Assembly (NCBI RefSeq): GCF_001678945.1
Contig: NZ_CP015124.1
Location: 3,820,001 to 3,884,000 of the forward strand
Reading direction: 5' to 3'
DNA length: 64,000 bases
Origin: Phaeobacter gallaeciensis
GTDB lineage: Bacteria > Pseudomonadota > Alphaproteobacteria > Rhodobacterales > Rhodobacteraceae
Both the position numbers and the translations under genes were made by a program. Shown here in pieces: positions 1 through 64,000 of this stretch. The notes beneath the pieces were generated by a model that saw only the letters and a list, made by a program, of their open reading frames with translations, did no database searches and was not told the origin of the DNA. Numbering within the stretch: the first letter of the stretch is position 1; the number at the start of each line of letters is the position of its first letter.

Positions 1-1
1 C

Positions 2-733
2 ATGGTAGAAGAAGGCGTGATGGAGCAATTCAACATCGGCGAGGTCTACGCGCTGCACAATCTGCCGGGGCTGGCCGAGGGCAGTTTCCTGACCACGCCG
101 GGGCCGATCATGGCGGCGGTGGATACCTTCCATGTGCGTATTCAGGGGGTTGGCGGGCACGGCGCCATGCCGCACGAGACCCGCGATCCGGTGATGGCGG
201 CCTGCGGCATTGCCCAGGCGATACAGACCATCGTCAGCCGTAATCACTATGCGCTTCAGGATCTGGTGGTCTCGGTCACCCAGATCCATACCGGCACCGT
301 CGACAACGTCATTCCCGACACGGCCTATATCAACGGCACCGTCCGCACCTTTGATCCGGAAGTGCAGGACATGGTGATGCGCCGCATGGAGGAGATCGTG
401 GCGGGGCAGGCGGTCTCTTACGGCGTCGAAGCGACGCTGGATTACGAGGTCGGCTATCCCGCGACCATCAACGATGCGGACAAGGCGGATTTTGCTGTCG
501 GCGTCGCGCGCGAAATCGTCGGCGAGGACCGGGTTGTCCCCGATGCCACCCGCGACATGGGGGCCGAGGATTTCTCTTACATGCTGAACGCGCGCCCCGG
601 CGCCTATCTGTATATCGGCCAAGGCGATACCGCCGGGCTGCACCACCCCAAGTATGACTTTAATGATGCCATCGCACCCGTCGGGGCGTCCTTTTTCGCC
701 CGTCTGGTGGAGCGCGCACAACCCGCAGCGTGA
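2..733 (+). CDS. M20-family amidohydrolase (hippurate hydrolase-like), 5' end outside window
   Basis: This is the C-terminal 243 or so residues of a zinc-dependent M20/M40 amidohydrolase, the family that cleaves N-acyl amino acids such as hippurate or removes amide groups from amino-acid derivatives. The dimerisation domain is visible near residues 45-60 (GGHGAMPHETRDPV), followed by the returning catalytic domain with the DMGAEDF metal-ligand motif near residue 190 and a late His-rich loop (GLHHPKYDFND). The frame is open to the left edge, so the first ATG seen is internal and the real start lies upstream. It precedes two ureohydrolase genes, which suggests a role in amide or guanidino compound catabolism. 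Family assignment is firm; the substrate is not known. Confidence 0.9.
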   Translation: MVEEGVMEQFNIGEVYALHNLPGLAEGSFLTTPGPIMAAVDTFHVRIQGVGGHGAMPHETRDPVMAACGIAQAIQTIVSRNHYALQDLVVSVTQIHTGTVDNVIPDTAYINGTVRTFDPEVQDMVMRRMEEIVAGQAVSYGVEATLDYEVGYPATINDADKADFAVGVAREIVGEDRVVPDATRDMGAEDFSYMLNARPGAYLYIGQGDTAGLHHPKYDFNDAIAPVGASFFARLVERAQPAA

Positions 734-783
734 CTGGCTTGCAAGGGCGGGTATTCATACCACCCTCAGCAGGTGACAACATA

Positions 784-811
784 GTTTCAGTCGGGTATTC
801 CCGGCTGAAAC
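784..811 (+). promoter_or_regulatory. 12-bp stem-loop upstream of speB
   Basis: A near-perfect inverted repeat lies between the M20 gene and speB: left arm GTTTCAGTCGGG (784-795), 4-base loop TATT, right arm CCCGGCTGAAAC (800-811), with one G-T pair in the RNA. No T-run follows, so it is not a clear intrinsic terminator. It may end the upstream transcript or sit in the speB leader, 30 bases before the start codon. Confidence 0.5.
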
Positions 812-841
812 GGGGTTAACAACTTGTAACGGGGCAGGCCG

Positions 842-1813
842 ATGGCATTGGAAGACGCAAAGACCCAGGTGGATCAGGCTTTCACCCGCGAAGACCTGAA
901 GGGGCTCAGCTATGAGAACACCTTTGGCGGGGCACCGTCCTTTGCGCGCCGCCGCTACACCAAGGATCTAAGCGCCGCGGATATCGCCGTTACCGGCGTG
1001 CCCTTTGATCAGGCGGTGACCAACCGCCCCGGCACCCGGCTGGGCCCGCGCGCGATCCGCGAAGCGAGCCTCTTGCAAAGTCCCGATGCCCCCTATGGCT
1101 GGGGCTTTGATCCCCTCAGCGAGCTGGCGATTGCGGATTACGGCGATCTGGCCTTTGACTATGCCAATGTCACGGCCTTTCCCGGCACCCTGCAGGCCCA
1201 TATCAAGGGCATTCTCGACAGCGACACCGCTTCGGTCACGCTGGGCGGCGATCACTACATCAGCTTTCCCATCCTGAAAGCCTATGCCGAGAAATACGGT
1301 CCGATCTCGCTGTTGCAGTTTGATGCCCATACCGACACTTGGGCTGATGATGATTTCTCGCGCGTGGATCACGGCACCATGTTCTATAAGGCGGTGAAAT
1401 CGGGGATCGTGGACCCTGCGACCTCGGTTCAGGTGGGCATCCGCACCACCAACGAGGACACGCTGGGCGTCAATATCATCGACGCCCCCACCGTGCATGA
1501 GATCGGCCCGGCAGAGACTGCCCGCCGCATCAAGGACATCCTCGGCGACCGGCCCACCTATCTGACCTTTGACATCGACGGGCTGGACCCGGCTTATGCG
1601 CCCGGTACCGGCACTCCGGTCTGGGGCGGGCTGACCTCGGCGCAGGTGGCGCGGATCCTGCGTGATATCGCCGGGATCAACATCAAAGGCGGCGATGTGG
1701 TGGAGGTTTCGCCTCCGTTCGATACTACCGGCGCGACGGCGATTGCGGGGGCTCATGTGGCGATGGAAATCATCTGCCTTCTGGGCTGGAATATGACAAA
1801 GAAGAATGGCTGA
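842..1813 (+). CDS. speB: Agmatinase
   Basis: Hydrolyses agmatine to putrescine and urea, in the cytoplasm, using a binuclear manganese centre. At 323 residues it has usual family length. The three ureohydrolase metal motifs are present: GGDH (residues 135-138), FDAHTDTW (about 159-166) and DIDGLDPAYAPGTGTP (about 242-257). The middle motif and the following DHGTMFYKA stretch match the SpeB type rather than arginases or guanidinobutyrases. It overlaps the next gene, another ureohydrolase, by 8 bases, so the two are probably translated together. The upstream region carries a hairpin (784-811). Substrate is inferred from motif type. Confidence 0.9.
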   Translation: MALEDAKTQVDQAFTREDLKGLSYENTFGGAPSFARRRYTKDLSAADIAVTGVPFDQAVTNRPGTRLGPRAIREASLLQSPDAPYGWGFDPLSELAIADYGDLAFDYANVTAFPGTLQAHIKGILDSDTASVTLGGDHYISFPILKAYAEKYGPISLLQFDAHTDTWADDDFSRVDHGTMFYKAVKSGIVDPATSVQVGIRTTNEDTLGVNIIDAPTVHEIGPAETARRIKDILGDRPTYLTFDIDGLDPAYAPGTGTPVWGGLTSAQVARILRDIAGINIKGGDVVEVSPPFDTTGATAIAGAHVAMEIICLLGWNMTKKNG

Positions 1814-2768
1814 GCAGAGAATGGCAGAGTTCAATCAACCCATCAGTGGCAACGATCTGGCGCGGTTCTCCGGGCCCAATACCTTTATGCGGCTGCCGCA
1901 GGCGACCTCGCTGACAGGGCTGGACGTGGCGGTGCTGGGCATTCCGATGGACATCGGCACCTCCTGGCGCTCGGGCACCCGGTTTGGCCCGAAACAGATC
2001 CGCTCCGAAAGCGCGATGCTGCGGCCCTATAACATGGCCACCGGCGCGGCGCCCTTTGACAGCCTGAACATCGCCGATATCGGCGATCTGGCGATCAATA
2101 CCTTTTCGCTGAAGGATTCGCTGCGCATCATTCAGGACAGCTATGCGGCGATCCTGACCGGTTCGGCCATCCCCGTTGCCATGGGCGGTGATCATTCCAT
2201 CACCCTGCCGATCCTGCGCGCCATCGCCGCGAAATTCGGTCCCGTGGCGCTGGTGCATGTGGATGCCCACGCTGACGTCAACGACGAGATGTTCGGCGAG
2301 AAGGAAACCCATGGCACCGTCTTCCGCCGCGCCTATGAAGAAGGGCTGATCGTGCCCGACAAGACCTATCAGATCGGCATTCGCGGCACCGGCTATTCGG
2401 CACAGGATTTTGCCGAGGCGCAGTCCTGGGGCTTCCAGCATTTCCCGGCGCAGGAGCTGTGGGGGCGGCAGCTGCATAACATGGGTGCGGAAATTCGTCG
2501 CGATATCGGCAATAGGCCGGTCTACGTGACCTATGATATTGATAGTCTTGATCCGGCCTATGCGCCGGGCACCGGCACGCCTGAAATCGGCGGGCTGACG
2601 ACACCGCAGGCGCTGGAGCTGATCCGATCCCTGAAGGGGCTCAATATCGTGGGCTGCGATCTGGTCGAGGTGTCGCCGCCCTATGATGCATCGGGCAACA
2701 CGGCGCTGACAGCGGCGAACCTGCTGTACGAATTGATGTGCGTGCTGCCGGGTGTGAAGACGAAATAG
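1806..2768 (+). CDS. Ureohydrolase, guanidinobutyrase/guanidinopropionase-like
   Basis: A second agmatinase-family enzyme, 320 residues. Metal motifs are GGDHSI, VDAHADVND and DIDSLDPAYAPGTGTP. The stretch HVDAHADVND-MFGEK-HGT-FRRA is the form I associate with 4-guanidinobutyrase and 3-guanidinopropionase, and differs from the HTDT form of its neighbour, so the pair are diverged paralogues rather than a recent duplication. It likely releases urea from a guanidino acid, but this is inferred. Start ATG at 1806 overlaps the speB stop; an in-frame ATG at 1821 is an alternative. Common annotation pipelines would probably call it agmatinase. Confidence 0.85.
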   Translation: MAEQRMAEFNQPISGNDLARFSGPNTFMRLPQATSLTGLDVAVLGIPMDIGTSWRSGTRFGPKQIRSESAMLRPYNMATGAAPFDSLNIADIGDLAINTFSLKDSLRIIQDSYAAILTGSAIPVAMGGDHSITLPILRAIAAKFGPVALVHVDAHADVNDEMFGEKETHGTVFRRAYEEGLIVPDKTYQIGIRGTGYSAQDFAEAQSWGFQHFPAQELWGRQLHNMGAEIRRDIGNRPVYVTYDIDSLDPAYAPGTGTPEIGGLTTPQALELIRSLKGLNIVGCDLVEVSPPYDASGNTALTAANLLYELMCVLPGVKTK

Positions 2769-2835
2769 GCAACCTCAGCCGCGGCGCAGGGCACCGCGGT
2801 CTGCGGTGACAGCAAACGGGGCGGGGGGAGACCAG

Positions 2836-3273
2836 ATGGGACGTGTTATGCTGCTTGGGTGGATCGTTCTTGCTGCTGTCGTTGTGGTGCTTGGCTTCAT
2901 CCGGTTGGCGCCCTCTGATCCCTTGGACTGGAACACCCAGCCGGAACTGTCCGAGGACAAGGAATTTCGCGGTGGTATCTTCCGGGTGGTGAACACAGGC
3001 CCGGACGGGCTGCGCCGGTTCGACCGTATCGCCGGGCAGGCGCCGCGCACGCAATTGCTCGCTGGCTCGGTCGAGGACCAGATGGTGACTTATGTTACCC
3101 GGACCAAGCTGTTCGGATTTCCCGATTACACCACGGCCCGGCAGGATGGGGAGTTGCTGAAGGTCTACGCTCGGCTGCGCTTTGGCCGCTCCGATCTGGG
3201 CAGCAACAAGGCCCGGATCGACAATTGGTTGTCGCAGATGGAGATGGCGGGCGACACTGCTGCGGTGGACTAG
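2836..3273 (+). CDS. DUF1499-like membrane-anchored protein
   Basis: A 145-residue protein with one N-terminal hydrophobic helix (residues about 4-22, GWIVLAAVVVVLGFIRL) followed by a soluble domain. The segment APSDPLDWN right after the helix and the later RTKLFGFPDYTT and KARIDNWL stretches fit the DUF1499 family, whose biochemical role is unknown. The start at 2836 is chosen because GGGGGGAG ends 5 bases before it; an upstream in-frame start at 2806 has no such site. The domain probably faces the periplasm. It follows the ureohydrolases by 67 bases but need not belong to their function. Confidence 0.75.
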   Translation: MGRVMLLGWIVLAAVVVVLGFIRLAPSDPLDWNTQPELSEDKEFRGGIFRVVNTGPDGLRRFDRIAGQAPRTQLLAGSVEDQMVTYVTRTKLFGFPDYTTARQDGELLKVYARLRFGRSDLGSNKARIDNWLSQMEMAGDTAAVD

Positions 3274-3322
3274 GAAACCCGCAGTTTTTTCAACCGGCAG
3301 CGATGCTCAACAAGTAGGGGGA

Positions 3323-3402
3323 GGCGCTCCCGCCCGTCGCAGGCGCATTGTGAAATGCGCCGCTCCCGTTGGGCCGGGCGCCGCACCAAGGTGCGGCGTG
3401 CG
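3323..3402. repeat. Dispersed intergenic repeat, copy 1
   Basis: An approximately 80-base GC-rich element in the gap between two convergent genes. It opens with GGCGCTCCCGCCCGTC and closes with GTTGGGCC followed by the palindrome CGCCGCACC-AA-GGTGCGGCG (3379-3398). The same order of blocks occurs at 59079-59160, where the middle part differs. This looks like a genus-level interspersed palindromic element, possibly also acting as a transcript end. Only the two copies were found by eye. Confidence 0.55.
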
Positions 3403-3424
3403 CGCGATTTGGCTGGTCTTGCGC

Positions 3425-3727
3425 CTAAAGCCTTGGCAGCGGGTGGTCTGTTTCGGTTTGCGGCAACTGTGCGCCGTTCAGCGCGGCCGAAGGGCAGGCC
3501 GACTGGACCTCGCGCCACATGGGTACGTTCAGGGACATCTGGCATTGCGCCATGAAGCTGCGCCCATCGACCGAGAGACAGCGAAACTCGCCTAGCTCGA
3601 CTCGGCTGCCGGATTTGTCGGTGCAATAGCAATCGAGCACCTTGCCGCCCGGACCGGTGACATCCGCATGCAGGGGCAGGGCGGTGCCGATCAGCGCGGT
3701 TGCGATAAGGAGACTGGTATAATGCAT
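3425..3727 (-). CDS. Small secreted protein of unknown function
   Basis: A 100-residue protein with a plausible Sec signal peptide (MHYTSLLIATALIGTALPLHA, cleavage after residue 21). The mature part is about 79 residues and has four cysteines (DCYC, FRC, QC region and SAC), consistent with one or two periplasmic disulphides. I do not recognise a named domain. An AGGGG stretch lies very close to the ATG. It is convergent with the DUF1499 gene and divergent from prfA, whose start is 87 bases away. Its codon use resembles that of its neighbours, supporting a real gene, but the function is unknown. Confidence 0.65.
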   Translation of the reverse strand: MHYTSLLIATALIGTALPLHADVTGPGGKVLDCYCTDKSGSRVELGEFRCLSVDGRSFMAQCQMSLNVPMWREVQSACPSAALNGAQLPQTETDHPLPRL

Positions 3728-3814
3728 GCCCCTAGCATATCACAGGGCGCGGCCCGCGCCAAAGCGCCCCGGCGGCCCATGGCCCGTATGACAAGAACAA
3801 AATAGGCGTTCCCG

Positions 3815-4870
3815 ATGGTACCCGAAGATCGGCTGGAGCAGATCCTGCAACGGTTTCAATACCTTGAAGCGGCGATGGCAGATGGTGCCAGCGGCGGCGA
3901 TATTGCGACCCTGGCCAAGGAATATTCCGATCTGAAGCCGGTGGTTGAGCAGGTGCAGGCCTATCGCAAACTGGTGGCGGATCTGGCCGAGGCCGAAGCC
4001 ATGCTGGCCGATCCCGATATGAAGGAACTGGCCGAAGAGGAAATCCCGGCGCTGAAGGCGGCGCTGCCCGAAGCGGAACATCAGCTGCAGCTGTCGCTGC
4101 TTCCCAAGGACAAGGCTGACGCGCGGCCCGCGATCCTGGAAATCCGTCCCGGCACCGGCGGCGACGAGGCGGCGCTTTTTGCGGGGGATCTGCTCCGCAT
4201 GTATCAGCGCTATGCCGAGGCGCGCGGCTGGAAGTTCGAGATCCTGGAAGAACAGGCCACCGAACTGGGGGGCATCAAGGAAGTCGTGGCCCATATAAAG
4301 GGTGAGAATGTCTTTGCCCGGCTGAAGTATGAATCCGGCGTGCACCGGGTGCAACGGGTTCCCGTCACCGAATCCGGAGGTCGTATTCACACTTCGGCGG
4401 CCACCGTCGCGGTCCTGCCCGAAGCCGAGGACGTCGACATCAAAATTGATGCGAACGATCTGCGTATCGACACCATGCGGTCATCCGGCGCGGGGGGGCA
4501 GCACGTCAACACCACGGATTCTGCGGTGCGGATCACCCACTTGCCGACCGGCACGGTTGTCACCAGCTCGGAAAAATCCCAGCACCGCAACCGCGAGATT
4601 GCCATGCAGGTGCTGCGCACGCGGCTTTATGATCTGGAGCGCCAGCGCATCGACAGCGAACGTTCGGAAAGCCGCGCCAGCCAGGTCGGCTCGGGCGATC
4701 GCTCGGAGCGGATACGGACCTATAATTTCCCGCAGGGGCGGATGTCGGATCACCGGATCAACCTGACGCTCTATAAGCTGGATCAGATCATGCAGGGCGA
4801 TCTGGATGAGATCATCGACGCGCTGACGGCGGATGATCAGGCGCGTCTTCTGGCCGAACTGGGGCAGTGA
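3815..4870 (+). CDS. prfA: Peptide chain release factor 1
   Basis: Recognises UAA and UAG in the ribosomal A site and triggers peptide release. It has 351 residues. The catalytic GGQ motif is at residues 227-229 ([17 protein letters not shown]), and the N-terminal coiled region ([21 protein letters not shown]) matches alphaproteobacterial RF1. The gene is followed with a 1-base gap by prmC, which methylates the GGQ glutamine, so modifying enzyme and target are co-transcribed. Nothing is unusual in the sequence. Confidence 0.97.
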
Positions 4871-4871
4871 C

Positions 4872-5720
4872 GTGACGCATTCGGGAAATACCGCAGCGCA
4901 GGCCATGGCTGCCGCAGCATCGCGGCTGCGGGCGGCCGGCGTGCCTGATCCTGCACGCGATGCACGGGTTCTTTTGGCGCATGCCGCGCGAATCGAAGCG
5001 AGTCGTGTTACACTGATAGCACCGGAAGAGTTGTCTTCTGAGATCGCCGACCGGTATGAGCAACTTGTGGCCCTGCGCGCCGTGCGCGTTCCTGTGTCGC
5101 ATCTAATCGGCGAGCGGGAGTTCTACGGTCGCCGTTTCAAGGTCTCGGGCGAGGTTCTGGACCCGCGCCCGGAAACCGAAACCCTGATCGAAGCCGCGCT
5201 GTCGTGCCCCTTCAAACGGATACTGGATCTGGGCACCGGGTCGGGCTGCATTCTGGTGACGCTGCTCGCCGAACAGCAGGATGCCTCTGGGCTTGGCGTC
5301 GATCTCAGCGAGGCGGCCTGCCTGCAGGCCAGCGCCAATGCGGTGCTGCACCGGGTGGCGGAGCGCGCCGATATCCGCCAGTCGGATTGGTTGCAAAACG
5401 TGAGCGGGACATTCGATCTGATCGTTTCCAACCCGCCCTATATCGCCCGGTCTGAAATGGAGGCGTTGGACCCCGAGGTTCTGGACCATGAACCGCAGAT
5501 GGCCTTGACCGATGGCGGCGATGGTCTGGGCGCCTATCGCAGTATTCTGGCCGGTGTCATGCAGCATCTTGTGCCGGGGGGGCGGCTGCTGGTCGAAATC
5601 GGCCCAAGTCAGGGCGCGGATGTCGCGGATCTGTTCCGCGCGGCAGGGTTGGAGGCGGTTCAGGTTCTTCCCGATCTTGATGGACGGGACCGGGTTGTTT
5701 GCGGGAATGCGCCTGCCTAG
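4872..5720 (+). CDS. prmC: Peptide chain release factor N5-glutamine methyltransferase
   Basis: A SAM-dependent methyltransferase that modifies the glutamine of the GGQ motif of release factors. The start is taken as GTG at 4872, giving 282 residues that begin VTHSGNTAAQAMAAAASRL; a longer frame from 4833 would overlap the end of prfA and adds residues unlike the family. The N-terminal helical substrate domain is followed by the SAM-binding motif LDLGTGSGCIL (near residue 118) and the catalytic NPPY motif at residues 187-190. Its position directly behind prfA is the classical arrangement. Confidence 0.95.
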   Translation: MTHSGNTAAQAMAAAASRLRAAGVPDPARDARVLLAHAARIEASRVTLIAPEELSSEIADRYEQLVALRAVRVPVSHLIGEREFYGRRFKVSGEVLDPRPETETLIEAALSCPFKRILDLGTGSGCILVTLLAEQQDASGLGVDLSEAACLQASANAVLHRVAERADIRQSDWLQNVSGTFDLIVSNPPYIARSEMEALDPEVLDHEPQMALTDGGDGLGAYRSILAGVMQHLVPGGRLLVEIGPSQGADVADLFRAAGLEAVQVLPDLDGRDRVVCGNAPA

Positions 5721-5941
5721 GCCGGATCGAATGGGAAAATTCGCACTTTAGAAAGAAAAAAGGTCGAAAAAGAAGCTGTGCCTCTTGTATGGGGGCGCTT
5801 AAAGTGGTTACTCAAACTGTCGCACAAAGGTGAGGGCGTTTTTCCTCCCGGCGACATCAAGCCCAAAAATGTCGATGACCCGGCGCTGAGGCGCGCTCGA
5901 TTGGGTCTACGACGCTTACAATCAAGGCTGACGTTAGGCAT

Positions 5942-6628
5942 ATGAGATCGTCAAAATCACGTTCGCGTTCCAAGTCGAACCGAAATCGCCCTGCAAATGG
6001 CGCCAATGTTGTCAATCGTGTCTTTGACAGCTCTGGTCCCGAGGGCAAGGTGCGCGGAACTCCGCAGCAGATCATAGACAAGTACAACCAGCTGGCTCGC
6101 GATGCGCAGCTGAGCAATGACCGCGTTGCGGCTGAAAACTTTCAGCAGCATGCCGAGCATTACCTGCGCCTTCTGAACGAAGCGCAGCGGGAAATCGACG
6201 CGCGCCGTGAAGAGCAGGAGCGGCAGAACCGCGAACGCCAGGCCGAACGTGATCGCGAACGCGCCGAGCGGATGGAGCGTCAGGAACGCGAAGCGGCTCA
6301 GGCTAAACCCGCAGCTGATCCCGCCGATGCGCCGCAGCCCGAAGTGATCGACCCGCGCGAAGCTGGCGGTCAGGATCAGGACAGCGGTCTGGTTGAGACA
6401 CCGGAAAGCGCGAGTTCCGAGGCCGCGCCGAAGAAATCTGCGCCGCGCAAACCCCGCGCGCCGCGCAAGCCCGCCGCCAAGAAGGCGCCCGAAGGGGCAC
6501 AAGGCGAGGTCGTAGAACCGGCCGTAGCTGAAGGCAAAGAGGATGAGGCCAAGAAACCGGCCAAGAAGCCCACGCGCAGCCGCTCCAAGCCCAAACCGTC
6601 AGAAGACACTCCGGAAGCCGCTGAGTAA
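5942..6628 (+). CDS. DUF4167 domain protein
   Basis: A 228-residue highly charged protein. The N-terminal 85 residues are the DUF4167 domain, starting with a basic RSKSRSRSKSNRNRP stretch and continuing RVFDSSGPEGKVRGTPQQI, IDKYNQLARDAQLSNDRVAAENFQQHAEHYLRLL. After that comes a Glu/Arg-rich predicted helix (about 85-120) and a disordered Ala/Pro/Lys-rich tail (about 135-228) resembling histone H1-like tails (KPRAPRKPAAKKA). The basic N-terminus and tail suggest nucleic-acid contact, but no function is established. The gene stands alone with a 221-base AT-richer leader and ends before a strong terminator. Confidence 0.85.
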   Translation: MRSSKSRSRSKSNRNRPANGANVVNRVFDSSGPEGKVRGTPQQIIDKYNQLARDAQLSNDRVAAENFQQHAEHYLRLLNEAQREIDARREEQERQNRERQAERDRERAERMERQEREAAQAKPAADPADAPQPEVIDPREAGGQDQDSGLVETPESASSEAAPKKSAPRKPRAPRKPAAKKAPEGAQGEVVEPAVAEGKEDEAKKPAKKPTRSRSKPKPSEDTPEAAE

Positions 6629-6708
6629 GGGCTGCAATGGGATTGGGGCAGATGTGTCCCGTTCCTGCGTCCACCCTGTGGTTCAGGTCTTTTGCGAACG
6701 AAATAGAG

Positions 6709-6746
6709 AACCCCGGTCGCCGATGGCGGGCCGGGGTTTTTCTTTT
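6709..6746. terminator. Intrinsic terminator between convergent DUF4167 gene and rsmA
   Basis: Left arm AACCCCGG (6709-6716) pairs with CCGGGGTT (6731-6738), with an inner GCC-GAT-GGC that can also pair, followed by TTTTCTTTT on the plus strand. It ends the DUF4167 transcript and could act in both directions. Confidence 0.8.
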
Positions 6747-6805
6747 GCTCTGGGCTACAGGTTTGGAGCACCGTCAAATGAGGGCGTTGCCGCAGGGGCG
6801 GCGTT

Positions 6806-7651
6806 TTACGCGACTGGCTTCAGGCTGCGGGCCAGCGCGCAGAAGGCTTCCAGGCTCACTTGCTCGGCGCGTTCTGTTGGGGGGATGCCCGCTGCCTCCA
6901 GGTGCGCTTCGATATCCGGGGACACCCCTTTAAGGCTTGCACGCAGCATTTTTCGGCGCTGGTTGAAGGCCGCAGCCACAACACGCGACAGGGTCGCCGC
7001 ATCCGCCGGGTAGCGCGGTTCGGGTAGCGCCTCCAGATGTACCACGGCGCTGCTCACCTTCGGCGGCGGGGTAAAGGCACCCGGCGGCAGCGACAGTACG
7101 ATCTGCGCCTTGGCACGCCATTGCGCCAGAATGGCGAGCCGCCCATAGGCCTTGGAGCCGGGCTGCGCCACGATGCGTTCGGCCACCTCGCGCTGGAACA
7201 TCAACGTCAGGCTTTGCCAGAACGGCGGCCAGTCTTTTGGCGTCAGCCAGCGCACCAGCAATTCGGTACCGACGTTGTAGGGCAGGTTGGCTACCACCCG
7301 CACCGGCGGCGTCAGGTATTGCAGCGGGTCAATCTCAAGCGCGTCGCCATTGATCACCTGCAAACGGTCGGGATAGGCGTCTGCGATCTTCTCCAGCACC
7401 GGCAGGCAGCGGCTGTCCTTTTCCACCGCCAGCACCCGGCGCGCGCCCTCGGCCAGCAGGCCACGGGTCAGGCCACCGGGACCGGGCCCGATCTCAAGCA
7501 CATCACAACCAGTAAGGTCGCCGGCCTGGCGGGCGATCTTTGCTGTCAGGTTGAGATCCAGCAGAAAGTTCTGGCCCAGCGATTTACGGGCGGACAGCTG
7601 ATGCGTCGCGATGACCTCGCGCAGGGGGGGGAGGGTGTCGATCTGGCTCAT
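6806..7651 (-). CDS. rsmA: 16S rRNA dimethyladenosine transferase (KsgA)
   Basis: Dimethylates two adjacent adenosines near the 3' end of 16S rRNA during small-subunit maturation. It has 281 residues. Visible motifs are SLGQNFLLD (residues about 24-32), the SAM site [15 protein letters not shown] (about 51-65) and the catalytic [11 protein letters not shown] (about 121-131). It is the last gene of the lptF-lptG-lptD-surA-pdxA-rsmA series, 70 bases after pdxA, an order widely kept in Proteobacteria. No odd features. Confidence 0.96.
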
Positions 7652-7721
7652 GCCCTTCCTATGCGGCGAAATACCGGGTCAAGGCAAGGGGCAGCAGGCG
7701 CAAAGGCTGGCGGGAGCAGGC

Positions 7722-8699
7722 TCAGCCAGAGGTCGCCAAGGCCATGCGCTGCGCCATTTTCAACGCTTCGATCATGCTCGACGGGTTCGCCTGACCGGTC
7801 CCTGCGATATCAAAGGCGGTGCCATGATCCGGAGAGGTGCGGATGAAGGGCAAGCCAAGGGTGACGTTGACGCCGCGGTCGAAATCCAGCGTCTTGATCG
7901 GGATCAGCGCCTGATCGTGATACATGCAGACCGCCGCATCATAGCGGGCGCGGGCGGTCGCATGAAACATCGTATCGGCCGGATGCGGCCCGGTCAGTGT
8001 CATGTCCGGCGATTGCAGCTCGGCGATCAGCGGCGCGATCCACTCCAGCTCCTCGCGGCCCATGGCGCCGCCTTCACCTGCATGCGGGTTGAGCCCGGCA
8101 ACAGCGATGCGCGGCTTGGAAATGCCGAACTGACGCCGCAGGCCCTCGGCGGTGATGGCGATGGTTTCGCGCAGCAGATCCGGCGTCAGGGCGCGGGGGA
8201 CCTCAGAGAGGGCAATATGGATGGTTGTCGGCACCACCCTCAGCTGGTCGCTGGCGAGCATCATCACCACCCTGTCGCGCCCTACCAAATGGGCCAGGAA
8301 TTCGGTGTGGCCGGGATAGGCAAAGCTCGCGCCGTCGATCAGCGCCTTCTTGTGAATGGGGGCGGTGCAGACGGCCGAGGCCTCGCCTGCGCGCACCAGC
8401 GATATGGCGGTTTCGATTGCGGCGATCACACCGGATGCATTGCGTGGGTCCGGTGTTCCGGTATTGGCGTCCCCGGCGAAGGGCACCTTCAGCACCGGCA
8501 GCGCCTGCGGGCAGATCGCTGCGGCATCCTGCGGCTGCGCAACCTCCTGATAAGGCGTGCCTGCAGGAAGGTGGCGCGGATCGCCGAGCCACAGCATAGG
8601 ACAGCTGGTCCGCAGCTCAGCCCAGGCCTTGGCCGCGATTTCAGGGCCGATACCGGCCGGTTCGCCGCAGCTGATCGCGACGGGGCGCGTATGGGTCAT
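7722..8699 (-). CDS. pdxA: 4-hydroxythreonine-4-phosphate dehydrogenase
   Basis: Oxidises 4-phosphohydroxy-L-threonine in the DXP-dependent pathway to pyridoxal phosphate, using NAD and a divalent metal. It has 325 residues. Family features include CGEPAGIGPEI near residue 11, YPGHTEFLAHL with a metal-binding His (about 125-135), LNPHAGEGG (about 204-212) and RTSPDHGTAFDIAGTG near the C-terminus. The ATG overlaps the surA stop by 4 bases, indicating translational coupling. Confidence 0.96.
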   Translation of the reverse strand: MTHTRPVAISCGEPAGIGPEIAAKAWAELRTSCPMLWLGDPRHLPAGTPYQEVAQPQDAAAICPQALPVLKVPFAGDANTGTPDPRNASGVIAAIETAISLVRAGEASAVCTAPIHKKALIDGASFAYPGHTEFLAHLVGRDRVVMMLASDQLRVVPTTIHIALSEVPRALTPDLLRETIAITAEGLRRQFGISKPRIAVAGLNPHAGEGGAMGREELEWIAPLIAELQSPDMTLTGPHPADTMFHATARARYDAAVCMYHDQALIPIKTLDFDRGVNVTLGLPFIRTSPDHGTAFDIAGTGQANPSSMIEALKMAQRMALATSG

Positions 8700-9964
8700 T
8701 TTTCTTTGATCTGGGCGTCGGCGCGCAGCTGTTCCAGATAGCTTTCGGACAGGGAATCAACCCGCTGCGCGGTCAGGGCATTGGCGACGGTTTCGCGGCT
8801 TTCACCTTCGCCGAGTTCGGCGGTGCGTCCGCACAAGCGCAGCAGAACCAAGGTGTTGCCGTTGTTGCGCGTCACTGCGGTCGAGGTTTCGCCGGGATCG
8901 AGTTTCGCAAGCTCGATCGCGATGTCGCGGTCAATCTCTGCCGGGGGCAGGCTGACACGATCCAGAACCGAAGGATCCTGACCCTTTGCCACCCCATAAA
9001 GATCGTCGCAGGTATCTGTCTGGGAGATGATGCTTTGCGCCTTGGCCAATGTCTCGGCACTGCGCCCTCCGGGCAGGTAATAGGCGGCGTAATCGATCGC
9101 GGCATAGCGTTGCGCACGTCCTGTGACCTCGCGCAGATCGCGCATCTGGAACAGGGCAACCGCGCCTTGCAACGGCAGCGGGTCGGTCACCTCGCCGGGG
9201 CTGAGGGCCAGCACGACCTCTTGCAGCTGGGGCGGCAGTTTGGTGATCGGCATCCAGTTCAGCTGGCCACCACGTTCGCGGCTTTGGGCAGCGGAATACT
9301 GGCTGGCGGCGGCGGAAAAGGAATCATAGCTGCGCAATTGCGAGACCTGACGCGCCAGATCCTCGACCTGTGCGGCGTTTTGTTCGTTGATCGGCAGGAT
9401 CAGCTCGGACAGAAGAACCTGAACGCTGCCGGAGCCAGCCTGACCCATGGCGCGGTCGATCTCTGCCTCGGTCGGGCGGGCGCGTGACAAGAAGCGGGCA
9501 CCGACCAGATCACGCCAGCCCAGCCCGACGCGGGAGAAATCGCGCACGGTTTCCGGATCGACGCCGCTTTCCTGCAGCGCCGACAGGAATTCGTTCAGCG
9601 ACAGGTTGGCGCGCCCGGCCAGTTCAGTCATGCCTGCGGTGATCTCTTCTTCGCTGGGCTCAATGCCAGCCTCAGCCATGGCCGCCAGTTTCAGGCGGTC
9701 ATTGATCAGCTCCTTGCGGGCCGCCTTCATCAGGTCGCCCGGAACCCGCAGCACCCCCATGAAACGGGCGCGCTGTTCGAGTTCGTAATATGTAATGACC
9801 GAGTCATCGACCGTGATGGCAGGCGAGAACAACCCCTGCGCGGCGCCAGGCACCGGCGTCAGAAGAACGGCGCAGAGCGTCAGGGCCGTGGCCGACTTGG
9901 CCGCAAACCGCAGGCCGCGATGGATCAGGGAGGCCGGAGTCCGGAGGGTCAGGTATTGCTGCAT
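8696..9964 (-). CDS. surA: Periplasmic peptidyl-prolyl isomerase/chaperone, SurA type
   Basis: A 422-residue periplasmic protein with an N-terminal signal region (about residues 20-42, ending VPGAAQG), an N-terminal SurA-type helical domain (VDDSVITYYELEQRARFM onward) and a parvulin domain around residues 170-290. In the family it helps fold outer-membrane proteins, including LptD, whose gene lies immediately upstream and overlaps by 16 bases. The C-terminal third (about 300-422) is less conserved. The position between lptD and pdxA is the classical one. Chaperone activity is known for the family and inferred here. Confidence 0.9.
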   Translation of the reverse strand: MQQYLTLRTPASLIHRGLRFAAKSATALTLCAVLLTPVPGAAQGLFSPAITVDDSVITYYELEQRARFMGVLRVPGDLMKAARKELINDRLKLAAMAEAGIEPSEEEITAGMTELAGRANLSLNEFLSALQESGVDPETVRDFSRVGLGWRDLVGARFLSRARPTEAEIDRAMGQAGSGSVQVLLSELILPINEQNAAQVEDLARQVSQLRSYDSFSAAASQYSAAQSRERGGQLNWMPITKLPPQLQEVVLALSPGEVTDPLPLQGAVALFQMRDLREVTGRAQRYAAIDYAAYYLPGGRSAETLAKAQSIISQTDTCDDLYGVAKGQDPSVLDRVSLPPAEIDRDIAIELAKLDPGETSTAVTRNNGNTLVLLRLCGRTAELGEGESRETVANALTAQRVDSLSESYLEQLRADAQIKEK

Positions 9965-12111
9965 GATCGCCTGTACTTTTTGTTGCCGCTGTTCACGGAG
10001 AACCCGTTCAACGCGATGGTAAACCCAAAATCGGTCGAAGGCTCAACACTTGTTGTAGATGTATAACGCCGGTTGAGCGAAACGTCGACGGTGACGCATT
10101 CATTGCTGTAGGCAAGGCCGATACCAGCCCGCGTGGCCTGTGCATCAGAGATGTCATAGCGCAGGTTGGCGCTGGCGCGCCAGGCCGGTGAAATCTCGTA
10201 GGAGCCGTCGAACCACATTTCCGAGGTCTCTTCGCTGCGCCCTTCGGCCGGGTCGGTGCCAAGCCAGAGGTAGGTGCCTGACAACGACCCCTTTTCGTGG
10301 CGCCAATCGCCGCGGAATTCCGCCTTGGAAAAGTTCAGCGACCCGTTCAGCAGGCCGCGCGTGGTTAGCGACAGATCCTGGCTCAGCTTCAGCTGCCCTG
10401 CCATCAGGATATCTGAGGTGGTGCCGCCGAGGCCCGAGCTCTTGGTGAAGCGGGTGTCCGCATCCTGCCGAAAGATTTGTCCGACGGTGGCAAAGGCTTG
10501 CCATCCATTGACCGCGTAATGCGCCCAGTTGACCCCGTAGACCAGGGTCAGCCCGTCTTCGCGCGCATCGACAGCGGGGAAGCGAGACAGGGCCAGAAGA
10601 TTGCCTTGATCGAATTCGACAAAGCCGCTTTCGTCGCCGGGCACCGCATCGCCGGTGACATCGCTCCAGCCCAGCTGGACGATGGGCTCCAGATAGCTGC
10701 GGTTGCCGGTGGCGCTGACCTTGCTCATCGGCAGGCGCAGGGTCAGGGCGCTGCGCGGCGTCAGCCGGGTTGCGGTGTTGTCAAACTTGGCGTCGTTGTA
10801 GATCGAAAACGCATCTGTCGCAGCGCCGGCCTGCCACTCGGCCACCAGGCCGCTCGCGAAATGCCATTGACGGCGCCAGTCGATATCGGCGGTCACACGG
10901 GCAATGTCCCGGCCCAGCGGCAAGGCGCCGGTACTGGTCTGATCCGACTGTCGACGGTGGCCATGGGCCTCCAGCGTCAGGCGCATTTCGCCACCGATAT
11001 TCTGCGGGAAATAGCGGCGCTGGAAGGTGAGATCGGCGACGGCCGAGGGGATGAACTCCTGCTGTTCGCTGTCGCGCAGCGTCTTGTAGTGATAAAGACC
11101 AGCCCTAAACATCATGTCACGTTGCGCCTTGGTTAGCGTCAGATCCGAGCGGAGCCGGTCAAGATCGTCGAGGCCGTAGTCGGCAAGATAGGCGTCGTCC
11201 GAGACGGTTTTTACATCGAACCCCAGGCGGACATCATGGGGCAGATCGAAACTGCCGGTCCCGAAGAAATAGCCGCGACTGTCGCCGGGTTGCAGGTCAT
11301 CGCGGGTATGGGCGCCCTCGAATGTAATCGTGCCGGTACGGAACGCCTGCCTGTAGCGTGCCTCCAGCGTGCGGGTCTTGCGCGAGACATAGGGCGACAG
11401 CGTCAGGTCCCGGTGGTCACCAAGCCGGAAGAAATACGGCACTTTGACCCCGGAGCCGAGGTTCGAGGTTGTGCGCAAAGAGGGGATCAGGAAACCGGTG
11501 GCTCGCTTCAGCGTCGGATCGGGCAGGCGGATTCCTGGGAAATAGAACACCGGCACATCCAGAACCCTCAGCTGGGCGTTCTCGAAATAAAGCTGGCGTT
11601 CGAGCTGGTCATGGGTCACGCGTTCAGCCCGGATCTGCCAGAGCGGCGGGCTTCCGTCCTCGCAGACGTGACACGAAGTGACGGCGGTCTTGTACAGTTG
11701 CGTATAGCGCCCGCTGACTCGCGTCATTTGCAGCGAGGCCAGCTGCAATTGCTGTTGGAACACCATGCGCGCACTGCTCAGAAGACCATTCCGCAGGTCC
11801 CGGTCCATTTCGGCAGCATTGGCAAGAATGACGATCTCGCCGCCCTGGTCAATCCGGATCGGCCCCTCGATTTCCAGCGTGCCGCTGCTTTGGTCATAGG
11901 TGATCTTTTGTGCCTTGAGGCGGACGTCACCCTGAAAGGCCTCGACATGGCCGCTGGCAACCAGCGTCCGGTCTGGGGCGATGAATACCCGGTCTGCAAC
12001 CAGCATTGCAGGCTGTCGCGGCGCGTCAGCGGCATTGGTGTCCTGCGCTTGCACGGGGACGGTCAGGCCCAGCCACGGCAGCAGCACGGAAAGCAAAAGG
12101 GTGCGGCGCAT
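9949..12111 (-). CDS. lptD: LPS-assembly outer-membrane protein LptD
   Basis: The outer-membrane barrel that inserts lipopolysaccharide into the outer leaflet. With start ATG at 12111 it has 720 residues and a clean signal peptide (MRRTLLLSVLLPWLGLTVPVQA). An alternative in-frame start at 12129 adds six residues; the inner one has GAGGACGG upstream. An OstA-like periplasmic domain (about 35-140) precedes the conserved barrel onset (VLDVPVFYFPGIRLPDP, about 200). Two cysteines lie in CHVCEDG. The strand-rich remainder ends in an aromatic/polar tail. It is the third gene of the LPS-export operon after lptF and lptG. Confidence 0.95.
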   Translation of the reverse strand: MRRTLLLSVLLPWLGLTVPVQAQDTNAADAPRQPAMLVADRVFIAPDRTLVASGHVEAFQGDVRLKAQKITYDQSSGTLEIEGPIRIDQGGEIVILANAAEMDRDLRNGLLSSARMVFQQQLQLASLQMTRVSGRYTQLYKTAVTSCHVCEDGSPPLWQIRAERVTHDQLERQLYFENAQLRVLDVPVFYFPGIRLPDPTLKRATGFLIPSLRTTSNLGSGVKVPYFFRLGDHRDLTLSPYVSRKTRTLEARYRQAFRTGTITFEGAHTRDDLQPGDSRGYFFGTGSFDLPHDVRLGFDVKTVSDDAYLADYGLDDLDRLRSDLTLTKAQRDMMFRAGLYHYKTLRDSEQQEFIPSAVADLTFQRRYFPQNIGGEMRLTLEAHGHRRQSDQTSTGALPLGRDIARVTADIDWRRQWHFASGLVAEWQAGAATDAFSIYNDAKFDNTATRLTPRSALTLRLPMSKVSATGNRSYLEPIVQLGWSDVTGDAVPGDESGFVEFDQGNLLALSRFPAVDAREDGLTLVYGVNWAHYAVNGWQAFATVGQIFRQDADTRFTKSSGLGGTTSDILMAGQLKLSQDLSLTTRGLLNGSLNFSKAEFRGDWRHEKGSLSGTYLWLGTDPAEGRSEETSEMWFDGSYEISPAWRASANLRYDISDAQATRAGIGLAYSNECVTVDVSLNRRYTSTTSVEPSTDFGFTIALNGFSVNSGNKKYRRSCSNT

Positions 12112-12112
12112 A

Positions 12113-13246
12113 TTAACCGTCCTCGGCATGCAAAAGCAGGCCCATAGTCAGCAGAATCGCGGCGACCGGTGGAGCCCAGGCGGCCAAGGCCACCGGGATC
12201 TGGCCGTTCTCGCCAAGAACCTGCGCAAAGTTTCGTATGAAGTGAAGGCCAAAGCCCAGCAAGACGGCAGTGAGTACCGCCAGACCTGTGCCGCCAAAGC
12301 GGGCATGGCGCATGGTAAAGGCCGCACCTACCAGCACCATGGCCACCAGGAACAGCGGCCGGGCCAGTTCGGCCTGATACCAAACCTCGTAGCGTTTGGT
12401 GGAGAACCCGGCTTCATCCAGATCGCGGATGGTGGCGGGTAGGTCATAAACCGAGATCCCGTCAGCGGTGCCAAGCGTGTCGCGGATCCGGTCGGTGGTC
12501 AGTGTGGTCGGCACCAGTAACACTTCGTGCTCAGCCGAGCTGGTTTCGGGATTCAATCCAGCGGCCAATGGCCAGACCTTGGCCTTGGTCAGCAGCCAGT
12601 CGCCGCCCTGCAGCCGGGCGCTTTCGGCGACGATCTGACGGATTGGTGTGCCGCCGGGGGCGTAGTCGAGAATGGTGATGTCGAACAGTTTGATACTGTC
12701 GGCATCGCCGTTTCCCAGGCTGGAGTCTTGCTGCTCGCCCGCGTAGCCCGACGCGTGAATCACCGATTGCCCCTGCGGGCTACCCTGACGTAGCCACAGC
12801 CCCTCGCCGGACAGCGACAGCGCCGAGGGGCCGCCGTTGCGATAGGTTTCCGAAAGGGTTTTGAAACGGTTGGTCGTCGCCGCGACGATGGGGTTCAGGG
12901 TGCTGAGGGCCAGAATGCCGATCAGCGCGGCTACCAGAACCGGCGCGGCCAGCGCCCGAATGCCAGAGCGACCGATGGCTCTGGTCACCACCAGCTCACT
13001 GCTGCGCGCGAGCCCAACGAACAGCACGATGGTGCTGAGGATCATGATCAGCGGCAGGAATTCGTCAAAGGCGGCGGGGGCGTTCAACAGTGTCAGACCG
13101 ATCAACTTACCGGCGCCGAGGTCGAGGCTGTCAAACCGGCGGATCTGCTCGTTGAGGTCGATCAGCACCACCAACGTCATTAGGACGCCAGCGATAACGA
13201 GGAACCACTGCGCAAATCTGCGTGCATAATAGAGATCGAGTTTCAC
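12113..13246 (-). CDS. lptG: LPS export ABC transporter permease LptG
   Basis: A YjgP/YjgQ-type inner-membrane permease of the LptB2FG complex that extracts LPS and passes it to the Lpt bridge. It has 377 residues: three N-terminal helices (about 12-32, 55-78, 98-118), a periplasmic jellyroll domain (about 130-275) and three C-terminal helices (about 285-370). The first helix follows MKLDLYYARRFAQWF, typical of LptG. Its start overlaps the lptF stop by 4 bases. Confidence 0.94.
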   Translation of the reverse strand: MKLDLYYARRFAQWFLVIAGVLMTLVVLIDLNEQIRRFDSLDLGAGKLIGLTLLNAPAAFDEFLPLIMILSTIVLFVGLARSSELVVTRAIGRSGIRALAAPVLVAALIGILALSTLNPIVAATTNRFKTLSETYRNGGPSALSLSGEGLWLRQGSPQGQSVIHASGYAGEQQDSSLGNGDADSIKLFDITILDYAPGGTPIRQIVAESARLQGGDWLLTKAKVWPLAAGLNPETSSAEHEVLLVPTTLTTDRIRDTLGTADGISVYDLPATIRDLDEAGFSTKRYEVWYQAELARPLFLVAMVLVGAAFTMRHARFGGTGLAVLTAVLLGFGLHFIRNFAQVLGENGQIPVALAAWAPPVAAILLTMGLLLHAEDG

Positions 13247-14382
13247 GCCAGCTGCTCTCCCGGTTCAGCCCGCCGCCGCCTGCGCAGCAGGCTAGGGTGG
13301 CTGGCCAGATGCAGAAACAGCAGCGCAATGGCAAGGCCGCTCAGTGCGGGGAGATAAATCAGCGGCCAAAGATCGGGGTTCTTCAGAACGGGTTCCGAGA
13401 CGATACCGCGCAGGCCCTCGACCCCGATCAGCAGCGCAAAGGCTATCAGCGCCTGCCGCCAGACCCCAAAGCGCGAAAATGTTCCCAACATCAGCGCGGA
13501 AAACCCAATCAGGGCGACCGTGACGCAGACCAGGGCCCGGGCAAACCGCAGATGCAGTTCTTCAGTGAGGGCGCCCTGCGAATAGCCTTCGCTGTCGGTG
13601 ATCGTCTCTTTTGCGGTCAGAAGCTCAAGGCTGGAAATGGCGCGGATATTGCGGGTCGTTTGACCAATCTTTTGAGTCAGAGAGCTGATATCATAGGAAA
13701 AGTCAGAAAAGACGGTGGTCGACATCGTCTGGGGCTTGTGATCCAGCCGCTGCGCCATGCCATCCACCATGATCAGGTGGGCCTTGTCGCCATCGCGCAC
13801 GAGAAAGGCGCGGGCGCCTGTGTAGGTGACCGATTGCTCCGGATCGCGCCGGTCCGAAAGGAACACGTCGTTGAGAGTGCCGTCAGGGTCGATTTGCCGG
13901 ATGTAGAAGGTGACGCCCTTGGCTGGGTGCAGGAATTTACCTTCGGTCAGCAGGCGGGCTGTGACATTGCGTGACACCTCCCGTTCGCGCAGCGCAAGCT
14001 GGTTGATCGAGGACGGCAACAGGAAATGCGTCAGCACTGACATCATCAGCGCGGTAATGATGCCAAAAGCCAGCGCCGGGCGGGCCATTTGCCAAGGGCT
14101 GGTTCCCGTCGCGCGCAGCACCGTCAGCTCGCTTTCATTGTGCAGCCGGTTGGTCACCCAGACCGAGGCGGCAAAGGCGGCGACTGGCAGCACCATGCGG
14201 ATCAGATTCGGCAGCGTCAGGGCGGTGAATTCCAGGAAGACCAGCGCTGACTGCCCGTCTCCGATCAGCCGGTCGAACAGCACCACGGCCCGGTTCACCC
14301 AGAACACAGCTACAAGGATGAGCGCAAAGAAGCCGAAGAACAGCAGGTATTGCGACAGCACATATCTGTCGTAGCGTGACAC
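13243..14382 (-). CDS. lptF: LPS export ABC transporter permease LptF
   Basis: The partner permease of LptG. The start is taken as GTG at 14382 (VSRYDRYVLSQYLLFFGFFALI), giving 379 residues; GGGGGGAT lies 4 bases upstream. The frame runs open further upstream, but that part is unlike the family and overlaps pepA on the other strand. Six predicted membrane helices flank a periplasmic domain. It is the first gene of the minus-strand LPS-export series. The promoter should lie in the 195-base gap shared with the divergent pepA gene. Confidence 0.93.
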   Translation of the reverse strand: MSRYDRYVLSQYLLFFGFFALILVAVFWVNRAVVLFDRLIGDGQSALVFLEFTALTLPNLIRMVLPVAAFAASVWVTNRLHNESELTVLRATGTSPWQMARPALAFGIITALMMSVLTHFLLPSSINQLALREREVSRNVTARLLTEGKFLHPAKGVTFYIRQIDPDGTLNDVFLSDRRDPEQSVTYTGARAFLVRDGDKAHLIMVDGMAQRLDHKPQTMSTTVFSDFSYDISSLTQKIGQTTRNIRAISSLELLTAKETITDSEGYSQGALTEELHLRFARALVCVTVALIGFSALMLGTFSRFGVWRQALIAFALLIGVEGLRGIVSEPVLKNPDLWPLIYLPALSGLAIALLFLHLASHPSLLRRRRRAEPGEQLA

Positions 14383-14577
14383 CTGATCCCCCCAGATCTT
14401 GCGGTTGTGATTGCGCCGCAGCTTAAAGGATTTGTCCGGCGGGGAAAACTGCAATCTGCACAGCCGACAGGCAATGATCAAAGCCGGGCGCGGCGTGCAA
14501 TCCGCAGGGCTGGTCAAGCCGTCAAGCACAGGGTAGCTGTTGCAAAACCATGTAAAAGACCGACAGGAGCCCATGCG

Positions 14578-16053
14578 ATGAGCACTCTGACCCCGATCCG
14601 TTTTGATGACTATGATCCCAAGACCCTGGCCGAAATGACTGGCCATGTCGCGGTTCTGGTGACGCCGGAGGGGACAATGGATCAGGCGGCGCGTACCGCC
14701 AACCGTCTGGGCAAGGGTGGCATAGCCCGGCTGATCGAATCGGAAGGGTTCAAGAAGGCAAAAACCGGCTCGGTGATCACCATGGCCTGGCCTGCGGGTT
14801 TGGCCGCTGAGGCACTGCATGTACTGGTGCTGCCCAAACGCGCCAGCCAGACCGAGGCCCGAAAGGCCGGCGCTGAACTGGCAAAACGCGCAGGCGGCAA
14901 GGCGCTTACCGTGATGGCGGGGCCGATGCCTCGGGCGGCAGATCTTGCGTTGGGGCTGGCGCTGCGGGCCTATGAGTTTGATCAGCACAAGACCACTGCC
15001 GATGAGGCACCGAAGGGGGAAGTGGTGATCGCGCATAAATCACCGGAAGAGATGGCGACGGCTTTCGCTCCGCTCCTGGCGGTGGCTGAAGGCGTGCATA
15101 TGACCCGCGATCTAATCAACGAGCCGGCGAACGTGCTGACCACCACCGAGTTCGCGCGCCGGATCGAAGAGCTTTCCGATATCGGTCTTGAGGTCGAGAT
15201 CCTCGACGAGGCAGCGCTTGCAGAGCTGGGCATGCATTGCCTTCTGTCGGTGGGGCAGGGATCGGACAGCCCGTCCAAGGTCGCCGTCATGCAATGGAAG
15301 GGCGGCCCGAGCGATGCCGCGCCGCTGGCGCTGGTGGGCAAGGGGGTTGTGTTTGACACTGGTGGTATCTCGCTGAAACCGGCTGCAGGCATGGAAGACA
15401 TGACCATGGATATGGGCGGCGCCGGGGTTGTCACCGGTACCATGAAGGCGCTGGCCCTGCGCAAGGCAAAGGCCAATGTGGTGGGTCTGGTTGGTCTGGT
15501 CGAGAACATGCCATCGGGCAACGCCACCCGGCCCGGCGATGTGGTGAAGACGATGAAGGGCGATACGGTTGAGGTCATCAATACCGATGCCGAAGGTCGT
15601 CTGGTTCTGTGCGACGTGCTCTGGTACGCGCAGGAGCGGTTCAAACCGGCGGGCGTGATCGATCTGGCCACCCTGACGGGTGCGATCATCATCGGTCTTG
15701 GCCACGAAAACGCTGGCGTCTTCTCCAATGATGACAGTCTGTGCAACGGTTTCCTGAAATCCGCCGCAGCCGAGGATGAAGGCGCATGGCGTCTGCCTCT
15801 GGGGCAAGCCTATGATGATCAGCTGAAATCGCGCATTGCCGATATGAAAAACGTCGGCGGCCGTCCTGCAGGTTCGATCACCGCCGCTCAGTTCCTGCAA
15901 CGGTTCATTCAGGACGGCATGCCGTGGATCCATCTGGATATCGCGGGCGTCGCCTCGGTTAAGACCGAAACCGCCTATGCACCCAAAGGGGCGACGGGCT
16001 GGGGCGTCATGGCGCTGAACCGGCTGGTGCAGGATCGGTTTGAGGCCGAATGA
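14578..16053 (+). CDS. pepA: Leucyl aminopeptidase (M17)
   Basis: A cytosolic hexameric metallo-aminopeptidase of 491 residues. The N-terminal macro-like domain (about 1-160) is followed by the catalytic domain with VGKGVVFDTGGISLKP (about 255-270), the signature NTDAEGRL (about 338-345) and LTGAIIIGLG. The start is ATG at 14578 with AGGAG about 8 bases upstream; the longer open frame is not PepA-like. In Proteobacteria pepA often lies opposite lptF and next to holC, as here. Confidence 0.96.
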   Translation: MSTLTPIRFDDYDPKTLAEMTGHVAVLVTPEGTMDQAARTANRLGKGGIARLIESEGFKKAKTGSVITMAWPAGLAAEALHVLVLPKRASQTEARKAGAELAKRAGGKALTVMAGPMPRAADLALGLALRAYEFDQHKTTADEAPKGEVVIAHKSPEEMATAFAPLLAVAEGVHMTRDLINEPANVLTTTEFARRIEELSDIGLEVEILDEAALAELGMHCLLSVGQGSDSPSKVAVMQWKGGPSDAAPLALVGKGVVFDTGGISLKPAAGMEDMTMDMGGAGVVTGTMKALALRKAKANVVGLVGLVENMPSGNATRPGDVVKTMKGDTVEVINTDAEGRLVLCDVLWYAQERFKPAGVIDLATLTGAIIIGLGHENAGVFSNDDSLCNGFLKSAAAEDEGAWRLPLGQAYDDQLKSRIADMKNVGGRPAGSITAAQFLQRFIQDGMPWIHLDIAGVASVKTETAYAPKGATGWGVMALNRLVQDRFEAE

Positions 16054-16060
16054 CACAGCC

Positions 16061-16519
16061 ATGGGGGCCGCCTATTTCTATCATCTGACGCGCAGGCCAC
16101 TGCAGGATACGTTGCCGGTGCTGCTGGATAAGGCGCGCGGCGCAGGCTGGCGTATTGCTGTGCGGGGCCAAAGCCCGGATCGCATGGCCTGGCTGGATGA
16201 ACGCCTGTGGCTGGGGGGCGATGACGCCTTCCTGCCGCACGGGCTGGCGGGCGGTCCGCATGATGCGTTGCAGCCTATCCTGCTGACCACCGAAGCCGAG
16301 GCGGCAAACACGCCCAGCTGCGTCATGGCGGTGGATGGGGCAGCGGTTTCACCAGAAGAGGTGCAGGCGCTGGAGCGCGTTTGTATCCTGTTTGATGGTA
16401 CCGACCCCGAGGCGGTGCAGCATGCCCGTGTGCAGTGGAAAACCCTGACCGATGCAGGCTGTTCGGCGCAATACTGGTCCGAAGAAAGTGGACGCTGGGA
16501 AAAGAAGGCCGAGAAGTGA
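16061..16519 (+). CDS. holC: DNA polymerase III chi subunit
   Basis: A clamp-loader accessory protein that links the replisome to SSB. It has 152 residues from ATG at 16061 (MGAAYFYHLTRRPLQDTLPVLLDKARGAGWR). A TTG at 16040 is in frame, but it overlaps pepA and the family normally begins at this MGxAYFYHL stretch. DERLWLGGDDAFLPHG and the C-terminal YWSEESGRWEKK are characteristic. It follows pepA by 7 bases, so the two are probably one transcript. Confidence 0.94.
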   Translation: MGAAYFYHLTRRPLQDTLPVLLDKARGAGWRIAVRGQSPDRMAWLDERLWLGGDDAFLPHGLAGGPHDALQPILLTTEAEAANTPSCVMAVDGAAVSPEEVQALERVCILFDGTDPEAVQHARVQWKTLTDAGCSAQYWSEESGRWEKKAEK

Positions 16520-16544
16520 TACTTTCCCGCCGGGGCGACAGGAT

Positions 16545-18647
16545 CTAGGAAGCGCGGGACTGTTTGTCCTTGGTCCAGAGCAGGAAGTCGGAGTGCACTG
16601 TCACTTCGGCAAAATGGGGCTTGGGTTTACCAAAGAGGTAGCCCTGCAGATAGGTGACGCCGATGGCGTGCAGCAGGCGGGCCTGTTCAACGGTTTCCAC
16701 CCCTTCGGCCACGGTATGCACACCGAACCGTTCAGCAATCATGACGCTGCCTTCGATGATGGCGCAGCGTTGATCGTCGATCTGCTGAACAAAGGATTTG
16801 TCGATCTTAAGCGCCGAAATCGGCATTTCGTGCAAGCGTGACAGCGAGGAATAGCCGGTGCCGAAATCGTCGATGTGTACTTCGATGCCCTTGGCGTGCA
16901 GTGAATTTAGAACCGCGATGATCTGGTTTTGATTCCGGGCGTCAAAAATCGTTTCTGTCACCTCAAGGATCAGCGACCGGGCGGACAGGCCGTATTTTTC
17001 AAGGTAACCCAGAATGAAGTCTGCGAACCCGGGCACAACCAGCTGCCGCAGCGAGATATTGAGCGCCAGTTTCACATGTGAATCGCGTCCAAGTTCTTCG
17101 GTGTAGGTCGAGAGTGCCGTATCCAGCACATATTCGCCGATGCGGACGATCTCGCCGATGTCTTCGGCGATGGGAATAAACTCTTCCGGGCTGACACGGC
17201 CAAGGATCGGATTGTCCCAGCGCAGCAGAACCTCGTAGGAATGCAACGAGAAATCATCTGCATGCACGAGCGGTTGAAAGGCCAGGTGCATTTCATTGGC
17301 AGGCACCGCGTGTTTCAGGCGCTGGGCAATGATCAGGTGGCGCTCTTTTTCTTCAACCAGCTCTTTGGAGAACAGCAGCGTGTTGCCGCGTCCGGTCCGC
17401 TTGATCTCTCCGGCGGCCAGATCCGCAGATCTGATCGCCTCGCTGACGGCGACCGGACGGGGGCGCGAGACGGCGAGACCGGCGCTGAACCCCACGGTGA
17501 CCTCCTGGCTGGAGAAGATGATGGGCTTTTCGATAATGGCGCGCAGTTGTTCGGTGAATTCATAGCCGATGTCGATGCAGCGCTCTTCAGGCACGGCAAC
17601 CAATCCTACGAATTCGTCTCCGCCCCAACGACAGAAGGCCGCGTGTTCCGGCGCGGCGTCAGCCAGACGTTCGCCGATTTCTGCAAGGGCGCAGTCCCCG
17701 GTGGCATGGCCCATGCCGTCGTTGATCTGCTTGAACCGGTCCAGATCGATGAAGATCACCACAAAGGCATATCCGTCAGGGATATTGGGCTGCTGATCCT
17801 CCACCCATTGAATGATGCCACGGCGATTATACAGCTGGGTCAAGCTGTCATGTTCGGCCAGCCGTTTCAGGTCTCGGGTGCGTTTCTTGACCCGGTCTTC
17901 CAGCGTTGCATTGAGTTCGGTCAGGGCTTCCTGCTGGACGCGCAGGTCCTGCACCAGTTCGTGATTGCGCAGTTGCAGGCGGATCGAATGGCGTAGGATA
18001 TTGTAGTTGCGTTGGTGTGTGACCAACATGACGGCCATGAAGACGGCAACCAAAGTGGCGAGAGCGAATTCCGGCACAGGCTGCAGGCACAGTTCAGCGA
18101 TGATCAGCGTCAGCAGGGTGGCGATATAGATACGGCCCGTGTTTGCCATCGGCGCGAGCACCCCGGTCGCCCCGGAGGCCATGGCAGAGACCACGATGAC
18201 GGTGAAATACTTCAGGTCCTGATTGCCGCTTTGCAGGGCAGCATGCAGCAGGCCCCCCCAGATCAGACTGCCAAGAAATGTGCCGAGGAAATAACGCCGA
18301 CTGGCACCGACTGCCAGAGATGAGTCAGGATCGGTTTCCTGCGACAGGTGCCTTTCGTCCCGCGCTGCCAGGATCGTCCGGCCAATGGACAGCGTCAGCA
18401 GACAGGCGGTCAGAGTATCGACCAAGGTGCTGCCTTGCCCCGTGTACTGGAACTGGGCGTAGACGCCCAGGACGCAGGCGACGTTCACGAAGAGATTGGA
18501 CAGATGGTTGCGATAGGCGTGCTTAAGGAGGCTCAGCCCGATCCGCTGTTCCTGCGCTTGACAGTCCCTTTCGGCTCCGGCGGCTCCACCGTCTCCTTCT
18601 GGGCTATGTTGCGGAAACTGTTCCGTCACCTCGTCCAACCTTCGCAC
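16545..18647 (-). CDS. Membrane-anchored GGDEF-EAL c-di-GMP protein
   Basis: About 700 residues from a GTG at 18647; a GTG six codons later is equally possible. Around five or six membrane helices span residues about 45-215, without a sensor domain I recognise. A coiled coil (about 225-262) leads to a GGDEF domain with intact RWGGDEF (about 345) and then an EAL domain. The EAL signature reads EVLLRW, with Val replacing Ala; the later metal and loop motifs (NISLRQL, EVTET, DDFGTGYSS, AEGVET) are intact. It may therefore make, break or only sense c-di-GMP. It is monocistronic and convergent with holC. Confidence 0.9.
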   Translation of the reverse strand: MRRLDEVTEQFPQHSPEGDGGAAGAERDCQAQEQRIGLSLLKHAYRNHLSNLFVNVACVLGVYAQFQYTGQGSTLVDTLTACLLTLSIGRTILAARDERHLSQETDPDSSLAVGASRRYFLGTFLGSLIWGGLLHAALQSGNQDLKYFTVIVVSAMASGATGVLAPMANTGRIYIATLLTLIIAELCLQPVPEFALATLVAVFMAVMLVTHQRNYNILRHSIRLQLRNHELVQDLRVQQEALTELNATLEDRVKKRTRDLKRLAEHDSLTQLYNRRGIIQWVEDQQPNIPDGYAFVVIFIDLDRFKQINDGMGHATGDCALAEIGERLADAAPEHAAFCRWGGDEFVGLVAVPEERCIDIGYEFTEQLRAIIEKPIIFSSQEVTVGFSAGLAVSRPRPVAVSEAIRSADLAAGEIKRTGRGNTLLFSKELVEEKERHLIIAQRLKHAVPANEMHLAFQPLVHADDFSLHSYEVLLRWDNPILGRVSPEEFIPIAEDIGEIVRIGEYVLDTALSTYTEELGRDSHVKLALNISLRQLVVPGFADFILGYLEKYGLSARSLILEVTETIFDARNQNQIIAVLNSLHAKGIEVHIDDFGTGYSSLSRLHEMPISALKIDKSFVQQIDDQRCAIIEGSVMIAERFGVHTVAEGVETVEQARLLHAIGVTYLQGYLFGKPKPHFAEVTVHSDFLLWTKDKQSRAS

Positions 18648-18851
18648 TGCGCCTTGGCAGACCCTGCCTTGCGCCGGACAATTCCGGACCTGTTACGTCC
18701 TGAACCGCCTCCTGTGACCAGCCCGCGTCAATACCGCTTGGCACGGGCCATACCAATGTCTTGCTAAGTGTCGGGGGTTACTTTTGTGTTTATATTCAGC
18801 AATTCATATGCGGGGCAGAGCGCAGGCTCCGCATCTGACGTGACGGCACTG

Positions 18852-18880
18852 GCGCGCCGCTCACCGGGGGGGCGGCGCGC
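18852..18880. other. GC-rich hairpin downstream of maeB
   Basis: GCGCGCCGC (18852-18860) pairs perfectly with GCGGCGCGC (18872-18880) just after the maeB stop on the minus strand. No T-run follows on that strand. It may aid termination or protect the 3' end of the mRNA. Confidence 0.4.
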
Positions 18881-18902
18881 AAGCGCGCTAAATTGGTCGC
18901 TA

Positions 18903-21176
<2,274 letters not shown>

Positions 21177-21193
21177 GGGGCCCTCCAAAACTG

Positions 21194-21213
21194 ATAGTTT
21201 AGCGTTAAACTAT
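21194..21213. promoter_or_regulatory. Palindromic operator candidate upstream of maeB
   Basis: ATAGTTTA (21194-21201), spacer GCGT, TAAACTAT (21206-21213): an 8-4-8 perfect inverted repeat in AT-rich sequence, 18 bases before the maeB start and 125 bases before the divergent cupin gene. The size and symmetry fit a dimeric winged-helix or TetR-like repressor. The regulator is not identifiable from this window. Confidence 0.6.
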
Positions 21214-21337
21214 ATTGCGCCGGAGGGGAACAGGGTTTTCGGGGCGGTCTTGGCGGCGGGCGGATCCTTGCATATTTTATCCAATCGGATCACTCTGCCG
21301 GGCAGAACCGCACCAGACCGTCTGAGGGAGAAGAGAG

Positions 21338-22441
21338 ATGGCCGAGACCATCGCAGAAATGCGCCTGCCCACGCAGGAGCTACGCGACGATATTCCGTTT
21401 TATACTAAAACCTTGGGAATGAAGCTGGATATGATCTATCCGGCGGACGATCCGCGCATCGGTGTCTTCTCGGGGCATGGCCTGCGGCTGCGTATCGAAC
21501 GGGGGGCCCCCGAGAGCCCCGGAACCCTGCGCATTCTGACCGAAGACCCCGAGGGATTCGCGGGCGGGGCGCGTAGTCTGACCGCCCCGAACGGCACCAA
21601 AATCGAAATCGAAGAGCGTCATCAACCAATTGTGATGCCGGACACGGTGCATTCCTTCGTGGTGCGCAGGCTGAAGGATCAGGCGCCCTGGATCATCGGG
21701 CGCGCGGGCATGCATTACCGTGATCTGGTGCCGGACCGCTTGGGCGGCTCGATCATCGCCAGCCACATCCGCATCCCCGATGGCGGGCCAGTGCCGGATA
21801 TGGTGCATTTCCACCGGGTCGGCTTTCAGCTGATTTTCTGCATCCACGGCTGGGTCGATGTGGTCTATGAGGATCAGGGCGAGAAGATGCGCCTGACGGC
21901 GGGCGATTGTTTTATCCAGCCGCCTGAAATCCGTCACCGCGTGCTGGAGGCAAGCGACAACGTGCAGGTGATCGAGATCGGCGTTCCGGCGGAACATGTG
22001 ACCGAGATCGACCACGAGATGACCCTGCCGACCCCGCATTACCGCCCTGATCGCGAATGGCAGGGCCAGCGGTTTGTCTACAATCAGGCGGCGGGCGCCG
22101 ACTGGGTTCCTTTCCGTCTGCCGGGTTTTGTCTGCCGCGACACGACCATCAACGACAACACCAAGGGCGTCGCCTCGGTGCAGGTGGTACGCCGCGCGGA
22201 GGGCGCAGAGGCGGGCAACAGCCTTTGGGCCAGCCACGACACCGACATCCTCTTTACCTTCGTGATGGAGGGCAGCGTAACCCTGCACGGGGAAGGGCGT
22301 GATCCTTATGAGCTGGAAGCAGGCGATGCCTTCGTCATTCCGCCCGGCATGAAAACGCGGCTCAGCGATGGCTCTGCGGATCTGGAATTGCTTGAGGTCA
22401 GCCTGCCGGGTACCTTCAACACAAAGCTGGAGGAAGCATGA
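21338..22441 (+). CDS. VOC-cupin-cupin protein heading the nucleoside salvage operon
   Basis: A 367-residue protein whose function I do not recognise. Residues about 1-95 resemble a glyoxalase/VOC half (EMRLPTQELRDDIPFYTKTLGMKLD). Residues about 140-235 form a cupin with likely metal ligands in VHFHRVGFQL and PEIRHRV. Residues about 270-365 form a second cupin that has kept one His (ASHDTDI) but lost those of its later motif (IPPGMKTRL), so it may be structural. A GAGGGAGAAG site precedes the ATG. It overlaps cdd by 4 bases (ATGA), tying it to cytidine/thymidine breakdown. It could act on a pyrimidine or sugar-phosphate product, or be regulatory. Confidence 0.7.
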   Translation: MAETIAEMRLPTQELRDDIPFYTKTLGMKLDMIYPADDPRIGVFSGHGLRLRIERGAPESPGTLRILTEDPEGFAGGARSLTAPNGTKIEIEERHQPIVMPDTVHSFVVRRLKDQAPWIIGRAGMHYRDLVPDRLGGSIIASHIRIPDGGPVPDMVHFHRVGFQLIFCIHGWVDVVYEDQGEKMRLTAGDCFIQPPEIRHRVLEASDNVQVIEIGVPAEHVTEIDHEMTLPTPHYRPDREWQGQRFVYNQAAGADWVPFRLPGFVCRDTTINDNTKGVASVQVVRRAEGAEAGNSLWASHDTDILFTFVMEGSVTLHGEGRDPYELEAGDAFVIPPGMKTRLSDGSADLELLEVSLPGTFNTKLEEA

Positions 22442-22830
22442 GACTGAAGGAAGCAGCCATTGCCGTGCGTGAGAACGCGCACGCGCCCTATTCCAACTTC
22501 AAGGTCGGGGCCGCCATTCGCGCGGCCTCGGGCACGGTCTACGTGGGCTGCAACGTAGAGAATGTCGCCTATCCCGAAGGCACCTGCGCCGAGGCCGGGG
22601 CGATTGCCGCCATGGTGGCAGCGGGCGAGACGCAGCTGGCAGAGGTCTATGTGATCGCCGACAGTCCCGACCCGGTGCCGCCCTGCGGCGGATGCCGTCA
22701 GAAACTGGCTGAATTCGGCAGCGGAGAAGTGTCTGTGACCATGGGCACCACCGCAGGGGCCGAGCGGCACGCCACCATTGCCGATCTGTTGCCCGGTGCC
22801 TTTGGTGCCGACCATATGGCCGGGGCCTGA
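22438..22830 (+). CDS. cdd: Cytidine deaminase
   Basis: Zinc enzyme that converts cytidine and deoxycytidine to uridine and deoxyuridine. The 130 residues match the small tetrameric type. The zinc ligands are visible in CAEAGA (about residues 51-56, Cys plus catalytic Glu) and PPCGGCRQ (about 81-88). Substrate-binding N and E residues lie in the preceding NVENVAYPEGT. GGAGGAAGC precedes the ATG, which overlaps the cupin gene stop. It is part of cupin-cdd-deoA-deoB-upp. Confidence 0.94.
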   Translation: MRLKEAAIAVRENAHAPYSNFKVGAAIRAASGTVYVGCNVENVAYPEGTCAEAGAIAAMVAAGETQLAEVYVIADSPDPVPPCGGCRQKLAEFGSGEVSVTMGTTAGAERHATIADLLPGAFGADHMAGA

Positions 22831-22836
22831 TCCCCT

Positions 22837-24141
22837 ATGGATGCCCGTGCGATCAATGCTGCCCTGCGCCGGGGAGAGACCCCGGGTGACGCCGATCTGC
22901 GCTGGTTTGCCCAAGGGCTTGCCGATGGTACGGTCAGCGATGCCCAGGCCGGGGCCTTTGCCATGGCGGTCTGTCTGCAGGGGCTGAGCACGGATGGCCG
23001 CCGCGCGCTGACGCTTGCCATGCGCGACAGCGGTGATGTGCTGAGCTGGGATCTGGATGGGCCAGTGCTGGATAAGCATTCCACTGGCGGTGTCGGCGAC
23101 TGCGTATCGCTGTTGCTGGCGCCCGCGCTGGCGGAATGCGGTGCCTATGTGCCGATGATCTCGGGGCGGGGCCTGGGCCATACCGGCGGGACACTGGACA
23201 AGATGGAGGCCATCCCCGGCGTTACCACCTCAGTGTCCGAGGATCGACTGGACGGTCTGATGCGCGATGTCGGCTGTGCCATCGTCGGGGCAACCGCGCA
23301 GATCGCCCCCGCAGATAAACGGCTCTATGCGATCCGCGATGTGACGGCCACGGTCGAAAGCCTGGATCTGATCACCGCCTCGATCCTGTCCAAGAAACTG
23401 GCCGCCAGCCCCGATGCGCTGGTGTTGGACGTAAAGACAGGTTCGGGCGCCTTCATGAAATCTGACGAGGAGGCCCGCGCGCTGGCGCGTTCGCTGGTGG
23501 ACACCGCCAATGCGGCAGGCTGCCCGACCTCGGCGCTGATCACTGATATGAACCAGCCCTTGGCGCCCGCTCTGGGCAATGCGCTAGAGGTGGCTGAGGT
23601 GATGCGCGTGCTGACCGGCGATGCCACCGGGCCGCTGGCTGAGATCAGCATCGCACTTGGGGCGGTGCTGCTGGTGCAGGCGGGACTGGAAAAAACTCCG
23701 GAAGAGGCCGCCGCGCGCCTGTCGGCGGTATTGACCGATGGCCGGGCCGCCGCCCGGTTCGAAGCCATGGTGGCCGCAATGGGCGGGCCGCAGGGCTTTG
23801 CCAGCGACTGGCAGAGTGTTTTGCCTGAAGCCAGCGTCATCCGCGAAGTGACCGCGCCGCAGGCCGGCTATATCTCGGCCATCGACGGTGAGGCGCTGGG
23901 CCTTTGCGTGGTCGGCCTTGGCGGCGGGCGCATGGTCGAAAGCGATCTTGTCGATCCTGCTGTCGGCCTGTCGGATTTGTTGCCGCTGGGCGCGCGCGTT
24001 GCACGCGGAACGCCGCTGGTGCGCATTCATGCCGCCCGGGAAGAGGCCGCCGACCGCGCCGCGCAGGAGGTTCTGGCGGCGATCACCATCGCAGACGCGG
24101 CGCCGGAACTGCCGCCGCTCATTCACGAAAGGATCATCTGA
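22837..24141 (+). CDS. deoA: Thymidine phosphorylase
   Basis: Splits thymidine or deoxyuridine with phosphate into base and deoxyribose-1-phosphate. It has 434 residues. The phosphate-binding signature KHSTGGVGD is near residue 75, followed by SGRGLGHTGGTLDKMEAIPG (about 108-127), the family signature. The C-terminal domain is of the PYNP type. It is 6 bases after cdd and its TGA overlaps the ATG of deoB, so the three enzymes are tightly coupled. Confidence 0.95.
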   Translation: MDARAINAALRRGETPGDADLRWFAQGLADGTVSDAQAGAFAMAVCLQGLSTDGRRALTLAMRDSGDVLSWDLDGPVLDKHSTGGVGDCVSLLLAPALAECGAYVPMISGRGLGHTGGTLDKMEAIPGVTTSVSEDRLDGLMRDVGCAIVGATAQIAPADKRLYAIRDVTATVESLDLITASILSKKLAASPDALVLDVKTGSGAFMKSDEEARALARSLVDTANAAGCPTSALITDMNQPLAPALGNALEVAEVMRVLTGDATGPLAEISIALGAVLLVQAGLEKTPEEAAARLSAVLTDGRAAARFEAMVAAMGGPQGFASDWQSVLPEASVIREVTAPQAGYISAIDGEALGLCVVGLGGGRMVESDLVDPAVGLSDLLPLGARVARGTPLVRIHAAREEAADRAAQEVLAAITIADAAPELPPLIHERII

Positions 24142-25376
24142 TGGCGCGCGCCTTTCTGGTGGTGATGGATTCCGTTGGAATCGGCGGTGCGCCGGATGCG
24201 GATCGCTTTTACAACGGCGACCTGCCGGACTTGGGTGCCAATACGCTCGCCCATATCGCGCAGGCCTGCGCCGAGGGCCGCGCCGAGGACGGGCGCAGTG
24301 GCCCGCTGCATCTGCCCAATCTGGAGCGGCTGGGACTGGGATCGGCCATGCGGCTGGCATCTGCTGTGCCGTTTCCGGGGTTGACCGCTGAACCTGAGGG
24401 GCTGTGGGGCTGCGCCGCTGAAATCAGCCCCGGCAAGGATACGCCTTCGGGCCATTGGGAGCTGGCAGGCCTTCCGGTGCCATGGAACTGGCATTTCTTT
24501 CCAGACGAGACACCTGCCTTTCCGGCAGATCTCAGCGCCTTTGTCGCAGAGGCCGCGGGGGCGCCGGGGATCTTGGGCGATTGTCACGCCTCGGGCACCG
24601 ATATCATTGCCCGTTACGGGGCCGAGCATATGAAGACCGGTGCCCCGATCTGCTATACCTCTGCCGACAGTGTCTTTCAGATCGCTGCGCATGAAGAGAG
24701 CTTTGGCCTCAATCGTCTTCTGGACCTGTGCCAAGCGGTGGCGCCGCGCCTGCATGCGATGAAGGTGGGCCGGGTGATCGCGCGCCCGTTTGTAGGCACG
24801 CCAGAGAGTGGATTTACCCGCACCACCAACCGGAGGGATTTTGCGATCACGCCCCCGGCCAAGCTGCTGACCAACTGGGTGCAGGACGCCGGGCAGAAGG
24901 TCCACGCCATCGGCAAGATCGGCGACATCTTCACTATGAGCGGCATCGACACCCTGAAGAAAGGCCCCGACGCCGAATTGATGCAGCATCTGGCCGAGGC
25001 GGTGGAGACGGCAGAGGAAGGCAGCCTGACCTTTGCCAACTTTGTGGAGTTCGACAGTCTTTACGGTCATCGGCGCGATATTTCGGGCTATGCCCGGGCA
25101 CTGGAATGGTTCGACCATGAAATCGGAAAGATCCTGCCACGGTTGCGGGTCGGGGATATTCTGGTGCTGACCGCAGATCATGGCAATGATCCCAGCTGGC
25201 CGGGGACCGACCACACCCGTGAACAGGTGCCGGTTCTGGTGGCCGCGCCGGGCCAGACACCGGGTCAGGCACCGGGCGCCGGATCGCTGGGCGCGCGGGC
25301 CTTTGCCGATGTCGGTGTCTCGGTTGCGCAGCATCTGGGCGTGGCCAGCAGCGGCCCGGGGCGCAGCTTTCTGTAG
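24141..25376 (+). CDS. deoB: Phosphopentomutase
   Basis: Interconverts (deoxy)ribose-1-phosphate and -5-phosphate after nucleoside phosphorolysis. It has 411 residues from ATG at 24141, which overlaps the deoA stop (TGATG). The alkaline-phosphatase-fold metal sites are seen in [12 protein letters not shown] (about 9-20), [10 protein letters not shown] (about 97-106) and [18 protein letters not shown] (about 344-361). GAAAGGA lies 7 bases upstream of the start. Confidence 0.95.
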
Positions 25377-25455
25377 CGGAATGGGCAATCCGGCTTGCCT
25401 GCACCGGGCAAGGGCGCATAAGAGAGACCAAATTTATTCGCAGGAGAGTGCCGAT

Positions 25456-26088
25456 ATGTCCGAACATCTGACCGTTGTTGATCATCCGCTGGTCCAGCAC
25501 AAACTGACCCTGATGCGGGACAAGGGCACATCGACTGCCGGGTTCCGGCGTCTGCTGCGCGAGATCACCCAGCTTCTGGCCTATGAGATCACTCGCGAAA
25601 TGCCGCTGACCACCACCACTATCGACACCCCGATGGAGGAAATGGAAGCGCCGATCTTGGCGGGCAAGAAACTGGCGCTGGTGTCGATCCTGCGGGCGGG
25701 CAACGGCATGCTGGATGGCGTGCTGGAACTGATCCCTTCGGCCCGGGTTGGATTTGTGGGTCTCTACCGCGACGAGGAAACCCTGCAGCCGGTGCAATAT
25801 TACTTCAAGGCGCCCGAAGGTCTGAAGGATCGTCTGGTGATCGCCGTCGATCCGATGCTGGCGACCGGCAACTCCTCGGCAGCGGCCATCGACCTCTTGA
25901 AAGAGGCCGGTGCCAACAACATCCGTTTCCTTTGTCTCTTGGCCGCGCCGGAAGGCGTTGCGCGCATGAAAGAGGCGCATCCGGATGTGCCGATCGTCAC
26001 TGCCTCGCTGGATCGCGAGCTGAACGAAAAAGGCTATATCATGCCCGGTCTTGGCGATGCCGGCGACCGCATGTTCGGCACCAAGTAA
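25456..26088 (+). CDS. upp: Uracil phosphoribosyltransferase
   Basis: Recycles uracil with PRPP into UMP. It has 210 residues from ATG at 25456, with GGAGAG upstream. The PRPP loop is [10 protein letters not shown] (about residues 131-140), and the C-terminal uracil site is the [14 protein letters not shown] ending. It follows deoB by 79 bases and completes the salvage route: cytidine to uridine, release of uracil, and reuse as UMP. A GC-rich hairpin without a T-run lies just downstream (26101-26135). Confidence 0.96.
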
Positions 26089-26238
26089 TTCGTATTTGGT
26101 GGCTCTGGGCCCGCTGCCTGCATTGGCAGCGGAGCCGGGGCAACAATTTGCCCGAACGCCGCCAGATTGTGCCCGGCGCCGGGTTTACTAAGATTTGGTT
26201 ATCAGGCATCGTATGCCCATATGTTGTGGGGCTCTGGT

Positions 26239-27612
26239 ATGAAGATAACAAGAATTGTCGCGCTCGCCATCATTGCAGGCACGCTGAGCGTTCAAGGCGT
26301 GGGTCAGGCCGTGGAGGCGCAGACGCTGCGGGCCTCCGGTCCCCCAGCAGAGGTGCCCCCGGCCTCTTACAAGGGTAAGCAATATGTCGACAGCCGCGGT
26401 TGTATCTATATCCGCGCCGGGATCGACGGCAATGTGAACTGGGTGCCCCGCGTAACCCGCAGCCGCAAGCAATTGTGCGGCTACAAGCCTACTACCATCG
26501 CAGGGGCTGCTAAACGCCAGCCGCAGGCGAACGCGGGGCCTGAAATCATCACCCTGCCGCAGGAACAGCAGCCTGCCGCGACCGCGGTTGCAACGGCTCC
26601 CGCCAAAAAGGCGACGCCCACGTCTCGGACGACGGCTCCTGCAAGCGCCCCTGCAGTTGCCGCAACCACCAAACCGCGCCGCACTGCGCAAAGCACCAGT
26701 GCCCGCCCCACGCGGGTCACCACCGCCGCGCCCCGGCGTGTCGTGAAACCGGCTCCGGTTGTTCCGGCGCCGCAGCCTGCACCGCAGCAAGTGCGCACGG
26801 CGCCGACGTCTGGCGGCTGCCCTGGGGCTTCGGCGATCAGCCAGCAGTACATCAACAAATCCGCAGGCGTCCGCTGTGGCCCGCAGGCCGAAGCGCCGGT
26901 GACTTATGGCCGGGACAGGGCGGGCGATCAGAACTCGTCGCTTCAACTGGCGCCCAACACCCGTATCCTGCCCGCACATGTCTATCAGCAGCGCAGACTG
27001 AGCACGGGGCTGACGGTGCCGCAAGGCTACCGCCCGGTCTGGGAGGATGATCGCCTGAACCCCCGGCGCGCCGAGCGTACGCTGACAGCGGCCACGCCGA
27101 ATGGACAGACTGCGGTGCCGCCGGGTTACGTCCGGGTGGAACGGGATGACGACCGCATGAATACCATGCGCGGCGTGCGCAGCGCTGCAGGAGATGCGCA
27201 GATGGCCGAGGTCTGGACCGATGGCCTGCCGCGTAAACTGGTGCGCAAACCGCTGGACCGGCAGACGGTCACATTGTCGGGGCGTCATGCCCGCAGCGCC
27301 GCCGAGGCGCGCGAGCCGCTGGCATTGCGTCTGTCGACCAGGTCGGACCCCGAGGCGGGAGCGGCTGCATCTGAAGCCACACCGCGTCGCTACGTCCGTG
27401 CGGCGACCTTTGCCGATCCGGCGGCGGCGCGCGCTGCTGCGCGGGATCTGGCCCGCAGCACGGGCTTGCCGGTCCGTCTCGGCACGCTCACCCGCAAGGG
27501 CAAGACCTACAAAGTTGTTTTGGCAGGGCCTTTCACTGCCACTGGGGCAGGTGATGAAGCCCTGAACGCCGTGCGCGGCGCGGGGTATCCCAAGGCGCGG
27601 CTCAGCAAGTAA
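26239..27612 (+). CDS. SPOR-domain cell-envelope protein
   Basis: A 457-residue exported protein. The chosen start (26239) gives a signal peptide MKITRIVALAIIAGTLSVQGVGQAVEA; two in-frame ATGs lie slightly upstream. Residues about 38-85 form a conserved N-terminal stretch (YVDSRGCIYIRAGIDGNVNWVPRV), then a low-complexity Ala/Pro/Thr linker (about 95-195), a middle region with PPGYVRVERDDDR-like repeats (PQGYRPVWEDDR, PPGYVRVERDDDR) and a C-terminal SPOR domain (about 390-457). SPOR domains bind denuded peptidoglycan at division sites. It is monocistronic. Confidence 0.85.
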   Translation: MKITRIVALAIIAGTLSVQGVGQAVEAQTLRASGPPAEVPPASYKGKQYVDSRGCIYIRAGIDGNVNWVPRVTRSRKQLCGYKPTTIAGAAKRQPQANAGPEIITLPQEQQPAATAVATAPAKKATPTSRTTAPASAPAVAATTKPRRTAQSTSARPTRVTTAAPRRVVKPAPVVPAPQPAPQQVRTAPTSGGCPGASAISQQYINKSAGVRCGPQAEAPVTYGRDRAGDQNSSLQLAPNTRILPAHVYQQRRLSTGLTVPQGYRPVWEDDRLNPRRAERTLTAATPNGQTAVPPGYVRVERDDDRMNTMRGVRSAAGDAQMAEVWTDGLPRKLVRKPLDRQTVTLSGRHARSAAEAREPLALRLSTRSDPEAGAAASEATPRRYVRAATFADPAAARAAARDLARSTGLPVRLGTLTRKGKTYKVVLAGPFTATGAGDEALNAVRGAGYPKARLSK

Positions 27613-27684
27613 GCCCAGCAATAAAAATGGGCGTTCAGACTATGGGGCAGCGCGCATCTCTGCCCCGTTGCGTTGCTCCGTAAC

Positions 27685-28266
27685 TTAACGGGTCAGCACA
27701 AGGGCGCGGTTCTGGATCTCGATCCGTGACCAGCGTTGCAGATAGCCCATGCCAAGCAGGGATTTATCCATCTCACCGGCGTTGACCCAAACCCGCACAT
27801 CGCTGTCGGTGATCCCGCCAAGCGACATCTCATCCACCCAGAAAGAGGCGGTGCGCACTTCGCCATTGGCGGTCTGCGCGCGGCCCAGATAGGCCAGTTT
27901 GTCGGTGTCGATCCCGGCGCGCTCAGCGTCCGCGTGGCTCAGCACCACCTGACTGGCGCCGGTATCCACCAGGAAATTGACTGGCGTGCCGTTGACCGAC
28001 AGGGTCAGGTAGTAGTGACCATCCGGCGCCATTGGCACCTCCACCCGGCCTTGTTCGGTGATCACGCTTTGCTGTGGCATTACCGTGCTGCGGATATCAC
28101 CCCACAGACCATAGGCAGCGATCACCCCAAGGAAGATAAACGCCCAAACGGCGAGCATCTGCACCGTCTTGCCCAGCGACTGCCGGTTCTGCACGAAGAC
28201 CCAGGATCCTACCGCCACCAGCAGCAGGACAAGATAAATCACCCGGGCATAGTCCATATCGGTCAT
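27685..28266 (-). CDS. Retropepsin-like membrane aspartic protease (TIGR02281-like)
   Basis: A 193-residue protein with two N-terminal hydrophobic helices (about 7-24 and 36-54) and a C-terminal retropepsin-like domain. The catalytic motif FLVDTGASQVVLS is near residues 98-110, and IQNRALVLTR closes the chain. Family members are anchored proteases with unknown physiological substrates. It is convergent with the SPOR gene. Confidence 0.88.
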   Translation of the reverse strand: MTDMDYARVIYLVLLLVAVGSWVFVQNRQSLGKTVQMLAVWAFIFLGVIAAYGLWGDIRSTVMPQQSVITEQGRVEVPMAPDGHYYLTLSVNGTPVNFLVDTGASQVVLSHADAERAGIDTDKLAYLGRAQTANGEVRTASFWVDEMSLGGITDSDVRVWVNAGEMDKSLLGMGYLQRWSRIEIQNRALVLTR

Positions 28267-28311
28267 CAGCGCGCCTCCTGCTTTCTGATGTAGGAAGTTC
28301 GCGCCGCGATA

Positions 28312-28938
28312 CTAGCCTGCGGCAAAGCCAAAGGCGCGCAGACCGTCCAGAATGAACTGCACCGAAAGCGCCGCCAGTAGCATGCCCAGAAGCCGGGTCA
28401 CCACGTTGATCCCGGTCTTGCCCAGAAGCCGCTCCAGCACGCCGGAGACAAGGAACATCACCAGCATCAGCGACAACACCGCCAGAACGATGCTCATCAC
28501 CAGGGCAAAGCCTTCGATGCCCGGTTTCTGACCGGCGAGCAGGATCACGGTTGCAATCGAGCCGGGGCCTGCGATCAGCGGGATGGAGATGGGAAAGACG
28601 GAGGGGTCCTCGACCTCGGTGGCTTCCTCGCCCTGATGCTCGCGGCGTTTGGTGCGCCGTTCGAACAGCATGTCGAGCGCAGTGAGGAACAGCAGCGCGC
28701 CACCTGCGACGCGGAAGGCGGGCATTGAGATGCCGACAAAGGCCAGAACCGCCTCTCCGAACAGGGTGAAAAGCGCGAGGATGAAGGTCGCGGTCAGCGA
28801 CGCGCGAATGGCCACGCCACGCCGCTCGGACGCGGTCATGCCTTGTGTCAGCGCCAGAAAGATCGGGGTCAGGCCAATAGGATCAATAATCACGAAAAGC
28901 GTGACAAAAGAGGTGATCATAAAGGCCGTATCGATCAT
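28312..28938 (-). CDS. MarC family integral membrane protein
   Basis: A 208-residue protein with six predicted helices, starting MIDTAFMITSFVTLFVIIDPIGLTPIFLAL. The conserved DPIG and the later PLIAGPGSIATVILL are MarC family marks. The family name reflects an early link to multiple antibiotic resistance that was later withdrawn; the transported substrate is unknown. The ATG overlaps the stop of the ABC-F gene (ATGA), so the pair is translationally coupled. A start further upstream would run into the ABC-F reading frame and is not needed. Confidence 0.92.
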   Translation of the reverse strand: MIDTAFMITSFVTLFVIIDPIGLTPIFLALTQGMTASERRGVAIRASLTATFILALFTLFGEAVLAFVGISMPAFRVAGGALLFLTALDMLFERRTKRREHQGEEATEVEDPSVFPISIPLIAGPGSIATVILLAGQKPGIEGFALVMSIVLAVLSLMLVMFLVSGVLERLLGKTGINVVTRLLGMLLAALSVQFILDGLRAFGFAAG

Positions 28939-30788
28939 AGGGCTTCGGCTTTTTCCAGTTTCTCCAGCGCCCGCATCCACAGCAGTTCGGCGCGGTCCAG
29001 CGCCTCGATGACTTCGGCGTGCTTGCCTTGCCAGACGCGGGCTTCGTCCTTCTTCTCTGCCTCGTAGAGTTCCGGGTCCGCTAGCTTGATGTCAAGCTTG
29101 TCCTTCATTGCGGTCAGTTTGCTGACGCGTTCCTCGGCTTTACGGGCCTCCGCGCGCAGCGCCAGCATGGCATCGCGCGTGGGGCGTTTCGGCTTTGGCT
29201 TGGCAGCGGCCGGTTTCAACGCCGGTTTGTCCTTTTCCAGCAGCAGCGACCGGTAAGAGGTCAGATCGCCCTCATAGGGTTTCACCGTACCTTGCGACAC
29301 CAGCCACAGCCGGTCGGCCACAAGGCTCAGAAGGTGCATGTCGTGGCTGACAAGGATCACCGCCCCGGTATAGGCGGTCAGCGCTTCCACCAGCGCTTCG
29401 CGGCTTTCGATATCAAGGTGGTTGGTCGGCTCGTCGAGGATCAGAAGATGCGGCGCATCCAGTGTTGCCAGAAGCAGTGACAGGCGCGCCTTTTGCCCGC
29501 CCGACAGGCGTCCGACCTCGGTATCCGCCTGCGCGGCGCCAAGGCCAAAGCCCGCAAGGCGTGCCCGCAGTTTCGCCTGACCTTCTTCGGGGCGCTCGCG
29601 CTGCAGGTGCTGCAGCGGGGTTTCGTCGATATAAAGCTCGTCGACCTGATGCTGGGCAAAGAAACCGATGCGCAGCTTGCTCGATTGCGTCATCTTGCCG
29701 GACATCGGTGCAAGACGGCCCGAGAGCATTTTCGACAGGGTGGATTTGCCTTCGCCGTTCTTGCCCAGCAGCGCAATCCGGTCGTCCTGATCGATGCGCA
29801 GGTCCAGTTTGCTGAGGATTACCGTGTCGCCATAGCCCACCGAAACGCCCTCGGTGGCGATGATCGGCGGCGACAGTTCTTCGGGCTCCGGGAAGGTGAA
29901 GACTGTGCGTGCTGCGTCTTCGGGCGCGCGGATGGTTTCCATCTTTTCCAGCATCTTCACGCGGCTTTGCGCCTGCTTGGCCTTGCTGGCCTTGGCCTTG
30001 AACCGGTCCACGAATGCCTGCAGGTGGGCGCGCTGCGCCTCTTGTTTCTTGGCGGCTGCGGCCTGATTGGCGCGGTTGGCGGCACGCTGGCGGGCGAACT
30101 GGTCGTAGTTGCCGCCGTAGTAGATGAGGCCGCGATCCTCCAGATGCAGGATCCCCCCGACCGAGCGGTTCAGAAGTTCGCGGTCGTGGCTGATGATGAT
30201 GACCGTATGAGGGTATTTCACCAGATAGGCCTCAAGCCAGAGCGCGCCTTCGAGGTCGAGATAGTTGGTCGGCTCGTCGAGCAGCAGCAGATCGGGCTCA
30301 GAGAACAACACAGCGGCAAGCGCCACCCGCATCCGCCAGCCACCCGAGAAATCGGCGCAGGGGCGCTGTTGCGCCTCTTCGTCAAAGCCAAGCCCCTTGA
30401 GGATGGAGGCCGCGCGGGCCTCGGCGGACCAGGCGTCGATGTCGGCGAGCCGGGTCTGCACCTCGGCGATGCGATCAGGATCGGTTGTGGTTTCGGCTTC
30501 GGCCATCAGTTCGGCCCGTTCGAGGTCGGCGGCCAGAACCGTGTTGATCAGCGACACGTCCGAGGCGGGTGCCTCTTGTGCGATGCCGCCGATGCGCGCA
30601 CGGGACGGCAGCGAGATGCTGCCTCCTTCCAGTGCAAGCTCGCCCTTGATCAGGCGGAAGAGGGTGGTCTTCCCGGTGCCGTTGCGCCCCACAAGGCCAA
30701 CCTTGTGGCCGGTGGGAATGGTGGCGCTGGCCCCGTCGAACAGGGGGCGGCCTTCGACCGAATAGGTGATGTCCGAAATACGTAGCAT
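28935..30788 (-). CDS. ABC-F family ATPase, YheS-like
   Basis: A soluble protein of about 617 residues with two ABC ATPase cassettes and no membrane domain, of the ribosome-associated ABC-F group. Walker A motifs are GRNGTGKTTLF (about 35-45) and GKNGEGKSTLSK; the linker is rich in Lys/Ala (FKAKASKAKQAQSRVKML), typical of the P-site tRNA-interaction motif. The C-terminal coiled-coil extension (about 520-617) matches YheS-type proteins. Starts at 30788 or 30800 are both possible. It is divergent from the MFS gene and coupled to marC. Confidence 0.92.
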   Translation of the reverse strand: MLRISDITYSVEGRPLFDGASATIPTGHKVGLVGRNGTGKTTLFRLIKGELALEGGSISLPSRARIGGIAQEAPASDVSLINTVLAADLERAELMAEAETTTDPDRIAEVQTRLADIDAWSAEARAASILKGLGFDEEAQQRPCADFSGGWRMRVALAAVLFSEPDLLLLDEPTNYLDLEGALWLEAYLVKYPHTVIIISHDRELLNRSVGGILHLEDRGLIYYGGNYDQFARQRAANRANQAAAAKKQEAQRAHLQAFVDRFKAKASKAKQAQSRVKMLEKMETIRAPEDAARTVFTFPEPEELSPPIIATEGVSVGYGDTVILSKLDLRIDQDDRIALLGKNGEGKSTLSKMLSGRLAPMSGKMTQSSKLRIGFFAQHQVDELYIDETPLQHLQRERPEEGQAKLRARLAGFGLGAAQADTEVGRLSGGQKARLSLLLATLDAPHLLILDEPTNHLDIESREALVEALTAYTGAVILVSHDMHLLSLVADRLWLVSQGTVKPYEGDLTSYRSLLLEKDKPALKPAAAKPKPKRPTRDAMLALRAEARKAEERVSKLTAMKDKLDIKLADPELYEAEKKDEARVWQGKHAEVIEALDRAELLWMRALEKLEKAEAL

Positions 30789-30933
30789 GGCCGCGCTCAT
30801 AGCAGAGGGTATCGCGCCCGACCAGCGCCTTTGCACGCTGCGTCTCAACTGGGTATCAACTGGCCCATCCCCGGAGCACGTGATAGCCAAGGCGGGAATT
30901 CGTCTTTCTCCCGTTCTACGTCCGGTGACTGCC

Positions 30934-32136
30934 ATGCGAGCTGCGCAAACGGCCCCTCATATTGCCACGCTGATCTTCGGCACCGCCCTTTCGGTGCTGT
31001 CGCTCAACATGTTCCTGCCGTCGCTGGCACGGATCGGAGAGGATTTTCAGGCCGACTATGGTCTGGTGAACCTGTCCATCGCCGGTTACCTGGCGATTTC
31101 TGCAGTATTGCAGCTGGTTATGGGGCCTTTGTCGGACCGCTTCGGACGTCGCCCGGTGGTGCTGGTGTCGCTGCTGGTCTTTGCCCTTGCCTCAATCGGC
31201 TGCGCGCTGGCGCAATCGATCTGGGTGTTCCTTGGCTTTCGCTTGCTGCAAGGGGCCGTGGTGGCGGGGCAGGTGGTCTCCCGCGCTGCGATCCGCGACA
31301 TGCACAGCGCCGAAGAGGCCGCCAGCAAGATGGGCTATGTCTCCATGGCGATGGCGCTGGCGCCGATGCTGGGGCCGATGCTGGGCGGTTTTCTCGAAAT
31401 GGCCTTTGGCTGGCGGGCGGGATTCATCCTTTATACCGTGATGGGCCTTGCGATGCTGGCGCTGGCCTGGGGCGACTGGGGCGAGACGAACGACAACCGC
31501 TCGGCCACCTTTGGCGCCCAGATGCGCACCTATCCTGAGCTGTTGGCCTCGCGCCGGTTCTGGGGGTACAGCCTTTGTGTGGCCTTTTCGGTCGGCGGGT
31601 TCTTCTCTTTCATCACCGGGGCGCCGCTGGTGGCAGCGGCCTGGTTCGACCTCAGCCCTGCCATGGTGGGGCTGGGCATCGGCATCATCACGAGTGGTTT
31701 CATGGTGGGCAATTTCATCACCGGACGAGTGGCGGGGCGGGTGTCGCTGCTGACGCTGATCCTGATTGGCCGTATCAGCGCGACGCTCGGCCCGCTTGGG
31801 GGTTTGATCCTGTTCGCGCTGGGGCAGGGCTCGGTTCCGGTGTTTTTCGGCGCCGCGATCTGCGTCGGATTTGGCAACGGTCTCACCATCGCCAATGCCA
31901 GCGCCGGGCTGATGTCGGTGCGCCCGCATCTGGCGGGCAGCGCTTCGGGGTTGTCGGGGGCCTTGTCGGTGGCGCTGGGGGCGGTTCTGACCTCTCTGAC
32001 CGGTGCTTTGGTGGCGCCTGAAAACGCGCCCTTCATGGTGCTGGGAATCATCCTGTGCGCCAGTATCCTGGCGCTGGCCTCGGCGCTGTATGTGCGCTGG
32101 GTCGATATACGCGAACCTTTGCCCGAAGCGGGCTGA
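30934..32136 (+). CDS. MFS drug exporter, Bcr/CflA-like (DHA1)
   Basis: A 400-residue protein with 12 predicted membrane helices. Start ATG at 30934 ([24 protein letters not shown]). Motif A between helices 2 and 3 is [11 protein letters not shown], and the pattern [20 protein letters not shown] matches Bcr/CflA proton-driven drug exporters. The substrate cannot be told. It is divergent from the ABC-F gene and 140 bases upstream of ndk. Confidence 0.9.
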
Positions 32137-32276
32137 TCGCAGGCCGTGTTGACAGCGTGGATTTGAGCGCCAGGGAGCAACTCAGCCCTTCCCAAGCGAG
32201 CGCAGGCATGTTACCCGGCGCGCGATATATCCGGCGCGGGGATTTGCCCCGGCCGAACACTAATGGAGAACGCCCG

Positions 32277-32699
32277 ATGGCACTGGAACGCACCTTTTCG
32301 ATCATCAAGCCCGATGCAACCCGCCGTAACCTGACCGGCGCAATCAACGCCAAATTCGAAGAAGCAGGTCTGCGCATCGTCGCGCAAAAGCGCATCCACC
32401 TGACCAAGGAACAGGCCGGCAAGTTCTACGAAGTGCACGCCGAGCGTCCCTTCTATGACGAACTGTGCGAATTCATGTCCTCCGAGCCGATCGTGTGTCA
32501 GGTTCTGGAAGGTGAAAACGCCATCGCGAAAAACCGCGAAATCATGGGCGCCACCAACCCGGCAGACGCTGCTCCCGGCACCATCCGCGCCGAGTTCGCG
32601 GAATCGGTTGGCGAAAACTCGGTTCACGGCTCCGACGCGCCGGAAACCGCAGCGGTTGAAATCGCATACTTCTTCTCCGGTCTGGAACTGGTCGGCTAA
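32277..32699 (+). CDS. ndk: Nucleoside diphosphate kinase
   Basis: Balances nucleoside triphosphate pools by transferring phosphate from ATP through a phospho-histidine. It has 140 residues, the usual length. Start [21 protein letters not shown]; active-site His lies in ENSVHGSD (about residue 117). GGAGAA is 7 bases upstream of the ATG. A strong terminator follows at 32728. Confidence 0.97.
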
Positions 32700-32727
32700 G
32701 CCTGACTTTCCGTGACCCGGATTTCAG

Positions 32728-32758
32728 GGCCGCCTCGGGATACCGGGGCGGCCTTTTT
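32728..32758 (+). terminator. Intrinsic terminator of ndk
   Basis: GGCCGCCTCGG (32728-32738), loop GATA, CCGGGGCGGCC (32743-32753), then TTTTT. One G-T pair in an 11-bp stem. Confidence 0.88.
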
Positions 32759-32794
32759 CGTTCGTCCGTTTCCTTCGGAAGGGGGGAGGAGCGC

Positions 32795-33142
32795 TTATCC
32801 CCGACGGGGAATGACGCCTATGGCGTCTAGTTCGCGCTCCAGTCGCGACAGACCGGCGGCCTCGCTCTTGGCCGTGGTGTTTTCCGTCTTGATCTGGTCG
32901 AACCGCTTGCGCAGGGCTTTTTTCTCTTCGCCCTTGCAATCGTTCCACGGACGCCCCTGAAGCCCCATCACCAGCACATAGTACCCGATGAAATGAGGGC
33001 GGCTGCCCGCCTGCAGCAGCCGCGCATAGGCCGCATCCGCGCCAAGCTCGCGCAGCTCTTCGGCGGAGTGGATGCCTGCACGGGCAAAGGACTCTTCCGA
33101 GGCCGGGCCAAGGTTGCGGATGGATGAGATAGGCGTGGACAT
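32795..33142 (-). CDS. TfoX C-terminal domain-like protein
   Basis: A 115-residue protein resembling the C-terminal helix-hairpin-helix-like domain of TfoX/Sxy: MSTPISSIRNLGPASEESFARAGIHSAEELRELGADAAY. The segment LGPASEESFARAGI is the usual signature. It lacks the N-terminal TfoX domain, as many stand-alone family members do. In gammaproteobacteria TfoX promotes competence; no such role can be claimed here. It is convergent with ndk and divergent from the P450 gene. Confidence 0.82.
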   Translation of the reverse strand: MSTPISSIRNLGPASEESFARAGIHSAEELRELGADAAYARLLQAGSRPHFIGYYVLVMGLQGRPWNDCKGEEKKALRKRFDQIKTENTTAKSEAAGLSRLERELDAIGVIPRRG

Positions 33143-33265
33143 AGGGCGAACATATCCGGGGCGCCGGGGGCTGTCACGCTGGTTTCGCAGCGGAATTTTG
33201 CGCCGCAGCGATTGACAGTCTCAAAACGACAGCGGACGTTACGGCACGTTCTGGGAGGAGACGAC

Positions 33266-34492
33266 GTGACACAACCGCAAACCGCACCCGATATTCTGAA
33301 TTTTGATCTGGCAAACCCGCCCGAGGGTTTTGTGGAGGATCCGTTTCCCTTCTACGACGCCCTGCTGGCTGAAGCCCCCATTCTGCAGCAACCCGATGGC
33401 TCGGTGCTGATCTGCCGACATGAGGATCTGGACCGGATCTATCGGGACACCACGTCTTTCTCTTCGGATAAGAAGGCCGCCTTTGCGCCCAAGTTCGGCG
33501 AAGGCTCACCGCTGTTCGAACATCACACCACATCGCTGGTGTTTTCCGACCCGCCGCTGCACACACGCGTGCGCAAGATCATGACCTCGGCCTTGACGCC
33601 GCGCGCCATCGGGCGGATGGAGGCAGGGCTGGTGGAGACTGTTGATCATCTGCTGGACGCCATGGAAGGGCGCGAGGAGGTTGATCTGATCGAGGATTTC
33701 GCCTCGACCATTCCGATCCAGATCATCGGCAACCTGCTGGACGTGCCGATGGAGGAACGCGGGCCGCTGCGCGATTGGTCGCTGGCGATCCTCGGGGCGC
33801 TGGAACCTGCGCTCAGCGATGAGGAGCTGAAGCGCGGGCATAAGGCGGTGGAAGAGTTCAAGGACTACCTGACCGACCTTATTGCCCGGCGCCGGGCCCA
33901 GCCGGGCGATCCGGAAACCGACGTGCTGACCCGGCTGATCCGGGGTGAGGGCGCAGATGAGCAGCTGAGCGAGATCGAGCTGATCCAGAATTGTATCTTT
34001 ATCCTCAACGCGGGCCATGAGACCACAACCAACCTGATTGGCAATGGTCTGGCGCTCTTGAATGATCACCCGGACCAGCGCGCACGGCTGCAGGCGGATC
34101 CGGAGCTGATCAAACCGGCGGTGGAGGAGATGCTGCGGATGCGGTCCCCGAACCAGCTGGGCAACCGGGAAACCACGCGGATGGTGGAGATCGGCGGGCT
34201 TGAGATCCCGCGGGGCACCAACCTGCATCTGGTGATCGGCGCCGCCAACCGTGATCCGGAGGTGTTCGACCACCCCGAGCGCTTCGACATCTCGCGCAAG
34301 CCGAACCGGCATCTGGCCTTTGCCGGTGGCCCGCACGTCTGCGTCGGGCTGACTCTGGCGCGGCTGGAAGGCAAGATCGCTATTGAACGCTTCCTCAGTC
34401 GCTTTCCGAATTACCATCTGCTGCCGGGGCGGGTCTCCGGCGGTCGGATGCGGTTTCGGGGCTATGCGCATCTGCCTGCCTCCTTAGGCTGA
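33266..34492 (+). CDS. Cytochrome P450
   Basis: A soluble bacterial P450 of 408 residues. Start GTG at 33266, with GGGAGGAG 5 bases upstream. The I-helix oxygen-activation motif is NAGHETTTN (about 248-256), the ExxR helix is EEMLRMRSPNQ, and the heme-binding loop FAGGPHVCVG carries the Cys thiolate at residue 359. No ferredoxin or reductase gene is adjacent, so electrons must come from elsewhere. Substrate unknown; the sequence is of the general CYP1xx soluble type. Confidence 0.94.
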   Translation: MTQPQTAPDILNFDLANPPEGFVEDPFPFYDALLAEAPILQQPDGSVLICRHEDLDRIYRDTTSFSSDKKAAFAPKFGEGSPLFEHHTTSLVFSDPPLHTRVRKIMTSALTPRAIGRMEAGLVETVDHLLDAMEGREEVDLIEDFASTIPIQIIGNLLDVPMEERGPLRDWSLAILGALEPALSDEELKRGHKAVEEFKDYLTDLIARRRAQPGDPETDVLTRLIRGEGADEQLSEIELIQNCIFILNAGHETTTNLIGNGLALLNDHPDQRARLQADPELIKPAVEEMLRMRSPNQLGNRETTRMVEIGGLEIPRGTNLHLVIGAANRDPEVFDHPERFDISRKPNRHLAFAGGPHVCVGLTLARLEGKIAIERFLSRFPNYHLLPGRVSGGRMRFRGYAHLPASLG

Positions 34493-34536
34493 CCGCCGCC
34501 TGGCCTAGCGCTGCCCGCATGGGGTGCGCCTTTGCG

Positions 34537-34588
34537 CGCGACCTATCCTTTTGGGCGCGCTGCGCAGCCCCATGGATAGGCGCTTTTT
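34537..34588 (+). terminator. Intrinsic terminator after the P450 gene
   Basis: CCTATCC (34542-34548) pairs with GGATAGG (34574-34580), enclosing an inner GC-rich hairpin around GCTGCGCAGC; CGC and TTTTT follow directly. Confidence 0.75.
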
Positions 34589-34641
34589 GTGTGAAGTTTC
34601 TGTAAACCTGTCGGCATCAGTTTACTCCGGCGAGGGTTGTT

Positions 34642-35502
34642 ATGATTTTTCCAGTGGTGATGGCAGGGCAGGCAAATTCTGTGGTTCCGGCAGGGGAAGA
34701 GCGCGTTCCGGCGCATTTCTTCGCGGAAGCGATGATCGAAAGCCGGTTCCAATCGGTTATCCGCTGTCTGGATCATCCGATGTTTGCCGCTCCGACGGTG
34801 GTCACCTGCGAAGCCAATCAAGGTCTGGCAGCGCAGCAGATGTGCGCGGTGGGCGTAAAGGGCTCCCTGCTGGTCGAGCCGGGGCTGTCGAAATCCGCTG
34901 CGGCTCTCGCGGCCGTTGCGCTGCGGTTCCGCGATGTGCCGGATGCGCTGTTGCTGATCATGCCTGCCAGCCATTCCTGCGCCTCCGAAGGCCGTTTGCT
35001 TCAGACGCTGGACGCGGCACTGCCTGCGGCCAAACAGGGCGGTATCGTGGCGGTGGCAACCCGTGATCACGGGCCTTATGGTCGTCTCAGAACCTTGTCG
35101 CGGCGCCGGGGACAGGAGCCGATGCAGGCATTGTATAGCGCCGGAGTGGGGGGGGATGAGGCCGATCCTGATGTCCTGTGGAATTCCGGCATCTATCTGG
35201 TGCGGGCGGGCAGTCTCCTTGCAGCAATCAAACGCCATGCGCCGCGTATCCTTCATGCCACCAAGGCCGCTGTTGCCGGTATCGCGCAGACCGAGATCGT
35301 TCGGCGGCTTGTGCCCGATGCCTATGGCAAGGTGAAACAGGAAAGCTTTGAGGCTGCGGTTCTGGGACGGGTGGAGATTGTCGACAGTGTCCAACTGGAC
35401 CACAACCGGTCGATCTGGGAGGACTGGATCCAGGACATGGCGAATGAAAAGGCCGAAGCCGGTGCGGCCCGCCGACGTGCGAAACGGCAGAGGGCGGCCT
35501 GA
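34642..35502 (+). CDS. Mannose-1-phosphate guanylyltransferase-like protein lacking the catalytic signature
   Basis: A 286-residue protein related by pattern to ManC-type sugar nucleotidyltransferases: LVEPGLSKSAAALAAVAL (compare the EP...NTAPA-type stretch), LLIMPASHSC (in place of LVLPADH) and WNSGIYLVRAG. The N-terminus reads MAGQANSVVPAGEERVP where active enzymes have a GGxGTRLWP-type nucleotide loop, and the SRxxxPKQ part is also gone. The isomerase domain of bifunctional ManC is absent. It ends in an Arg/Ala-rich tail (AAGAARRRAKRQRAA). It may be a regulatory or sugar-nucleotide-binding relic. It is convergent with a response regulator gene. Confidence 0.65.
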   Translation: MIFPVVMAGQANSVVPAGEERVPAHFFAEAMIESRFQSVIRCLDHPMFAAPTVVTCEANQGLAAQQMCAVGVKGSLLVEPGLSKSAAALAAVALRFRDVPDALLLIMPASHSCASEGRLLQTLDAALPAAKQGGIVAVATRDHGPYGRLRTLSRRRGQEPMQALYSAGVGGDEADPDVLWNSGIYLVRAGSLLAAIKRHAPRILHATKAAVAGIAQTEIVRRLVPDAYGKVKQESFEAAVLGRVEIVDSVQLDHNRSIWEDWIQDMANEKAEAGAARRRAKRQRAA

Positions 35503-35593
35503 TCAAGAGGCCGCACGGCCGGAGAGGAGGAATGCCGCCTCTTGCCAAAGAACAGCTGAATGCGACCAGTGCGGCGCAGTCTGCGGGCGCGGT

Positions 35594-36208
35594 TCAGAAA
35601 AGACCGGCTTCCTTGGCGGTCAGGGCAGCTTGGGTACGGTTCTTGGCGTCAAGCTTGCGGCAGAGGGTGCGCACATGCAGTTTAATGGTGACCTCTTGCA
35701 AGTCCAACTCGCGGGCGATTTCCTTGTTCGACAGGCCGCGGCAAAGGCCGTTCAGGACTTCCAGCTCCCGTGGGCTCAGCCGTTCGGCCAGGGGGTGCGT
35801 ATTTGCGCTCTCTTCCGCGCGCATCAACTCGACCGGAGCATAGATTTCCCCCGCGCTCATGAAGCGGACCGCGTTCAAAAGCGACTGCGCGCCCATGGTC
35901 TTGGGAATGAACCCGATGGCCCCGGCATCGAGCGCCGCCCGGGCAGTATTGGCCGGAGCGCTGCCAGAGAGGATCGCAACGCCCTTGCCGCCATTGGCCG
36001 CAAGCGCCTCAGTCAGGCCATCCAGTCCCGTCATTCCGGGCATCTGGTAGTCCAGCAACACCAGGTCAAACGGGCCTTCCGCGGAGATCAGCTCCATCGC
36101 GCCCGGCAGATCGGTGGCGAGCAACACCTCTGCGCCCCCCTCGGATTTGAGGTAGGCGGAAATGGTCTCGCGAACCATGTCATGATCATCTGCCAAAAGA
36201 ATACGCAT
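35594..36208 (-). CDS. LuxR-family response regulator
   Basis: A 204-residue NarL/FixJ-type regulator. The receiver domain (about 1-115) has DD near residue 7, the phospho-acceptor in LLDYQMPGMTG (about residue 52) and a conserved Lys in FIPKTM. The C-terminal HTH (about 142-200) reads LSPRELEVLNGLCRGLSNKEIAREL. Partner kinase unknown; the hybrid kinase at 37058, which lies 850 bases away and transcribed away from it, is one candidate. Monocistronic. Confidence 0.9.
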   Translation of the reverse strand: MRILLADDHDMVRETISAYLKSEGGAEVLLATDLPGAMELISAEGPFDLVLLDYQMPGMTGLDGLTEALAANGGKGVAILSGSAPANTARAALDAGAIGFIPKTMGAQSLLNAVRFMSAGEIYAPVELMRAEESANTHPLAERLSPRELEVLNGLCRGLSNKEIARELDLQEVTIKLHVRTLCRKLDAKNRTQAALTAKEAGLF

Positions 36209-36535
36209 AGAATTCCTAGAGTCTGTTAGCGACAGCGAAGGTCAATCAAAGTCGACACCTACACGACAAGGGTTTCATAAGTATCAATCCCCGGCTGGAC
36301 GTGTCTTCCCTCTTGCAGACAATAGTGCCCCGGGCCGGTTTTCAATAAAACATTTAGAAAGATAACTGAATTAAGCTGGAGAAGGACAGCTGAAAAGGTT
36401 GGGTTTTAATAACCCATCCGGGAGGCGTCCTATCCTTTGGGATAGGCGCATATCCCGAGGCGTTGGTGCCAGAGGGGGCACAATCTGTCAGTGTCCGACG
36501 CGGTGAAATTGGGTATTTTCAAAAGGAGTGTTGTG
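36209..36535. promoter_or_regulatory. 327-base divergent control region with two palindromes
   Basis: An AT-richer non-coding gap between the response regulator (minus) and the secreted protein/hybrid kinase unit (plus). It contains two adjacent inverted repeats: GGTTGGGTT-TTAAT-AACCCATCC (36397-36419, one mismatch) and CCTATCC-TTTG-GGATAGG (36429-36446, perfect). They end about 90 bases before the downstream start and may be operators or a leader hairpin. No convincing small gene is seen. Confidence 0.5.
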
Positions 36536-37045
36536 ATGATCCGCTGGATGAATGTTTTGGGCGCGCTGGTTCTGGCGCTGGGGGTGGGCCTGATGCTCGG
36601 GCTTGGGTCGTCGGCGCAGGCCGCCAGCGACGACACCGTGCTGCTGACGGTTCAGATCGAAGGGGATGATGCTTCGACGACGACCTTCACCCGCGATCAG
36701 CTAATGTCGCTGGGCCAGACCTCCTTTGAAACGGAAACCATCTGGACCTCTGGCACGCAGGCCTTCACCGGCGTATCCCTGAAGGATCTCATGGCCCATC
36801 TCGGGGTGACCTCTGGTGTCCTGCAAGCGCGGGCGATCAACGATTACATGGTCGAGGTGCCTCTGTCCGATGCGATCGAAGGGGGGCCGATCATCGCCTA
36901 TGAACGCAATGGCAAGACCATGTCGGTCCGCTCCAAGGGGCCTTTGTGGATCGTTTACCCTTACGATAGCAATCCCTCGTATAAAACCGAAGCGATCTAC
37001 TCCAGAAGCATCTGGCAGCTGGAGGGGATCAACGTCCAACGGTAA
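36536..37045 (+). CDS. Secreted sulfite-oxidase-fold-like protein without cysteine
   Basis: A 169-residue protein with a signal peptide (MIRWMNVLGALVLALGVGLMLGLGSSAQA). The mature domain has the feel of the molybdopterin-oxidoreductase fold: LLTVQIEGDD-FTRDQLMSLGQ, the TGVSLKDLMAHLGV stretch, VEVPLSDAIEGGPIIAYERNGK and GPLWIVYPYD. There is no cysteine anywhere, so the Mo-ligating Cys of sulfite oxidases is missing. AGGAG is 7 bases before the ATG. It is 12 bases upstream of a hybrid kinase with a periplasmic loop, which suggests a ligand-binding partner for that kinase. Confidence 0.7.
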   Translation: MIRWMNVLGALVLALGVGLMLGLGSSAQAASDDTVLLTVQIEGDDASTTTFTRDQLMSLGQTSFETETIWTSGTQAFTGVSLKDLMAHLGVTSGVLQARAINDYMVEVPLSDAIEGGPIIAYERNGKTMSVRSKGPLWIVYPYDSNPSYKTEAIYSRSIWQLEGINVQR

Positions 37046-37057
37046 AGGTGTGGCCCG

Positions 37058-39556
37058 GTGACCAAAGAAACGGACTGGCGATTTCCACTAGCGTCGCGCT
37101 GGGTTTTGGTCGCGGCCCTGATCGTTCTGCCTTTGCTGGTGGTACAGTCCGTGCGCCTGGGTCAACAGGTTCTCCTCAGGCTCGAGGGCCTATCGACGGC
37201 CGCGACGGACAACATGCAATGGGTCATGTCGCAGGCCGAGGTCGAGCATCTTAAACTGGATGCAGCAGCCGGTGCAGCGCGGCAGGCAAAGGACCTGCCC
37301 CTGCTGCGCCGTCGCTTTGACATTTATTACAGCCGTATTGCGACCTTTCAGGAAAGCCCGCTGTTTCAGGAGCTGCGCGACAACGAGGCGGGCAGCAAGT
37401 TACTGTCCGATCTCAGTGCGCGGCTGGATCGCTTGGCCGATCTGATCGATGTCAGCGACGAGCAGTTGATTGAAAACATCTCTCAGGTCCGTTCGGAACT
37501 GAATCAGAACGGCGACAAGGTGCGTGAACTTGCCCTGTTCGGGGTGGTGATGCAGGTCGAGGGAACCGAGGCCAAGCGCCTACAGCTGTTCGATATCCTC
37601 TACCAGTTGGGTTGGGTCATTCTGGCGTTATTCGCGGCCATTGCGATCACCGCGCTAATGCTGGCGCAGATGTACCGGCGCGGGCGCCAGCTGGCCGAAG
37701 AGCGCAGCCGCGCCGCCGCGCAGATGGAGGCGATGATTTCCTCCTCTCTCGACGCCATTCTGGTGGTCGACACCGAAGGCCGTATCCAGGCGTTCAACGG
37801 CGCGGCCGAAACGATTTTTGGCTACAACAGCGCCGAAGTCATCGGGCAGAAGATGCAGGAGCTGATCATTCCGATGCACCTGCGCGAAGCGCATGCCCGG
37901 GGCATGGCGCGTTTCCTCAATACCGGCCAGACCAAAGTGATCGGCGCCGGCCGGGTCCAGCTTGAAGGGTTGCGCAAGTCCGGTGAAATTTTTCCGGTCG
38001 AACTCTCGGTCTCGCTCAGTCAGTCGGGGCAGGATATGGTCTTTGTCAGCTTCATGCGTGACATTTCGGACCGGATGCAGGCCGAAGAAGAGTTGCGCAC
38101 CGCCCGCGATGATGCCCTTGCAGGTGAACGTGCCAAGGCCAATCTGCTCACCGTCATGAGCCACGAAATGCGTACCCCTCTGACCGGGGTGCTGGGGGCG
38201 ATCGACCTTCTGGAAGACACCGATCCCTCGGGAGAACAGATGCGCTATCTCCAGGCAATGCGAGTGTCGGGGGAGCTTCTGCTGCATCATGTGAATGACG
38301 TGTTGCAGCTGTCGCGGCTCGAAGCAGGGGTGGACCCGGAAAAGATTCGTGTCTTCGACCTCAAGGAGCTGGCCGAAGGTTTGATCGAAAGCCAGCAGGC
38401 CACCGCAAAGAGCCGGGGAATCGATCTGTCGCTGCATTGCAGCCTTGGCCCATCCTCGGTGGTGGCAGGGCGGCCCCGCGCCATTCAGCAAGCGCTTCTC
38501 AACCTGATCGCAAATGCCGTGAAATTCACCAATGAAGGCGCCGTTTCTGTCGATATCCAGCGCCTGCCGGAGACGGATGTGGTGGACTTCCATGTCGCCG
38601 ATACCGGCCCCGGTATCCCGCAGGAGGATCTGCAGCGCATCTTTGAAGAGTTCACCATGCTCGATTCCAGCTATCGGCGCGGCAATGAGGGCACCGGGCT
38701 TGGCCTGGCGATCACCCGCCGCATCGTGCAGGCGATGGATGGTGAAATCACCTGCGAAAGCGAACTTGGCGAAGGCAGCCTGTTCTCGATGTCGCTGCCG
38801 CTGCCAGTGGCCAGCGCGCCCATGGTCAAGGCCGAGGCGCAATCGGATCAGGAACAGGAGACCAGTGCCGTCCTGATCGTCGAGGACAATGACATCAATC
38901 GCCTGCTCTTGGAGAAGATGCTGATCCAGCAGGGCCAACGGGTGACCACGGCCGCAGGCGGGCTGGAGGCGGTCAACTGCGCCGAAGCGGGCAGTTTCGA
39001 TCTGATCCTGATGGATATCAGCATGCCAGAGGTGGACGGGATCGAGGCAATTCGCCGGATCCGCGCGCGGAAACTGGCGGAAGGTACCGACATCGTAGCC
39101 CTTACAGCGCATGCCGCCGCCGAAGATCACGCCCGCATTCTGGACGCGGGATTCGCCGAGGTCATCACCAAGCCGATCAGCAAACAGGAACTTGCCGATG
39201 TGATCGCTCGTCGGGCAGGGCGAACCCCGGTGCTGCCGGAGGTTAATCAGGACGAAAACATCGTGCAGTTCTTCGATGCGCTTGGCCCGGAACGCGCCCG
39301 CGGCTTCCTCGCGACGTATTGCGAGGACGTGGAGCGGCTGAAGGCAGCTTTGGCTGAGGCCGAGGAGCTGACGACAGAGCTGCGCCAGGAGGCACACCGC
39401 CTGGCGGGATCGGCAGCGGTCCTGGGCCTGACCCGGTTCCGCGAGCTGATGCTGGAGATCGAACACGCAGAAGGCTGCGACATCACCCAGATCGAACTGC
39501 TCGATGAGATCTGGTGCGAGGCCGAGAGCTTTCTGTCCGTCCATATGTGCGCCTGA
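37058..39556 (+). CDS. Hybrid sensor histidine kinase (PAS-HisKA-HATPase-REC-HPt)
   Basis: An 832-residue membrane kinase starting at GTG 37058. Helix 1 (about 13-30), a helical periplasmic sensor region (about 31-185), helix 2 (about 187-207), PAS (about 220-345), HisKA with VMSHEMRTPL and His369, HATPase (NLIANAVKFTNEG, DTGPGIP, GTGLGLAI), receiver with Asp653 (LILMDISMPEVDG) and a C-terminal HPt with His780 (EAHRLAGSAAVLG). All phosphorelay residues are intact. The end product must be a separate response regulator; the LuxR-type one at 35594 is a candidate. It is co-transcribed with the secreted protein before it. Confidence 0.92.
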   Translation: MTKETDWRFPLASRWVLVAALIVLPLLVVQSVRLGQQVLLRLEGLSTAATDNMQWVMSQAEVEHLKLDAAAGAARQAKDLPLLRRRFDIYYSRIATFQESPLFQELRDNEAGSKLLSDLSARLDRLADLIDVSDEQLIENISQVRSELNQNGDKVRELALFGVVMQVEGTEAKRLQLFDILYQLGWVILALFAAIAITALMLAQMYRRGRQLAEERSRAAAQMEAMISSSLDAILVVDTEGRIQAFNGAAETIFGYNSAEVIGQKMQELIIPMHLREAHARGMARFLNTGQTKVIGAGRVQLEGLRKSGEIFPVELSVSLSQSGQDMVFVSFMRDISDRMQAEEELRTARDDALAGERAKANLLTVMSHEMRTPLTGVLGAIDLLEDTDPSGEQMRYLQAMRVSGELLLHHVNDVLQLSRLEAGVDPEKIRVFDLKELAEGLIESQQATAKSRGIDLSLHCSLGPSSVVAGRPRAIQQALLNLIANAVKFTNEGAVSVDIQRLPETDVVDFHVADTGPGIPQEDLQRIFEEFTMLDSSYRRGNEGTGLGLAITRRIVQAMDGEITCESELGEGSLFSMSLPLPVASAPMVKAEAQSDQEQETSAVLIVEDNDINRLLLEKMLIQQGQRVTTAAGGLEAVNCAEAGSFDLILMDISMPEVDGIEAIRRIRARKLAEGTDIVALTAHAAAEDHARILDAGFAEVITKPISKQELADVIARRAGRTPVLPEVNQDENIVQFFDALGPERARGFLATYCEDVERLKAALAEAEELTTELRQEAHRLAGSAAVLGLTRFRELMLEIEHAEGCDITQIELLDEIWCEAESFLSVHMCA

Positions 39557-39836
39557 AGTCGGCGCACCGCGGCACAGGCTCTCCGTGCTGTTGACCAATA
39601 ACGGGGGAGGGGGCTGGCTTCGGCGCTGAGCCTGACAACGTGGCAATCCGGTCGGGCTTTTGGGCCGCCTTGCTGCTGAAAATGCGTGGACAGAGGTCGG
39701 TTCCACAGCGGACCTATCAAGGTGACAGGAGATATCGGCGCGGAGACGAAAGAGGGCTTAAGACCAATATGTTAGGCAGAAAACGCGCTCTGACTTTAGG
39801 AGCTGAAAAAAAACTGCAACTAGGAGAGAATTTTCT
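39557..39836. other. Non-coding gap before tRNA-Asn
   Basis: About 280 bases, becoming AT-rich towards the tRNA promoter. No gene, terminator with a T-run, or known RNA was found. A 14-base palindrome AGAGAATTTTCTCT (39825-39838) overlaps its right edge and the tRNA -35 region. Confidence 0.4.
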
Positions 39837-39866
39837 CTGGACGCGGCACAATGGAACTTCTATACC
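39837..39866 (+). promoter_or_regulatory. Promoter of tRNA-Asn copy 1
   Basis: -35 CTGGAC (39837-39842), 18-base spacer, -10 TATACC (39861-39866), 11 bases before the tRNA. The same boxes at the same spacing precede copy 2, although the spacer sequences differ, which supports function. Confidence 0.7.
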
Positions 39867-39877
39867 ACGCCTCACAT

Positions 39878-39952
39878 TCCGGCGTAGCTCAGCGGTAGAG
39901 CAGTTGACTGTTAATCAATTGGTCGTAGGTTCGATCCCTACCGCCGGAGCCA
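39878..39952 (+). tRNA. tRNA-Asn(GTT), copy 1
   Basis: A 75-base cloverleaf: acceptor TCCGGCG pairs with CGCCGGA, D-arm GCTCAGCGGTAGAGC, anticodon loop CTGTTAA with anticodon GTT, T-arm GTAGG-TTCGATC-CCTAC, discriminator G and encoded CCA. It is identical to the copy at 40525-40599 on the other strand. Confidence 0.97.
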
Positions 39953-39953
39953 T

Positions 39954-39990
39954 AAAAAGCCCTCAGGTCGCGCAGACCTGAGGGCTTTTT
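39954..39990 (+). terminator. Terminator of tRNA-Asn copy 1
   Basis: AAAAAGCCCTCAGGTC (39954-39969), loop GCGCA, GACCTGAGGGCTTTTT (39975-39990): a perfect 16-bp stem counting the A/T pairs. Confidence 0.92.
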
Positions 39991-40486
39991 GGGTGTCGGA
40001 GAGTTTGACGCAATAGCTCCATCCTTTTGATGAAAGCCTGCGCTTGGGGGAAGGCACTGCACCTACCTTAAGGGTGGCCAAGCAACCTGAGTTACCAACT
40101 GATTACCTCTGGCGTCTGGACTTCCAGATGCACAGATAATTCTTTCCTCTTTATTGGAAATCAAAACGTCTGTCTTTGGGTTTGAGCTCAAAAAGCATGG
40201 CGCAAAGGCAGTGCCCCACTGCACTCTCTTTCACATCTCGGAGGACGGCAAGGAACACAAAAAGCTGTCGCATTAAATGGACTAATTGATGGCCTCAAAG
40301 GCCACATCCACGGACACAGGGTTCGGACCGCAGAACGCGGACGTGGCGCTTCGCCATTCTGACCTCTAGCGCTCAACTGGAGACCAGAATGTAACTTAGA
40401 AGGCCAGCAGGTTCAGAAAAAAGGAGGGGAGTGCACCTCTTGCGCCGATACCCCCGCATCCAATAGCACTCCAGATTCTGGAACCA
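39991..40486. other. About 0.5 kb non-coding segment enclosed by inverted tRNA-Asn units
   Basis: Lower in GC than its surroundings, with stops in all frames and no convincing gene. The longest stretch free of stops (about 40195-40365, plus strand) has no start codon or ribosome site. No integrase or transposase remnant is recognisable. It may be the loop of the surrounding inverted repeat or a decayed insertion. Confidence 0.45.
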
Positions 40487-40523
40487 AAAAAGCCCTCAGG
40501 TCGTAAAGACCTGAGGGCTTTTT
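40487..40523 (-). terminator. Terminator of tRNA-Asn copy 2
   Basis: Same stem as the copy 1 terminator (AAAAAGCCCTCAGGTC and its complement) with loop TTTAC in place of GCGCA when read on the minus strand. Confidence 0.92.
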
Positions 40524-40524
40524 A

Positions 40525-40599
40525 TGGCTCCGGCGGTAGGGATCGAACCTACGACCAATTGATTAACAGTCAACTGCTCTACCGCTGAGCTACGCCGGA
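40525..40599 (-). tRNA. tRNA-Asn(GTT), copy 2
   Basis: Identical in all 75 bases to copy 1, including the encoded CCA, on the opposite strand and facing it. Confidence 0.97.
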
Positions 40600-40610
40600 A
40601 CGGTCCGCGC

Positions 40611-40640
40611 CGTATAGCGGCCCTGCGTGGGGGCGTCCAG
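40611..40640 (-). promoter_or_regulatory. Promoter of tRNA-Asn copy 2
   Basis: -35 CTGGAC (40640-40635) and -10 TATACG (40616-40611) with an 18-base spacer, matching copy 1. The conserved upstream block extends to CTCTGGACGC in both copies. Confidence 0.7.
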
Positions 40641-40723
40641 AGGGAGAGGCGAAAAAAATGCAAATAACATCGGATCGCACAATCCGGGACCGAAAACCGC
40701 TCTGGGGCAGGGTCGTCCAGGGA

Positions 40724-41638
40724 TCAGCCCAGCAGCCTGAATTCTGCGGTTGCGCTCAGGTCACCGACCGGGGCTACGCGGGATTTTCCCATTAGGTCAA
40801 TGAGATGGGCCAGAACGTTGCGCTCGGCAGCGAGCAATAGGGCCGCCGGGGTTTCGGTATAGATCCGGGCGGCCAGATCGCCCGGGCGGGCCGGGCCGGA
40901 GCGCAGCGCATCAATGATGGCGGCTTCGCGGGCTTCGCGGTGGGCGATCAGCCAGTCGAGACGTCCGGCAGGGTCAGTGATCGGGGCGCCGTGGCCGGGA
41001 TAGAAGATCCGCCAGTCGCGGGCGCGCAGCTTGCGGCAGGAAGCCATGAAGTCGGTCAGATCGCCATCGGGCGGCGAGACCAGCGAACTGGCCCAGCCCA
41101 TCACGTGATCGGCGGTGAAACAGGCATCCCCAAAAGCCAGCGCGATGTGGTTGCCCAGATGCCCGGGCGTGTGCAGCACCTCAAGGTTCCAGCCCTCGCC
41201 GGAGATCACATCGCCATCTGCCACCGGGATGTCAGGCGTAAACTCGGTGTCGATGCCTTCGCCGCCGCCTGTCATGCCCTGCGCGACCAGTTGCTGCATC
41301 GCCGGGCTCCGGCCTGCGCTGGCCGGGCCAAAACCATAGACTGGCGCGCTGGTACGCTGGCTGAGCTCGTCGGCAAGGGGGGAGTGATCCACATGGGCAT
41401 GGGTGACGATGATATGACCGATACGTTGATCAGGGCCCACTGCGGCCAAAATCGCTTCCAGATGATCTGGCAGCACCGGACCTGGGTCGATCACCGCCAG
41501 ATCCCGGGTTCCGATCAGATAGGTGTTGGTGCCGCGATAGGTCATTGGCGAGGGGTTCGGGGCCAGAATGCGGCGCACACCCGGTTGCAGCTCTTCGGCA
41601 CGACCGGGGGCGGGATTGAAATCGTCTGGAGCCTGCAT
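40724..41638 (-). CDS. MBL-fold metallo-hydrolase
   Basis: A 304-residue metallo-beta-lactamase-fold hydrolase. The metal motif is THAHVDHSPL (about residues 79-88), with later ligands in LHTPGHLGNHI and FTADHVMG. The PNPSPMTYRGTNTYLIG start and the C-terminal winged-helix-like region (about 235-300) resemble the LACTB2/GloB-like group that acts on RNA or thioesters. The substrate is not known. It is divergent from the EnvZ-like kinase. Confidence 0.88.
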   Translation of the reverse strand: MQAPDDFNPAPGRAEELQPGVRRILAPNPSPMTYRGTNTYLIGTRDLAVIDPGPVLPDHLEAILAAVGPDQRIGHIIVTHAHVDHSPLADELSQRTSAPVYGFGPASAGRSPAMQQLVAQGMTGGGEGIDTEFTPDIPVADGDVISGEGWNLEVLHTPGHLGNHIALAFGDACFTADHVMGWASSLVSPPDGDLTDFMASCRKLRARDWRIFYPGHGAPITDPAGRLDWLIAHREAREAAIIDALRSGPARPGDLAARIYTETPAALLLAAERNVLAHLIDLMGKSRVAPVGDLSATAEFRLLG

Positions 41639-41727
41639 TCGGGTATCCGTTCCTTTTGTTGCTGGCGCGGGGGCAAAAGCCTGCCGGGTGCCTTCACAGC
41701 CATGGGGCGACCCTGTAGGCTTAGCGC

Positions 41728-43047
41728 ATGTTCTTGCAAAGGCTCAAACAATATTCTCCACGGAGCCTTTATGGCCGGGCGGCGCTGATCTTGATCGTGC
41801 CTATCGTGTCGATGCAGCTTGTGGTCTCCATCGTCTTTATCAAACGAGATCTGGAGGATGTGACCACCCAGATGACGGCCACGGTGATGCAGCAGGTCGC
41901 ATTGCTGCAACAGCAGGGCGCAGGCGCGGAAAGCCAACAGGACATGCTGGTGCGGATTGCTCCGTTCCTGCAGCCTCTGCAGATGGGGGCACGGTTCCTT
42001 GAGGAGGGTGAACCTGACCCGCAGGATCTAGTGGGGTGGTACGAATTCTCTGGCCGCGTTGTCCGGGACAAGTTGCAGCAGGATCTGCCGGGTTTTGTCG
42101 CGGCGCAGTTTCCCGATAACCGCGAGGTCAAGGTGTTCCTGGATACCGACCTTGGCAGGATAGAACTGCGGGTGGACAGGCGGCGGTTGACGGCGGCAGC
42201 GCCGCATCAGCTGATCGTAACGATGGTTTTCTTCGGCCTTTTCATGGCTTTGATTTCTTTCATCTACCTGCGCAATCAGCTGCGCCCGATCAAGCGGCTT
42301 GCAGATGCGGCGCAGGCCTTTGGCCGGGGACGGATGATCCCTTATTCGCCGCGTGGCGCGACAGAGGTACGGGCCGCTGGCAGCGCCTTCGTGGATATGC
42401 GCGCCCGGATCGAGCGGCAGATCGAGCAGCGGACCCTGATGCTGTCGGGGGTGAGCCACGATCTGCGCACGCCGCTGACTCGGCTGAAGTTGGGGCTGGC
42501 GATGTTGGACGAAGAGGAAGCGGAACCGCTGTTACGTGATGTCGATGAAATGCAGGCGCTTCTGGATGCCTTTCTGGATTTCTCCCGCGGTGCGTCAACA
42601 GGCGAGCCTGAACCGGTGGATCCGATGCAAATGGCGCATGCCATTGTCGAGGATTGGCAGCGGCAAGGCAAGGATGTGATGCTGGGAGAGCTGAGCGGGT
42701 CTGGCACCGTGATGCTACGCCAGCAATCGATACGCCGGGCGGTGGAAAATCTGGTCTCGAACGCGGTACGATATGGCAGCCGGGCGCGGGTCTCTGTGAC
42801 TTTGACGGAAAAATCCCTGCGCATCCGAGTCGAGGATGACGGTCCCGGTATCGACCCTGAGCAGCGCGGTGATGCGATACGTCCCTTTACTCGGCTGGAT
42901 GCTGCGCGCAATCAGAACCTTGGAACCGGGGTTGGACTGGGGCTTGCCATCGTTGTGGATGTGGCGCGGGCGCATGGCGGCACGCTGCGCCTGACCGAAA
43001 GCGCCGAACTGGGCGGGTTGCAGGCCGATATCGTGATCGCACGCTGA
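41728..43047 (+). CDS. EnvZ-like sensor histidine kinase
   Basis: A 439-residue membrane kinase. Helices at about 17-37 and 168-190 bracket a periplasmic region; HAMP follows (about 190-240), then the H-box GVSHDLRTPLTRLKLG with His244 and an ATPase domain (ENLVSNAVRYGS, EDDGPGIDPEQ, GTGVGLGLAIV). This is the EnvZ/OmpR subgroup. No response regulator gene is next to it, so its partner lies elsewhere. Hairpins follow its stop. Confidence 0.9.
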   Translation: MFLQRLKQYSPRSLYGRAALILIVPIVSMQLVVSIVFIKRDLEDVTTQMTATVMQQVALLQQQGAGAESQQDMLVRIAPFLQPLQMGARFLEEGEPDPQDLVGWYEFSGRVVRDKLQQDLPGFVAAQFPDNREVKVFLDTDLGRIELRVDRRRLTAAAPHQLIVTMVFFGLFMALISFIYLRNQLRPIKRLADAAQAFGRGRMIPYSPRGATEVRAAGSAFVDMRARIERQIEQRTLMLSGVSHDLRTPLTRLKLGLAMLDEEEAEPLLRDVDEMQALLDAFLDFSRGASTGEPEPVDPMQMAHAIVEDWQRQGKDVMLGELSGSGTVMLRQQSIRRAVENLVSNAVRYGSRARVSVTLTEKSLRIRVEDDGPGIDPEQRGDAIRPFTRLDAARNQNLGTGVGLGLAIVVDVARAHGGTLRLTESAELGGLQADIVIAR

Positions 43048-43103
43048 GGAATTGCAGCTATACCCTGAGGGGCCGCGAAACGGTTGAACGGGCAGGGTAC
43101 CTG

Positions 43104-43146
43104 CTGGTCAATATCAGACCAGTCGGGCCTGCGCGATGCAGGCCCG
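43104..43146. terminator. Paired hairpins between convergent kinase and RTX genes
   Basis: CTGGTC-N7-GACCAG (43104-43122) and CGGGCCTGC-N5-GCAGGCCCG (43124-43146), both perfect. No strong T-run on either strand, so termination is inferred from position. Confidence 0.5.
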
Positions 43147-43167
43147 GTGGAAAATCCGATTACACGA

Positions 43168-44778
43168 TCAGAAGATGAAATCGCCCACACCTAGGTCGGC
43201 TATATCGACGTCCAGCAGCGTGATCGAATTGCCGTTACCATCCTGAATGAGCACGTCGTCGCCTTCCTGGCTCATGTGATTGTTGCGCAGATCCCGCATG
43301 CCGGTGATGCTTTCCACCCCGCTCAGATCAATGTCCTCACCGTTGCGTGTGGCGTTGAAATCGCGGATCTTGTCATTGCCAAAGTCGCCGGAGAACACGA
43401 ACACATCCAGACCACGACCACCGGTCAGAATATCGTTGCCGCCCTGACCGTCCAGGATGTCGGCATCACTGCCACCGAACAGCCGGTCACGGGCGCCGCC
43501 GCCCAGCAGTTTGTCATCGCCGTCGCCGCCGAACAGCTTGTCCCGACCGGTGCCGCCCAGAAGTTTGTCGTTGCCAGTGTCTCCGTCCAGCGTGTCGCGG
43601 CCAGCACCGCCCTTCAGGGTATCGCGTCTGCCGAGGCCGGAAATTTCATCATCGCCCGCAAGGCCCAAAATGCGGTCTTTTCCATCGGTGCCGACCAGAA
43701 CGTCGTCGCCCGCAGTTGGGGTGTTGCTCAGCTCGCTGACAAAGCTCTCTGAGGCGAGGAAACCCTGGTCGATCCCGGCACCACGAATTTCCGCAATATC
43801 ACCGACAAAGATCGTGTCTTCTGAGTAATCTGCACTGCTGCCTACCGGGACGGTGACGTTCACATAGGTCTGGCCTGCCTCCAGCGTGAAGGCGGCGTCG
43901 AAACTGTTGACCGTCTTAGAGTAATCCGCGTCCACTGCGGTGACAGAGACGGTTCCCGTGATATCGCTTTCGGGGGCCTCGGCGATATCAACGCGCAGGG
44001 TAACCATTGTGGAGCCACCGCTTTCGGTGGCGGAAATCGTGCCGAGGCTGGCCAGATTGGTCGGTGCGGCGTCCGTATAGCTGCTGATCGTATAGGCGCC
44101 GGAGTAGCCGAAATAGGTCCAGGCGGCGAGGTAATAGGTGCCGGAAAGCTCTGGCGAGAAGGTCTTCACTGATCCGTCCCAGGCGCTGGCGCCGCCGGAC
44201 ACACCGTCGACCGGCTCTCCATCCGCGTCGAGGATTTCCAGCCAGCCGCCGGACGTGGCCCCAAAAGGCGAGTCAGCCTGCGCCATGGAGAACCCGTAGT
44301 CCATTCCGCCAATCGCGTGGAAGGCATAGTAGTCGGTCTCTCCGGTGCGGGCGCTGCCATTGATGACGCCCGTTATGCTGGATCCGATCTCAAGAGTTGG
44401 CGCGCCGCTCATGTCGCCTGCGTCCTCGTCCTCCAGATAATCCGCAGGAAGGCCCTGCATGGTGACGGTGTAGCTGCCGCTGCCAGTGACGCGGATGTTA
44501 TAATAGTCCGAGGGGTGCTCGGCCGTGTAGGTCATCGTGTTGCCGTCGATTGTTGCCCCGGCATCGGTGCCGTCATCCAGCATCTCAAAGGAAACCCCGT
44601 CGCCCTCCAGAGTAAACGTGTAGGGCTGATCATAGGCCAGTGAGACCCGGATCAGATCGCCCGCATCGGCGCCGCCTACGGTACCGCTGACGCTGTGACC
44701 GGGTTGGATGTCTGCGACGTTCGTCTGAGTGTAGTCAAAATCGTTGGTCCAGTCGCCGTCTTCGGTCAGTTGATACAT
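43168..44778 (-). CDS. RTX-type calcium-binding protein, probable type I secretion substrate
   Basis: A 536-residue acidic protein without a signal peptide. Residues about 20-125 and 130-235 look like two PPC-type beta domains (GHSVSGTVGGADAGDLIRVSL; GSSITGVINGSARTGETDYYAF), then a Calx-beta-like stretch (about 245-345), then several GGxGxDxLxG nonapeptide repeats (about 365-465) and a C-terminal tail ending in hydrophobic/acidic residues (LLDVDIADLGVGDFIF), typical of type I export signals. No catalytic domain is visible, so it is probably a surface or matrix protein. No secretion genes are adjacent. Confidence 0.85.
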   Translation of the reverse strand: MYQLTEDGDWTNDFDYTQTNVADIQPGHSVSGTVGGADAGDLIRVSLAYDQPYTFTLEGDGVSFEMLDDGTDAGATIDGNTMTYTAEHPSDYYNIRVTGSGSYTVTMQGLPADYLEDEDAGDMSGAPTLEIGSSITGVINGSARTGETDYYAFHAIGGMDYGFSMAQADSPFGATSGGWLEILDADGEPVDGVSGGASAWDGSVKTFSPELSGTYYLAAWTYFGYSGAYTISSYTDAAPTNLASLGTISATESGGSTMVTLRVDIAEAPESDITGTVSVTAVDADYSKTVNSFDAAFTLEAGQTYVNVTVPVGSSADYSEDTIFVGDIAEIRGAGIDQGFLASESFVSELSNTPTAGDDVLVGTDGKDRILGLAGDDEISGLGRRDTLKGGAGRDTLDGDTGNDKLLGGTGRDKLFGGDGDDKLLGGGARDRLFGGSDADILDGQGGNDILTGGRGLDVFVFSGDFGNDKIRDFNATRNGEDIDLSGVESITGMRDLRNNHMSQEGDDVLIQDGNGNSITLLDVDIADLGVGDFIF

Positions 44779-44928
44779 GGGAAACCTCCTTCACCGTGCC
44801 CGTAAATACAGCGCAATTTTAAGGCCGGGCGTACGCGTGGAACGTGACCAGGATCAAATAGGAGCGGGCGGAGGTGGGAGAATTCGCTCAAAAAGAGGAT
44901 GACGTGACGGTAACTTTTGGCGTGTGCC

Positions 44929-45714
44929 TCAGCGTAGCATGCTTTGCTCCATGGACAGGCTGCTGTGGACAGGCCATTGCGGCGCAGGGAGGGACTCAAA
45001 TCCCGGCTTGGCGAACAGATACCCCTGCATCAGGTCCACACCCAGATCATATAGCGCATCGTATTCGCCCTGGGTTTCAATCCCTTCGCAGACGATCAGG
45101 ATACCCATTTCCTCAAGCATCCTGATAGTGTTGCGAACAATCGTCTGTTTCGCCGATGAGACATCGATATTGCGGATCAGCCCGGCGTCCAGTTTCACCA
45201 CATCCGGCTGGAACATCGTCAGCAGTTTCAGGCCGGAATAGCCGGCGCCGAAATCATCGATGGAGGTCTTGAAGCCAAGGCGGCGATAGGTGGTCAGGAT
45301 TTCGATCAGCTTGTCCGTGTTCACCCGTTCGGTTTCGGTGAACTCAAACATGATCTGGTCCACCGGAAATCCAGTGCGTTTCGCTGTTTCAAGCGTCAGC
45401 CGGATGCAGGCCTTTGGATCGTAAACCGCATTGGGCAGGAAGTTCATCGACAGGAGTGCGCCGGTGTCGGCAAGGTTCAGCTTTGCTGCCAGTTCGATCG
45501 AGGTGGTGCGGCACTTCTGGTCAAAGGCGTAAAGCGTATCAGAAGTGACATGCGAGAACACTTCGCGCGGACCAGCGCCGTCCTTGCCGCGCAGCAGCGC
45601 CTCGTAGGCAAAGATCTTTTCCGCGCCAAGGGCGACCATGGGCTGGAACGCCATGGTGATGGGCAGGTCGAACTTTGCGCCATTCCGGCAGGCCTGACAT
45701 TTTTCCTGTTTCAC
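44929..45714 (-). CDS. EAL-domain protein with N-terminal CxxC
   Basis: A 261-residue stand-alone EAL protein starting at GTG 45714 behind a strong AGGAGGTG site. The catalytic motifs EALLRG, NFLPN, EFTETE, DDFGAGYSG, EGIET and QGYLFAKP are intact, so it may degrade c-di-GMP. The first ten residues (MKQEKCQACR) carry a CxxC that could bind metal or form a disulphide. It lies between the RTX and glycine-rich genes on the same strand, with gaps of about 150 and 207 bases. Confidence 0.88.
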   Translation of the reverse strand: MKQEKCQACRNGAKFDLPITMAFQPMVALGAEKIFAYEALLRGKDGAGPREVFSHVTSDTLYAFDQKCRTTSIELAAKLNLADTGALLSMNFLPNAVYDPKACIRLTLETAKRTGFPVDQIMFEFTETERVNTDKLIEILTTYRRLGFKTSIDDFGAGYSGLKLLTMFQPDVVKLDAGLIRNIDVSSAKQTIVRNTIRMLEEMGILIVCEGIETQGEYDALYDLGVDLMQGYLFAKPGFESLPAPQWPVHSSLSMEQSMLR

Positions 45715-45848
45715 CGCTGCACCTCCTGAGGATCCGTCGGCCAGCTGTGTAACCTTTCTTCCTAAAGAAAGGTTTATGCATCAGCGGGATGCACCCTCCT
45801 TTTTCGGTGAACGGTTGATCGTCGAAGGGGCTCGGTAATGCTGCTCCT

Positions 45849-45884
45849 AAAAATCGCCGGAGGCCCCCGTTTGGGGGCCTCCGG
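45849..45884 (-). terminator. Intrinsic terminator of the glycine-rich gene
   Basis: A perfect 12-bp stem CCGGAGGCCCCC (45857-45868), loop GTTT, GGGGGCCTCCGG (45873-45884), followed on the minus strand by CGATTTTT. It insulates the glycine-rich gene from the EAL gene. Confidence 0.88.
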
Positions 45885-45921
45885 TCAATGTCTTCTCGGT
45901 CCATGGTGAGGCAGCGTGGCC

Positions 45922-47226
45922 TCAGACAGCCTCGGCCATCATGTCGTCTTCCGTGTCAGCCGGGTCTTCCGGCATCATGTCATCCTCCGGCGGTAGGGTC
46001 ATGAGAGACATGACATCCGGTTCGGTTGCGGGTTGGCTAAAGGCGACCGGAAGGGTTTCGGACCAGCTGTCCAGCGTCATGCCATTCACCGCTGCCGGGT
46101 CGGTTTCGACCTGCGCCTGCGCTTCATCAGTCAGACCACCGTGCAGCTCCTGCGGATCCCGACCGTCGCTGTTGACCACAATCGACACATTGGTGAGGTC
46201 CAAGTCCTGCAGCGTCAGCGCGCCATCTTCGGACCACAGGGTGAAGTTGAGGTTGTTGACGGTCCCTTCGGTGCTGTCCGGTACCTGTCCGAATTGCACG
46301 TGGGCGTCATAGTTTTCGGAGACAGTGGCGCCGTTATCCAGCGTGTTCTCAGAATTGGCGGATGCACTGTGGCGGGTCACCGGCAACGCGTTTTCATCCG
46401 GGTAGAAGTGCAGTGCATCGGTGCGGCCGTCGTCGCTCAGGTTGAAGAACATGCCGTCGAGATCAGCCTCCTGGCCGTCAAAGGTGGTTGGATCCAGTTT
46501 CACGAACAGCTCACCGCCGGGCGTCTGCGTGACGGACACGTCCACCTGGCTGCCGCCTTCTTCGCCTAGGGTGAAAGTGATGGTGGTCTTGCCATCGTCG
46601 GTGTTTTCGCCGCCGCCCCCTGTACCACCGGTGCCGCCGGTTCCGCCCGTGCCTCCGGAGCCGCAATGGCCACCGCTGCCCCATCCGCTGGTTCCACCAG
46701 AACCGTGAGTCCCGCCAGAACCGTGGGTGCCAACAGAACCATGCGTTCCGCCAGAGCCGCGGGTTCCTCCAGAGCCATCGGACGCGCAATCGTCATCTTC
46801 GTTGCGACCATGGTCCCACCAGTTCTTGCCACCGTGGTTCCACCAATCCTTGCCGCCGTGATGGCCTTTCGAGCCGCCACCGGTGCCGCCGCCTGATCCG
46901 CGACCTGTGCCTTCTCCCGTGCCGCAGCCGTCCTTGCCACCCGATCCCCGGGCGCCGCCAGAGCCTTTGGTTCCGCCGGAGCCCTTACTGCCACCGGTCC
47001 CCTTGCTGCCGCCCGTGCCGTGATCGTCCTTTTCGTCGCGGTCCCACCAGTTTTTATGGCCTTTGCCGCCGTGGCCAAACCGGTCGGACAGATGTCCGTC
47101 ATACCAGCGCGCGAAGTGTTCGCCGCGCACGCCGCCATTGTGGTAGCTGTTGCTGCCGCAGGCGTCCTTGCCGCTGCTTTTTCCCCAACCGGACCAGCCT
47201 TTGTGCGAAAAATGTCCCCAAGTCAT
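45922..47226 (-). CDS. Glycine-rich repeat protein with C-terminal beta domain, unknown function
   Basis: A 434-residue protein from ATG 47226 (AGGGG seven bases upstream). There is no signal peptide. The N-terminus is rich in Trp, His, Gly and Lys (TWGHFSHKGWSGWGKSSGK). Residues about 75-205 are a Gly/Ser/Thr repeat tract (GSKGTGG, GSGGTHGSGG-like units) interrupted by KDWWNHGGKNWWDHG. Residues about 210-395 look like a beta-sandwich domain, and the tail is very acidic (PPEDDMMPEDPADTEDDM). Acidity, glycine content and lack of a signal peptide are compatible with type I export as a surface or matrix protein, but this is inferred. Confidence 0.7.
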   Translation of the reverse strand: MTWGHFSHKGWSGWGKSSGKDACGSNSYHNGGVRGEHFARWYDGHLSDRFGHGGKGHKNWWDRDEKDDHGTGGSKGTGGSKGSGGTKGSGGARGSGGKDGCGTGEGTGRGSGGGTGGGSKGHHGGKDWWNHGGKNWWDHGRNEDDDCASDGSGGTRGSGGTHGSVGTHGSGGTHGSGGTSGWGSGGHCGSGGTGGTGGTGGTGGGGENTDDGKTTITFTLGEEGGSQVDVSVTQTPGGELFVKLDPTTFDGQEADLDGMFFNLSDDGRTDALHFYPDENALPVTRHSASANSENTLDNGATVSENYDAHVQFGQVPDSTEGTVNNLNFTLWSEDGALTLQDLDLTNVSIVVNSDGRDPQELHGGLTDEAQAQVETDPAAVNGMTLDSWSETLPVAFSQPATEPDVMSLMTLPPEDDMMPEDPADTEDDMMAEAV

Positions 47227-47554
47227 ATTGTCACCCCTACGATCTGAAATGATGCGTTTCGGCAGGCGCAAAATGGGAGGCGTGCCGCTCAACGGTGAAC
47301 ATATGAAACACGCTGGGGTGGAACAAATTTTCGTCTCATTTTAGTCAAATTCGCGCGTGCATCAGATATTTCAGGAAACAAAGCCATCCTGAGGGCTCTT
47401 ATTGTTCTGCGAATGAAGTGGTTCAAATATTCAATCATAGCGAGTGGCGCCCGAATCGGTCCGTTTTCCGGGCCTTTGCCCTTGTTTGTCCCGAAAACCG
47501 CCGTTTTCTGCTGTCAGGACAGGTGCAAAGTCGCTGAGGTGAAGAGGGACAGAC
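47227..47554. promoter_or_regulatory. 328-base divergent gap
   Basis: AT-richer in its middle (about 47320-47450). It must hold the promoters of the glycine-rich gene (minus) and the kinase-fold gene (plus). I see no clear operator, hairpin or small gene. Confidence 0.4.
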
Positions 47555-48562
47555 GTGGCGGACGGCAGTTTTGAGGATCGCAAGGCCTATATCTCGGCCA
47601 AGGCCGAGGTGGTTCTGGGCGCGGCCCCCGAACGGATTTCTGCACCAGGAGGCAATTCACGCTCATCCTTGCGGCTGCATTATCCAGATCACAACGTGAT
47701 TGCCACGCTGCGGCCCGATTTCCGCCGCACCCACTTAGAGGCCCATGTACTTGAGGAACTAGCGCCCCATTGTGACGATATTCCGCAGGTTCTGGGGGTC
47801 AGCGATGATGTGATGTTCCAATCCGACACCGGCGAGATGCGTCTGAATGCAGAGATCATGGAACAGGACCCAGTGGATCAGGTCGAACTGGCCGCCGAGG
47901 CGGTGGCGGCGATCTTCCGGATCCAGGCCGCCGGGCGGCAAACCAACCTGGCGGAAATGCTGCCGCATCTGGGATCGAACACGGATTGGGTCACCTCCTT
48001 TGTCGGTTCGGTGACCGCGATGGAGCCCTATTCGGTGGGCATCTCCCGCCAGTTCGATATGGCGGCTGTGGCAGAGCGGATGGATTACCCCGGTGTGCAG
48101 TTCCTGAAATGGGATTGCCGGTCGGGCAATGCCGCCATCGGCGACGACGGATACCTGCGCTGGTTCGATTTCGAATACGCCGGACTACGCCACGGGGCCG
48201 AGGATCTGGCCTGGCTGATTGCCGATGAAACCTGGCCAATCGCCCCCGATGTGATGGCCGATATCGTGATCGAGAATTTCGACCCCGACTGTGGTCACGA
48301 CATCGCCGACTACATGGATTACCTGTCGGTCTACACGACGCTGCATTGCGTACAGCGCCTGAAGCTGATCGAGCAGGAGGTTAAACGCCGCGGCTGGCTA
48401 CGCAAGGAGCGGGTGCGCAAATACGATGATGCGGGCGTGCACCCTGATTTCGCGGTGCAGCTGTGCCGGGTCGGGGCCTATTACTCGGCGCAATCGCCGT
48501 TGACGGCGCCGCTGACCCGTAATTTCGAGGCAGCTGAGCGCAGCTTTTCCTCGGCGGTTTGA
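47555..48562 (+). CDS. Aminoglycoside phosphotransferase/choline kinase-fold protein
   Basis: A 335-residue protein starting at GTG 47555 with GAAGAGGGA upstream. The catalytic loop reads WDCRSGNAAI: the Asp and Asn of the HxDxxxxN pattern are kept but the His is Trp. The metal-binding Asp is in LRWFDFEYAG, followed by EDLAWLIADE. The N-terminal lobe is poorly conserved (SAPGGNSRSSLRLHYPDHNVIATLRPDF). Kinase activity on a small molecule is likely but unproven, and the substrate is unknown. Confidence 0.7.
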   Translation: MADGSFEDRKAYISAKAEVVLGAAPERISAPGGNSRSSLRLHYPDHNVIATLRPDFRRTHLEAHVLEELAPHCDDIPQVLGVSDDVMFQSDTGEMRLNAEIMEQDPVDQVELAAEAVAAIFRIQAAGRQTNLAEMLPHLGSNTDWVTSFVGSVTAMEPYSVGISRQFDMAAVAERMDYPGVQFLKWDCRSGNAAIGDDGYLRWFDFEYAGLRHGAEDLAWLIADETWPIAPDVMADIVIENFDPDCGHDIADYMDYLSVYTTLHCVQRLKLIEQEVKRRGWLRKERVRKYDDAGVHPDFAVQLCRVGAYYSAQSPLTAPLTRNFEAAERSFSSAV

Positions 48563-48577
48563 CGCGCCGCTGCGCGG

Positions 48578-49720
48578 TTACAGTCCCATCTGCCGCACCG
48601 CCAGATCGCGCATGATTTCCTCGGATCCGCCTCCGATGGCCATCACCTTGACCTCTCGGTAGATACGTTCGATCCGGTTGCCGCGCAGATAGCCCGCACC
48701 ACCGAGTATCTGCATCGCTTCGGAGGCGCAGAACTCGCAGGCTTTGGAGGTGAACACCTTCGCCTTGCAGATTTCGGCCACCGGCATCCGCCCCTCGTTC
48801 ACCTGCCAGCAGATCGTGTTGAGCGTGGCCTCTACCGCGTCGATCCGGGCCGAGATATCGGCGATCTTGTGGCGGATCACCTGATGGCGGATCAGCGGCT
48901 TGCCAAAGGTCTGCCGCTCCTGTGCCCAGGCGATACTGTCCTCAAGGCAGGTTTTCATCATGCCCAGCATACCGGCGATCAGCCCGACCCGTTCGAGGTT
49001 GAAATTCTCCATCACCGCCAGAAAGCCATGATTTTCCGGCCCCATCATCCGGTCGGCGGGCAGGCGGACGTCATCGAGGAACAGCGTTGCCTGATCCGAG
49101 CACCACCAGCCCATTTTCCGGCTCAGCGCGCTGCGGGTGAACCCCGGGGTGTCCGCTTCGACAAAGAACAGCGAAATCCCCTCCAGCCCCGGCCCACCAG
49201 TGCGGGCAGGAATGACGAAATACTCCGACGTCATGCCGCCGGTGATGAAGGTCTTGCTGCCGCTCAGCACCCAGTGATTGCCATCCCGCCGCGCCGTGGT
49301 CGTGATATTGGCGACGTCCGATCCGCCGCCCGGCTCCGTCACCGCAAGCGAAGACCCTTTGCGCCCCGCGATCACCTCCGGCAGCACCTGCATCTTGATT
49401 TCTTCGCTGGCCAGCCGGGCAATGGGATCAAGCGAGATCTGACGCCCACCCATGGCCGCCGCGACACCGCCCGCGCCGCAGCGGGCGATTTCCTCGCTGT
49501 AGGCGGCACGCATGAAGCAGTCGTCAAAGCCAAGCCCGCCGTATTTCTCGTCGATGCCAAAACCCCATACGCCCAGCGCCCCGGTTTTCTGGTGCAGCTC
49601 CCAGGGGATTTTCCCGGCTTCGTCCCAGTCATCGCAGAAGGGAGTGATTTCCTGCGCCACAAAGCTCCGCAGGCTCTCGCGGAAGGCACGGCGCTCTTCG
49701 GTGTCAAAGGGGCTTTGCAT
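48578..49720 (-). CDS. Acyl-CoA dehydrogenase
   Basis: A 380-residue FAD enzyme introducing a double bond into an acyl-CoA. Visible: SLAVTEPGGGSDVANI (about 132-147), GSKTFITGG (about 162-170), RQTFGKPLIRHQ (about 270-281) and EAMQILGGAGYLRGNRIERIYREVKVMAIGGGSEEIMRD near the C-terminus. The substrate chain cannot be told. Its gene follows the TetR gene with a 5-base gap, which suggests control by that regulator. Confidence 0.93.
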   Translation of the reverse strand: MQSPFDTEERRAFRESLRSFVAQEITPFCDDWDEAGKIPWELHQKTGALGVWGFGIDEKYGGLGFDDCFMRAAYSEEIARCGAGGVAAAMGGRQISLDPIARLASEEIKMQVLPEVIAGRKGSSLAVTEPGGGSDVANITTTARRDGNHWVLSGSKTFITGGMTSEYFVIPARTGGPGLEGISLFFVEADTPGFTRSALSRKMGWWCSDQATLFLDDVRLPADRMMGPENHGFLAVMENFNLERVGLIAGMLGMMKTCLEDSIAWAQERQTFGKPLIRHQVIRHKIADISARIDAVEATLNTICWQVNEGRMPVAEICKAKVFTSKACEFCASEAMQILGGAGYLRGNRIERIYREVKVMAIGGGSEEIMRDLAVRQMGL

Positions 49721-49725
49721 GCGGT

Positions 49726-50397
49726 TTACTCCTTGGGGCCGGGGCGGGTCGCCAGATGCGGCGACACGATGCGGGCGAACAGATCGACCATCTTGGTGAT
49801 GATCTCGGGGTCGCGTTCGTAGGGTGCCTGACTGTGCAGCCCGCGCATAAAGCTGCGGCAGATCGACCAGAGCAACGCCAGATCCTCGCCCGAGGACGCG
49901 GTGTATAGATTGGCAATATTGCGGTTGAAGGCGTCGTTATAATCCCAGAGCGAGGGGGTGATGCGCGTGCGCAGGGTTTCATCCGTGCGCGAGGCGACGA
50001 GGATTTCCATCACCGCGCGCCCTTCACGGGTGTTGATCACCCGGGCCCACAGACGGTGCAGCTCGGCGGGCAAATCCTGTGCCGCGCCGCCCTTGCGCAG
50101 CATATGGCCGCTTTCGCTCGCCTGTTCCGGGCCGCGCACCGGCGCCAGAAGATGTTCCAGCGTGCGCACCATCATTTCCTCTTTCGAAGGAAAGTGATGG
50201 GTCAGCGCCCCGCGTGACACACCAGCGGCGGTCTGTACCCGGTTGATCGAGGTTTCCGCGTATCCCGACTGGTCCAGACAGTCCGTGACCGCATCGAAAA
50301 TCCGCTGCCGGGTCTTGTCTGCCCGCGTTTCGGTTCGCGTTGTGCCCGCAGCGCCGGGCGCGGTGACGTCGGGTTGGTCTTCGGTTTTCTGTGTCAT
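49726..50397 (-). CDS. TetR/AcrR-family regulator
   Basis: A 223-residue repressor type protein. The start at 50397 (MTQKTEDQPDVTAPG) has AAGGAT upstream; a longer frame is not supported. After a disordered N-terminus, the HTH domain is at about 25-75 (RIFDAVTDCLDQSGYAETSINRVQTAAGVSRGALTHHFPSKEEMM), then a ligand-binding helical domain. A palindrome in the divergent gap (50424-50437) is a probable operator, giving control of itself, the acyl-CoA dehydrogenase and the TIGR03084-like gene. Confidence 0.9.
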   Translation of the reverse strand: MTQKTEDQPDVTAPGAAGTTRTETRADKTRQRIFDAVTDCLDQSGYAETSINRVQTAAGVSRGALTHHFPSKEEMMVRTLEHLLAPVRGPEQASESGHMLRKGGAAQDLPAELHRLWARVINTREGRAVMEILVASRTDETLRTRITPSLWDYNDAFNRNIANLYTASSGEDLALLWSICRSFMRGLHSQAPYERDPEIITKMVDLFARIVSPHLATRPGPKE

Positions 50398-50423
50398 GCG
50401 CCTATCCTTTGAGGAATCGTAAA

Positions 50424-50437
50424 ACAGAACGTTCGGT
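50424..50437. promoter_or_regulatory. TetR-type operator candidate
   Basis: ACAGAACGTTCGGT, a 14-base palindrome with one mismatched pair around GAACGTTC. It lies 27 bases from the TetR gene start and 62 from the divergent gene. Confidence 0.5.
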
Positions 50438-50498
50438 CGGTTCAATCGTGGAAGGGCTCGCCGGACGTAGCGGAATTTCAATTGGGAGGAGGGCATCC

Positions 50499-51293
50499 AT
50501 GCAGCAGGCAGAGGATTTTCGTGCCGAAAGCCGGGCGCTGGCGGCGATACTGGAGGATCTGCCGGAAGAGGCGTTTCACAGGCCGACGCAGTTCAAAGAC
50601 TGGACCATCGATCACGTGCTGGGCCACCTGCACCTGTTCAACGTGGCGGCAGAAACCTCGCTCAAGGGGGAGGAGGCCTTTGCCGCATTCATCGGCCCGA
50701 TCGTGCAGGACATGCAATCGGGCAAGACGATCCTGCAGTGCCAGTTCCCTTGGCTCGACGGGTTGTCGGGACGGGCGCTGTTCGAGGCCTGGAAGGCTGG
50801 CGCGGAAACCTGCGCCGATGCTTTTGCTGTGGCCGATCCCAAGGCGCGGGTGAAATGGGTCGGCCCGGACATGAGCGCGCTGTCCTCGATCACCGCACGG
50901 CAGATGGAAACCTGGGCGCATGGTCAGGAGGTTTTTGACCTTCTAGGGCTGGAGCGGGTGGAGCAGGACCGGATCCGCAATATCGCCCATCTTGGCGTTG
51001 CGACTTATGGCTGGACCTTCCTAAACCGGGGAGAAGAGGTGCCCGACCCCGCGCCATTCGTGCAGCTAACCGGACCGTCTTCGGCGGTCTGGGAATGGAA
51101 CACGCCGCAAGAGGACAACCGGGTTGTCGGATCTGCGGTGGAGTTCGCGCAGGTGGTCACGCAGGTGCGCAATATCGAAGACACCGCGCTGGAGGTGACA
51201 GGGGCGACCGCGACGCGCTGGATGGAGATCGCCCAGTGTTTTGCTGGCCCGCCCGAAATGCCCCCCTCAAAAGGGGCTCGTCACAAGGTCTGA
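50499..51293 (+). CDS. TIGR03084-like DinB/MDMPI-fold protein
   Basis: A 264-residue protein from ATG 50499 with GGGAGGAGGG upstream. The N-terminal half is a four-helix mycothiol-maleylpyruvate isomerase/DinB-like metal-binding domain: FKDWTIDHVLGHLHLFN (about 32-48) with candidate His ligands, and ITARQMETWAHGQEVFD (about 130-146) with another His. The length and TWAHGQ pattern fit TIGR03084, of unknown function. It is divergent from the TetR/acyl-CoA dehydrogenase pair. Confidence 0.8.
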   Translation: MQQAEDFRAESRALAAILEDLPEEAFHRPTQFKDWTIDHVLGHLHLFNVAAETSLKGEEAFAAFIGPIVQDMQSGKTILQCQFPWLDGLSGRALFEAWKAGAETCADAFAVADPKARVKWVGPDMSALSSITARQMETWAHGQEVFDLLGLERVEQDRIRNIAHLGVATYGWTFLNRGEEVPDPAPFVQLTGPSSAVWEWNTPQEDNRVVGSAVEFAQVVTQVRNIEDTALEVTGATATRWMEIAQCFAGPPEMPPSKGARHKV

Positions 51294-51357
51294 TCGCTTG
51301 CCGCGCCCTCGGCCCTTTGTTCTGTGAGCGGGCAGGGGGCTGGCGCGACGGTGGAGG

Positions 51358-52254
51358 CTAGTCGTCTTCTTTGCGCAAGCTGCGCCAGGCCCGGGTCAAC
51401 CCGGCCAATGTCATGCGTTCCGCGTCTGCAATGGTGACCGGCAGCCCCTGCATTTCCAATGCAGCGGCATAGGGGCGGGCGGTCTCCTTTTCACCGATCA
51501 GCGCCAGATTTTGCCCTAGCCAGTAAGGGCGGGCGGCGGCCAGTTCGGCGCCCAGCACGGCGCCCCAGATCCGCCCGGTGGCCTCTTCCGGGGTGCAGCT
51601 GCCGCCATGCATGGCTGCCTTGGCTTCGGCCAATCGCGCGGCCATCAGTTCCGGCTTTGACATGGTGTCGGCTACGGTTCCGGTCAGCTCACTCGCTGCC
51701 CAGTCCTGCACCTGCAATCCAGCCATGGCGCAGGCGGATTCGGCCAGTTCCACGGTCAGGAAGCTTTGAAAACTGACGACTTCATCTGCGCTGATCAGAG
51801 CCCAGTGAGTGGTCTTGCCGGGTAGACAAAGAACCCCGTCCCAGGACGGATTGAGCGCCAGAAACCCGGCGATGCAGGTTTCGGCGCCCTGCATGATGGC
51901 AGGCGGCGCCTTTTGCGCCAGCCCGGGCAGTGTGATGAGCACGGTTTCCGGGGGCAGGGCGCTGCCTTGTGGGGCCAATGGCATCTGGTCCGGGCGCGTC
52001 GGGACGGCCTGCGGTGCGGCCAGGCCGGTGCCACAGGCGACAATTGGCAGTTGCGATGCAGTCAGCTCGCCGCACAGCGCGGCATGGATCTCGGACAAGC
52101 CCGGATCGTTGCTGCCCTGCGGCAGATGTGCCTTGCGGCGAGCGCCGGGCGTGTCCCCGGACATGGCCCAGAAAGTCCACTCCGTGCCCTGCGCCTCGGC
52201 AGCGATCCAGTTGTCGGACTGAAAAAGAGACGATCTATCTGCAGCCATGGTCAT
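51358..52254 (-). CDS. DgoK-like protein with degraded kinase motifs
   Basis: A 298-residue protein with the outline of 2-dehydro-3-deoxygalactonokinase: LITLPGLAQKAPPAIMQGAETCIAGFLAL, then LCLPGKTTHWALI, then VVSFQSFLTVEL. In E. coli DgoK the equivalent stretches contain MRGEETQ and PGTHCKW, and the N-terminus has an IDWGSTNLRAW phosphate loop; here these read MQGAETC, PGKTTHW and AAEAQGTEWTFW. The catalytic signature is therefore eroded. The start at 52254 has GGAAGG upstream. It is alone, with no galactonate genes beside it. Confidence 0.7.
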   Translation of the reverse strand: MTMAADRSSLFQSDNWIAAEAQGTEWTFWAMSGDTPGARRKAHLPQGSNDPGLSEIHAALCGELTASQLPIVACGTGLAAPQAVPTRPDQMPLAPQGSALPPETVLITLPGLAQKAPPAIMQGAETCIAGFLALNPSWDGVLCLPGKTTHWALISADEVVSFQSFLTVELAESACAMAGLQVQDWAASELTGTVADTMSKPELMAARLAEAKAAMHGGSCTPEEATGRIWGAVLGAELAAARPYWLGQNLALIGEKETARPYAAALEMQGLPVTIADAERMTLAGLTRAWRSLRKEDD

Positions 52255-52666
52255 CCGCGCCTTCCGTCTGTTTTGGAATGGCGCGCATAAAGACGCGATT
52301 CCCGCCAACAGGCAAGCAGGCGACCATCAATGTTGCTGGCGCGGCGTTTGATCGCCCCGAAAAGCGGCCACACCTATCCGCAGGTCTTGGGGTACTATCC
52401 AAAAGGTGAGGGGGGGATGACCGGAAGAGACGCCAAGCGGTGGCCGGTTTCCGCTGGACAGAGTTGGGAAATATTCAAATCAGGCTATATTGTAAAAGCA
52501 GCCTGCAGCGTTTCGTAGGGCTGCCTGGCCAAGCGGCGCACCCGCGTACAACGCACGGATGAAATGCCGGGACGCTCTGCCCGGATGCACCACAGAGGCC
52601 ATGTCAGGGGCCAAGACAATGCCCTCTGACTGTGGTGTTGAGTGTGTTTTGAGTGGGGCTTGTGTT
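52255..52666. promoter_or_regulatory. 412-base gap before the AraC gene
   Basis: Shared promoter region of the divergent DgoK-like and AraC-type genes. A run GAGGGGGG before an ATG at 52417 could in principle drive a 33-codon reading frame, but there is no other support. No clear palindrome or terminator. Confidence 0.35.
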
Positions 52667-53746
52667 ATGACCCGGCATCTGAACCTTGAAAATGCAATTT
52701 TCGTCCAATATGCCGCGCAAAGGCTGGCCGAGCTTGGGCATTCTTCGGCAGAGATCTTTCGTGCGGTGCCTTTTGGCCAGAGTCTTGTTGGCCAAGAAGA
52801 GCCCTATACCGACAGCCGTTCGATCGCATCGTTCTTTCAGCATGCGGCGAAAATCAGCGAGATTGATCTCTTCGGACTACGGTTCGGGCAGCAGACCGAT
52901 CTGCGCAAGGCCGGGCTTCTGGGGTATCTGGCCCTGTGTGCGCCGCAGGTGCTGGGGTTTCTGTCGAACCTGTCGGACTACGCCCGCCTATTCGGAGAGG
53001 CCCTGCATTTCGATCGCTCCCAGCTTGCTGAAACCGGTGCGCTGACCTGGACCTATGCGGTGGATGCAGGCACTCGCCCCGAGATCCGCGGAGGAGAGAG
53101 CCGAGTGCGCACATCTGCTCCAGACACGGCGGGGATCGAGCTAAGCGGACAATACGTGGAATTCCTCGTGGCACTGATCCTGTCGAACCTGCGCCGGTCC
53201 AGCCAGACCCGTATCCGGCTGCGGCAGGTGGCGTTCTGCCATCACCGTTTGTCCGGCGCCGCCGAGATGGAAGAGTTCTTTGGCTGCCGTGTCCAGTTTG
53301 GTGCGCCTGAAAACCTGTTACGGTTCGAAACCGATGATCTGACGCGGGAGCTTGCGACAGGTGACCCGATCCTGTTGCGCATCTTGCTGCAATGCGCCGC
53401 GTCGCAGATGAAGACCATGATGGCCGGGGAGAGAGATATCGCATCGCAAGTTGAGCAGAGCATTTCGCGTCGACTTGCCTCAGGGACGGCTGCGCTGGAG
53501 ACCGTGGCGCAGGACCTTGGCATGAGTCCCCGTACCTTGTCGCGCAAGCTGGGCGATCAGGGTACCAGTTATTTCGAAATTCTGGAAAAGCTGCGCGAGG
53601 AAATGGCCACGCAATATCTGTTGCACAGCGAGCTGGTTCTGGCAGAGATCGCGCATTTGCTGGGCTATCGCGGGCTCAGCTCGTTCAACGATGCCTTCAA
53701 GCGTTGGACAGGAAAAAGCCCCGGAAAATTCCGCAGCGGCTCCTGA
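52667..53746 (+). CDS. AraC-family regulator with OruR/ArgR-type N-terminal domain
   Basis: About 359 residues from ATG 52667; earlier in-frame starts exist but add residues with no family look. The N-terminal domain (about 15-190, KAGLLGYLALCAPQVLGFLSNL) is the arabinose-binding-like form seen in OruR- and virulence-type regulators. The C-terminal HTH (about 262-359) has ETVAQDLGMSPRTLSRKL and IAHLLGYRGLSSFNDAFKRWTGKSPGKFR. The ligand is unknown. Confidence 0.88.
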   Translation: MTRHLNLENAIFVQYAAQRLAELGHSSAEIFRAVPFGQSLVGQEEPYTDSRSIASFFQHAAKISEIDLFGLRFGQQTDLRKAGLLGYLALCAPQVLGFLSNLSDYARLFGEALHFDRSQLAETGALTWTYAVDAGTRPEIRGGESRVRTSAPDTAGIELSGQYVEFLVALILSNLRRSSQTRIRLRQVAFCHHRLSGAAEMEEFFGCRVQFGAPENLLRFETDDLTRELATGDPILLRILLQCAASQMKTMMAGERDIASQVEQSISRRLASGTAALETVAQDLGMSPRTLSRKLGDQGTSYFEILEKLREEMATQYLLHSELVLAEIAHLLGYRGLSSFNDAFKRWTGKSPGKFRSGS

Positions 53747-54182
53747 AACGGCCGTGATCCTGTCGAATCTCATTCTGTTGCAGGCTGATAGCGTGCACGC
53801 TTAGCCCGGACCCAATGTGGGGGCTGAGGTGCGCTGCGCCACCGATTCCGGGTCTATATTCCCCAGTTCCCCAACAGTGTGAGCATATTTTGGATTATTG
53901 TTTCCCAAATGCGCTGGAATTCAGGTGAAAATGTGGCTGGTTAACCTTTTTTCATTTACTCGCAGCAATTTAGATAAAAATATATTAAAAAGAATGTGTC
54001 GATAATTTGAACTTCTTTCGCCCTAAATGCGGAGAAGTGGGTGCAGGGAAGACGCGTGGGGGCGCGTCCTATCAGACCCTTCAATTACAGACGTGTGTTG
54101 CCGGCTGCTGCCATGCCGGACCTGTGCAAATTAAACGGTTCCGCAGGATGCGGTGTGCCCGACCCATGGGGTCTGGTGAGGA
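53747..54182. promoter_or_regulatory. 436-base AT-rich leader of the polysaccharide locus
   Basis: Markedly AT-rich around 53880-54010, unlike the rest of the window, and the likely promoter of the sugar transferase gene. I looked for paired TTAA-N7-TTAA CtrA sites and found none complete. No convincing small gene or RNA. Confidence 0.45.
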
Positions 54183-55016
54183 ATGGGGATTTTGATGACG
54201 GACCTGTTGCGTAAGAATAAAGTTCCGATGCTGTCATTTGCTTCAGTCGATACTGCTGGGCAGGGAACCTTGGTTTTGAAACGGCTCAAGGATGAAGCTC
54301 TGCGACAGGCGATGACAGCGCAGGCCGCCAATGCCAACGTGGCCCAATGGATCGGTCCATCACACTATGAACCGCTGCAGATGCCGCACCGCCGGTCCTC
54401 GCGTCCGGAGCTGTATCGTCGGGCTGGAAAACGGACCCTAGATTTGCTGCTAACCCTATTATCCTTGCCTGTCACTCTGCCTGTCGTGTTGTTCTGCGCG
54501 CTGGCGCTTGCACTTGAAGGCGGCAGCCCGTTTTACACGCAGGAGCGCCTGGGCCGGAATGGCAGACGCTTCCGAATCCTGAAGCTGCGCACCATGGTGC
54601 GGGATGCGGATGCCCGTCTGGCCGAATGCCTTGCGCGGGACCCGGCCTTGCGGCGGGAATGGGACGCAACGCAGAAACTGAAGAACGATCCCCGCATCAC
54701 CCGTGTTGGCCGTATCCTACGAGTCACCTCCATGGATGAGCTTCCGCAGCTGTGGAACGTGGTGAAAGGCGAGATGAGCCTTGTGGGTCCGCGTCCGATG
54801 ATGCCCGAGCAGCTGGCGATTTACGGTGATCCGCGCGATTATTTTGATCTCAAACCCGGTTTGACGGGGCTGTGGCAGGTGTCGGCTCGCAACGAAAGCA
54901 CCTTTGCCTTTCGCGCTGCCGCGGATTCCGAATACTGTCGCGCGCTAAGCCTTGGCTGTGACATCGGTCTGATCTGGCGCACTATCGGCGTGGTTCTGAA
55001 AGGTACAGGATATTAA
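54183..55016 (+). CDS. Undecaprenyl-phosphate sugar transferase (ExoY/WbaP type)
   Basis: Starts polysaccharide repeat units by placing a sugar phosphate on undecaprenyl phosphate. It has 277 residues (or 273 from ATG 54195). After a non-conserved cytoplasmic N-terminus there is one hydrophobic hairpin (about 84-110, RTLDLLLTLLSLPVTLPVVLF), then the catalytic domain with PFYTQERLGRNGRRFRILKLRTM, MDELPQLWNVVKGEMSLVGPRPMMP and KPGLTGLWQVSAR, all diagnostic. It is the first gene of the plus-strand part of the locus. Confidence 0.94.
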   Translation: MGILMTDLLRKNKVPMLSFASVDTAGQGTLVLKRLKDEALRQAMTAQAANANVAQWIGPSHYEPLQMPHRRSSRPELYRRAGKRTLDLLLTLLSLPVTLPVVLFCALALALEGGSPFYTQERLGRNGRRFRILKLRTMVRDADARLAECLARDPALRREWDATQKLKNDPRITRVGRILRVTSMDELPQLWNVVKGEMSLVGPRPMMPEQLAIYGDPRDYFDLKPGLTGLWQVSARNESTFAFRAAADSEYCRALSLGCDIGLIWRTIGVVLKGTGY

Positions 55017-55209
55017 TCCCTGTCTGGTTCAATGCAGTCGCGAAGAGGACCCGCGCCGTGCATCTCATTTTTGGTGCGGGCGCTGCCTTGCGGCCATGGC
55101 CGGAGCAAGGCGCGTTGCGGGCTTCTTTCGCAGGGGCAAGTTGATATGATCCTGAAGTTGGCAAAGCTGCGGCCACGTGGCAAGGCTGTGATGACAATAT
55201 GAGCAAGGC

Positions 55210-56073
55210 ATGACGCAACAGGGTTTTAAGAAATTTCGGCGGCGCGCGCAGGTTCAGCCCGAGGTGCAGGAACAGGTGCGCCCGGAACCGGATGAGGCTG
55301 TGCTGGAGAACGTACCAACCGGCCTGCAGTCCGAACCTGCCGAAATCCTCCCCACCACCTTGCCAAGCCCATGGGAACGGTTGGCCAGAATTTCCTTTGA
55401 TCCTGACCGGGGGGGGCGTGATGGTGCGCCGCTGGCTTCAGCCGTGCGGACCGACCCGGCCGGGCGCGCATTTGATCTGCTGCGCACGCGGCTGTTGCAA
55501 ACCTTGAAGGCCCGCGGCTGGAACCGGGTTGCGGTCACTGCGCCCACCGGGGGCTGTGGAGCCACATTCTGTGCGGTCAATCTGGCGCTTAGCCTGGCGC
55601 GGGTGCCGTCTAGCCGGACCATCTTGATGGATCTCAACTTTCGCAGCCCTGGGGTGGGCCCTGCGATGGGGCTGGCGGCGGCGGGCGACATGGCGTCCTT
55701 CCTGTCCGGCACCCGCCCTGTAGAAGAGGCGTTGGTGCGCCCGCTCGATACGCTCGCGGTCGGGTTGAACGCGACGCCGGACCTGAACGCGGCAGAAATC
55801 CTGCATGACAGCCGTAGCGCCGCGGTACTGGACCACATGGTGGCGGACCTCGACCCGGAAACGGTTGTCTTCGACCTACCACCGATGCTGGAGTACGATG
55901 ATGCGGCGGCCTTCCTGCCGCAGGTCGACGGGGTGCTGGTGATCTCGGACGGGACGCAGACAACGGCGGCGCATCTGGCCGCTTGCGAGAGGATCCTCAA
56001 TGGAAACGCGCCGTTGCTGGGGGTGGTCCTGAACCGAGGGCGCGCGACGGCCGACATCGGGCCTGTCGCATAA
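55210..56073 (+). CDS. CpsD/CapB-like P-loop protein with altered Walker A
   Basis: A 287-residue cytoplasmic protein like the ATPase half of bacterial tyrosine autokinases that pair with Wzz/GumC proteins. The nucleotide loop reads TAPTGGCGATF, with Ala118 where the family has Lys. Walker A' is ILMDLNFRSPG and Walker B is VVFDLPPML. A Tyr-rich C-terminal cluster, present in true BY-kinases, is absent. It precedes the Wzz-like gene by 111 bases. It may act as a non-hydrolysing partner of that protein. Confidence 0.75.
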   Translation: MTQQGFKKFRRRAQVQPEVQEQVRPEPDEAVLENVPTGLQSEPAEILPTTLPSPWERLARISFDPDRGGRDGAPLASAVRTDPAGRAFDLLRTRLLQTLKARGWNRVAVTAPTGGCGATFCAVNLALSLARVPSSRTILMDLNFRSPGVGPAMGLAAAGDMASFLSGTRPVEEALVRPLDTLAVGLNATPDLNAAEILHDSRSAAVLDHMVADLDPETVVFDLPPMLEYDDAAAFLPQVDGVLVISDGTQTTAAHLAACERILNGNAPLLGVVLNRGRATADIGPVA

Positions 56074-56184
56074 CTTCCGCCAACCGGTCAAAGTTTTGCC
56101 TGCTTGCCATGGTGTGTATGGCACAGCACACTTTGCACGTTAATCTGCCCAGCGGCGCGACCGCGGCAAACCAAGAGATGTTGA

Positions 56185-57429
56185 ATGGGTCCTATCTACT
56201 CCTTGCCGGATCTTCTGGACATGCTGCGCCGCCGCGCGTTGGTGATCCTTGCGATTGCCGTTCTGGGCAGTCTGGTGTCGCTGTTTCTGGCCGCCCGACA
56301 GCAGCATTTCTACGAAAGCTCCGAGGTCATTCAGGTCGCACAGCCGACAATCGCGGATGATCTGGCCAAATCAACGGTCGAAGGATCCACCGCGCGTCGC
56401 ATGCAGCTGATCGAACAGCGGCTGATGGCGCGCAGCTCTGTACTAGAGATTGTCGAGGCGTTCGATCTATATAGCGATATGCCGGATCTTAGACCTTCGG
56501 ACCTGGTTACGCTGGTGCGCGAAAACGTCTCGATTACCGGGGTGGCTGCGGTGCGCGAAGGCTTTGCCGATGATGGTACCATCGCTGTTTTGACCATCAC
56601 CGCCCGCATGCCCAGCCCTGAACAGGCCCAGGCGGTTGCAGCGGAATTTGGGCGCCGGACGATCGAGCTCAGCGTCAGTACCCGTATCGAGCAGGCGCGG
56701 GAAACGCTGAATTTCTTTACCGCAAAGGAAACGGCCGTGGCCAAGGAACTGGCGGCGCTGGACGATGAGATCGCCTCCTACCGGACCGAGCACGACGTTG
56801 CTCAGCCGGGGGCGTTGGAAATCCGCCAAGGGGAAATCGCCACGCTGAACGAGGCGCTGCTGGATATTGACCGGGAGCAGATCCAGATCCGTCGGGCGGC
56901 AGATCAGGCGATGTCCAATGAACGCCCGGCAACAGCGCAGCGCATGCTTGAAGAATTCGAAGAGCAGCTTGCCACCCTGACCGCGCAGCGCGATCTTCTG
57001 ACCCGGCGCAAGGCAGAAATCGAAGCGTCACTAGAAACCTCTCCTGAGGTCGAGCGTCAGCTCGCTGCCTATGACCGCAGGCTGCAACAGCTGCAGAGCG
57101 AACTGGAGACGACCCGTGCTCGCCGCAACGAGGCCGAGATCGGATTCCGTCTGGAAACCGCGCGCCAGTCCGAGCGACTGACAGTGCTGGAACCAGCTGC
57201 CTTGCCCGATTACCCGGTAACAGGGGGACGCAAGCGCACGGCGCTTTTGGGCGCCGCCGCCAGCCTGCTCGCCGCTTTGGTGATTGCCTTCCTTCTGGAG
57301 TTACGAAAGCCGGTGCTGCGCTCGGTCGCGCAGATGAAGCGGGAAACTGGGCTAATGCCGGTTGTCACCATTCCGGAAATGAAGTCCCCCGGCGGAAAAC
57401 GGCGCTCAGGCAAAGGGCGGCGCAGCTGA
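56185..57429 (+). CDS. Wzz/GumC-like polysaccharide chain-length protein
   Basis: A 414-residue inner-membrane protein with an N-terminal helix (about 17-37), a Wzz domain, a long periplasmic coiled coil (about 165-335) and a second helix (about 350-370), then a short Lys/Arg-rich cytoplasmic tail (GGKRRSGKGRRS) without an ATPase domain. The separate CpsD-like gene upstream supplies that part. It probably controls length or export of the polysaccharide. Its hydrophobic N-terminus fits the ATG at 56185, although the ribosome site is weak. Confidence 0.88.
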   Translation: MGPIYSLPDLLDMLRRRALVILAIAVLGSLVSLFLAARQQHFYESSEVIQVAQPTIADDLAKSTVEGSTARRMQLIEQRLMARSSVLEIVEAFDLYSDMPDLRPSDLVTLVRENVSITGVAAVREGFADDGTIAVLTITARMPSPEQAQAVAAEFGRRTIELSVSTRIEQARETLNFFTAKETAVAKELAALDDEIASYRTEHDVAQPGALEIRQGEIATLNEALLDIDREQIQIRRAADQAMSNERPATAQRMLEEFEEQLATLTAQRDLLTRRKAEIEASLETSPEVERQLAAYDRRLQQLQSELETTRARRNEAEIGFRLETARQSERLTVLEPAALPDYPVTGGRKRTALLGAAASLLAALVIAFLLELRKPVLRSVAQMKRETGLMPVVTIPEMKSPGGKRRSGKGRRS

Positions 57430-57522
57430 TCGTTTGCCTTGTGAGGGGACCGTCACGACCAAAAGCCGGGCGTGCAGTCCCAGTTGTCCTGCCGCAGGGG
57501 CGGCTGTAGGGCAGGCGGTGGA

Positions 57523-58890
57523 TCAGGGGGCTAGCGCCTTGATCAGGGTCAGCACCGCATCTTGATGCCACCATAGGGCGCTGCCTCCGACCAGAACAAC
57601 CAGAAAGCCAGAGACCAGATCGTGCAGGGGATCCCAGGCGCCGTGTCGGCGGGCCAGCCAGATCAGCACCGGATAGGCGCCGAGCATCGCCAATCCCAGC
57701 GCTGCAATACCGCCGGGCAACCCGAACCAGTAGGTGCCGAGTAAGAAAAGTGCTGTTTGCAGCAGGGCGCGGCTGGCGGTGAAGACAAAGAACGCCCGGC
57801 TGTCTCCGGCGGCCAATGCGGCCTGATCGTAGGTCATGGTGATGACGGCCGGGGCCAGAGCCAGTGAGATCAGCACGATCATCGCACCCGCCTGCTGATA
57901 GCGCGCATCATAGAGCAGATCTGTCAGCCAGGGGCCGATCCAGGCCATGATCAACAGCAGCGACAGGATCACGGCGCTCAGACCTGCGCGCAGCAGGCGG
58001 TGTTTGCGCCGGTTTTCCGGCGGGCCATCGGCGGGCTTGTCGCGGTACACCGGAATCATCAGCCTCTGGTTCACCGCATGGCCCAGCAGCATCGGGAAAC
58101 TCGCTAGAAAGTAGCCGATATTATAGACGCCCAGCACATCCAGCGGCACAAAGCGGCCCAAGATAGCCCGGTCCCCCTGCGAGGTCAGGAACCAGAAGGC
58201 CGTGGAGAGGAATATCCACTTGCCAAAGCGGATCAGCTCCTGCGCGGCGCGGAGTTCCCAGCGAAACCGGTTTGTCTGCCCTGGCAGGCCAAAATGGGTC
58301 AGCGCCAGTTTCGCCGCGGCCTGAATGACCCCGCCCAGAACCAGCGCCAGAACCGATCCGTTTGCCCATGCCAAAAGCACCATAGCGCCGATGCCAAGGG
58401 CCTGCGCCGCGAGATCCAGTGCAGTGAGGCGCCCGACCAGCAAGTGCCGGTGCGCAGTTTCAATGCGGGTCGGGTTGAAGCCTGCGATGGCGAGGCCAAT
58501 GCCGGCGATCGGCAAGTAGAGCAGCAGATCCGGGGCCTGATAGAGCCAGGAAACAGGCCAGGCCAGCAGCAGAGTCATCCCCCAGAGACCGAACCCGCGG
58601 ACAACTTGAATGGTCCAGGCGGTGTTGAGAAAGTCAGGATCATCGCCACGTTCATTCTGCGCAATGGACGGGCCGATCCCGACATCGGAAAACAGCGAAA
58701 GGCCAACGGTCACCACGCTGACCAGTGCCATCAGGCCAAAGGCCTCGGGGAACAGCAGCCGGGCCAGGACCAGATTGGCGCCAAGCCGCAGTGCCTGGCT
58801 GCCGCCATAGCCGATCATCAGCCAGGAGGCCGAGCGCAGCACCCGCGCCAGCAGACCCTGGCCGGAAAACAGCGCGGCTTGCTTAAGCAT
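57523..58890 (-). CDS. Oligosaccharide flippase (Wzx type)
   Basis: A 455-residue membrane protein with about 12-14 helices of the polysaccharide transport family. WLMIGYGGSQALRLGANLVLARLLFPEAFGLMALVSVV is the usual N-terminal stretch. It would move lipid-linked repeat units across the inner membrane. GGAGGTCAG precedes the ATG. It is convergent with the Wzz-like gene and lies 295 bases downstream of the GT2 operon, with a dispersed repeat between. Confidence 0.92.
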   Translation of the reverse strand: MLKQAALFSGQGLLARVLRSASWLMIGYGGSQALRLGANLVLARLLFPEAFGLMALVSVVTVGLSLFSDVGIGPSIAQNERGDDPDFLNTAWTIQVVRGFGLWGMTLLLAWPVSWLYQAPDLLLYLPIAGIGLAIAGFNPTRIETAHRHLLVGRLTALDLAAQALGIGAMVLLAWANGSVLALVLGGVIQAAAKLALTHFGLPGQTNRFRWELRAAQELIRFGKWIFLSTAFWFLTSQGDRAILGRFVPLDVLGVYNIGYFLASFPMLLGHAVNQRLMIPVYRDKPADGPPENRRKHRLLRAGLSAVILSLLLIMAWIGPWLTDLLYDARYQQAGAMIVLISLALAPAVITMTYDQAALAAGDSRAFFVFTASRALLQTALFLLGTYWFGLPGGIAALGLAMLGAYPVLIWLARRHGAWDPLHDLVSGFLVVLVGGSALWWHQDAVLTLIKALAP

Positions 58891-59078
58891 CTGACCTCCT
58901 GATGGTTTTCTGCACGCTAGGCAGGGCGGCGCGGCGCGTCAATCGACATGCAACTTTCGGCGCTGCCTAAGCACGAAACCCGGCAGTTGCTTGCGACAAT
59001 CCGTTGGCTGGGCAATGATTGATGCGCCGTCGTGACAGGCAGTGAAGCAGCGCGACGGCGGCAACATCTGCTGCCAAC

Positions 59079-59160
59079 GGCGCGCTCCCGCCCATCTTGC
59101 CCACGGCAGAGCCGCGTGTGTGACGGTTGGGCCTGGCGCCGCGCAAGCGCGGCGCGGTGG
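59079..59160. repeat. Dispersed intergenic repeat, copy 2
   Basis: Shares with copy 1 the opening GGCGCGCTCCCGCCCATC, the block GTTGGGCC and the closing palindrome, here GCGCCGCGC-AA-GCGCGGCGC (59136-59155). Middle part differs. It sits 25 bases after the GT2 stop codon, so it may help end that transcript. Confidence 0.55.
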
Positions 59161-59185
59161 CGTCAGTCCGCAGGCGTCAGGAACC

Positions 59186-60016
59186 CTAGCGACCTCTCGC
59201 CCAGCGTGTCTTGGTCCTGAACAGTGGCGTTTTTACCGTCAGGCTGACCAGCGCATAGGCGGCAAACCCCAGCGGGGCGCGCAGGAAGAGACGCATCAGA
59301 CCCGATGCACCGAGGCTGCGTTTGTCATCGTTTTCCAACAAATGCGGAAATCGCTCGGCGATTTCCTCGACGCCGACATTCTGCCGCCTGCGCACCCGCA
59401 CAAGATTGGCAAAGCCTTCGACCATCGGCCAGTCATAGCGGGCGGGCACACGAAAGCGCTCGGCAGGGGCAAAGGACAACCGTGCGAATGTGTCGTCCGA
59501 GATGATGTCGGGCCAAGCCTGCCAGCGCTCACGCCCGGTGCGGGTCATGGCGAAAAGGCCAAAACCGGGGGCGCCATCCGTGACAAAGGGCAGTCTGGAC
59601 CAGAACTGCCCATAGGCGCGGGTCAGGGCAGAGCGGGCCGGGTCGACACGGGGGCTGCCGCTGGCATAAAGTGGCTGCTCCGGCGTCAGAACTCCGGCAA
59701 GTTGCGCTAAAAGGGGCGGGGTGACCGTGACATCGGCATCCAGATAAACCAGCACCGCGCCGCGAGCCCGGGCATCCCCGGCATTGAGCGCGGCCAGCTT
59801 GCCCCCCTGCGGGAGGTCGATCACCTTGCGGCTCCAGCCTTGGGGAAGGGTGACAGAACGGGCAATTTCAGCGGTGTCATCGGTGCAGCCATTGGCCAGC
59901 ACCAGAACCTCGACCGGGCCGGGCAGCGGATCAGAGGCAAAAAGTGCCTCAAGACAGGGGCGGATATACGCCGCCTCGTTATGGGCCGGGATCAGCACGG
60001 ATATCATCGGTGTCAT
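59186..60016 (-). CDS. Glycosyltransferase family 2
   Basis: A 276-residue GT-A enzyme from ATG 60016 (MTPMISVLIPAHNEAAYIRPCL), with GGAGG upstream. The donor/metal motif is VLVYLDADVTV (about 87-97). A C-terminal hydrophobic stretch suggests membrane association. It overlaps the stop of the SGNH-glycosidase-like gene by 4 bases (ATGA), so synthesis and presumed modification are coupled. The sugar is not known. Confidence 0.9.
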   Translation of the reverse strand: MTPMISVLIPAHNEAAYIRPCLEALFASDPLPGPVEVLVLANGCTDDTAEIARSVTLPQGWSRKVIDLPQGGKLAALNAGDARARGAVLVYLDADVTVTPPLLAQLAGVLTPEQPLYASGSPRVDPARSALTRAYGQFWSRLPFVTDGAPGFGLFAMTRTGRERWQAWPDIISDDTFARLSFAPAERFRVPARYDWPMVEGFANLVRVRRRQNVGVEEIAERFPHLLENDDKRSLGASGLMRLFLRAPLGFAAYALVSLTVKTPLFRTKTRWARGR

Positions 60017-62532
60017 TTCACCGCCTCCAGCACCCGCCAGCGCGGGTTGTCGTCGCTGAGCGTGCGCCGCGCACCCCAGCTGCCCCATTTGCCGGGCACA
60101 GCCACATCGGCATAGGCCGCGAACAGGGTGCCGCCATGCTCGGCCCAGCCGGTCAGCATCTTCGTATAAAGCGCGGCCATTTCTTCGGTGTAATTGAAGT
60201 GGGTGAAAAAGCCGGTTAGCTCTGCGTCCTCGACCATCTGGCCGACACCCACCACATGGCTGCCGCCCTCGTACATGATTAGGTCCAGCCCGTATTCGTC
60301 GGCGACAGATTTGTGATAGGGCAGCTCCTTGTCCAGAAAACCGGCCATAGCGCCATTGCCGTCCTCGCTGAGGAGGCCATCCTCGATTTCCAGCATAGCC
60401 TGCGCCGTTGCCACATCGTACTGATGCGCCTCTATATAGGCCGCAGCCTCGGCGCCCTGCAGCCCCAGATCGGCGGCGGCAGAGCGGGCCCGGTCGCGGC
60501 TGTCGGCGATCCAGGCGCGCACCATGGGGGCGTTGTCGCGCAGGCCAAGCGTGCCGCCGAAATAGCCGGTAATCGCATAGGCATCGAAATAGCGCGCCGG
60601 GGGCAGGCGGTCTGGCGCCCCGGCCACCCAGAGCGGTGCGTTCAGCACCTGTTCCTCAAGGCCCGGCCAGCCGGTCTGAGTTGAAATCACCCGCACCAGT
60701 CGCTGGTCGGCGTCTGCGCCAAAGACATCGGTCCAGATCCGCGACATTTCCGCAGCGCGTCCGCCGTAGAACTGCATCCAGAGGTCACTGCCGCCCCAGA
60801 GGCTGCGGGCCTGCTCGTCTGCCCATTGGGCCTGTGCAAATTGCCAGTTCCAGACCTCGTTGGAGTATTCCACATAGGCACGTAGATCCTCGTCCAGGCC
60901 GCCATCCACCAGCTGGGCGAAATTGCGCAGATAGCTGTCGTCGGCCATATGGGGCATGTTGAACCAGGGATCGGCGCCCAGCGTATTGGCCAGCGCCAGC
61001 AGGATCTCGGCCGGGACACCCTTGCGCGCCCAGGTGTAATCGGAGACCTCCGGGCGGTCTTCCCAGCCAACCTGTTCGGAATCGTTGGTCTGCATCCAGT
61101 CCATGAACCGTAGCACGTCAAACCCATCCAGCATGTCGAGCCAGAGTGGGTTGAACAGGGCGCCATCTGCATAGGCCTTCAGCTGATCGGCGCGCACCAC
61201 GGTGATGTTGCGTACATAATCTGTCCCGCGCCCGGTGCGCTGAATGCGGATTTCGACCGGACCGGGGCCGGGGGTATAGTCAAATGTGACCTGGCCCTTG
61301 CCATAGCGGACGTTTTCGGCGCGGCCTGAGACCTCGACAATGCCGGAGCCGTCAAAGCGCAGCACATAACGCCCGGCAAGCGAGTGCGCCGAGGCGGGCA
61401 GATCGGTCAGAATGACGGTGCCGATGGAGCCAAGCTCGGGCGGCATGGCGGTGGGCCAGCCTTGCGGATCCAGATAGCCTGCAGCGGCAAGATCGTCATG
61501 GCCGACACCGCCCCAGCGCCCAGGCAGGTGGCCGATCCACGGGCGGGCGGTTTTGAAATGGTCAAGGAAAGGCGCCTGCGGGCTCCAGTCGGCGACCTCC
61601 ATCAGGTTCATGGCGATCGGCTGGCGCGGCGGTCCCTTTGCGGTGATTTCCGGCGCGGGGGCAGAGGCCGCAACCTCGGCGTTGAGGCGTGGCGCAGCGG
61701 GGTCGGAGGGCAGCGGCGGCGGGTCGGGCGGCAGGGCGGCGGTGCGTACCTCCTCGCCTTGGGCCGCGGCCCAGGCGATCTCCTGCAGCCGCCGGGCCAG
61801 TGCGGGCTCAGGCGCCGGATAGGCTTTGCCCCAACGATCCTGTAGCCGGTGCGGCAGACCCACCGGGCTGTGTCCGGTCAGAACCGCATATTGTAGCGCG
61901 CTGATATAGTAGAACCCGGTGGAATTTGGGTGGATGTCATCGGAAAAGACTTCAGAAATCTCGGTGAGGCCCGGCACCGTTCCGGCCCGGATGGCATCGT
62001 CCAGACGCGCCATGGCCTGCCCGGCGGGAAGTAGGCGCATATCACCACCGACGCTGTCGTTGACTTCATCCACCACAGCCTGCCAGCGGGGCAGGTCCTG
62101 CTCCAGCCGGTCACGCCAGGCGATATCGGCGCCTTCGTCAAACGGCACCTCGGTGCCGGTTCCGCTGCTGAGGCTGTGCCAGGTTTCCTGCAGATAGACA
62201 GCGGCATCGGGATTGGCATCCTTGGCCAGCTGGTAGTAGCGGGTGACGGTCTCTTCGGTATTGCTCCACTTCAGGTGATTGGCTAGCGGGATCGCCTCGG
62301 TCAGGATGACAGCATCGACCGGGGTCTGGAGACGCGCGCGGGCGTTCACCCCTTCGGCGCTGTCGCCGTGCTCCCAGTTGTAGCTGAGCGGCGCGCCATT
62401 GATGATCTGCGCTTCGACGGTGGCACTGCTACTGGACTGGCGCAACAGCTGTTCCAGCATGGCGGGATTGTCCTGGCCAAACAGCGAATGGCCCACCATC
62501 AGGACCGAGGTGATCAGTGTTTCAAGGTTCAT
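60013..62532 (-). CDS. SGNH-like and glycosidase-like fusion protein
   Basis: An 839-residue protein of two parts. Residues about 1-230 resemble an SGNH/GDSL-type domain: VGHSLFGQ with Ser16, and the DxxH block SDDIHPNSTG. A Pro/Ala-rich linker (about 265-305) follows. Residues about 330-839 look like a clan-A glycosidase: YSNEVWNW with Glu559 as acid/base candidate and MYEGGSH with Glu755 as nucleophile candidate, ending in WGARRTL. I do not recognise a named family for this combination. No signal peptide is seen. It overlaps both neighbours by 4 bases. Confidence 0.65.
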   Translation of the reverse strand: MNLETLITSVLMVGHSLFGQDNPAMLEQLLRQSSSSATVEAQIINGAPLSYNWEHGDSAEGVNARARLQTPVDAVILTEAIPLANHLKWSNTEETVTRYYQLAKDANPDAAVYLQETWHSLSSGTGTEVPFDEGADIAWRDRLEQDLPRWQAVVDEVNDSVGGDMRLLPAGQAMARLDDAIRAGTVPGLTEISEVFSDDIHPNSTGFYYISALQYAVLTGHSPVGLPHRLQDRWGKAYPAPEPALARRLQEIAWAAAQGEEVRTAALPPDPPPLPSDPAAPRLNAEVAASAPAPEITAKGPPRQPIAMNLMEVADWSPQAPFLDHFKTARPWIGHLPGRWGGVGHDDLAAAGYLDPQGWPTAMPPELGSIGTVILTDLPASAHSLAGRYVLRFDGSGIVEVSGRAENVRYGKGQVTFDYTPGPGPVEIRIQRTGRGTDYVRNITVVRADQLKAYADGALFNPLWLDMLDGFDVLRFMDWMQTNDSEQVGWEDRPEVSDYTWARKGVPAEILLALANTLGADPWFNMPHMADDSYLRNFAQLVDGGLDEDLRAYVEYSNEVWNWQFAQAQWADEQARSLWGGSDLWMQFYGGRAAEMSRIWTDVFGADADQRLVRVISTQTGWPGLEEQVLNAPLWVAGAPDRLPPARYFDAYAITGYFGGTLGLRDNAPMVRAWIADSRDRARSAAADLGLQGAEAAAYIEAHQYDVATAQAMLEIEDGLLSEDGNGAMAGFLDKELPYHKSVADEYGLDLIMYEGGSHVVGVGQMVEDAELTGFFTHFNYTEEMAALYTKMLTGWAEHGGTLFAAYADVAVPGKWGSWGARRTLSDDNPRWRVLEAVK

Positions 62533-63461
62533 CCGTTCTGGCCTGCGTCAGAGAGACCCGTGCGGGGGATCCCTGTCACCACCTGCCAGACGATTTGCTG
62601 CACCGTCTCGGCAGCGGCCGGTGACAGCGCCGTCGCTGCCTCTCCATCCGGACGCGACAGCTGGTGCGGCAGGCCAACAGGGGAGCGGTGATAGAGCACG
62701 GCATAGTGGGCGAGGGCGACAATGTATGTGCCCAAGTCGTTGATATGGATAGTGTCCTGTGCGCCTTCCGGTGTCTTGGCGAAAAGATCCGAAACATCCC
62801 TCAGCCCGTCGATCTGGCCTGCATCAATGGCCCGTGCGACAGCGGCCATGACCTGTCCGGCAGGGATCAGGTAGACCGGGCGTTTGGGATTGCGACGCGT
62901 GTCTGATCCGAGCACCTTGCCCAGCCAGAGCCGGTCCAGATCGCTTGCGATGCGCGCCTGCCAGCCGTCCGGGTCATCAAGGTGATGCCAGGTCTCATAA
63001 AGATAGAGCCGCGTGTCAGGCGAAGCATCACGGGCCAGCGCGGCCCAGCGGCGCATGTATTTGGCGGAGCCGAAATACTTCACCGCGTCGCGCAGCTCGA
63101 CCATTTCTGTCAGCACCACCGCATCATAATCGCCGGAACCGATGGCCTCTTTGGCGTCGCGCCAGATGGGGGCCTGATTCACCAGATCGAAATGAAGGAT
63201 CGTCTCCTCCGGCTCCCAGTGCTGCTTTAGCGATGTGCCCGACCCGAGCTGGCTGTTCCAGCTGTGCCCCTTGGGGGCAAGTTGCGCCAGCATATGAGGC
63301 ATCACAGGGCCGACCAGAGAGTGGCCAAGGTGATAGACCTTCATTGGCTGCTCTGGTGGGGGCAGCACCGGCACCGGAAACGGCGCGGCCTGCAGGGGCA
63401 GGCTGGCCCAAATCCCATGCAGGCAGGTCGTCAGCGCCAGAAGCAGAGATCGTTTTCCCAT
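62529..63461 (-). CDS. Exported SGNH-like protein
   Basis: A 310-residue protein with a signal peptide (MGKRSLLLALTTCLHGIWASLPLQA). The mature part is similar to the N-terminal half of the next protein: HLGHSLVG (candidate Ser48), VLTEMVELRDA, LYLYETWHHL, PVYLIPAGQVMAAVARAID and DTIHINDLGTYIVALAHYAVLYHRSPVGLPH, including the DxxH block. The two genes therefore look like a duplication with fusion. It may deacetylate or otherwise edit the polysaccharide outside the cytoplasm. GGAGG for its start lies within the end of the upstream gene. Confidence 0.7.
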   Translation of the reverse strand: MGKRSLLLALTTCLHGIWASLPLQAAPFPVPVLPPPEQPMKVYHLGHSLVGPVMPHMLAQLAPKGHSWNSQLGSGTSLKQHWEPEETILHFDLVNQAPIWRDAKEAIGSGDYDAVVLTEMVELRDAVKYFGSAKYMRRWAALARDASPDTRLYLYETWHHLDDPDGWQARIASDLDRLWLGKVLGSDTRRNPKRPVYLIPAGQVMAAVARAIDAGQIDGLRDVSDLFAKTPEGAQDTIHINDLGTYIVALAHYAVLYHRSPVGLPHQLSRPDGEAATALSPAAAETVQQIVWQVVTGIPRTGLSDAGQNG

Positions 63462-63464
63462 TGC

Positions 63465-64000
63465 TCACGCCTCCAGGCTTGCTGCGGTGAAAATGATACC
63501 TTCCCCGATGACATAGGCGCCGTTGATCCGGGCGCCAGTGCGAAACGGCGGGCGGTCGGCAGTGAAGGCGGCTACGAAACGCCCGCGCCGGACCGTTTCA
63601 CTCACGTCTTCTGGTTCGATCTCCAACTCCATGCCGTCAAAGCCGAAAAACTGTTCACTGACAGTATACTGGCACTTATAGGCGGCTTCCTTGGCGGAGA
63701 AGATCAGCTTGGCCATCTGGCCGGGGTTGTCCTGCGAGGTCAGCCAATCCTGTTCGCGGGCAGAGCAGATCGCCGGGCGCAGGTCATCTTTCAGGGGCGT
63801 GTCTTCCTCGACGTCAATGCCAATGGCGCGCCGGGTCAGTGTCGAGGCCACGGCGGCAAGGGCGCAGCTGCGGGTGTGGGTGATCGATCCGGTCAGCCCT
63901 GCGGGCCAGATGGGCGCGCGGGATTTGGCAATCACGATGGGGCAGGGCGCCCGGCCAAGATCCTGCATCGCCCGGTGCGCCGCCGCCCGCCCGGCGGCAA
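63465..64000 (-). CDS. 4'-phosphopantetheinyl transferase (EntD/Sfp type), 5' end outside window
   Basis: Transfers phosphopantetheine from CoA to a carrier protein serine. The frame stays open past the ATG at 63968 to the right edge, encoding AAGRAAAHRAMQDLGR, which fits the family, so the start lies beyond the window. Visible motifs are GSITHT, IGIDVEED (metal-binding) and IFSAKEAAYKCQY. Its stop is 3 bases before the SGNH-like gene, so it heads or belongs to the polysaccharide-editing operon. No carrier protein gene is seen here. Confidence 0.9.
   Translation of the reverse strand, partial: AAGRAAAHRAMQDLGRAPCPIVIAKSRAPIWPAGLTGSITHTRSCALAAVASTLTRRAIGIDVEEDTPLKDDLRPAICSAREQDWLTSQDNPGQMAKLIFSAKEAAYKCQYTVSEQFFGFDGMELEIEPEDVSETVRRGRFVAAFTADRPPFRTGARINGAYVIGEGIIFTAASLEA

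Follow-up and report, generated by a model that had tools for sequence, protein, structure and literature searches.

We analyzed a window of 64,000 nt from Phaeobacter gallaeciensis (GCF_001678945.1, contig NZ_CP015124.1, positions 3,820,001 to 3,884,000 of the forward strand). Genes were called with a custom script and start codons are guesses; for genes outside the window the window numbering is extrapolated. The features considered here are as follows.

54486..55016, plus strand, sugar transferase (Bac_transf; PF02397, E 3.9e-53), true start possibly upstream
55210..56073, plus strand, BY-kinase-like protein, 287 aa as called (TIGR03018, E 1.1e-20, under cut-off)
56185..57429, plus strand, divergent Wzz-type chain-length protein, 414 aa (PF02706, E 2.1e-5, 25.2 bits against a cut-off of 25.5; TIGR03007, E 1.7e-25, under cut-off)
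57523..58890, minus strand, Wzx-type flippase, 455 aa (PF13440, E 1.4e-42)
59186..60016, minus strand, GT2b, family 2 glycosyltransferase, 276 aa (PF00535, E 1.9e-21)
60013..62532, minus strand, SGNH2-GH fusion, 839 aa, no Pfam or NCBIfam family (described from AF2 and Foldseek)
62529..63461, minus strand, SGNH1, SGNH/DUF4886-like, 310 aa (AF2 and Foldseek)
63465..64184, minus strand, running past the window end at 64000, Sfp-like phosphopantetheinyl transferase (PPTase), 239 aa (part in the window: PF17837, E 9.6e-16; PF01648, E 1.4e-13)
64181-68770, minus strand, outside the window, NRPS
68767-69804, minus strand, outside the window, GT2a
69805-76338, minus strand, outside the window, type I PKS

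The genes PKS, GT2a, NRPS, PPTase, SGNH1, SGNH2-GH and GT2b, in this order, form one operon, which the window edge cuts so that the window holds its tail. Inspection of the junction bases verified the original prediction of four coupled genes: all four reading frames are present, a 3-base gap separates the PPTase from SGNH1, and ATGA overlaps join SGNH1 to SGNH2-GH and SGNH2-GH to GT2b. Such overlaps continue outside the window at the NRPS/PPTase and GT2a/NRPS junctions. The predicted GT2 enzyme is likewise borne out by the PF00535 match of GT2b, after which the Wzx gene follows on the same strand.

The polysaccharide setting that had been proposed is also present, in the form of Wzx, Wzz, BY-kinase-like, sugar transferase and Wzy-like genes. 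The sugar transferase would initiate the repeat unit, and the Wzy-like gene matched Wzy_C at E 2.3e-4, under cut-off. These five kinds of gene are those of a Wzx/Wzy locus, with the Wzz, kinase and Wzy_C models matching under their cut-offs. No Wza exporter gene was found at the locus; the two Poly_export genes that the genome contains both lie at other sites. Wzx is the only transporter found among the 14 genes called between 54486 and 80148, all of which were profile-scanned.

A PPTase had been considered an unusual partner for polysaccharide genes. This view had to be abandoned, since the PPTase gene overlaps the NRPS gene by 4 bases and the PKS gene lies two genes beyond, so that the enzyme has carrier substrates beside it in its own operon. 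The genome has just one further ACPS-family gene, a 159-codon frame that we take to be AcpS. The NRPS contains a formyltransferase domain, a glycine-type adenylation domain with an inserted luciferase-like monooxygenase (TIGR04020), and a carrier domain. Its adenylation signature, DILQLGMIWK, has 7 of 10 positions invariant in 68 sequences, which are not all distinct, several of loci L036-L075 and L085-L164 being one contig taken twice (for example L036/L087). Excerpts of a published account (PMC12283262) give the identical signature for four glycine domains with such a monooxygenase (MOX). Those domains (MtaG-type; PuwE structure 6ket) share with ours the signature and the luciferase-like monooxygenase inside the A domain, whereas the NRPS described here has a formyltransferase-like N-terminus and no recognizable condensation domain. 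A Pfam search at E 10 found no condensation domain in the NRPS, and HHxxxDG is absent from it. The 255-aa stretch between the formyltransferase and adenylation domains showed no recognizable domain in Pfam, and a PDB search with it gave a linker-like tail at E 0.018 and nothing more. Glycine may therefore not be joined to the polyketide.

The PKS has the domains KS-AT-KR-DH-ACP-TE, with active-site motifs, including GxSxG in the TE, recognized by eye; the domain scan detected KR and DH and no ER. Such an enzyme would yield unsaturated chains, and together with the location of GT2a between the PKS and NRPS genes this is consistent with a short glycolipid or capped oligosaccharide, in which the polyketide would serve as lipid or cap for a glycan that Wzx flips instead of as a side group of a polymer. 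We regard this as distinctly unlikely, as the Wzy_C-like gene (under cut-off), Wzz and the kinase are part of the locus.

Both of the predicted SGNH-like domains were recovered, and the models of both lie nearest to the DUF4886 structure 4i8i, which they appear to resemble. SGNH1 (AF2 model, pLDDT 92.1) matched 4i8i in Foldseek at E 4.1e-6, its sole match at E 0.001 or better, and the SGNH2 domain did so at E 5.0e-8. Canonical SGNH hydrolases carry GDSL and GxND blocks. In our models the SGNH fold is predicted in both domains, and SGNH1 shows a Ser ... Asp-x-x-His arrangement; the serines (Ser48 in SGNH1, Ser16 in SGNH2) lie within GHSL in place of GDSL, and TEM/TEA stands at the position expected for GxND. 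Ser48, Asp236 and His239 of SGNH1 are kept in 43 of 43 rows of its alignment (A4). Pfam matches of the SGNH domains to GDSL_2 (E 0.041) and DUF4886 (E 0.13) were both under cut-offs, and PDB sequence searches with SGNH1, SGNH2-GH and their profiles gave no credible match. A common SGNH-type fold was detected with SsfX3 (3skv), the salicylyl-acyltransferase of a tetracycline pathway (Foldseek probabilities 0.99 and 1.00), although the likeness is weak (E 1.0e-2 for SGNH1 and 3.4e-3 for SGNH2). An N-terminal signal or anchor was found in SGNH1 alone and is lacking from the SGNH2-GH fusion.

Since an adenylation domain and a carrier are encoded in one operon with SGNH proteins, the operon could combine SGNH, GH and GT editing with a Dlt-like, carrier-dependent acylation via a membrane acyltransferase. 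Dlt-type transfer requires an MBOAT. Our genome search at E 0.001 detected none, while three of 14 control genomes were positive, and on this ground we reject such a transfer as very improbable. Of the carrier-dependent acylation step originally raised as a possibility, the carrier enzymes are present in the operon.

The SGNH2-GH model (AF2, pLDDT 91.6) comprises an SGNH/DUF4886-like domain (about residues 1-260), a low-confidence linker (261-297) and a GH-A-like barrel into which a beta-sandwich is inserted (about 305-839). The eight barrel strands, assigned manually from DSSP on the model, begin at residues 333, 473, 521, 552, 612, 651, 750 and 803. The clan-A-like glutamate pair noted earlier is present, with 196 residues between Glu559, in S-N-E-V-W-N, and Glu755, in Y-E-G-G; in the model Asn558-Glu559 follow strand 4 (552-556) and Glu755 lies within strand 7 (750-758). 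This predicted placement fits a clan GH-A retaining glycosidase, with the acid/base after strand 4 and the nucleophile in strand 7. Of 23 homologues from a protein search (alignment A1), all keep Glu559 and 22 keep Glu755, the exception being L063. Both residues occur in all 60 rows of a further alignment (A3), whose rows were retrieved by the patterns E[YF]SNEVWN or RFMDWMxT, so that Glu559 was partly selected for. Given the conservation in homologues and the strand positions in the model, we reject a chance pair of motifs.

Foldseek matches of this domain to GH barrels were weak (E 4e-4 to 4e-3, target TM 0.27-0.50, rmsd 6-23); by title they were GH10, GH1 and GH5, with others that we take to be GH44 and GH53. 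The domain has no Pfam match even at E 10, no NCBIfam match at E 1 and no meaningful match in the PDB by sequence, and none of 60 family members matches a GH family in Pfam. We regard this GH-like domain, a predicted barrel with Glu559 and Glu755 at GH-A positions and without a Pfam or NCBIfam family, as a candidate for a new family of glycosidases, the active site being predicted.

The fusion is leaderless, whereas most GH-only homologues have a signal peptide. A hidden leader upstream was considered and discarded, since the open frame has only 844 codons. PelA and PgaB of EPS operons are bifunctional deacylase-glycosidases, in which an esterase-type and a glycosidase-type domain are fused in one protein. 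SGNH2-GH is like them in this pairing of domain types; their domains belong to other families, and SGNH2-GH has no signal peptide.

To follow the neighborhood we used 80 named loci (L085-L164), the best 80 of at least 586 confirmed matches, a sample that therefore leans to close relatives. The four genes, whose separation would have counted against the original reading, were found adjacent in 36 of these 80 while other loci keep subsets, which bears out that objection in part; PPTase-SGNH1-GH were adjacent in 44, and 62 called pairs have GT2b immediately behind GH. Among the 45 NRPS-bearing loci of the same best 80 of 586, PKS was seen in 44, PPTase in 43, SGNH1 in 45, GH in 45, Wzx in 40, Wzz in 38, the kinase in 38 and the sugar transferase in 36. 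At least one of the latter four was present in 42 of the 45, and all four in 34. GT2b was missing from eight of the 45 rows, which, given the custom-script calling, may be an error. A GT4-like gene, named 'UNK400' by eye, occurs in 39 of the 45 and is missing from the P. gallaeciensis locus; its best match in that genome is 42% identical and lies elsewhere.

At 31 of the 80 loci neither PKS nor NRPS was in view, and in L114 the SGNH1-GH-GT2b trio stands among other genes. A rearranged class (L077-L079) keeps GH, GT2b, Wzx, PKS, GT2a and NRPS in another order, with PPTase called in L077 and L079 and Wzz in L077 and L078; SGNH1 was absent from all six loci of this class that were checked. NRPS and GH lie far apart in 14 genomes, six of which we inspected singly. 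Five of them (G034, G121, G135, G026 and G037) have the PKS-NRPS block with at least two of Wzy-like, WecG, Wzz, kinase, sugar transferase and Wzx genes, and in G047 Wzz alone was in view near the block. Across 149 genomes of 149 genera, 52 had both NRPS and GH, five NRPS only, three GH only and 89 neither (Fisher p 1.9e-30, a value that ignores kinship among the genera and so overstates the association).

The PKS, glycosyltransferase, NRPS and PPTase adjacency is that of an orphan roseobacter PKS/NRPS cluster of unknown product (Martens et al., via excerpts of PMC4337385 and PMC5014874); of 57 roseobacter genomes, 28 are reported to carry it (PMC4337385). The combination that had seemed unfamiliar thus remains so for its SGNH/GH part, the remainder being published. 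The excerpted accounts mention neither a placement in a polysaccharide locus nor SGNH or GH genes, and in the excerpts of mostly open-access publications that we examined we found no link between the PKS/NRPS cluster and polysaccharide. What is new here is that the block sits in a Wzx/Wzz/kinase/sugar-transferase polysaccharide locus. As excerpted, the Wzx/Wzy-type promonan locus of Sphingomonas LM7 (PMC11340318) resembles our locus, with an initiating transferase, GT2s, Wzx, Wzy, Wzz, a kinase, WecG, two GH genes and an acyltransferase; it differs in that the GH genes are of GH10 and GH16 and Wza lies in the locus, and the excerpt does not mention PKS, NRPS or PPTase.

The accounts class the orphan cluster as secondary metabolism (excerpts of PMC5014874 and PMC4337385), the terminal TE of the PKS could release a product, and GH-family loci without PKS/NRPS occur. 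The PKS/NRPS product could accordingly be a free, perhaps glycosylated small molecule whose genes merely neighbor those for a polysaccharide that SGNH and GH enzymes serve exclusively. We consider this rather unlikely, because Wzx/Wzz/kinase/sugar-transferase genes accompany the block in those 42 of 45 loci (best 80 of 586), the polysaccharide association persists in another gene order and away from GH, the block tracks the GH family across genera, and Wzx is the sole transporter found in the 14-gene region.

Taken together, our results suggest that a conserved Rhodobacteraceae operon sets a PKS/NRPS assembly line inside a polysaccharide locus, and that its product may be a decorated polysaccharide. 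The best explanation, with a probability of about 0.5, is a Wzy-type polysaccharide that bears an assembly-line-made group and is edited by SGNH and GH enzymes. The PPTase would arm the carrier domains of PKS and NRPS, the PKS would build an acyl chain, and the NRPS would activate glycine, which the inserted monooxygenase may hydroxylate, a step leading in related assembly lines to a terminal amide. The group would be attached to a sugar or repeat unit; the GT2a gene lies between those of PKS and NRPS. The sugar transferase and glycosyltransferases would assemble the unit on a lipid carrier, Wzx would flip it, and the Wzy-like protein would polymerize it, with Wzz and the kinase exerting control. 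Outside the membrane, SGNH1, N-terminally anchored, may move or remove acyl groups, and the GH-A-like domain may cut or trim the polymer.

Several observations count against this explanation. We identified no enzyme for attachment of the group, and the substrate that GT2a glycosylates could be a free polyketide. The leaderless SGNH2-GH fusion is hard to reconcile with a periplasmic GH. The NRPS has no recognizable condensation domain, the locus no Wza and the six checked loci of the rearranged class no SGNH1; GH-family loci without PKS/NRPS exist, and among the 149 genomes NRPS occurs without GH in five and GH without NRPS in three. More tentatively, and at somewhat less than even odds, we propose that the orphan roseobacter PKS/NRPS makes no free metabolite and instead builds a polyketide/glycine-derived group with which the repeats of a Wzy-type exopolysaccharide are decorated, the polymer being edited by a new clan-A glycosidase family and paired SGNH enzymes. 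The polysaccharide setting directs the search for the orphan product to a surface or released glycan, not an organic extract. If the proposal is true, modular assembly lines decorate exopolysaccharides, which would be relevant to attachment, to marine gels and to polymers that emulsify.

A plasmid-borne sphingan-like polysaccharide cluster is reported for Sulfitobacter OXR-159 (excerpt of PMC12016528). On its plasmid NZ_CP139709 glycosyltransferases surround the GH match and no PKS or NRPS is listed within 15 kb of it, which leaves the two as the same locus unsupported. On a Parasedimentitalea plasmid, a kinase, sugar transferase, WecB, PKS, GT2, NRPS, GH match and GT2 lie together.

Reading of the open reading frames and of the junction bases upheld the four-gene operon of the original prediction, which had described a coupled run of PPTase, SGNH1, SGNH2-GH and GT2b genes; the window ends within the PPTase gene. 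The window spans bases 3820001-3884000 of the 4.06-Mb genome, a single contig, and the flanking genes are as follows (window numbering).

64181-68770, same direction as the four genes: NRPS, 1529 aa
68767-69804, same direction: GT2 (GT2a)
69805-76338, same direction: PKS, 2177 aa
76683-78146, same direction: Wzy_C-like protein
beyond the Wzy_C-like gene, divergent: WecG-family gene
opposite side of the four genes: Wzx, then divergent Wzz, BY-kinase-like and sugar transferase genes

The genome also carries two Wza-type export genes, both away from this locus (G000:C1:921431 and 1252127).

Pfam analysis ordered the PKS domains as KS, AT, KR, DH, ACP and TE, and active-site motifs were seen by eye in the printed PKS sequence. 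The NRPS comprises N and C parts of a formyltransferase, an AMP-binding domain split by a monooxygenase, and a carrier domain; no condensation domain was found by motif, Pfam or PDB searches of this protein. LgrA, the formylating synthase of linear gramicidin, is its closest relative in the PDB. The insert belongs to the MupA/Atu3671-family luciferase-like monooxygenases (TIGR04020; 473.6 bits, cut-off 244.45) and matches PuwE (6ket) in the PDB. Motif mapping gave the specificity signature DILQLGMIWK, which was invariant at 7 of 10 positions across 68 NRPS sequences, some of them duplicates; positions 299 (L/M/Y), 330 (I/V) and 517 (K/R/G) varied. According to a published survey, four glycine domains with a MOX insertion all carry exactly this signature, and MOX gives rise to terminal amides (PMC12283262). 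The formyltransferase Asn and His were retained in 67/68 sequences (one gap) and the carrier Ser in 68/68.

The fusion protein was matched in 114 of 295 genomes of the same family (E 1e-5), in some via the SGNH part only. From these 295, one genome per genus was drawn; of the resulting 149 genomes (149 genera), 57 contained the NRPS (E 1e-100), 55 the GH domain (E 1e-20) and 70 the PKS (at E 1e-100, a less specific match). NRPS and GH domain occurred together in 52 genomes and neither in 89. Five had the NRPS only (G022, G023, G118, G144 and G147, three of them 73-85% complete) and three the GH domain only (G077, G104 and G105; identity 38-42%). Where both were present, their starts lay within 12 kb in 20 genomes, within 30 kb in a further 18, and farther apart or on another contig in 14, some of these being fragmented assemblies. 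Around the NRPS in six of those 14, several polysaccharide genes lay beside it in five, and in G047 only Wzz was in view. Class-wide, among 240 genomes, the NRPS (E 1e-200) was found in three, all of the host's family, and the GH domain (E 1e-20) in four, three of that family.

Around the best 80 of at least 586 loci, read with flanks of 10 kb at most and many short contigs, the NRPS was in view in 45, the PKS only in four and neither in 31. Called pairs at these loci had 4-base overlaps at GT2a/NRPS (35/44), NRPS/PPT (28/43), SGNH1/GH (37/63) and GH/GT2b (34/62). Type 1 neighbourhoods, as here, run PKS-GT2a-NRPS-PPT-SGNH1-(SGNH2-)GH-GT2b, then Wzx, Wzz, kinase and sugar transferase. In type 2, a long SGNH-GH protein with a signal peptide and an RTX-like tail is accompanied by GT2b, Wzx, PKS, GT2a and NRPS, and SGNH1 is absent. 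Type 3 has SGNH1-SGNH2-GH-GT2b with PKS and NRPS out of view; the five type-3 genomes read at this locus that belong to the 149 (G026, G028, G034, G121 and G135) all have the NRPS elsewhere or on another contig. In one type-3 example, the trio (L114:9854-14127) lies away from PKS/NRPS, amid genes that look housekeeping-like by eye.

For the linkage of these genes, the simplest account is one pathway ending in polysaccharide, with the PPTase serving PKS and NRPS. On a Parasedimentitalea marina plasmid, kinase, sugar transferase, WecB, PKS, GT2, NRPS, a GH match and GT2 occur together; PPTase and Wzx are absent from its gene table, which is incomplete. Counting against the one-pathway reading, the GH domain also occurs on plasmids amid other polysaccharide genes, with no PKS/NRPS listed there. 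A Sulfitobacter OXR-159 plasmid carries a GH relative (L187:15001-16584) near glycosyltransferases and a mannose-1-phosphate guanylyltransferase, with no PKS/NRPS listed within 15 kb. In Paracoccus marcusii, a plasmid gene of 6.9 kb with a family 16 glycosylhydrolase annotation (L172:4465-11373) includes the GH-like domain; polysaccharide genes and a relaxase lie nearby.

The PKS-GT-NRPS-PPTase block is published, its product unknown (PMC5014874, PMC4337385), as are gene pairs (PMC3910554, PMC4062626). The accessible portions of the literature searched, mostly open-access, yielded no statement on this cluster's polysaccharide link or GH family. What is new here is the polysaccharide link of the known block, and the GH-like domain is a candidate new glycosidase family.

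Neither SGNH1 nor SGNH2-GH matched a Pfam or NCBIfam family, and among 60 aligned GH-family homologues Pfam matched RTX repeats in six, GDSL_2 in one and no other family. The predicted structures had pLDDT values of 92.1 (SGNH1) and 91.6 (SGNH2-GH; pTM 0.68, residues 261-297 low). Foldseek placed DUF4886 (4i8i) nearest to both SGNH domains, and the C-terminal part of SGNH2-GH near GH barrels, with weak E-values and large rmsd. In the model, a beta-sandwich is inserted at about residues 369-447, and strand order places Glu559 and Glu755 at the positions of the acid/base and nucleophile in clan GH-A.

The fusion begins 13 residues ahead of GHSL, without a signal peptide (window 62480-62532). Among the best 80 of at least 586 loci, 44 of 54 fused rows start exactly 13 residues ahead of a GHSL-type motif, with hardly any positive charge in that stretch. 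In a set of 27 GH-only rows, by contrast, about 20 start with a signal peptide by eye. The SGNH2 serine, Ser16, was Ser in 42 of the 46 aligned homologues with a letter there. Two exceptions come from GH-only proteins (L137 and L144), which align there via their leaders; the others are Paracoccus fusions (L139:10792-13314 and L145:10792-13317), whose SGNH2 domain may be non-catalytic, since this serine is lost. A GH-only homologue beside a PPTase (L063:5411-7027) has YTAG for YEGG, losing the strand-7 Glu, and judged by its residues this copy is likely non-catalytic. The record JAHVJD010000005.1 (L087, G238:C5; 321862 bases), titled Nocardioides marinus DP1N28-1, is probably mistitled; it holds a Leisingera-like roseobacter locus, and the genome tool assigns its genome to Rhodobacteraceae.
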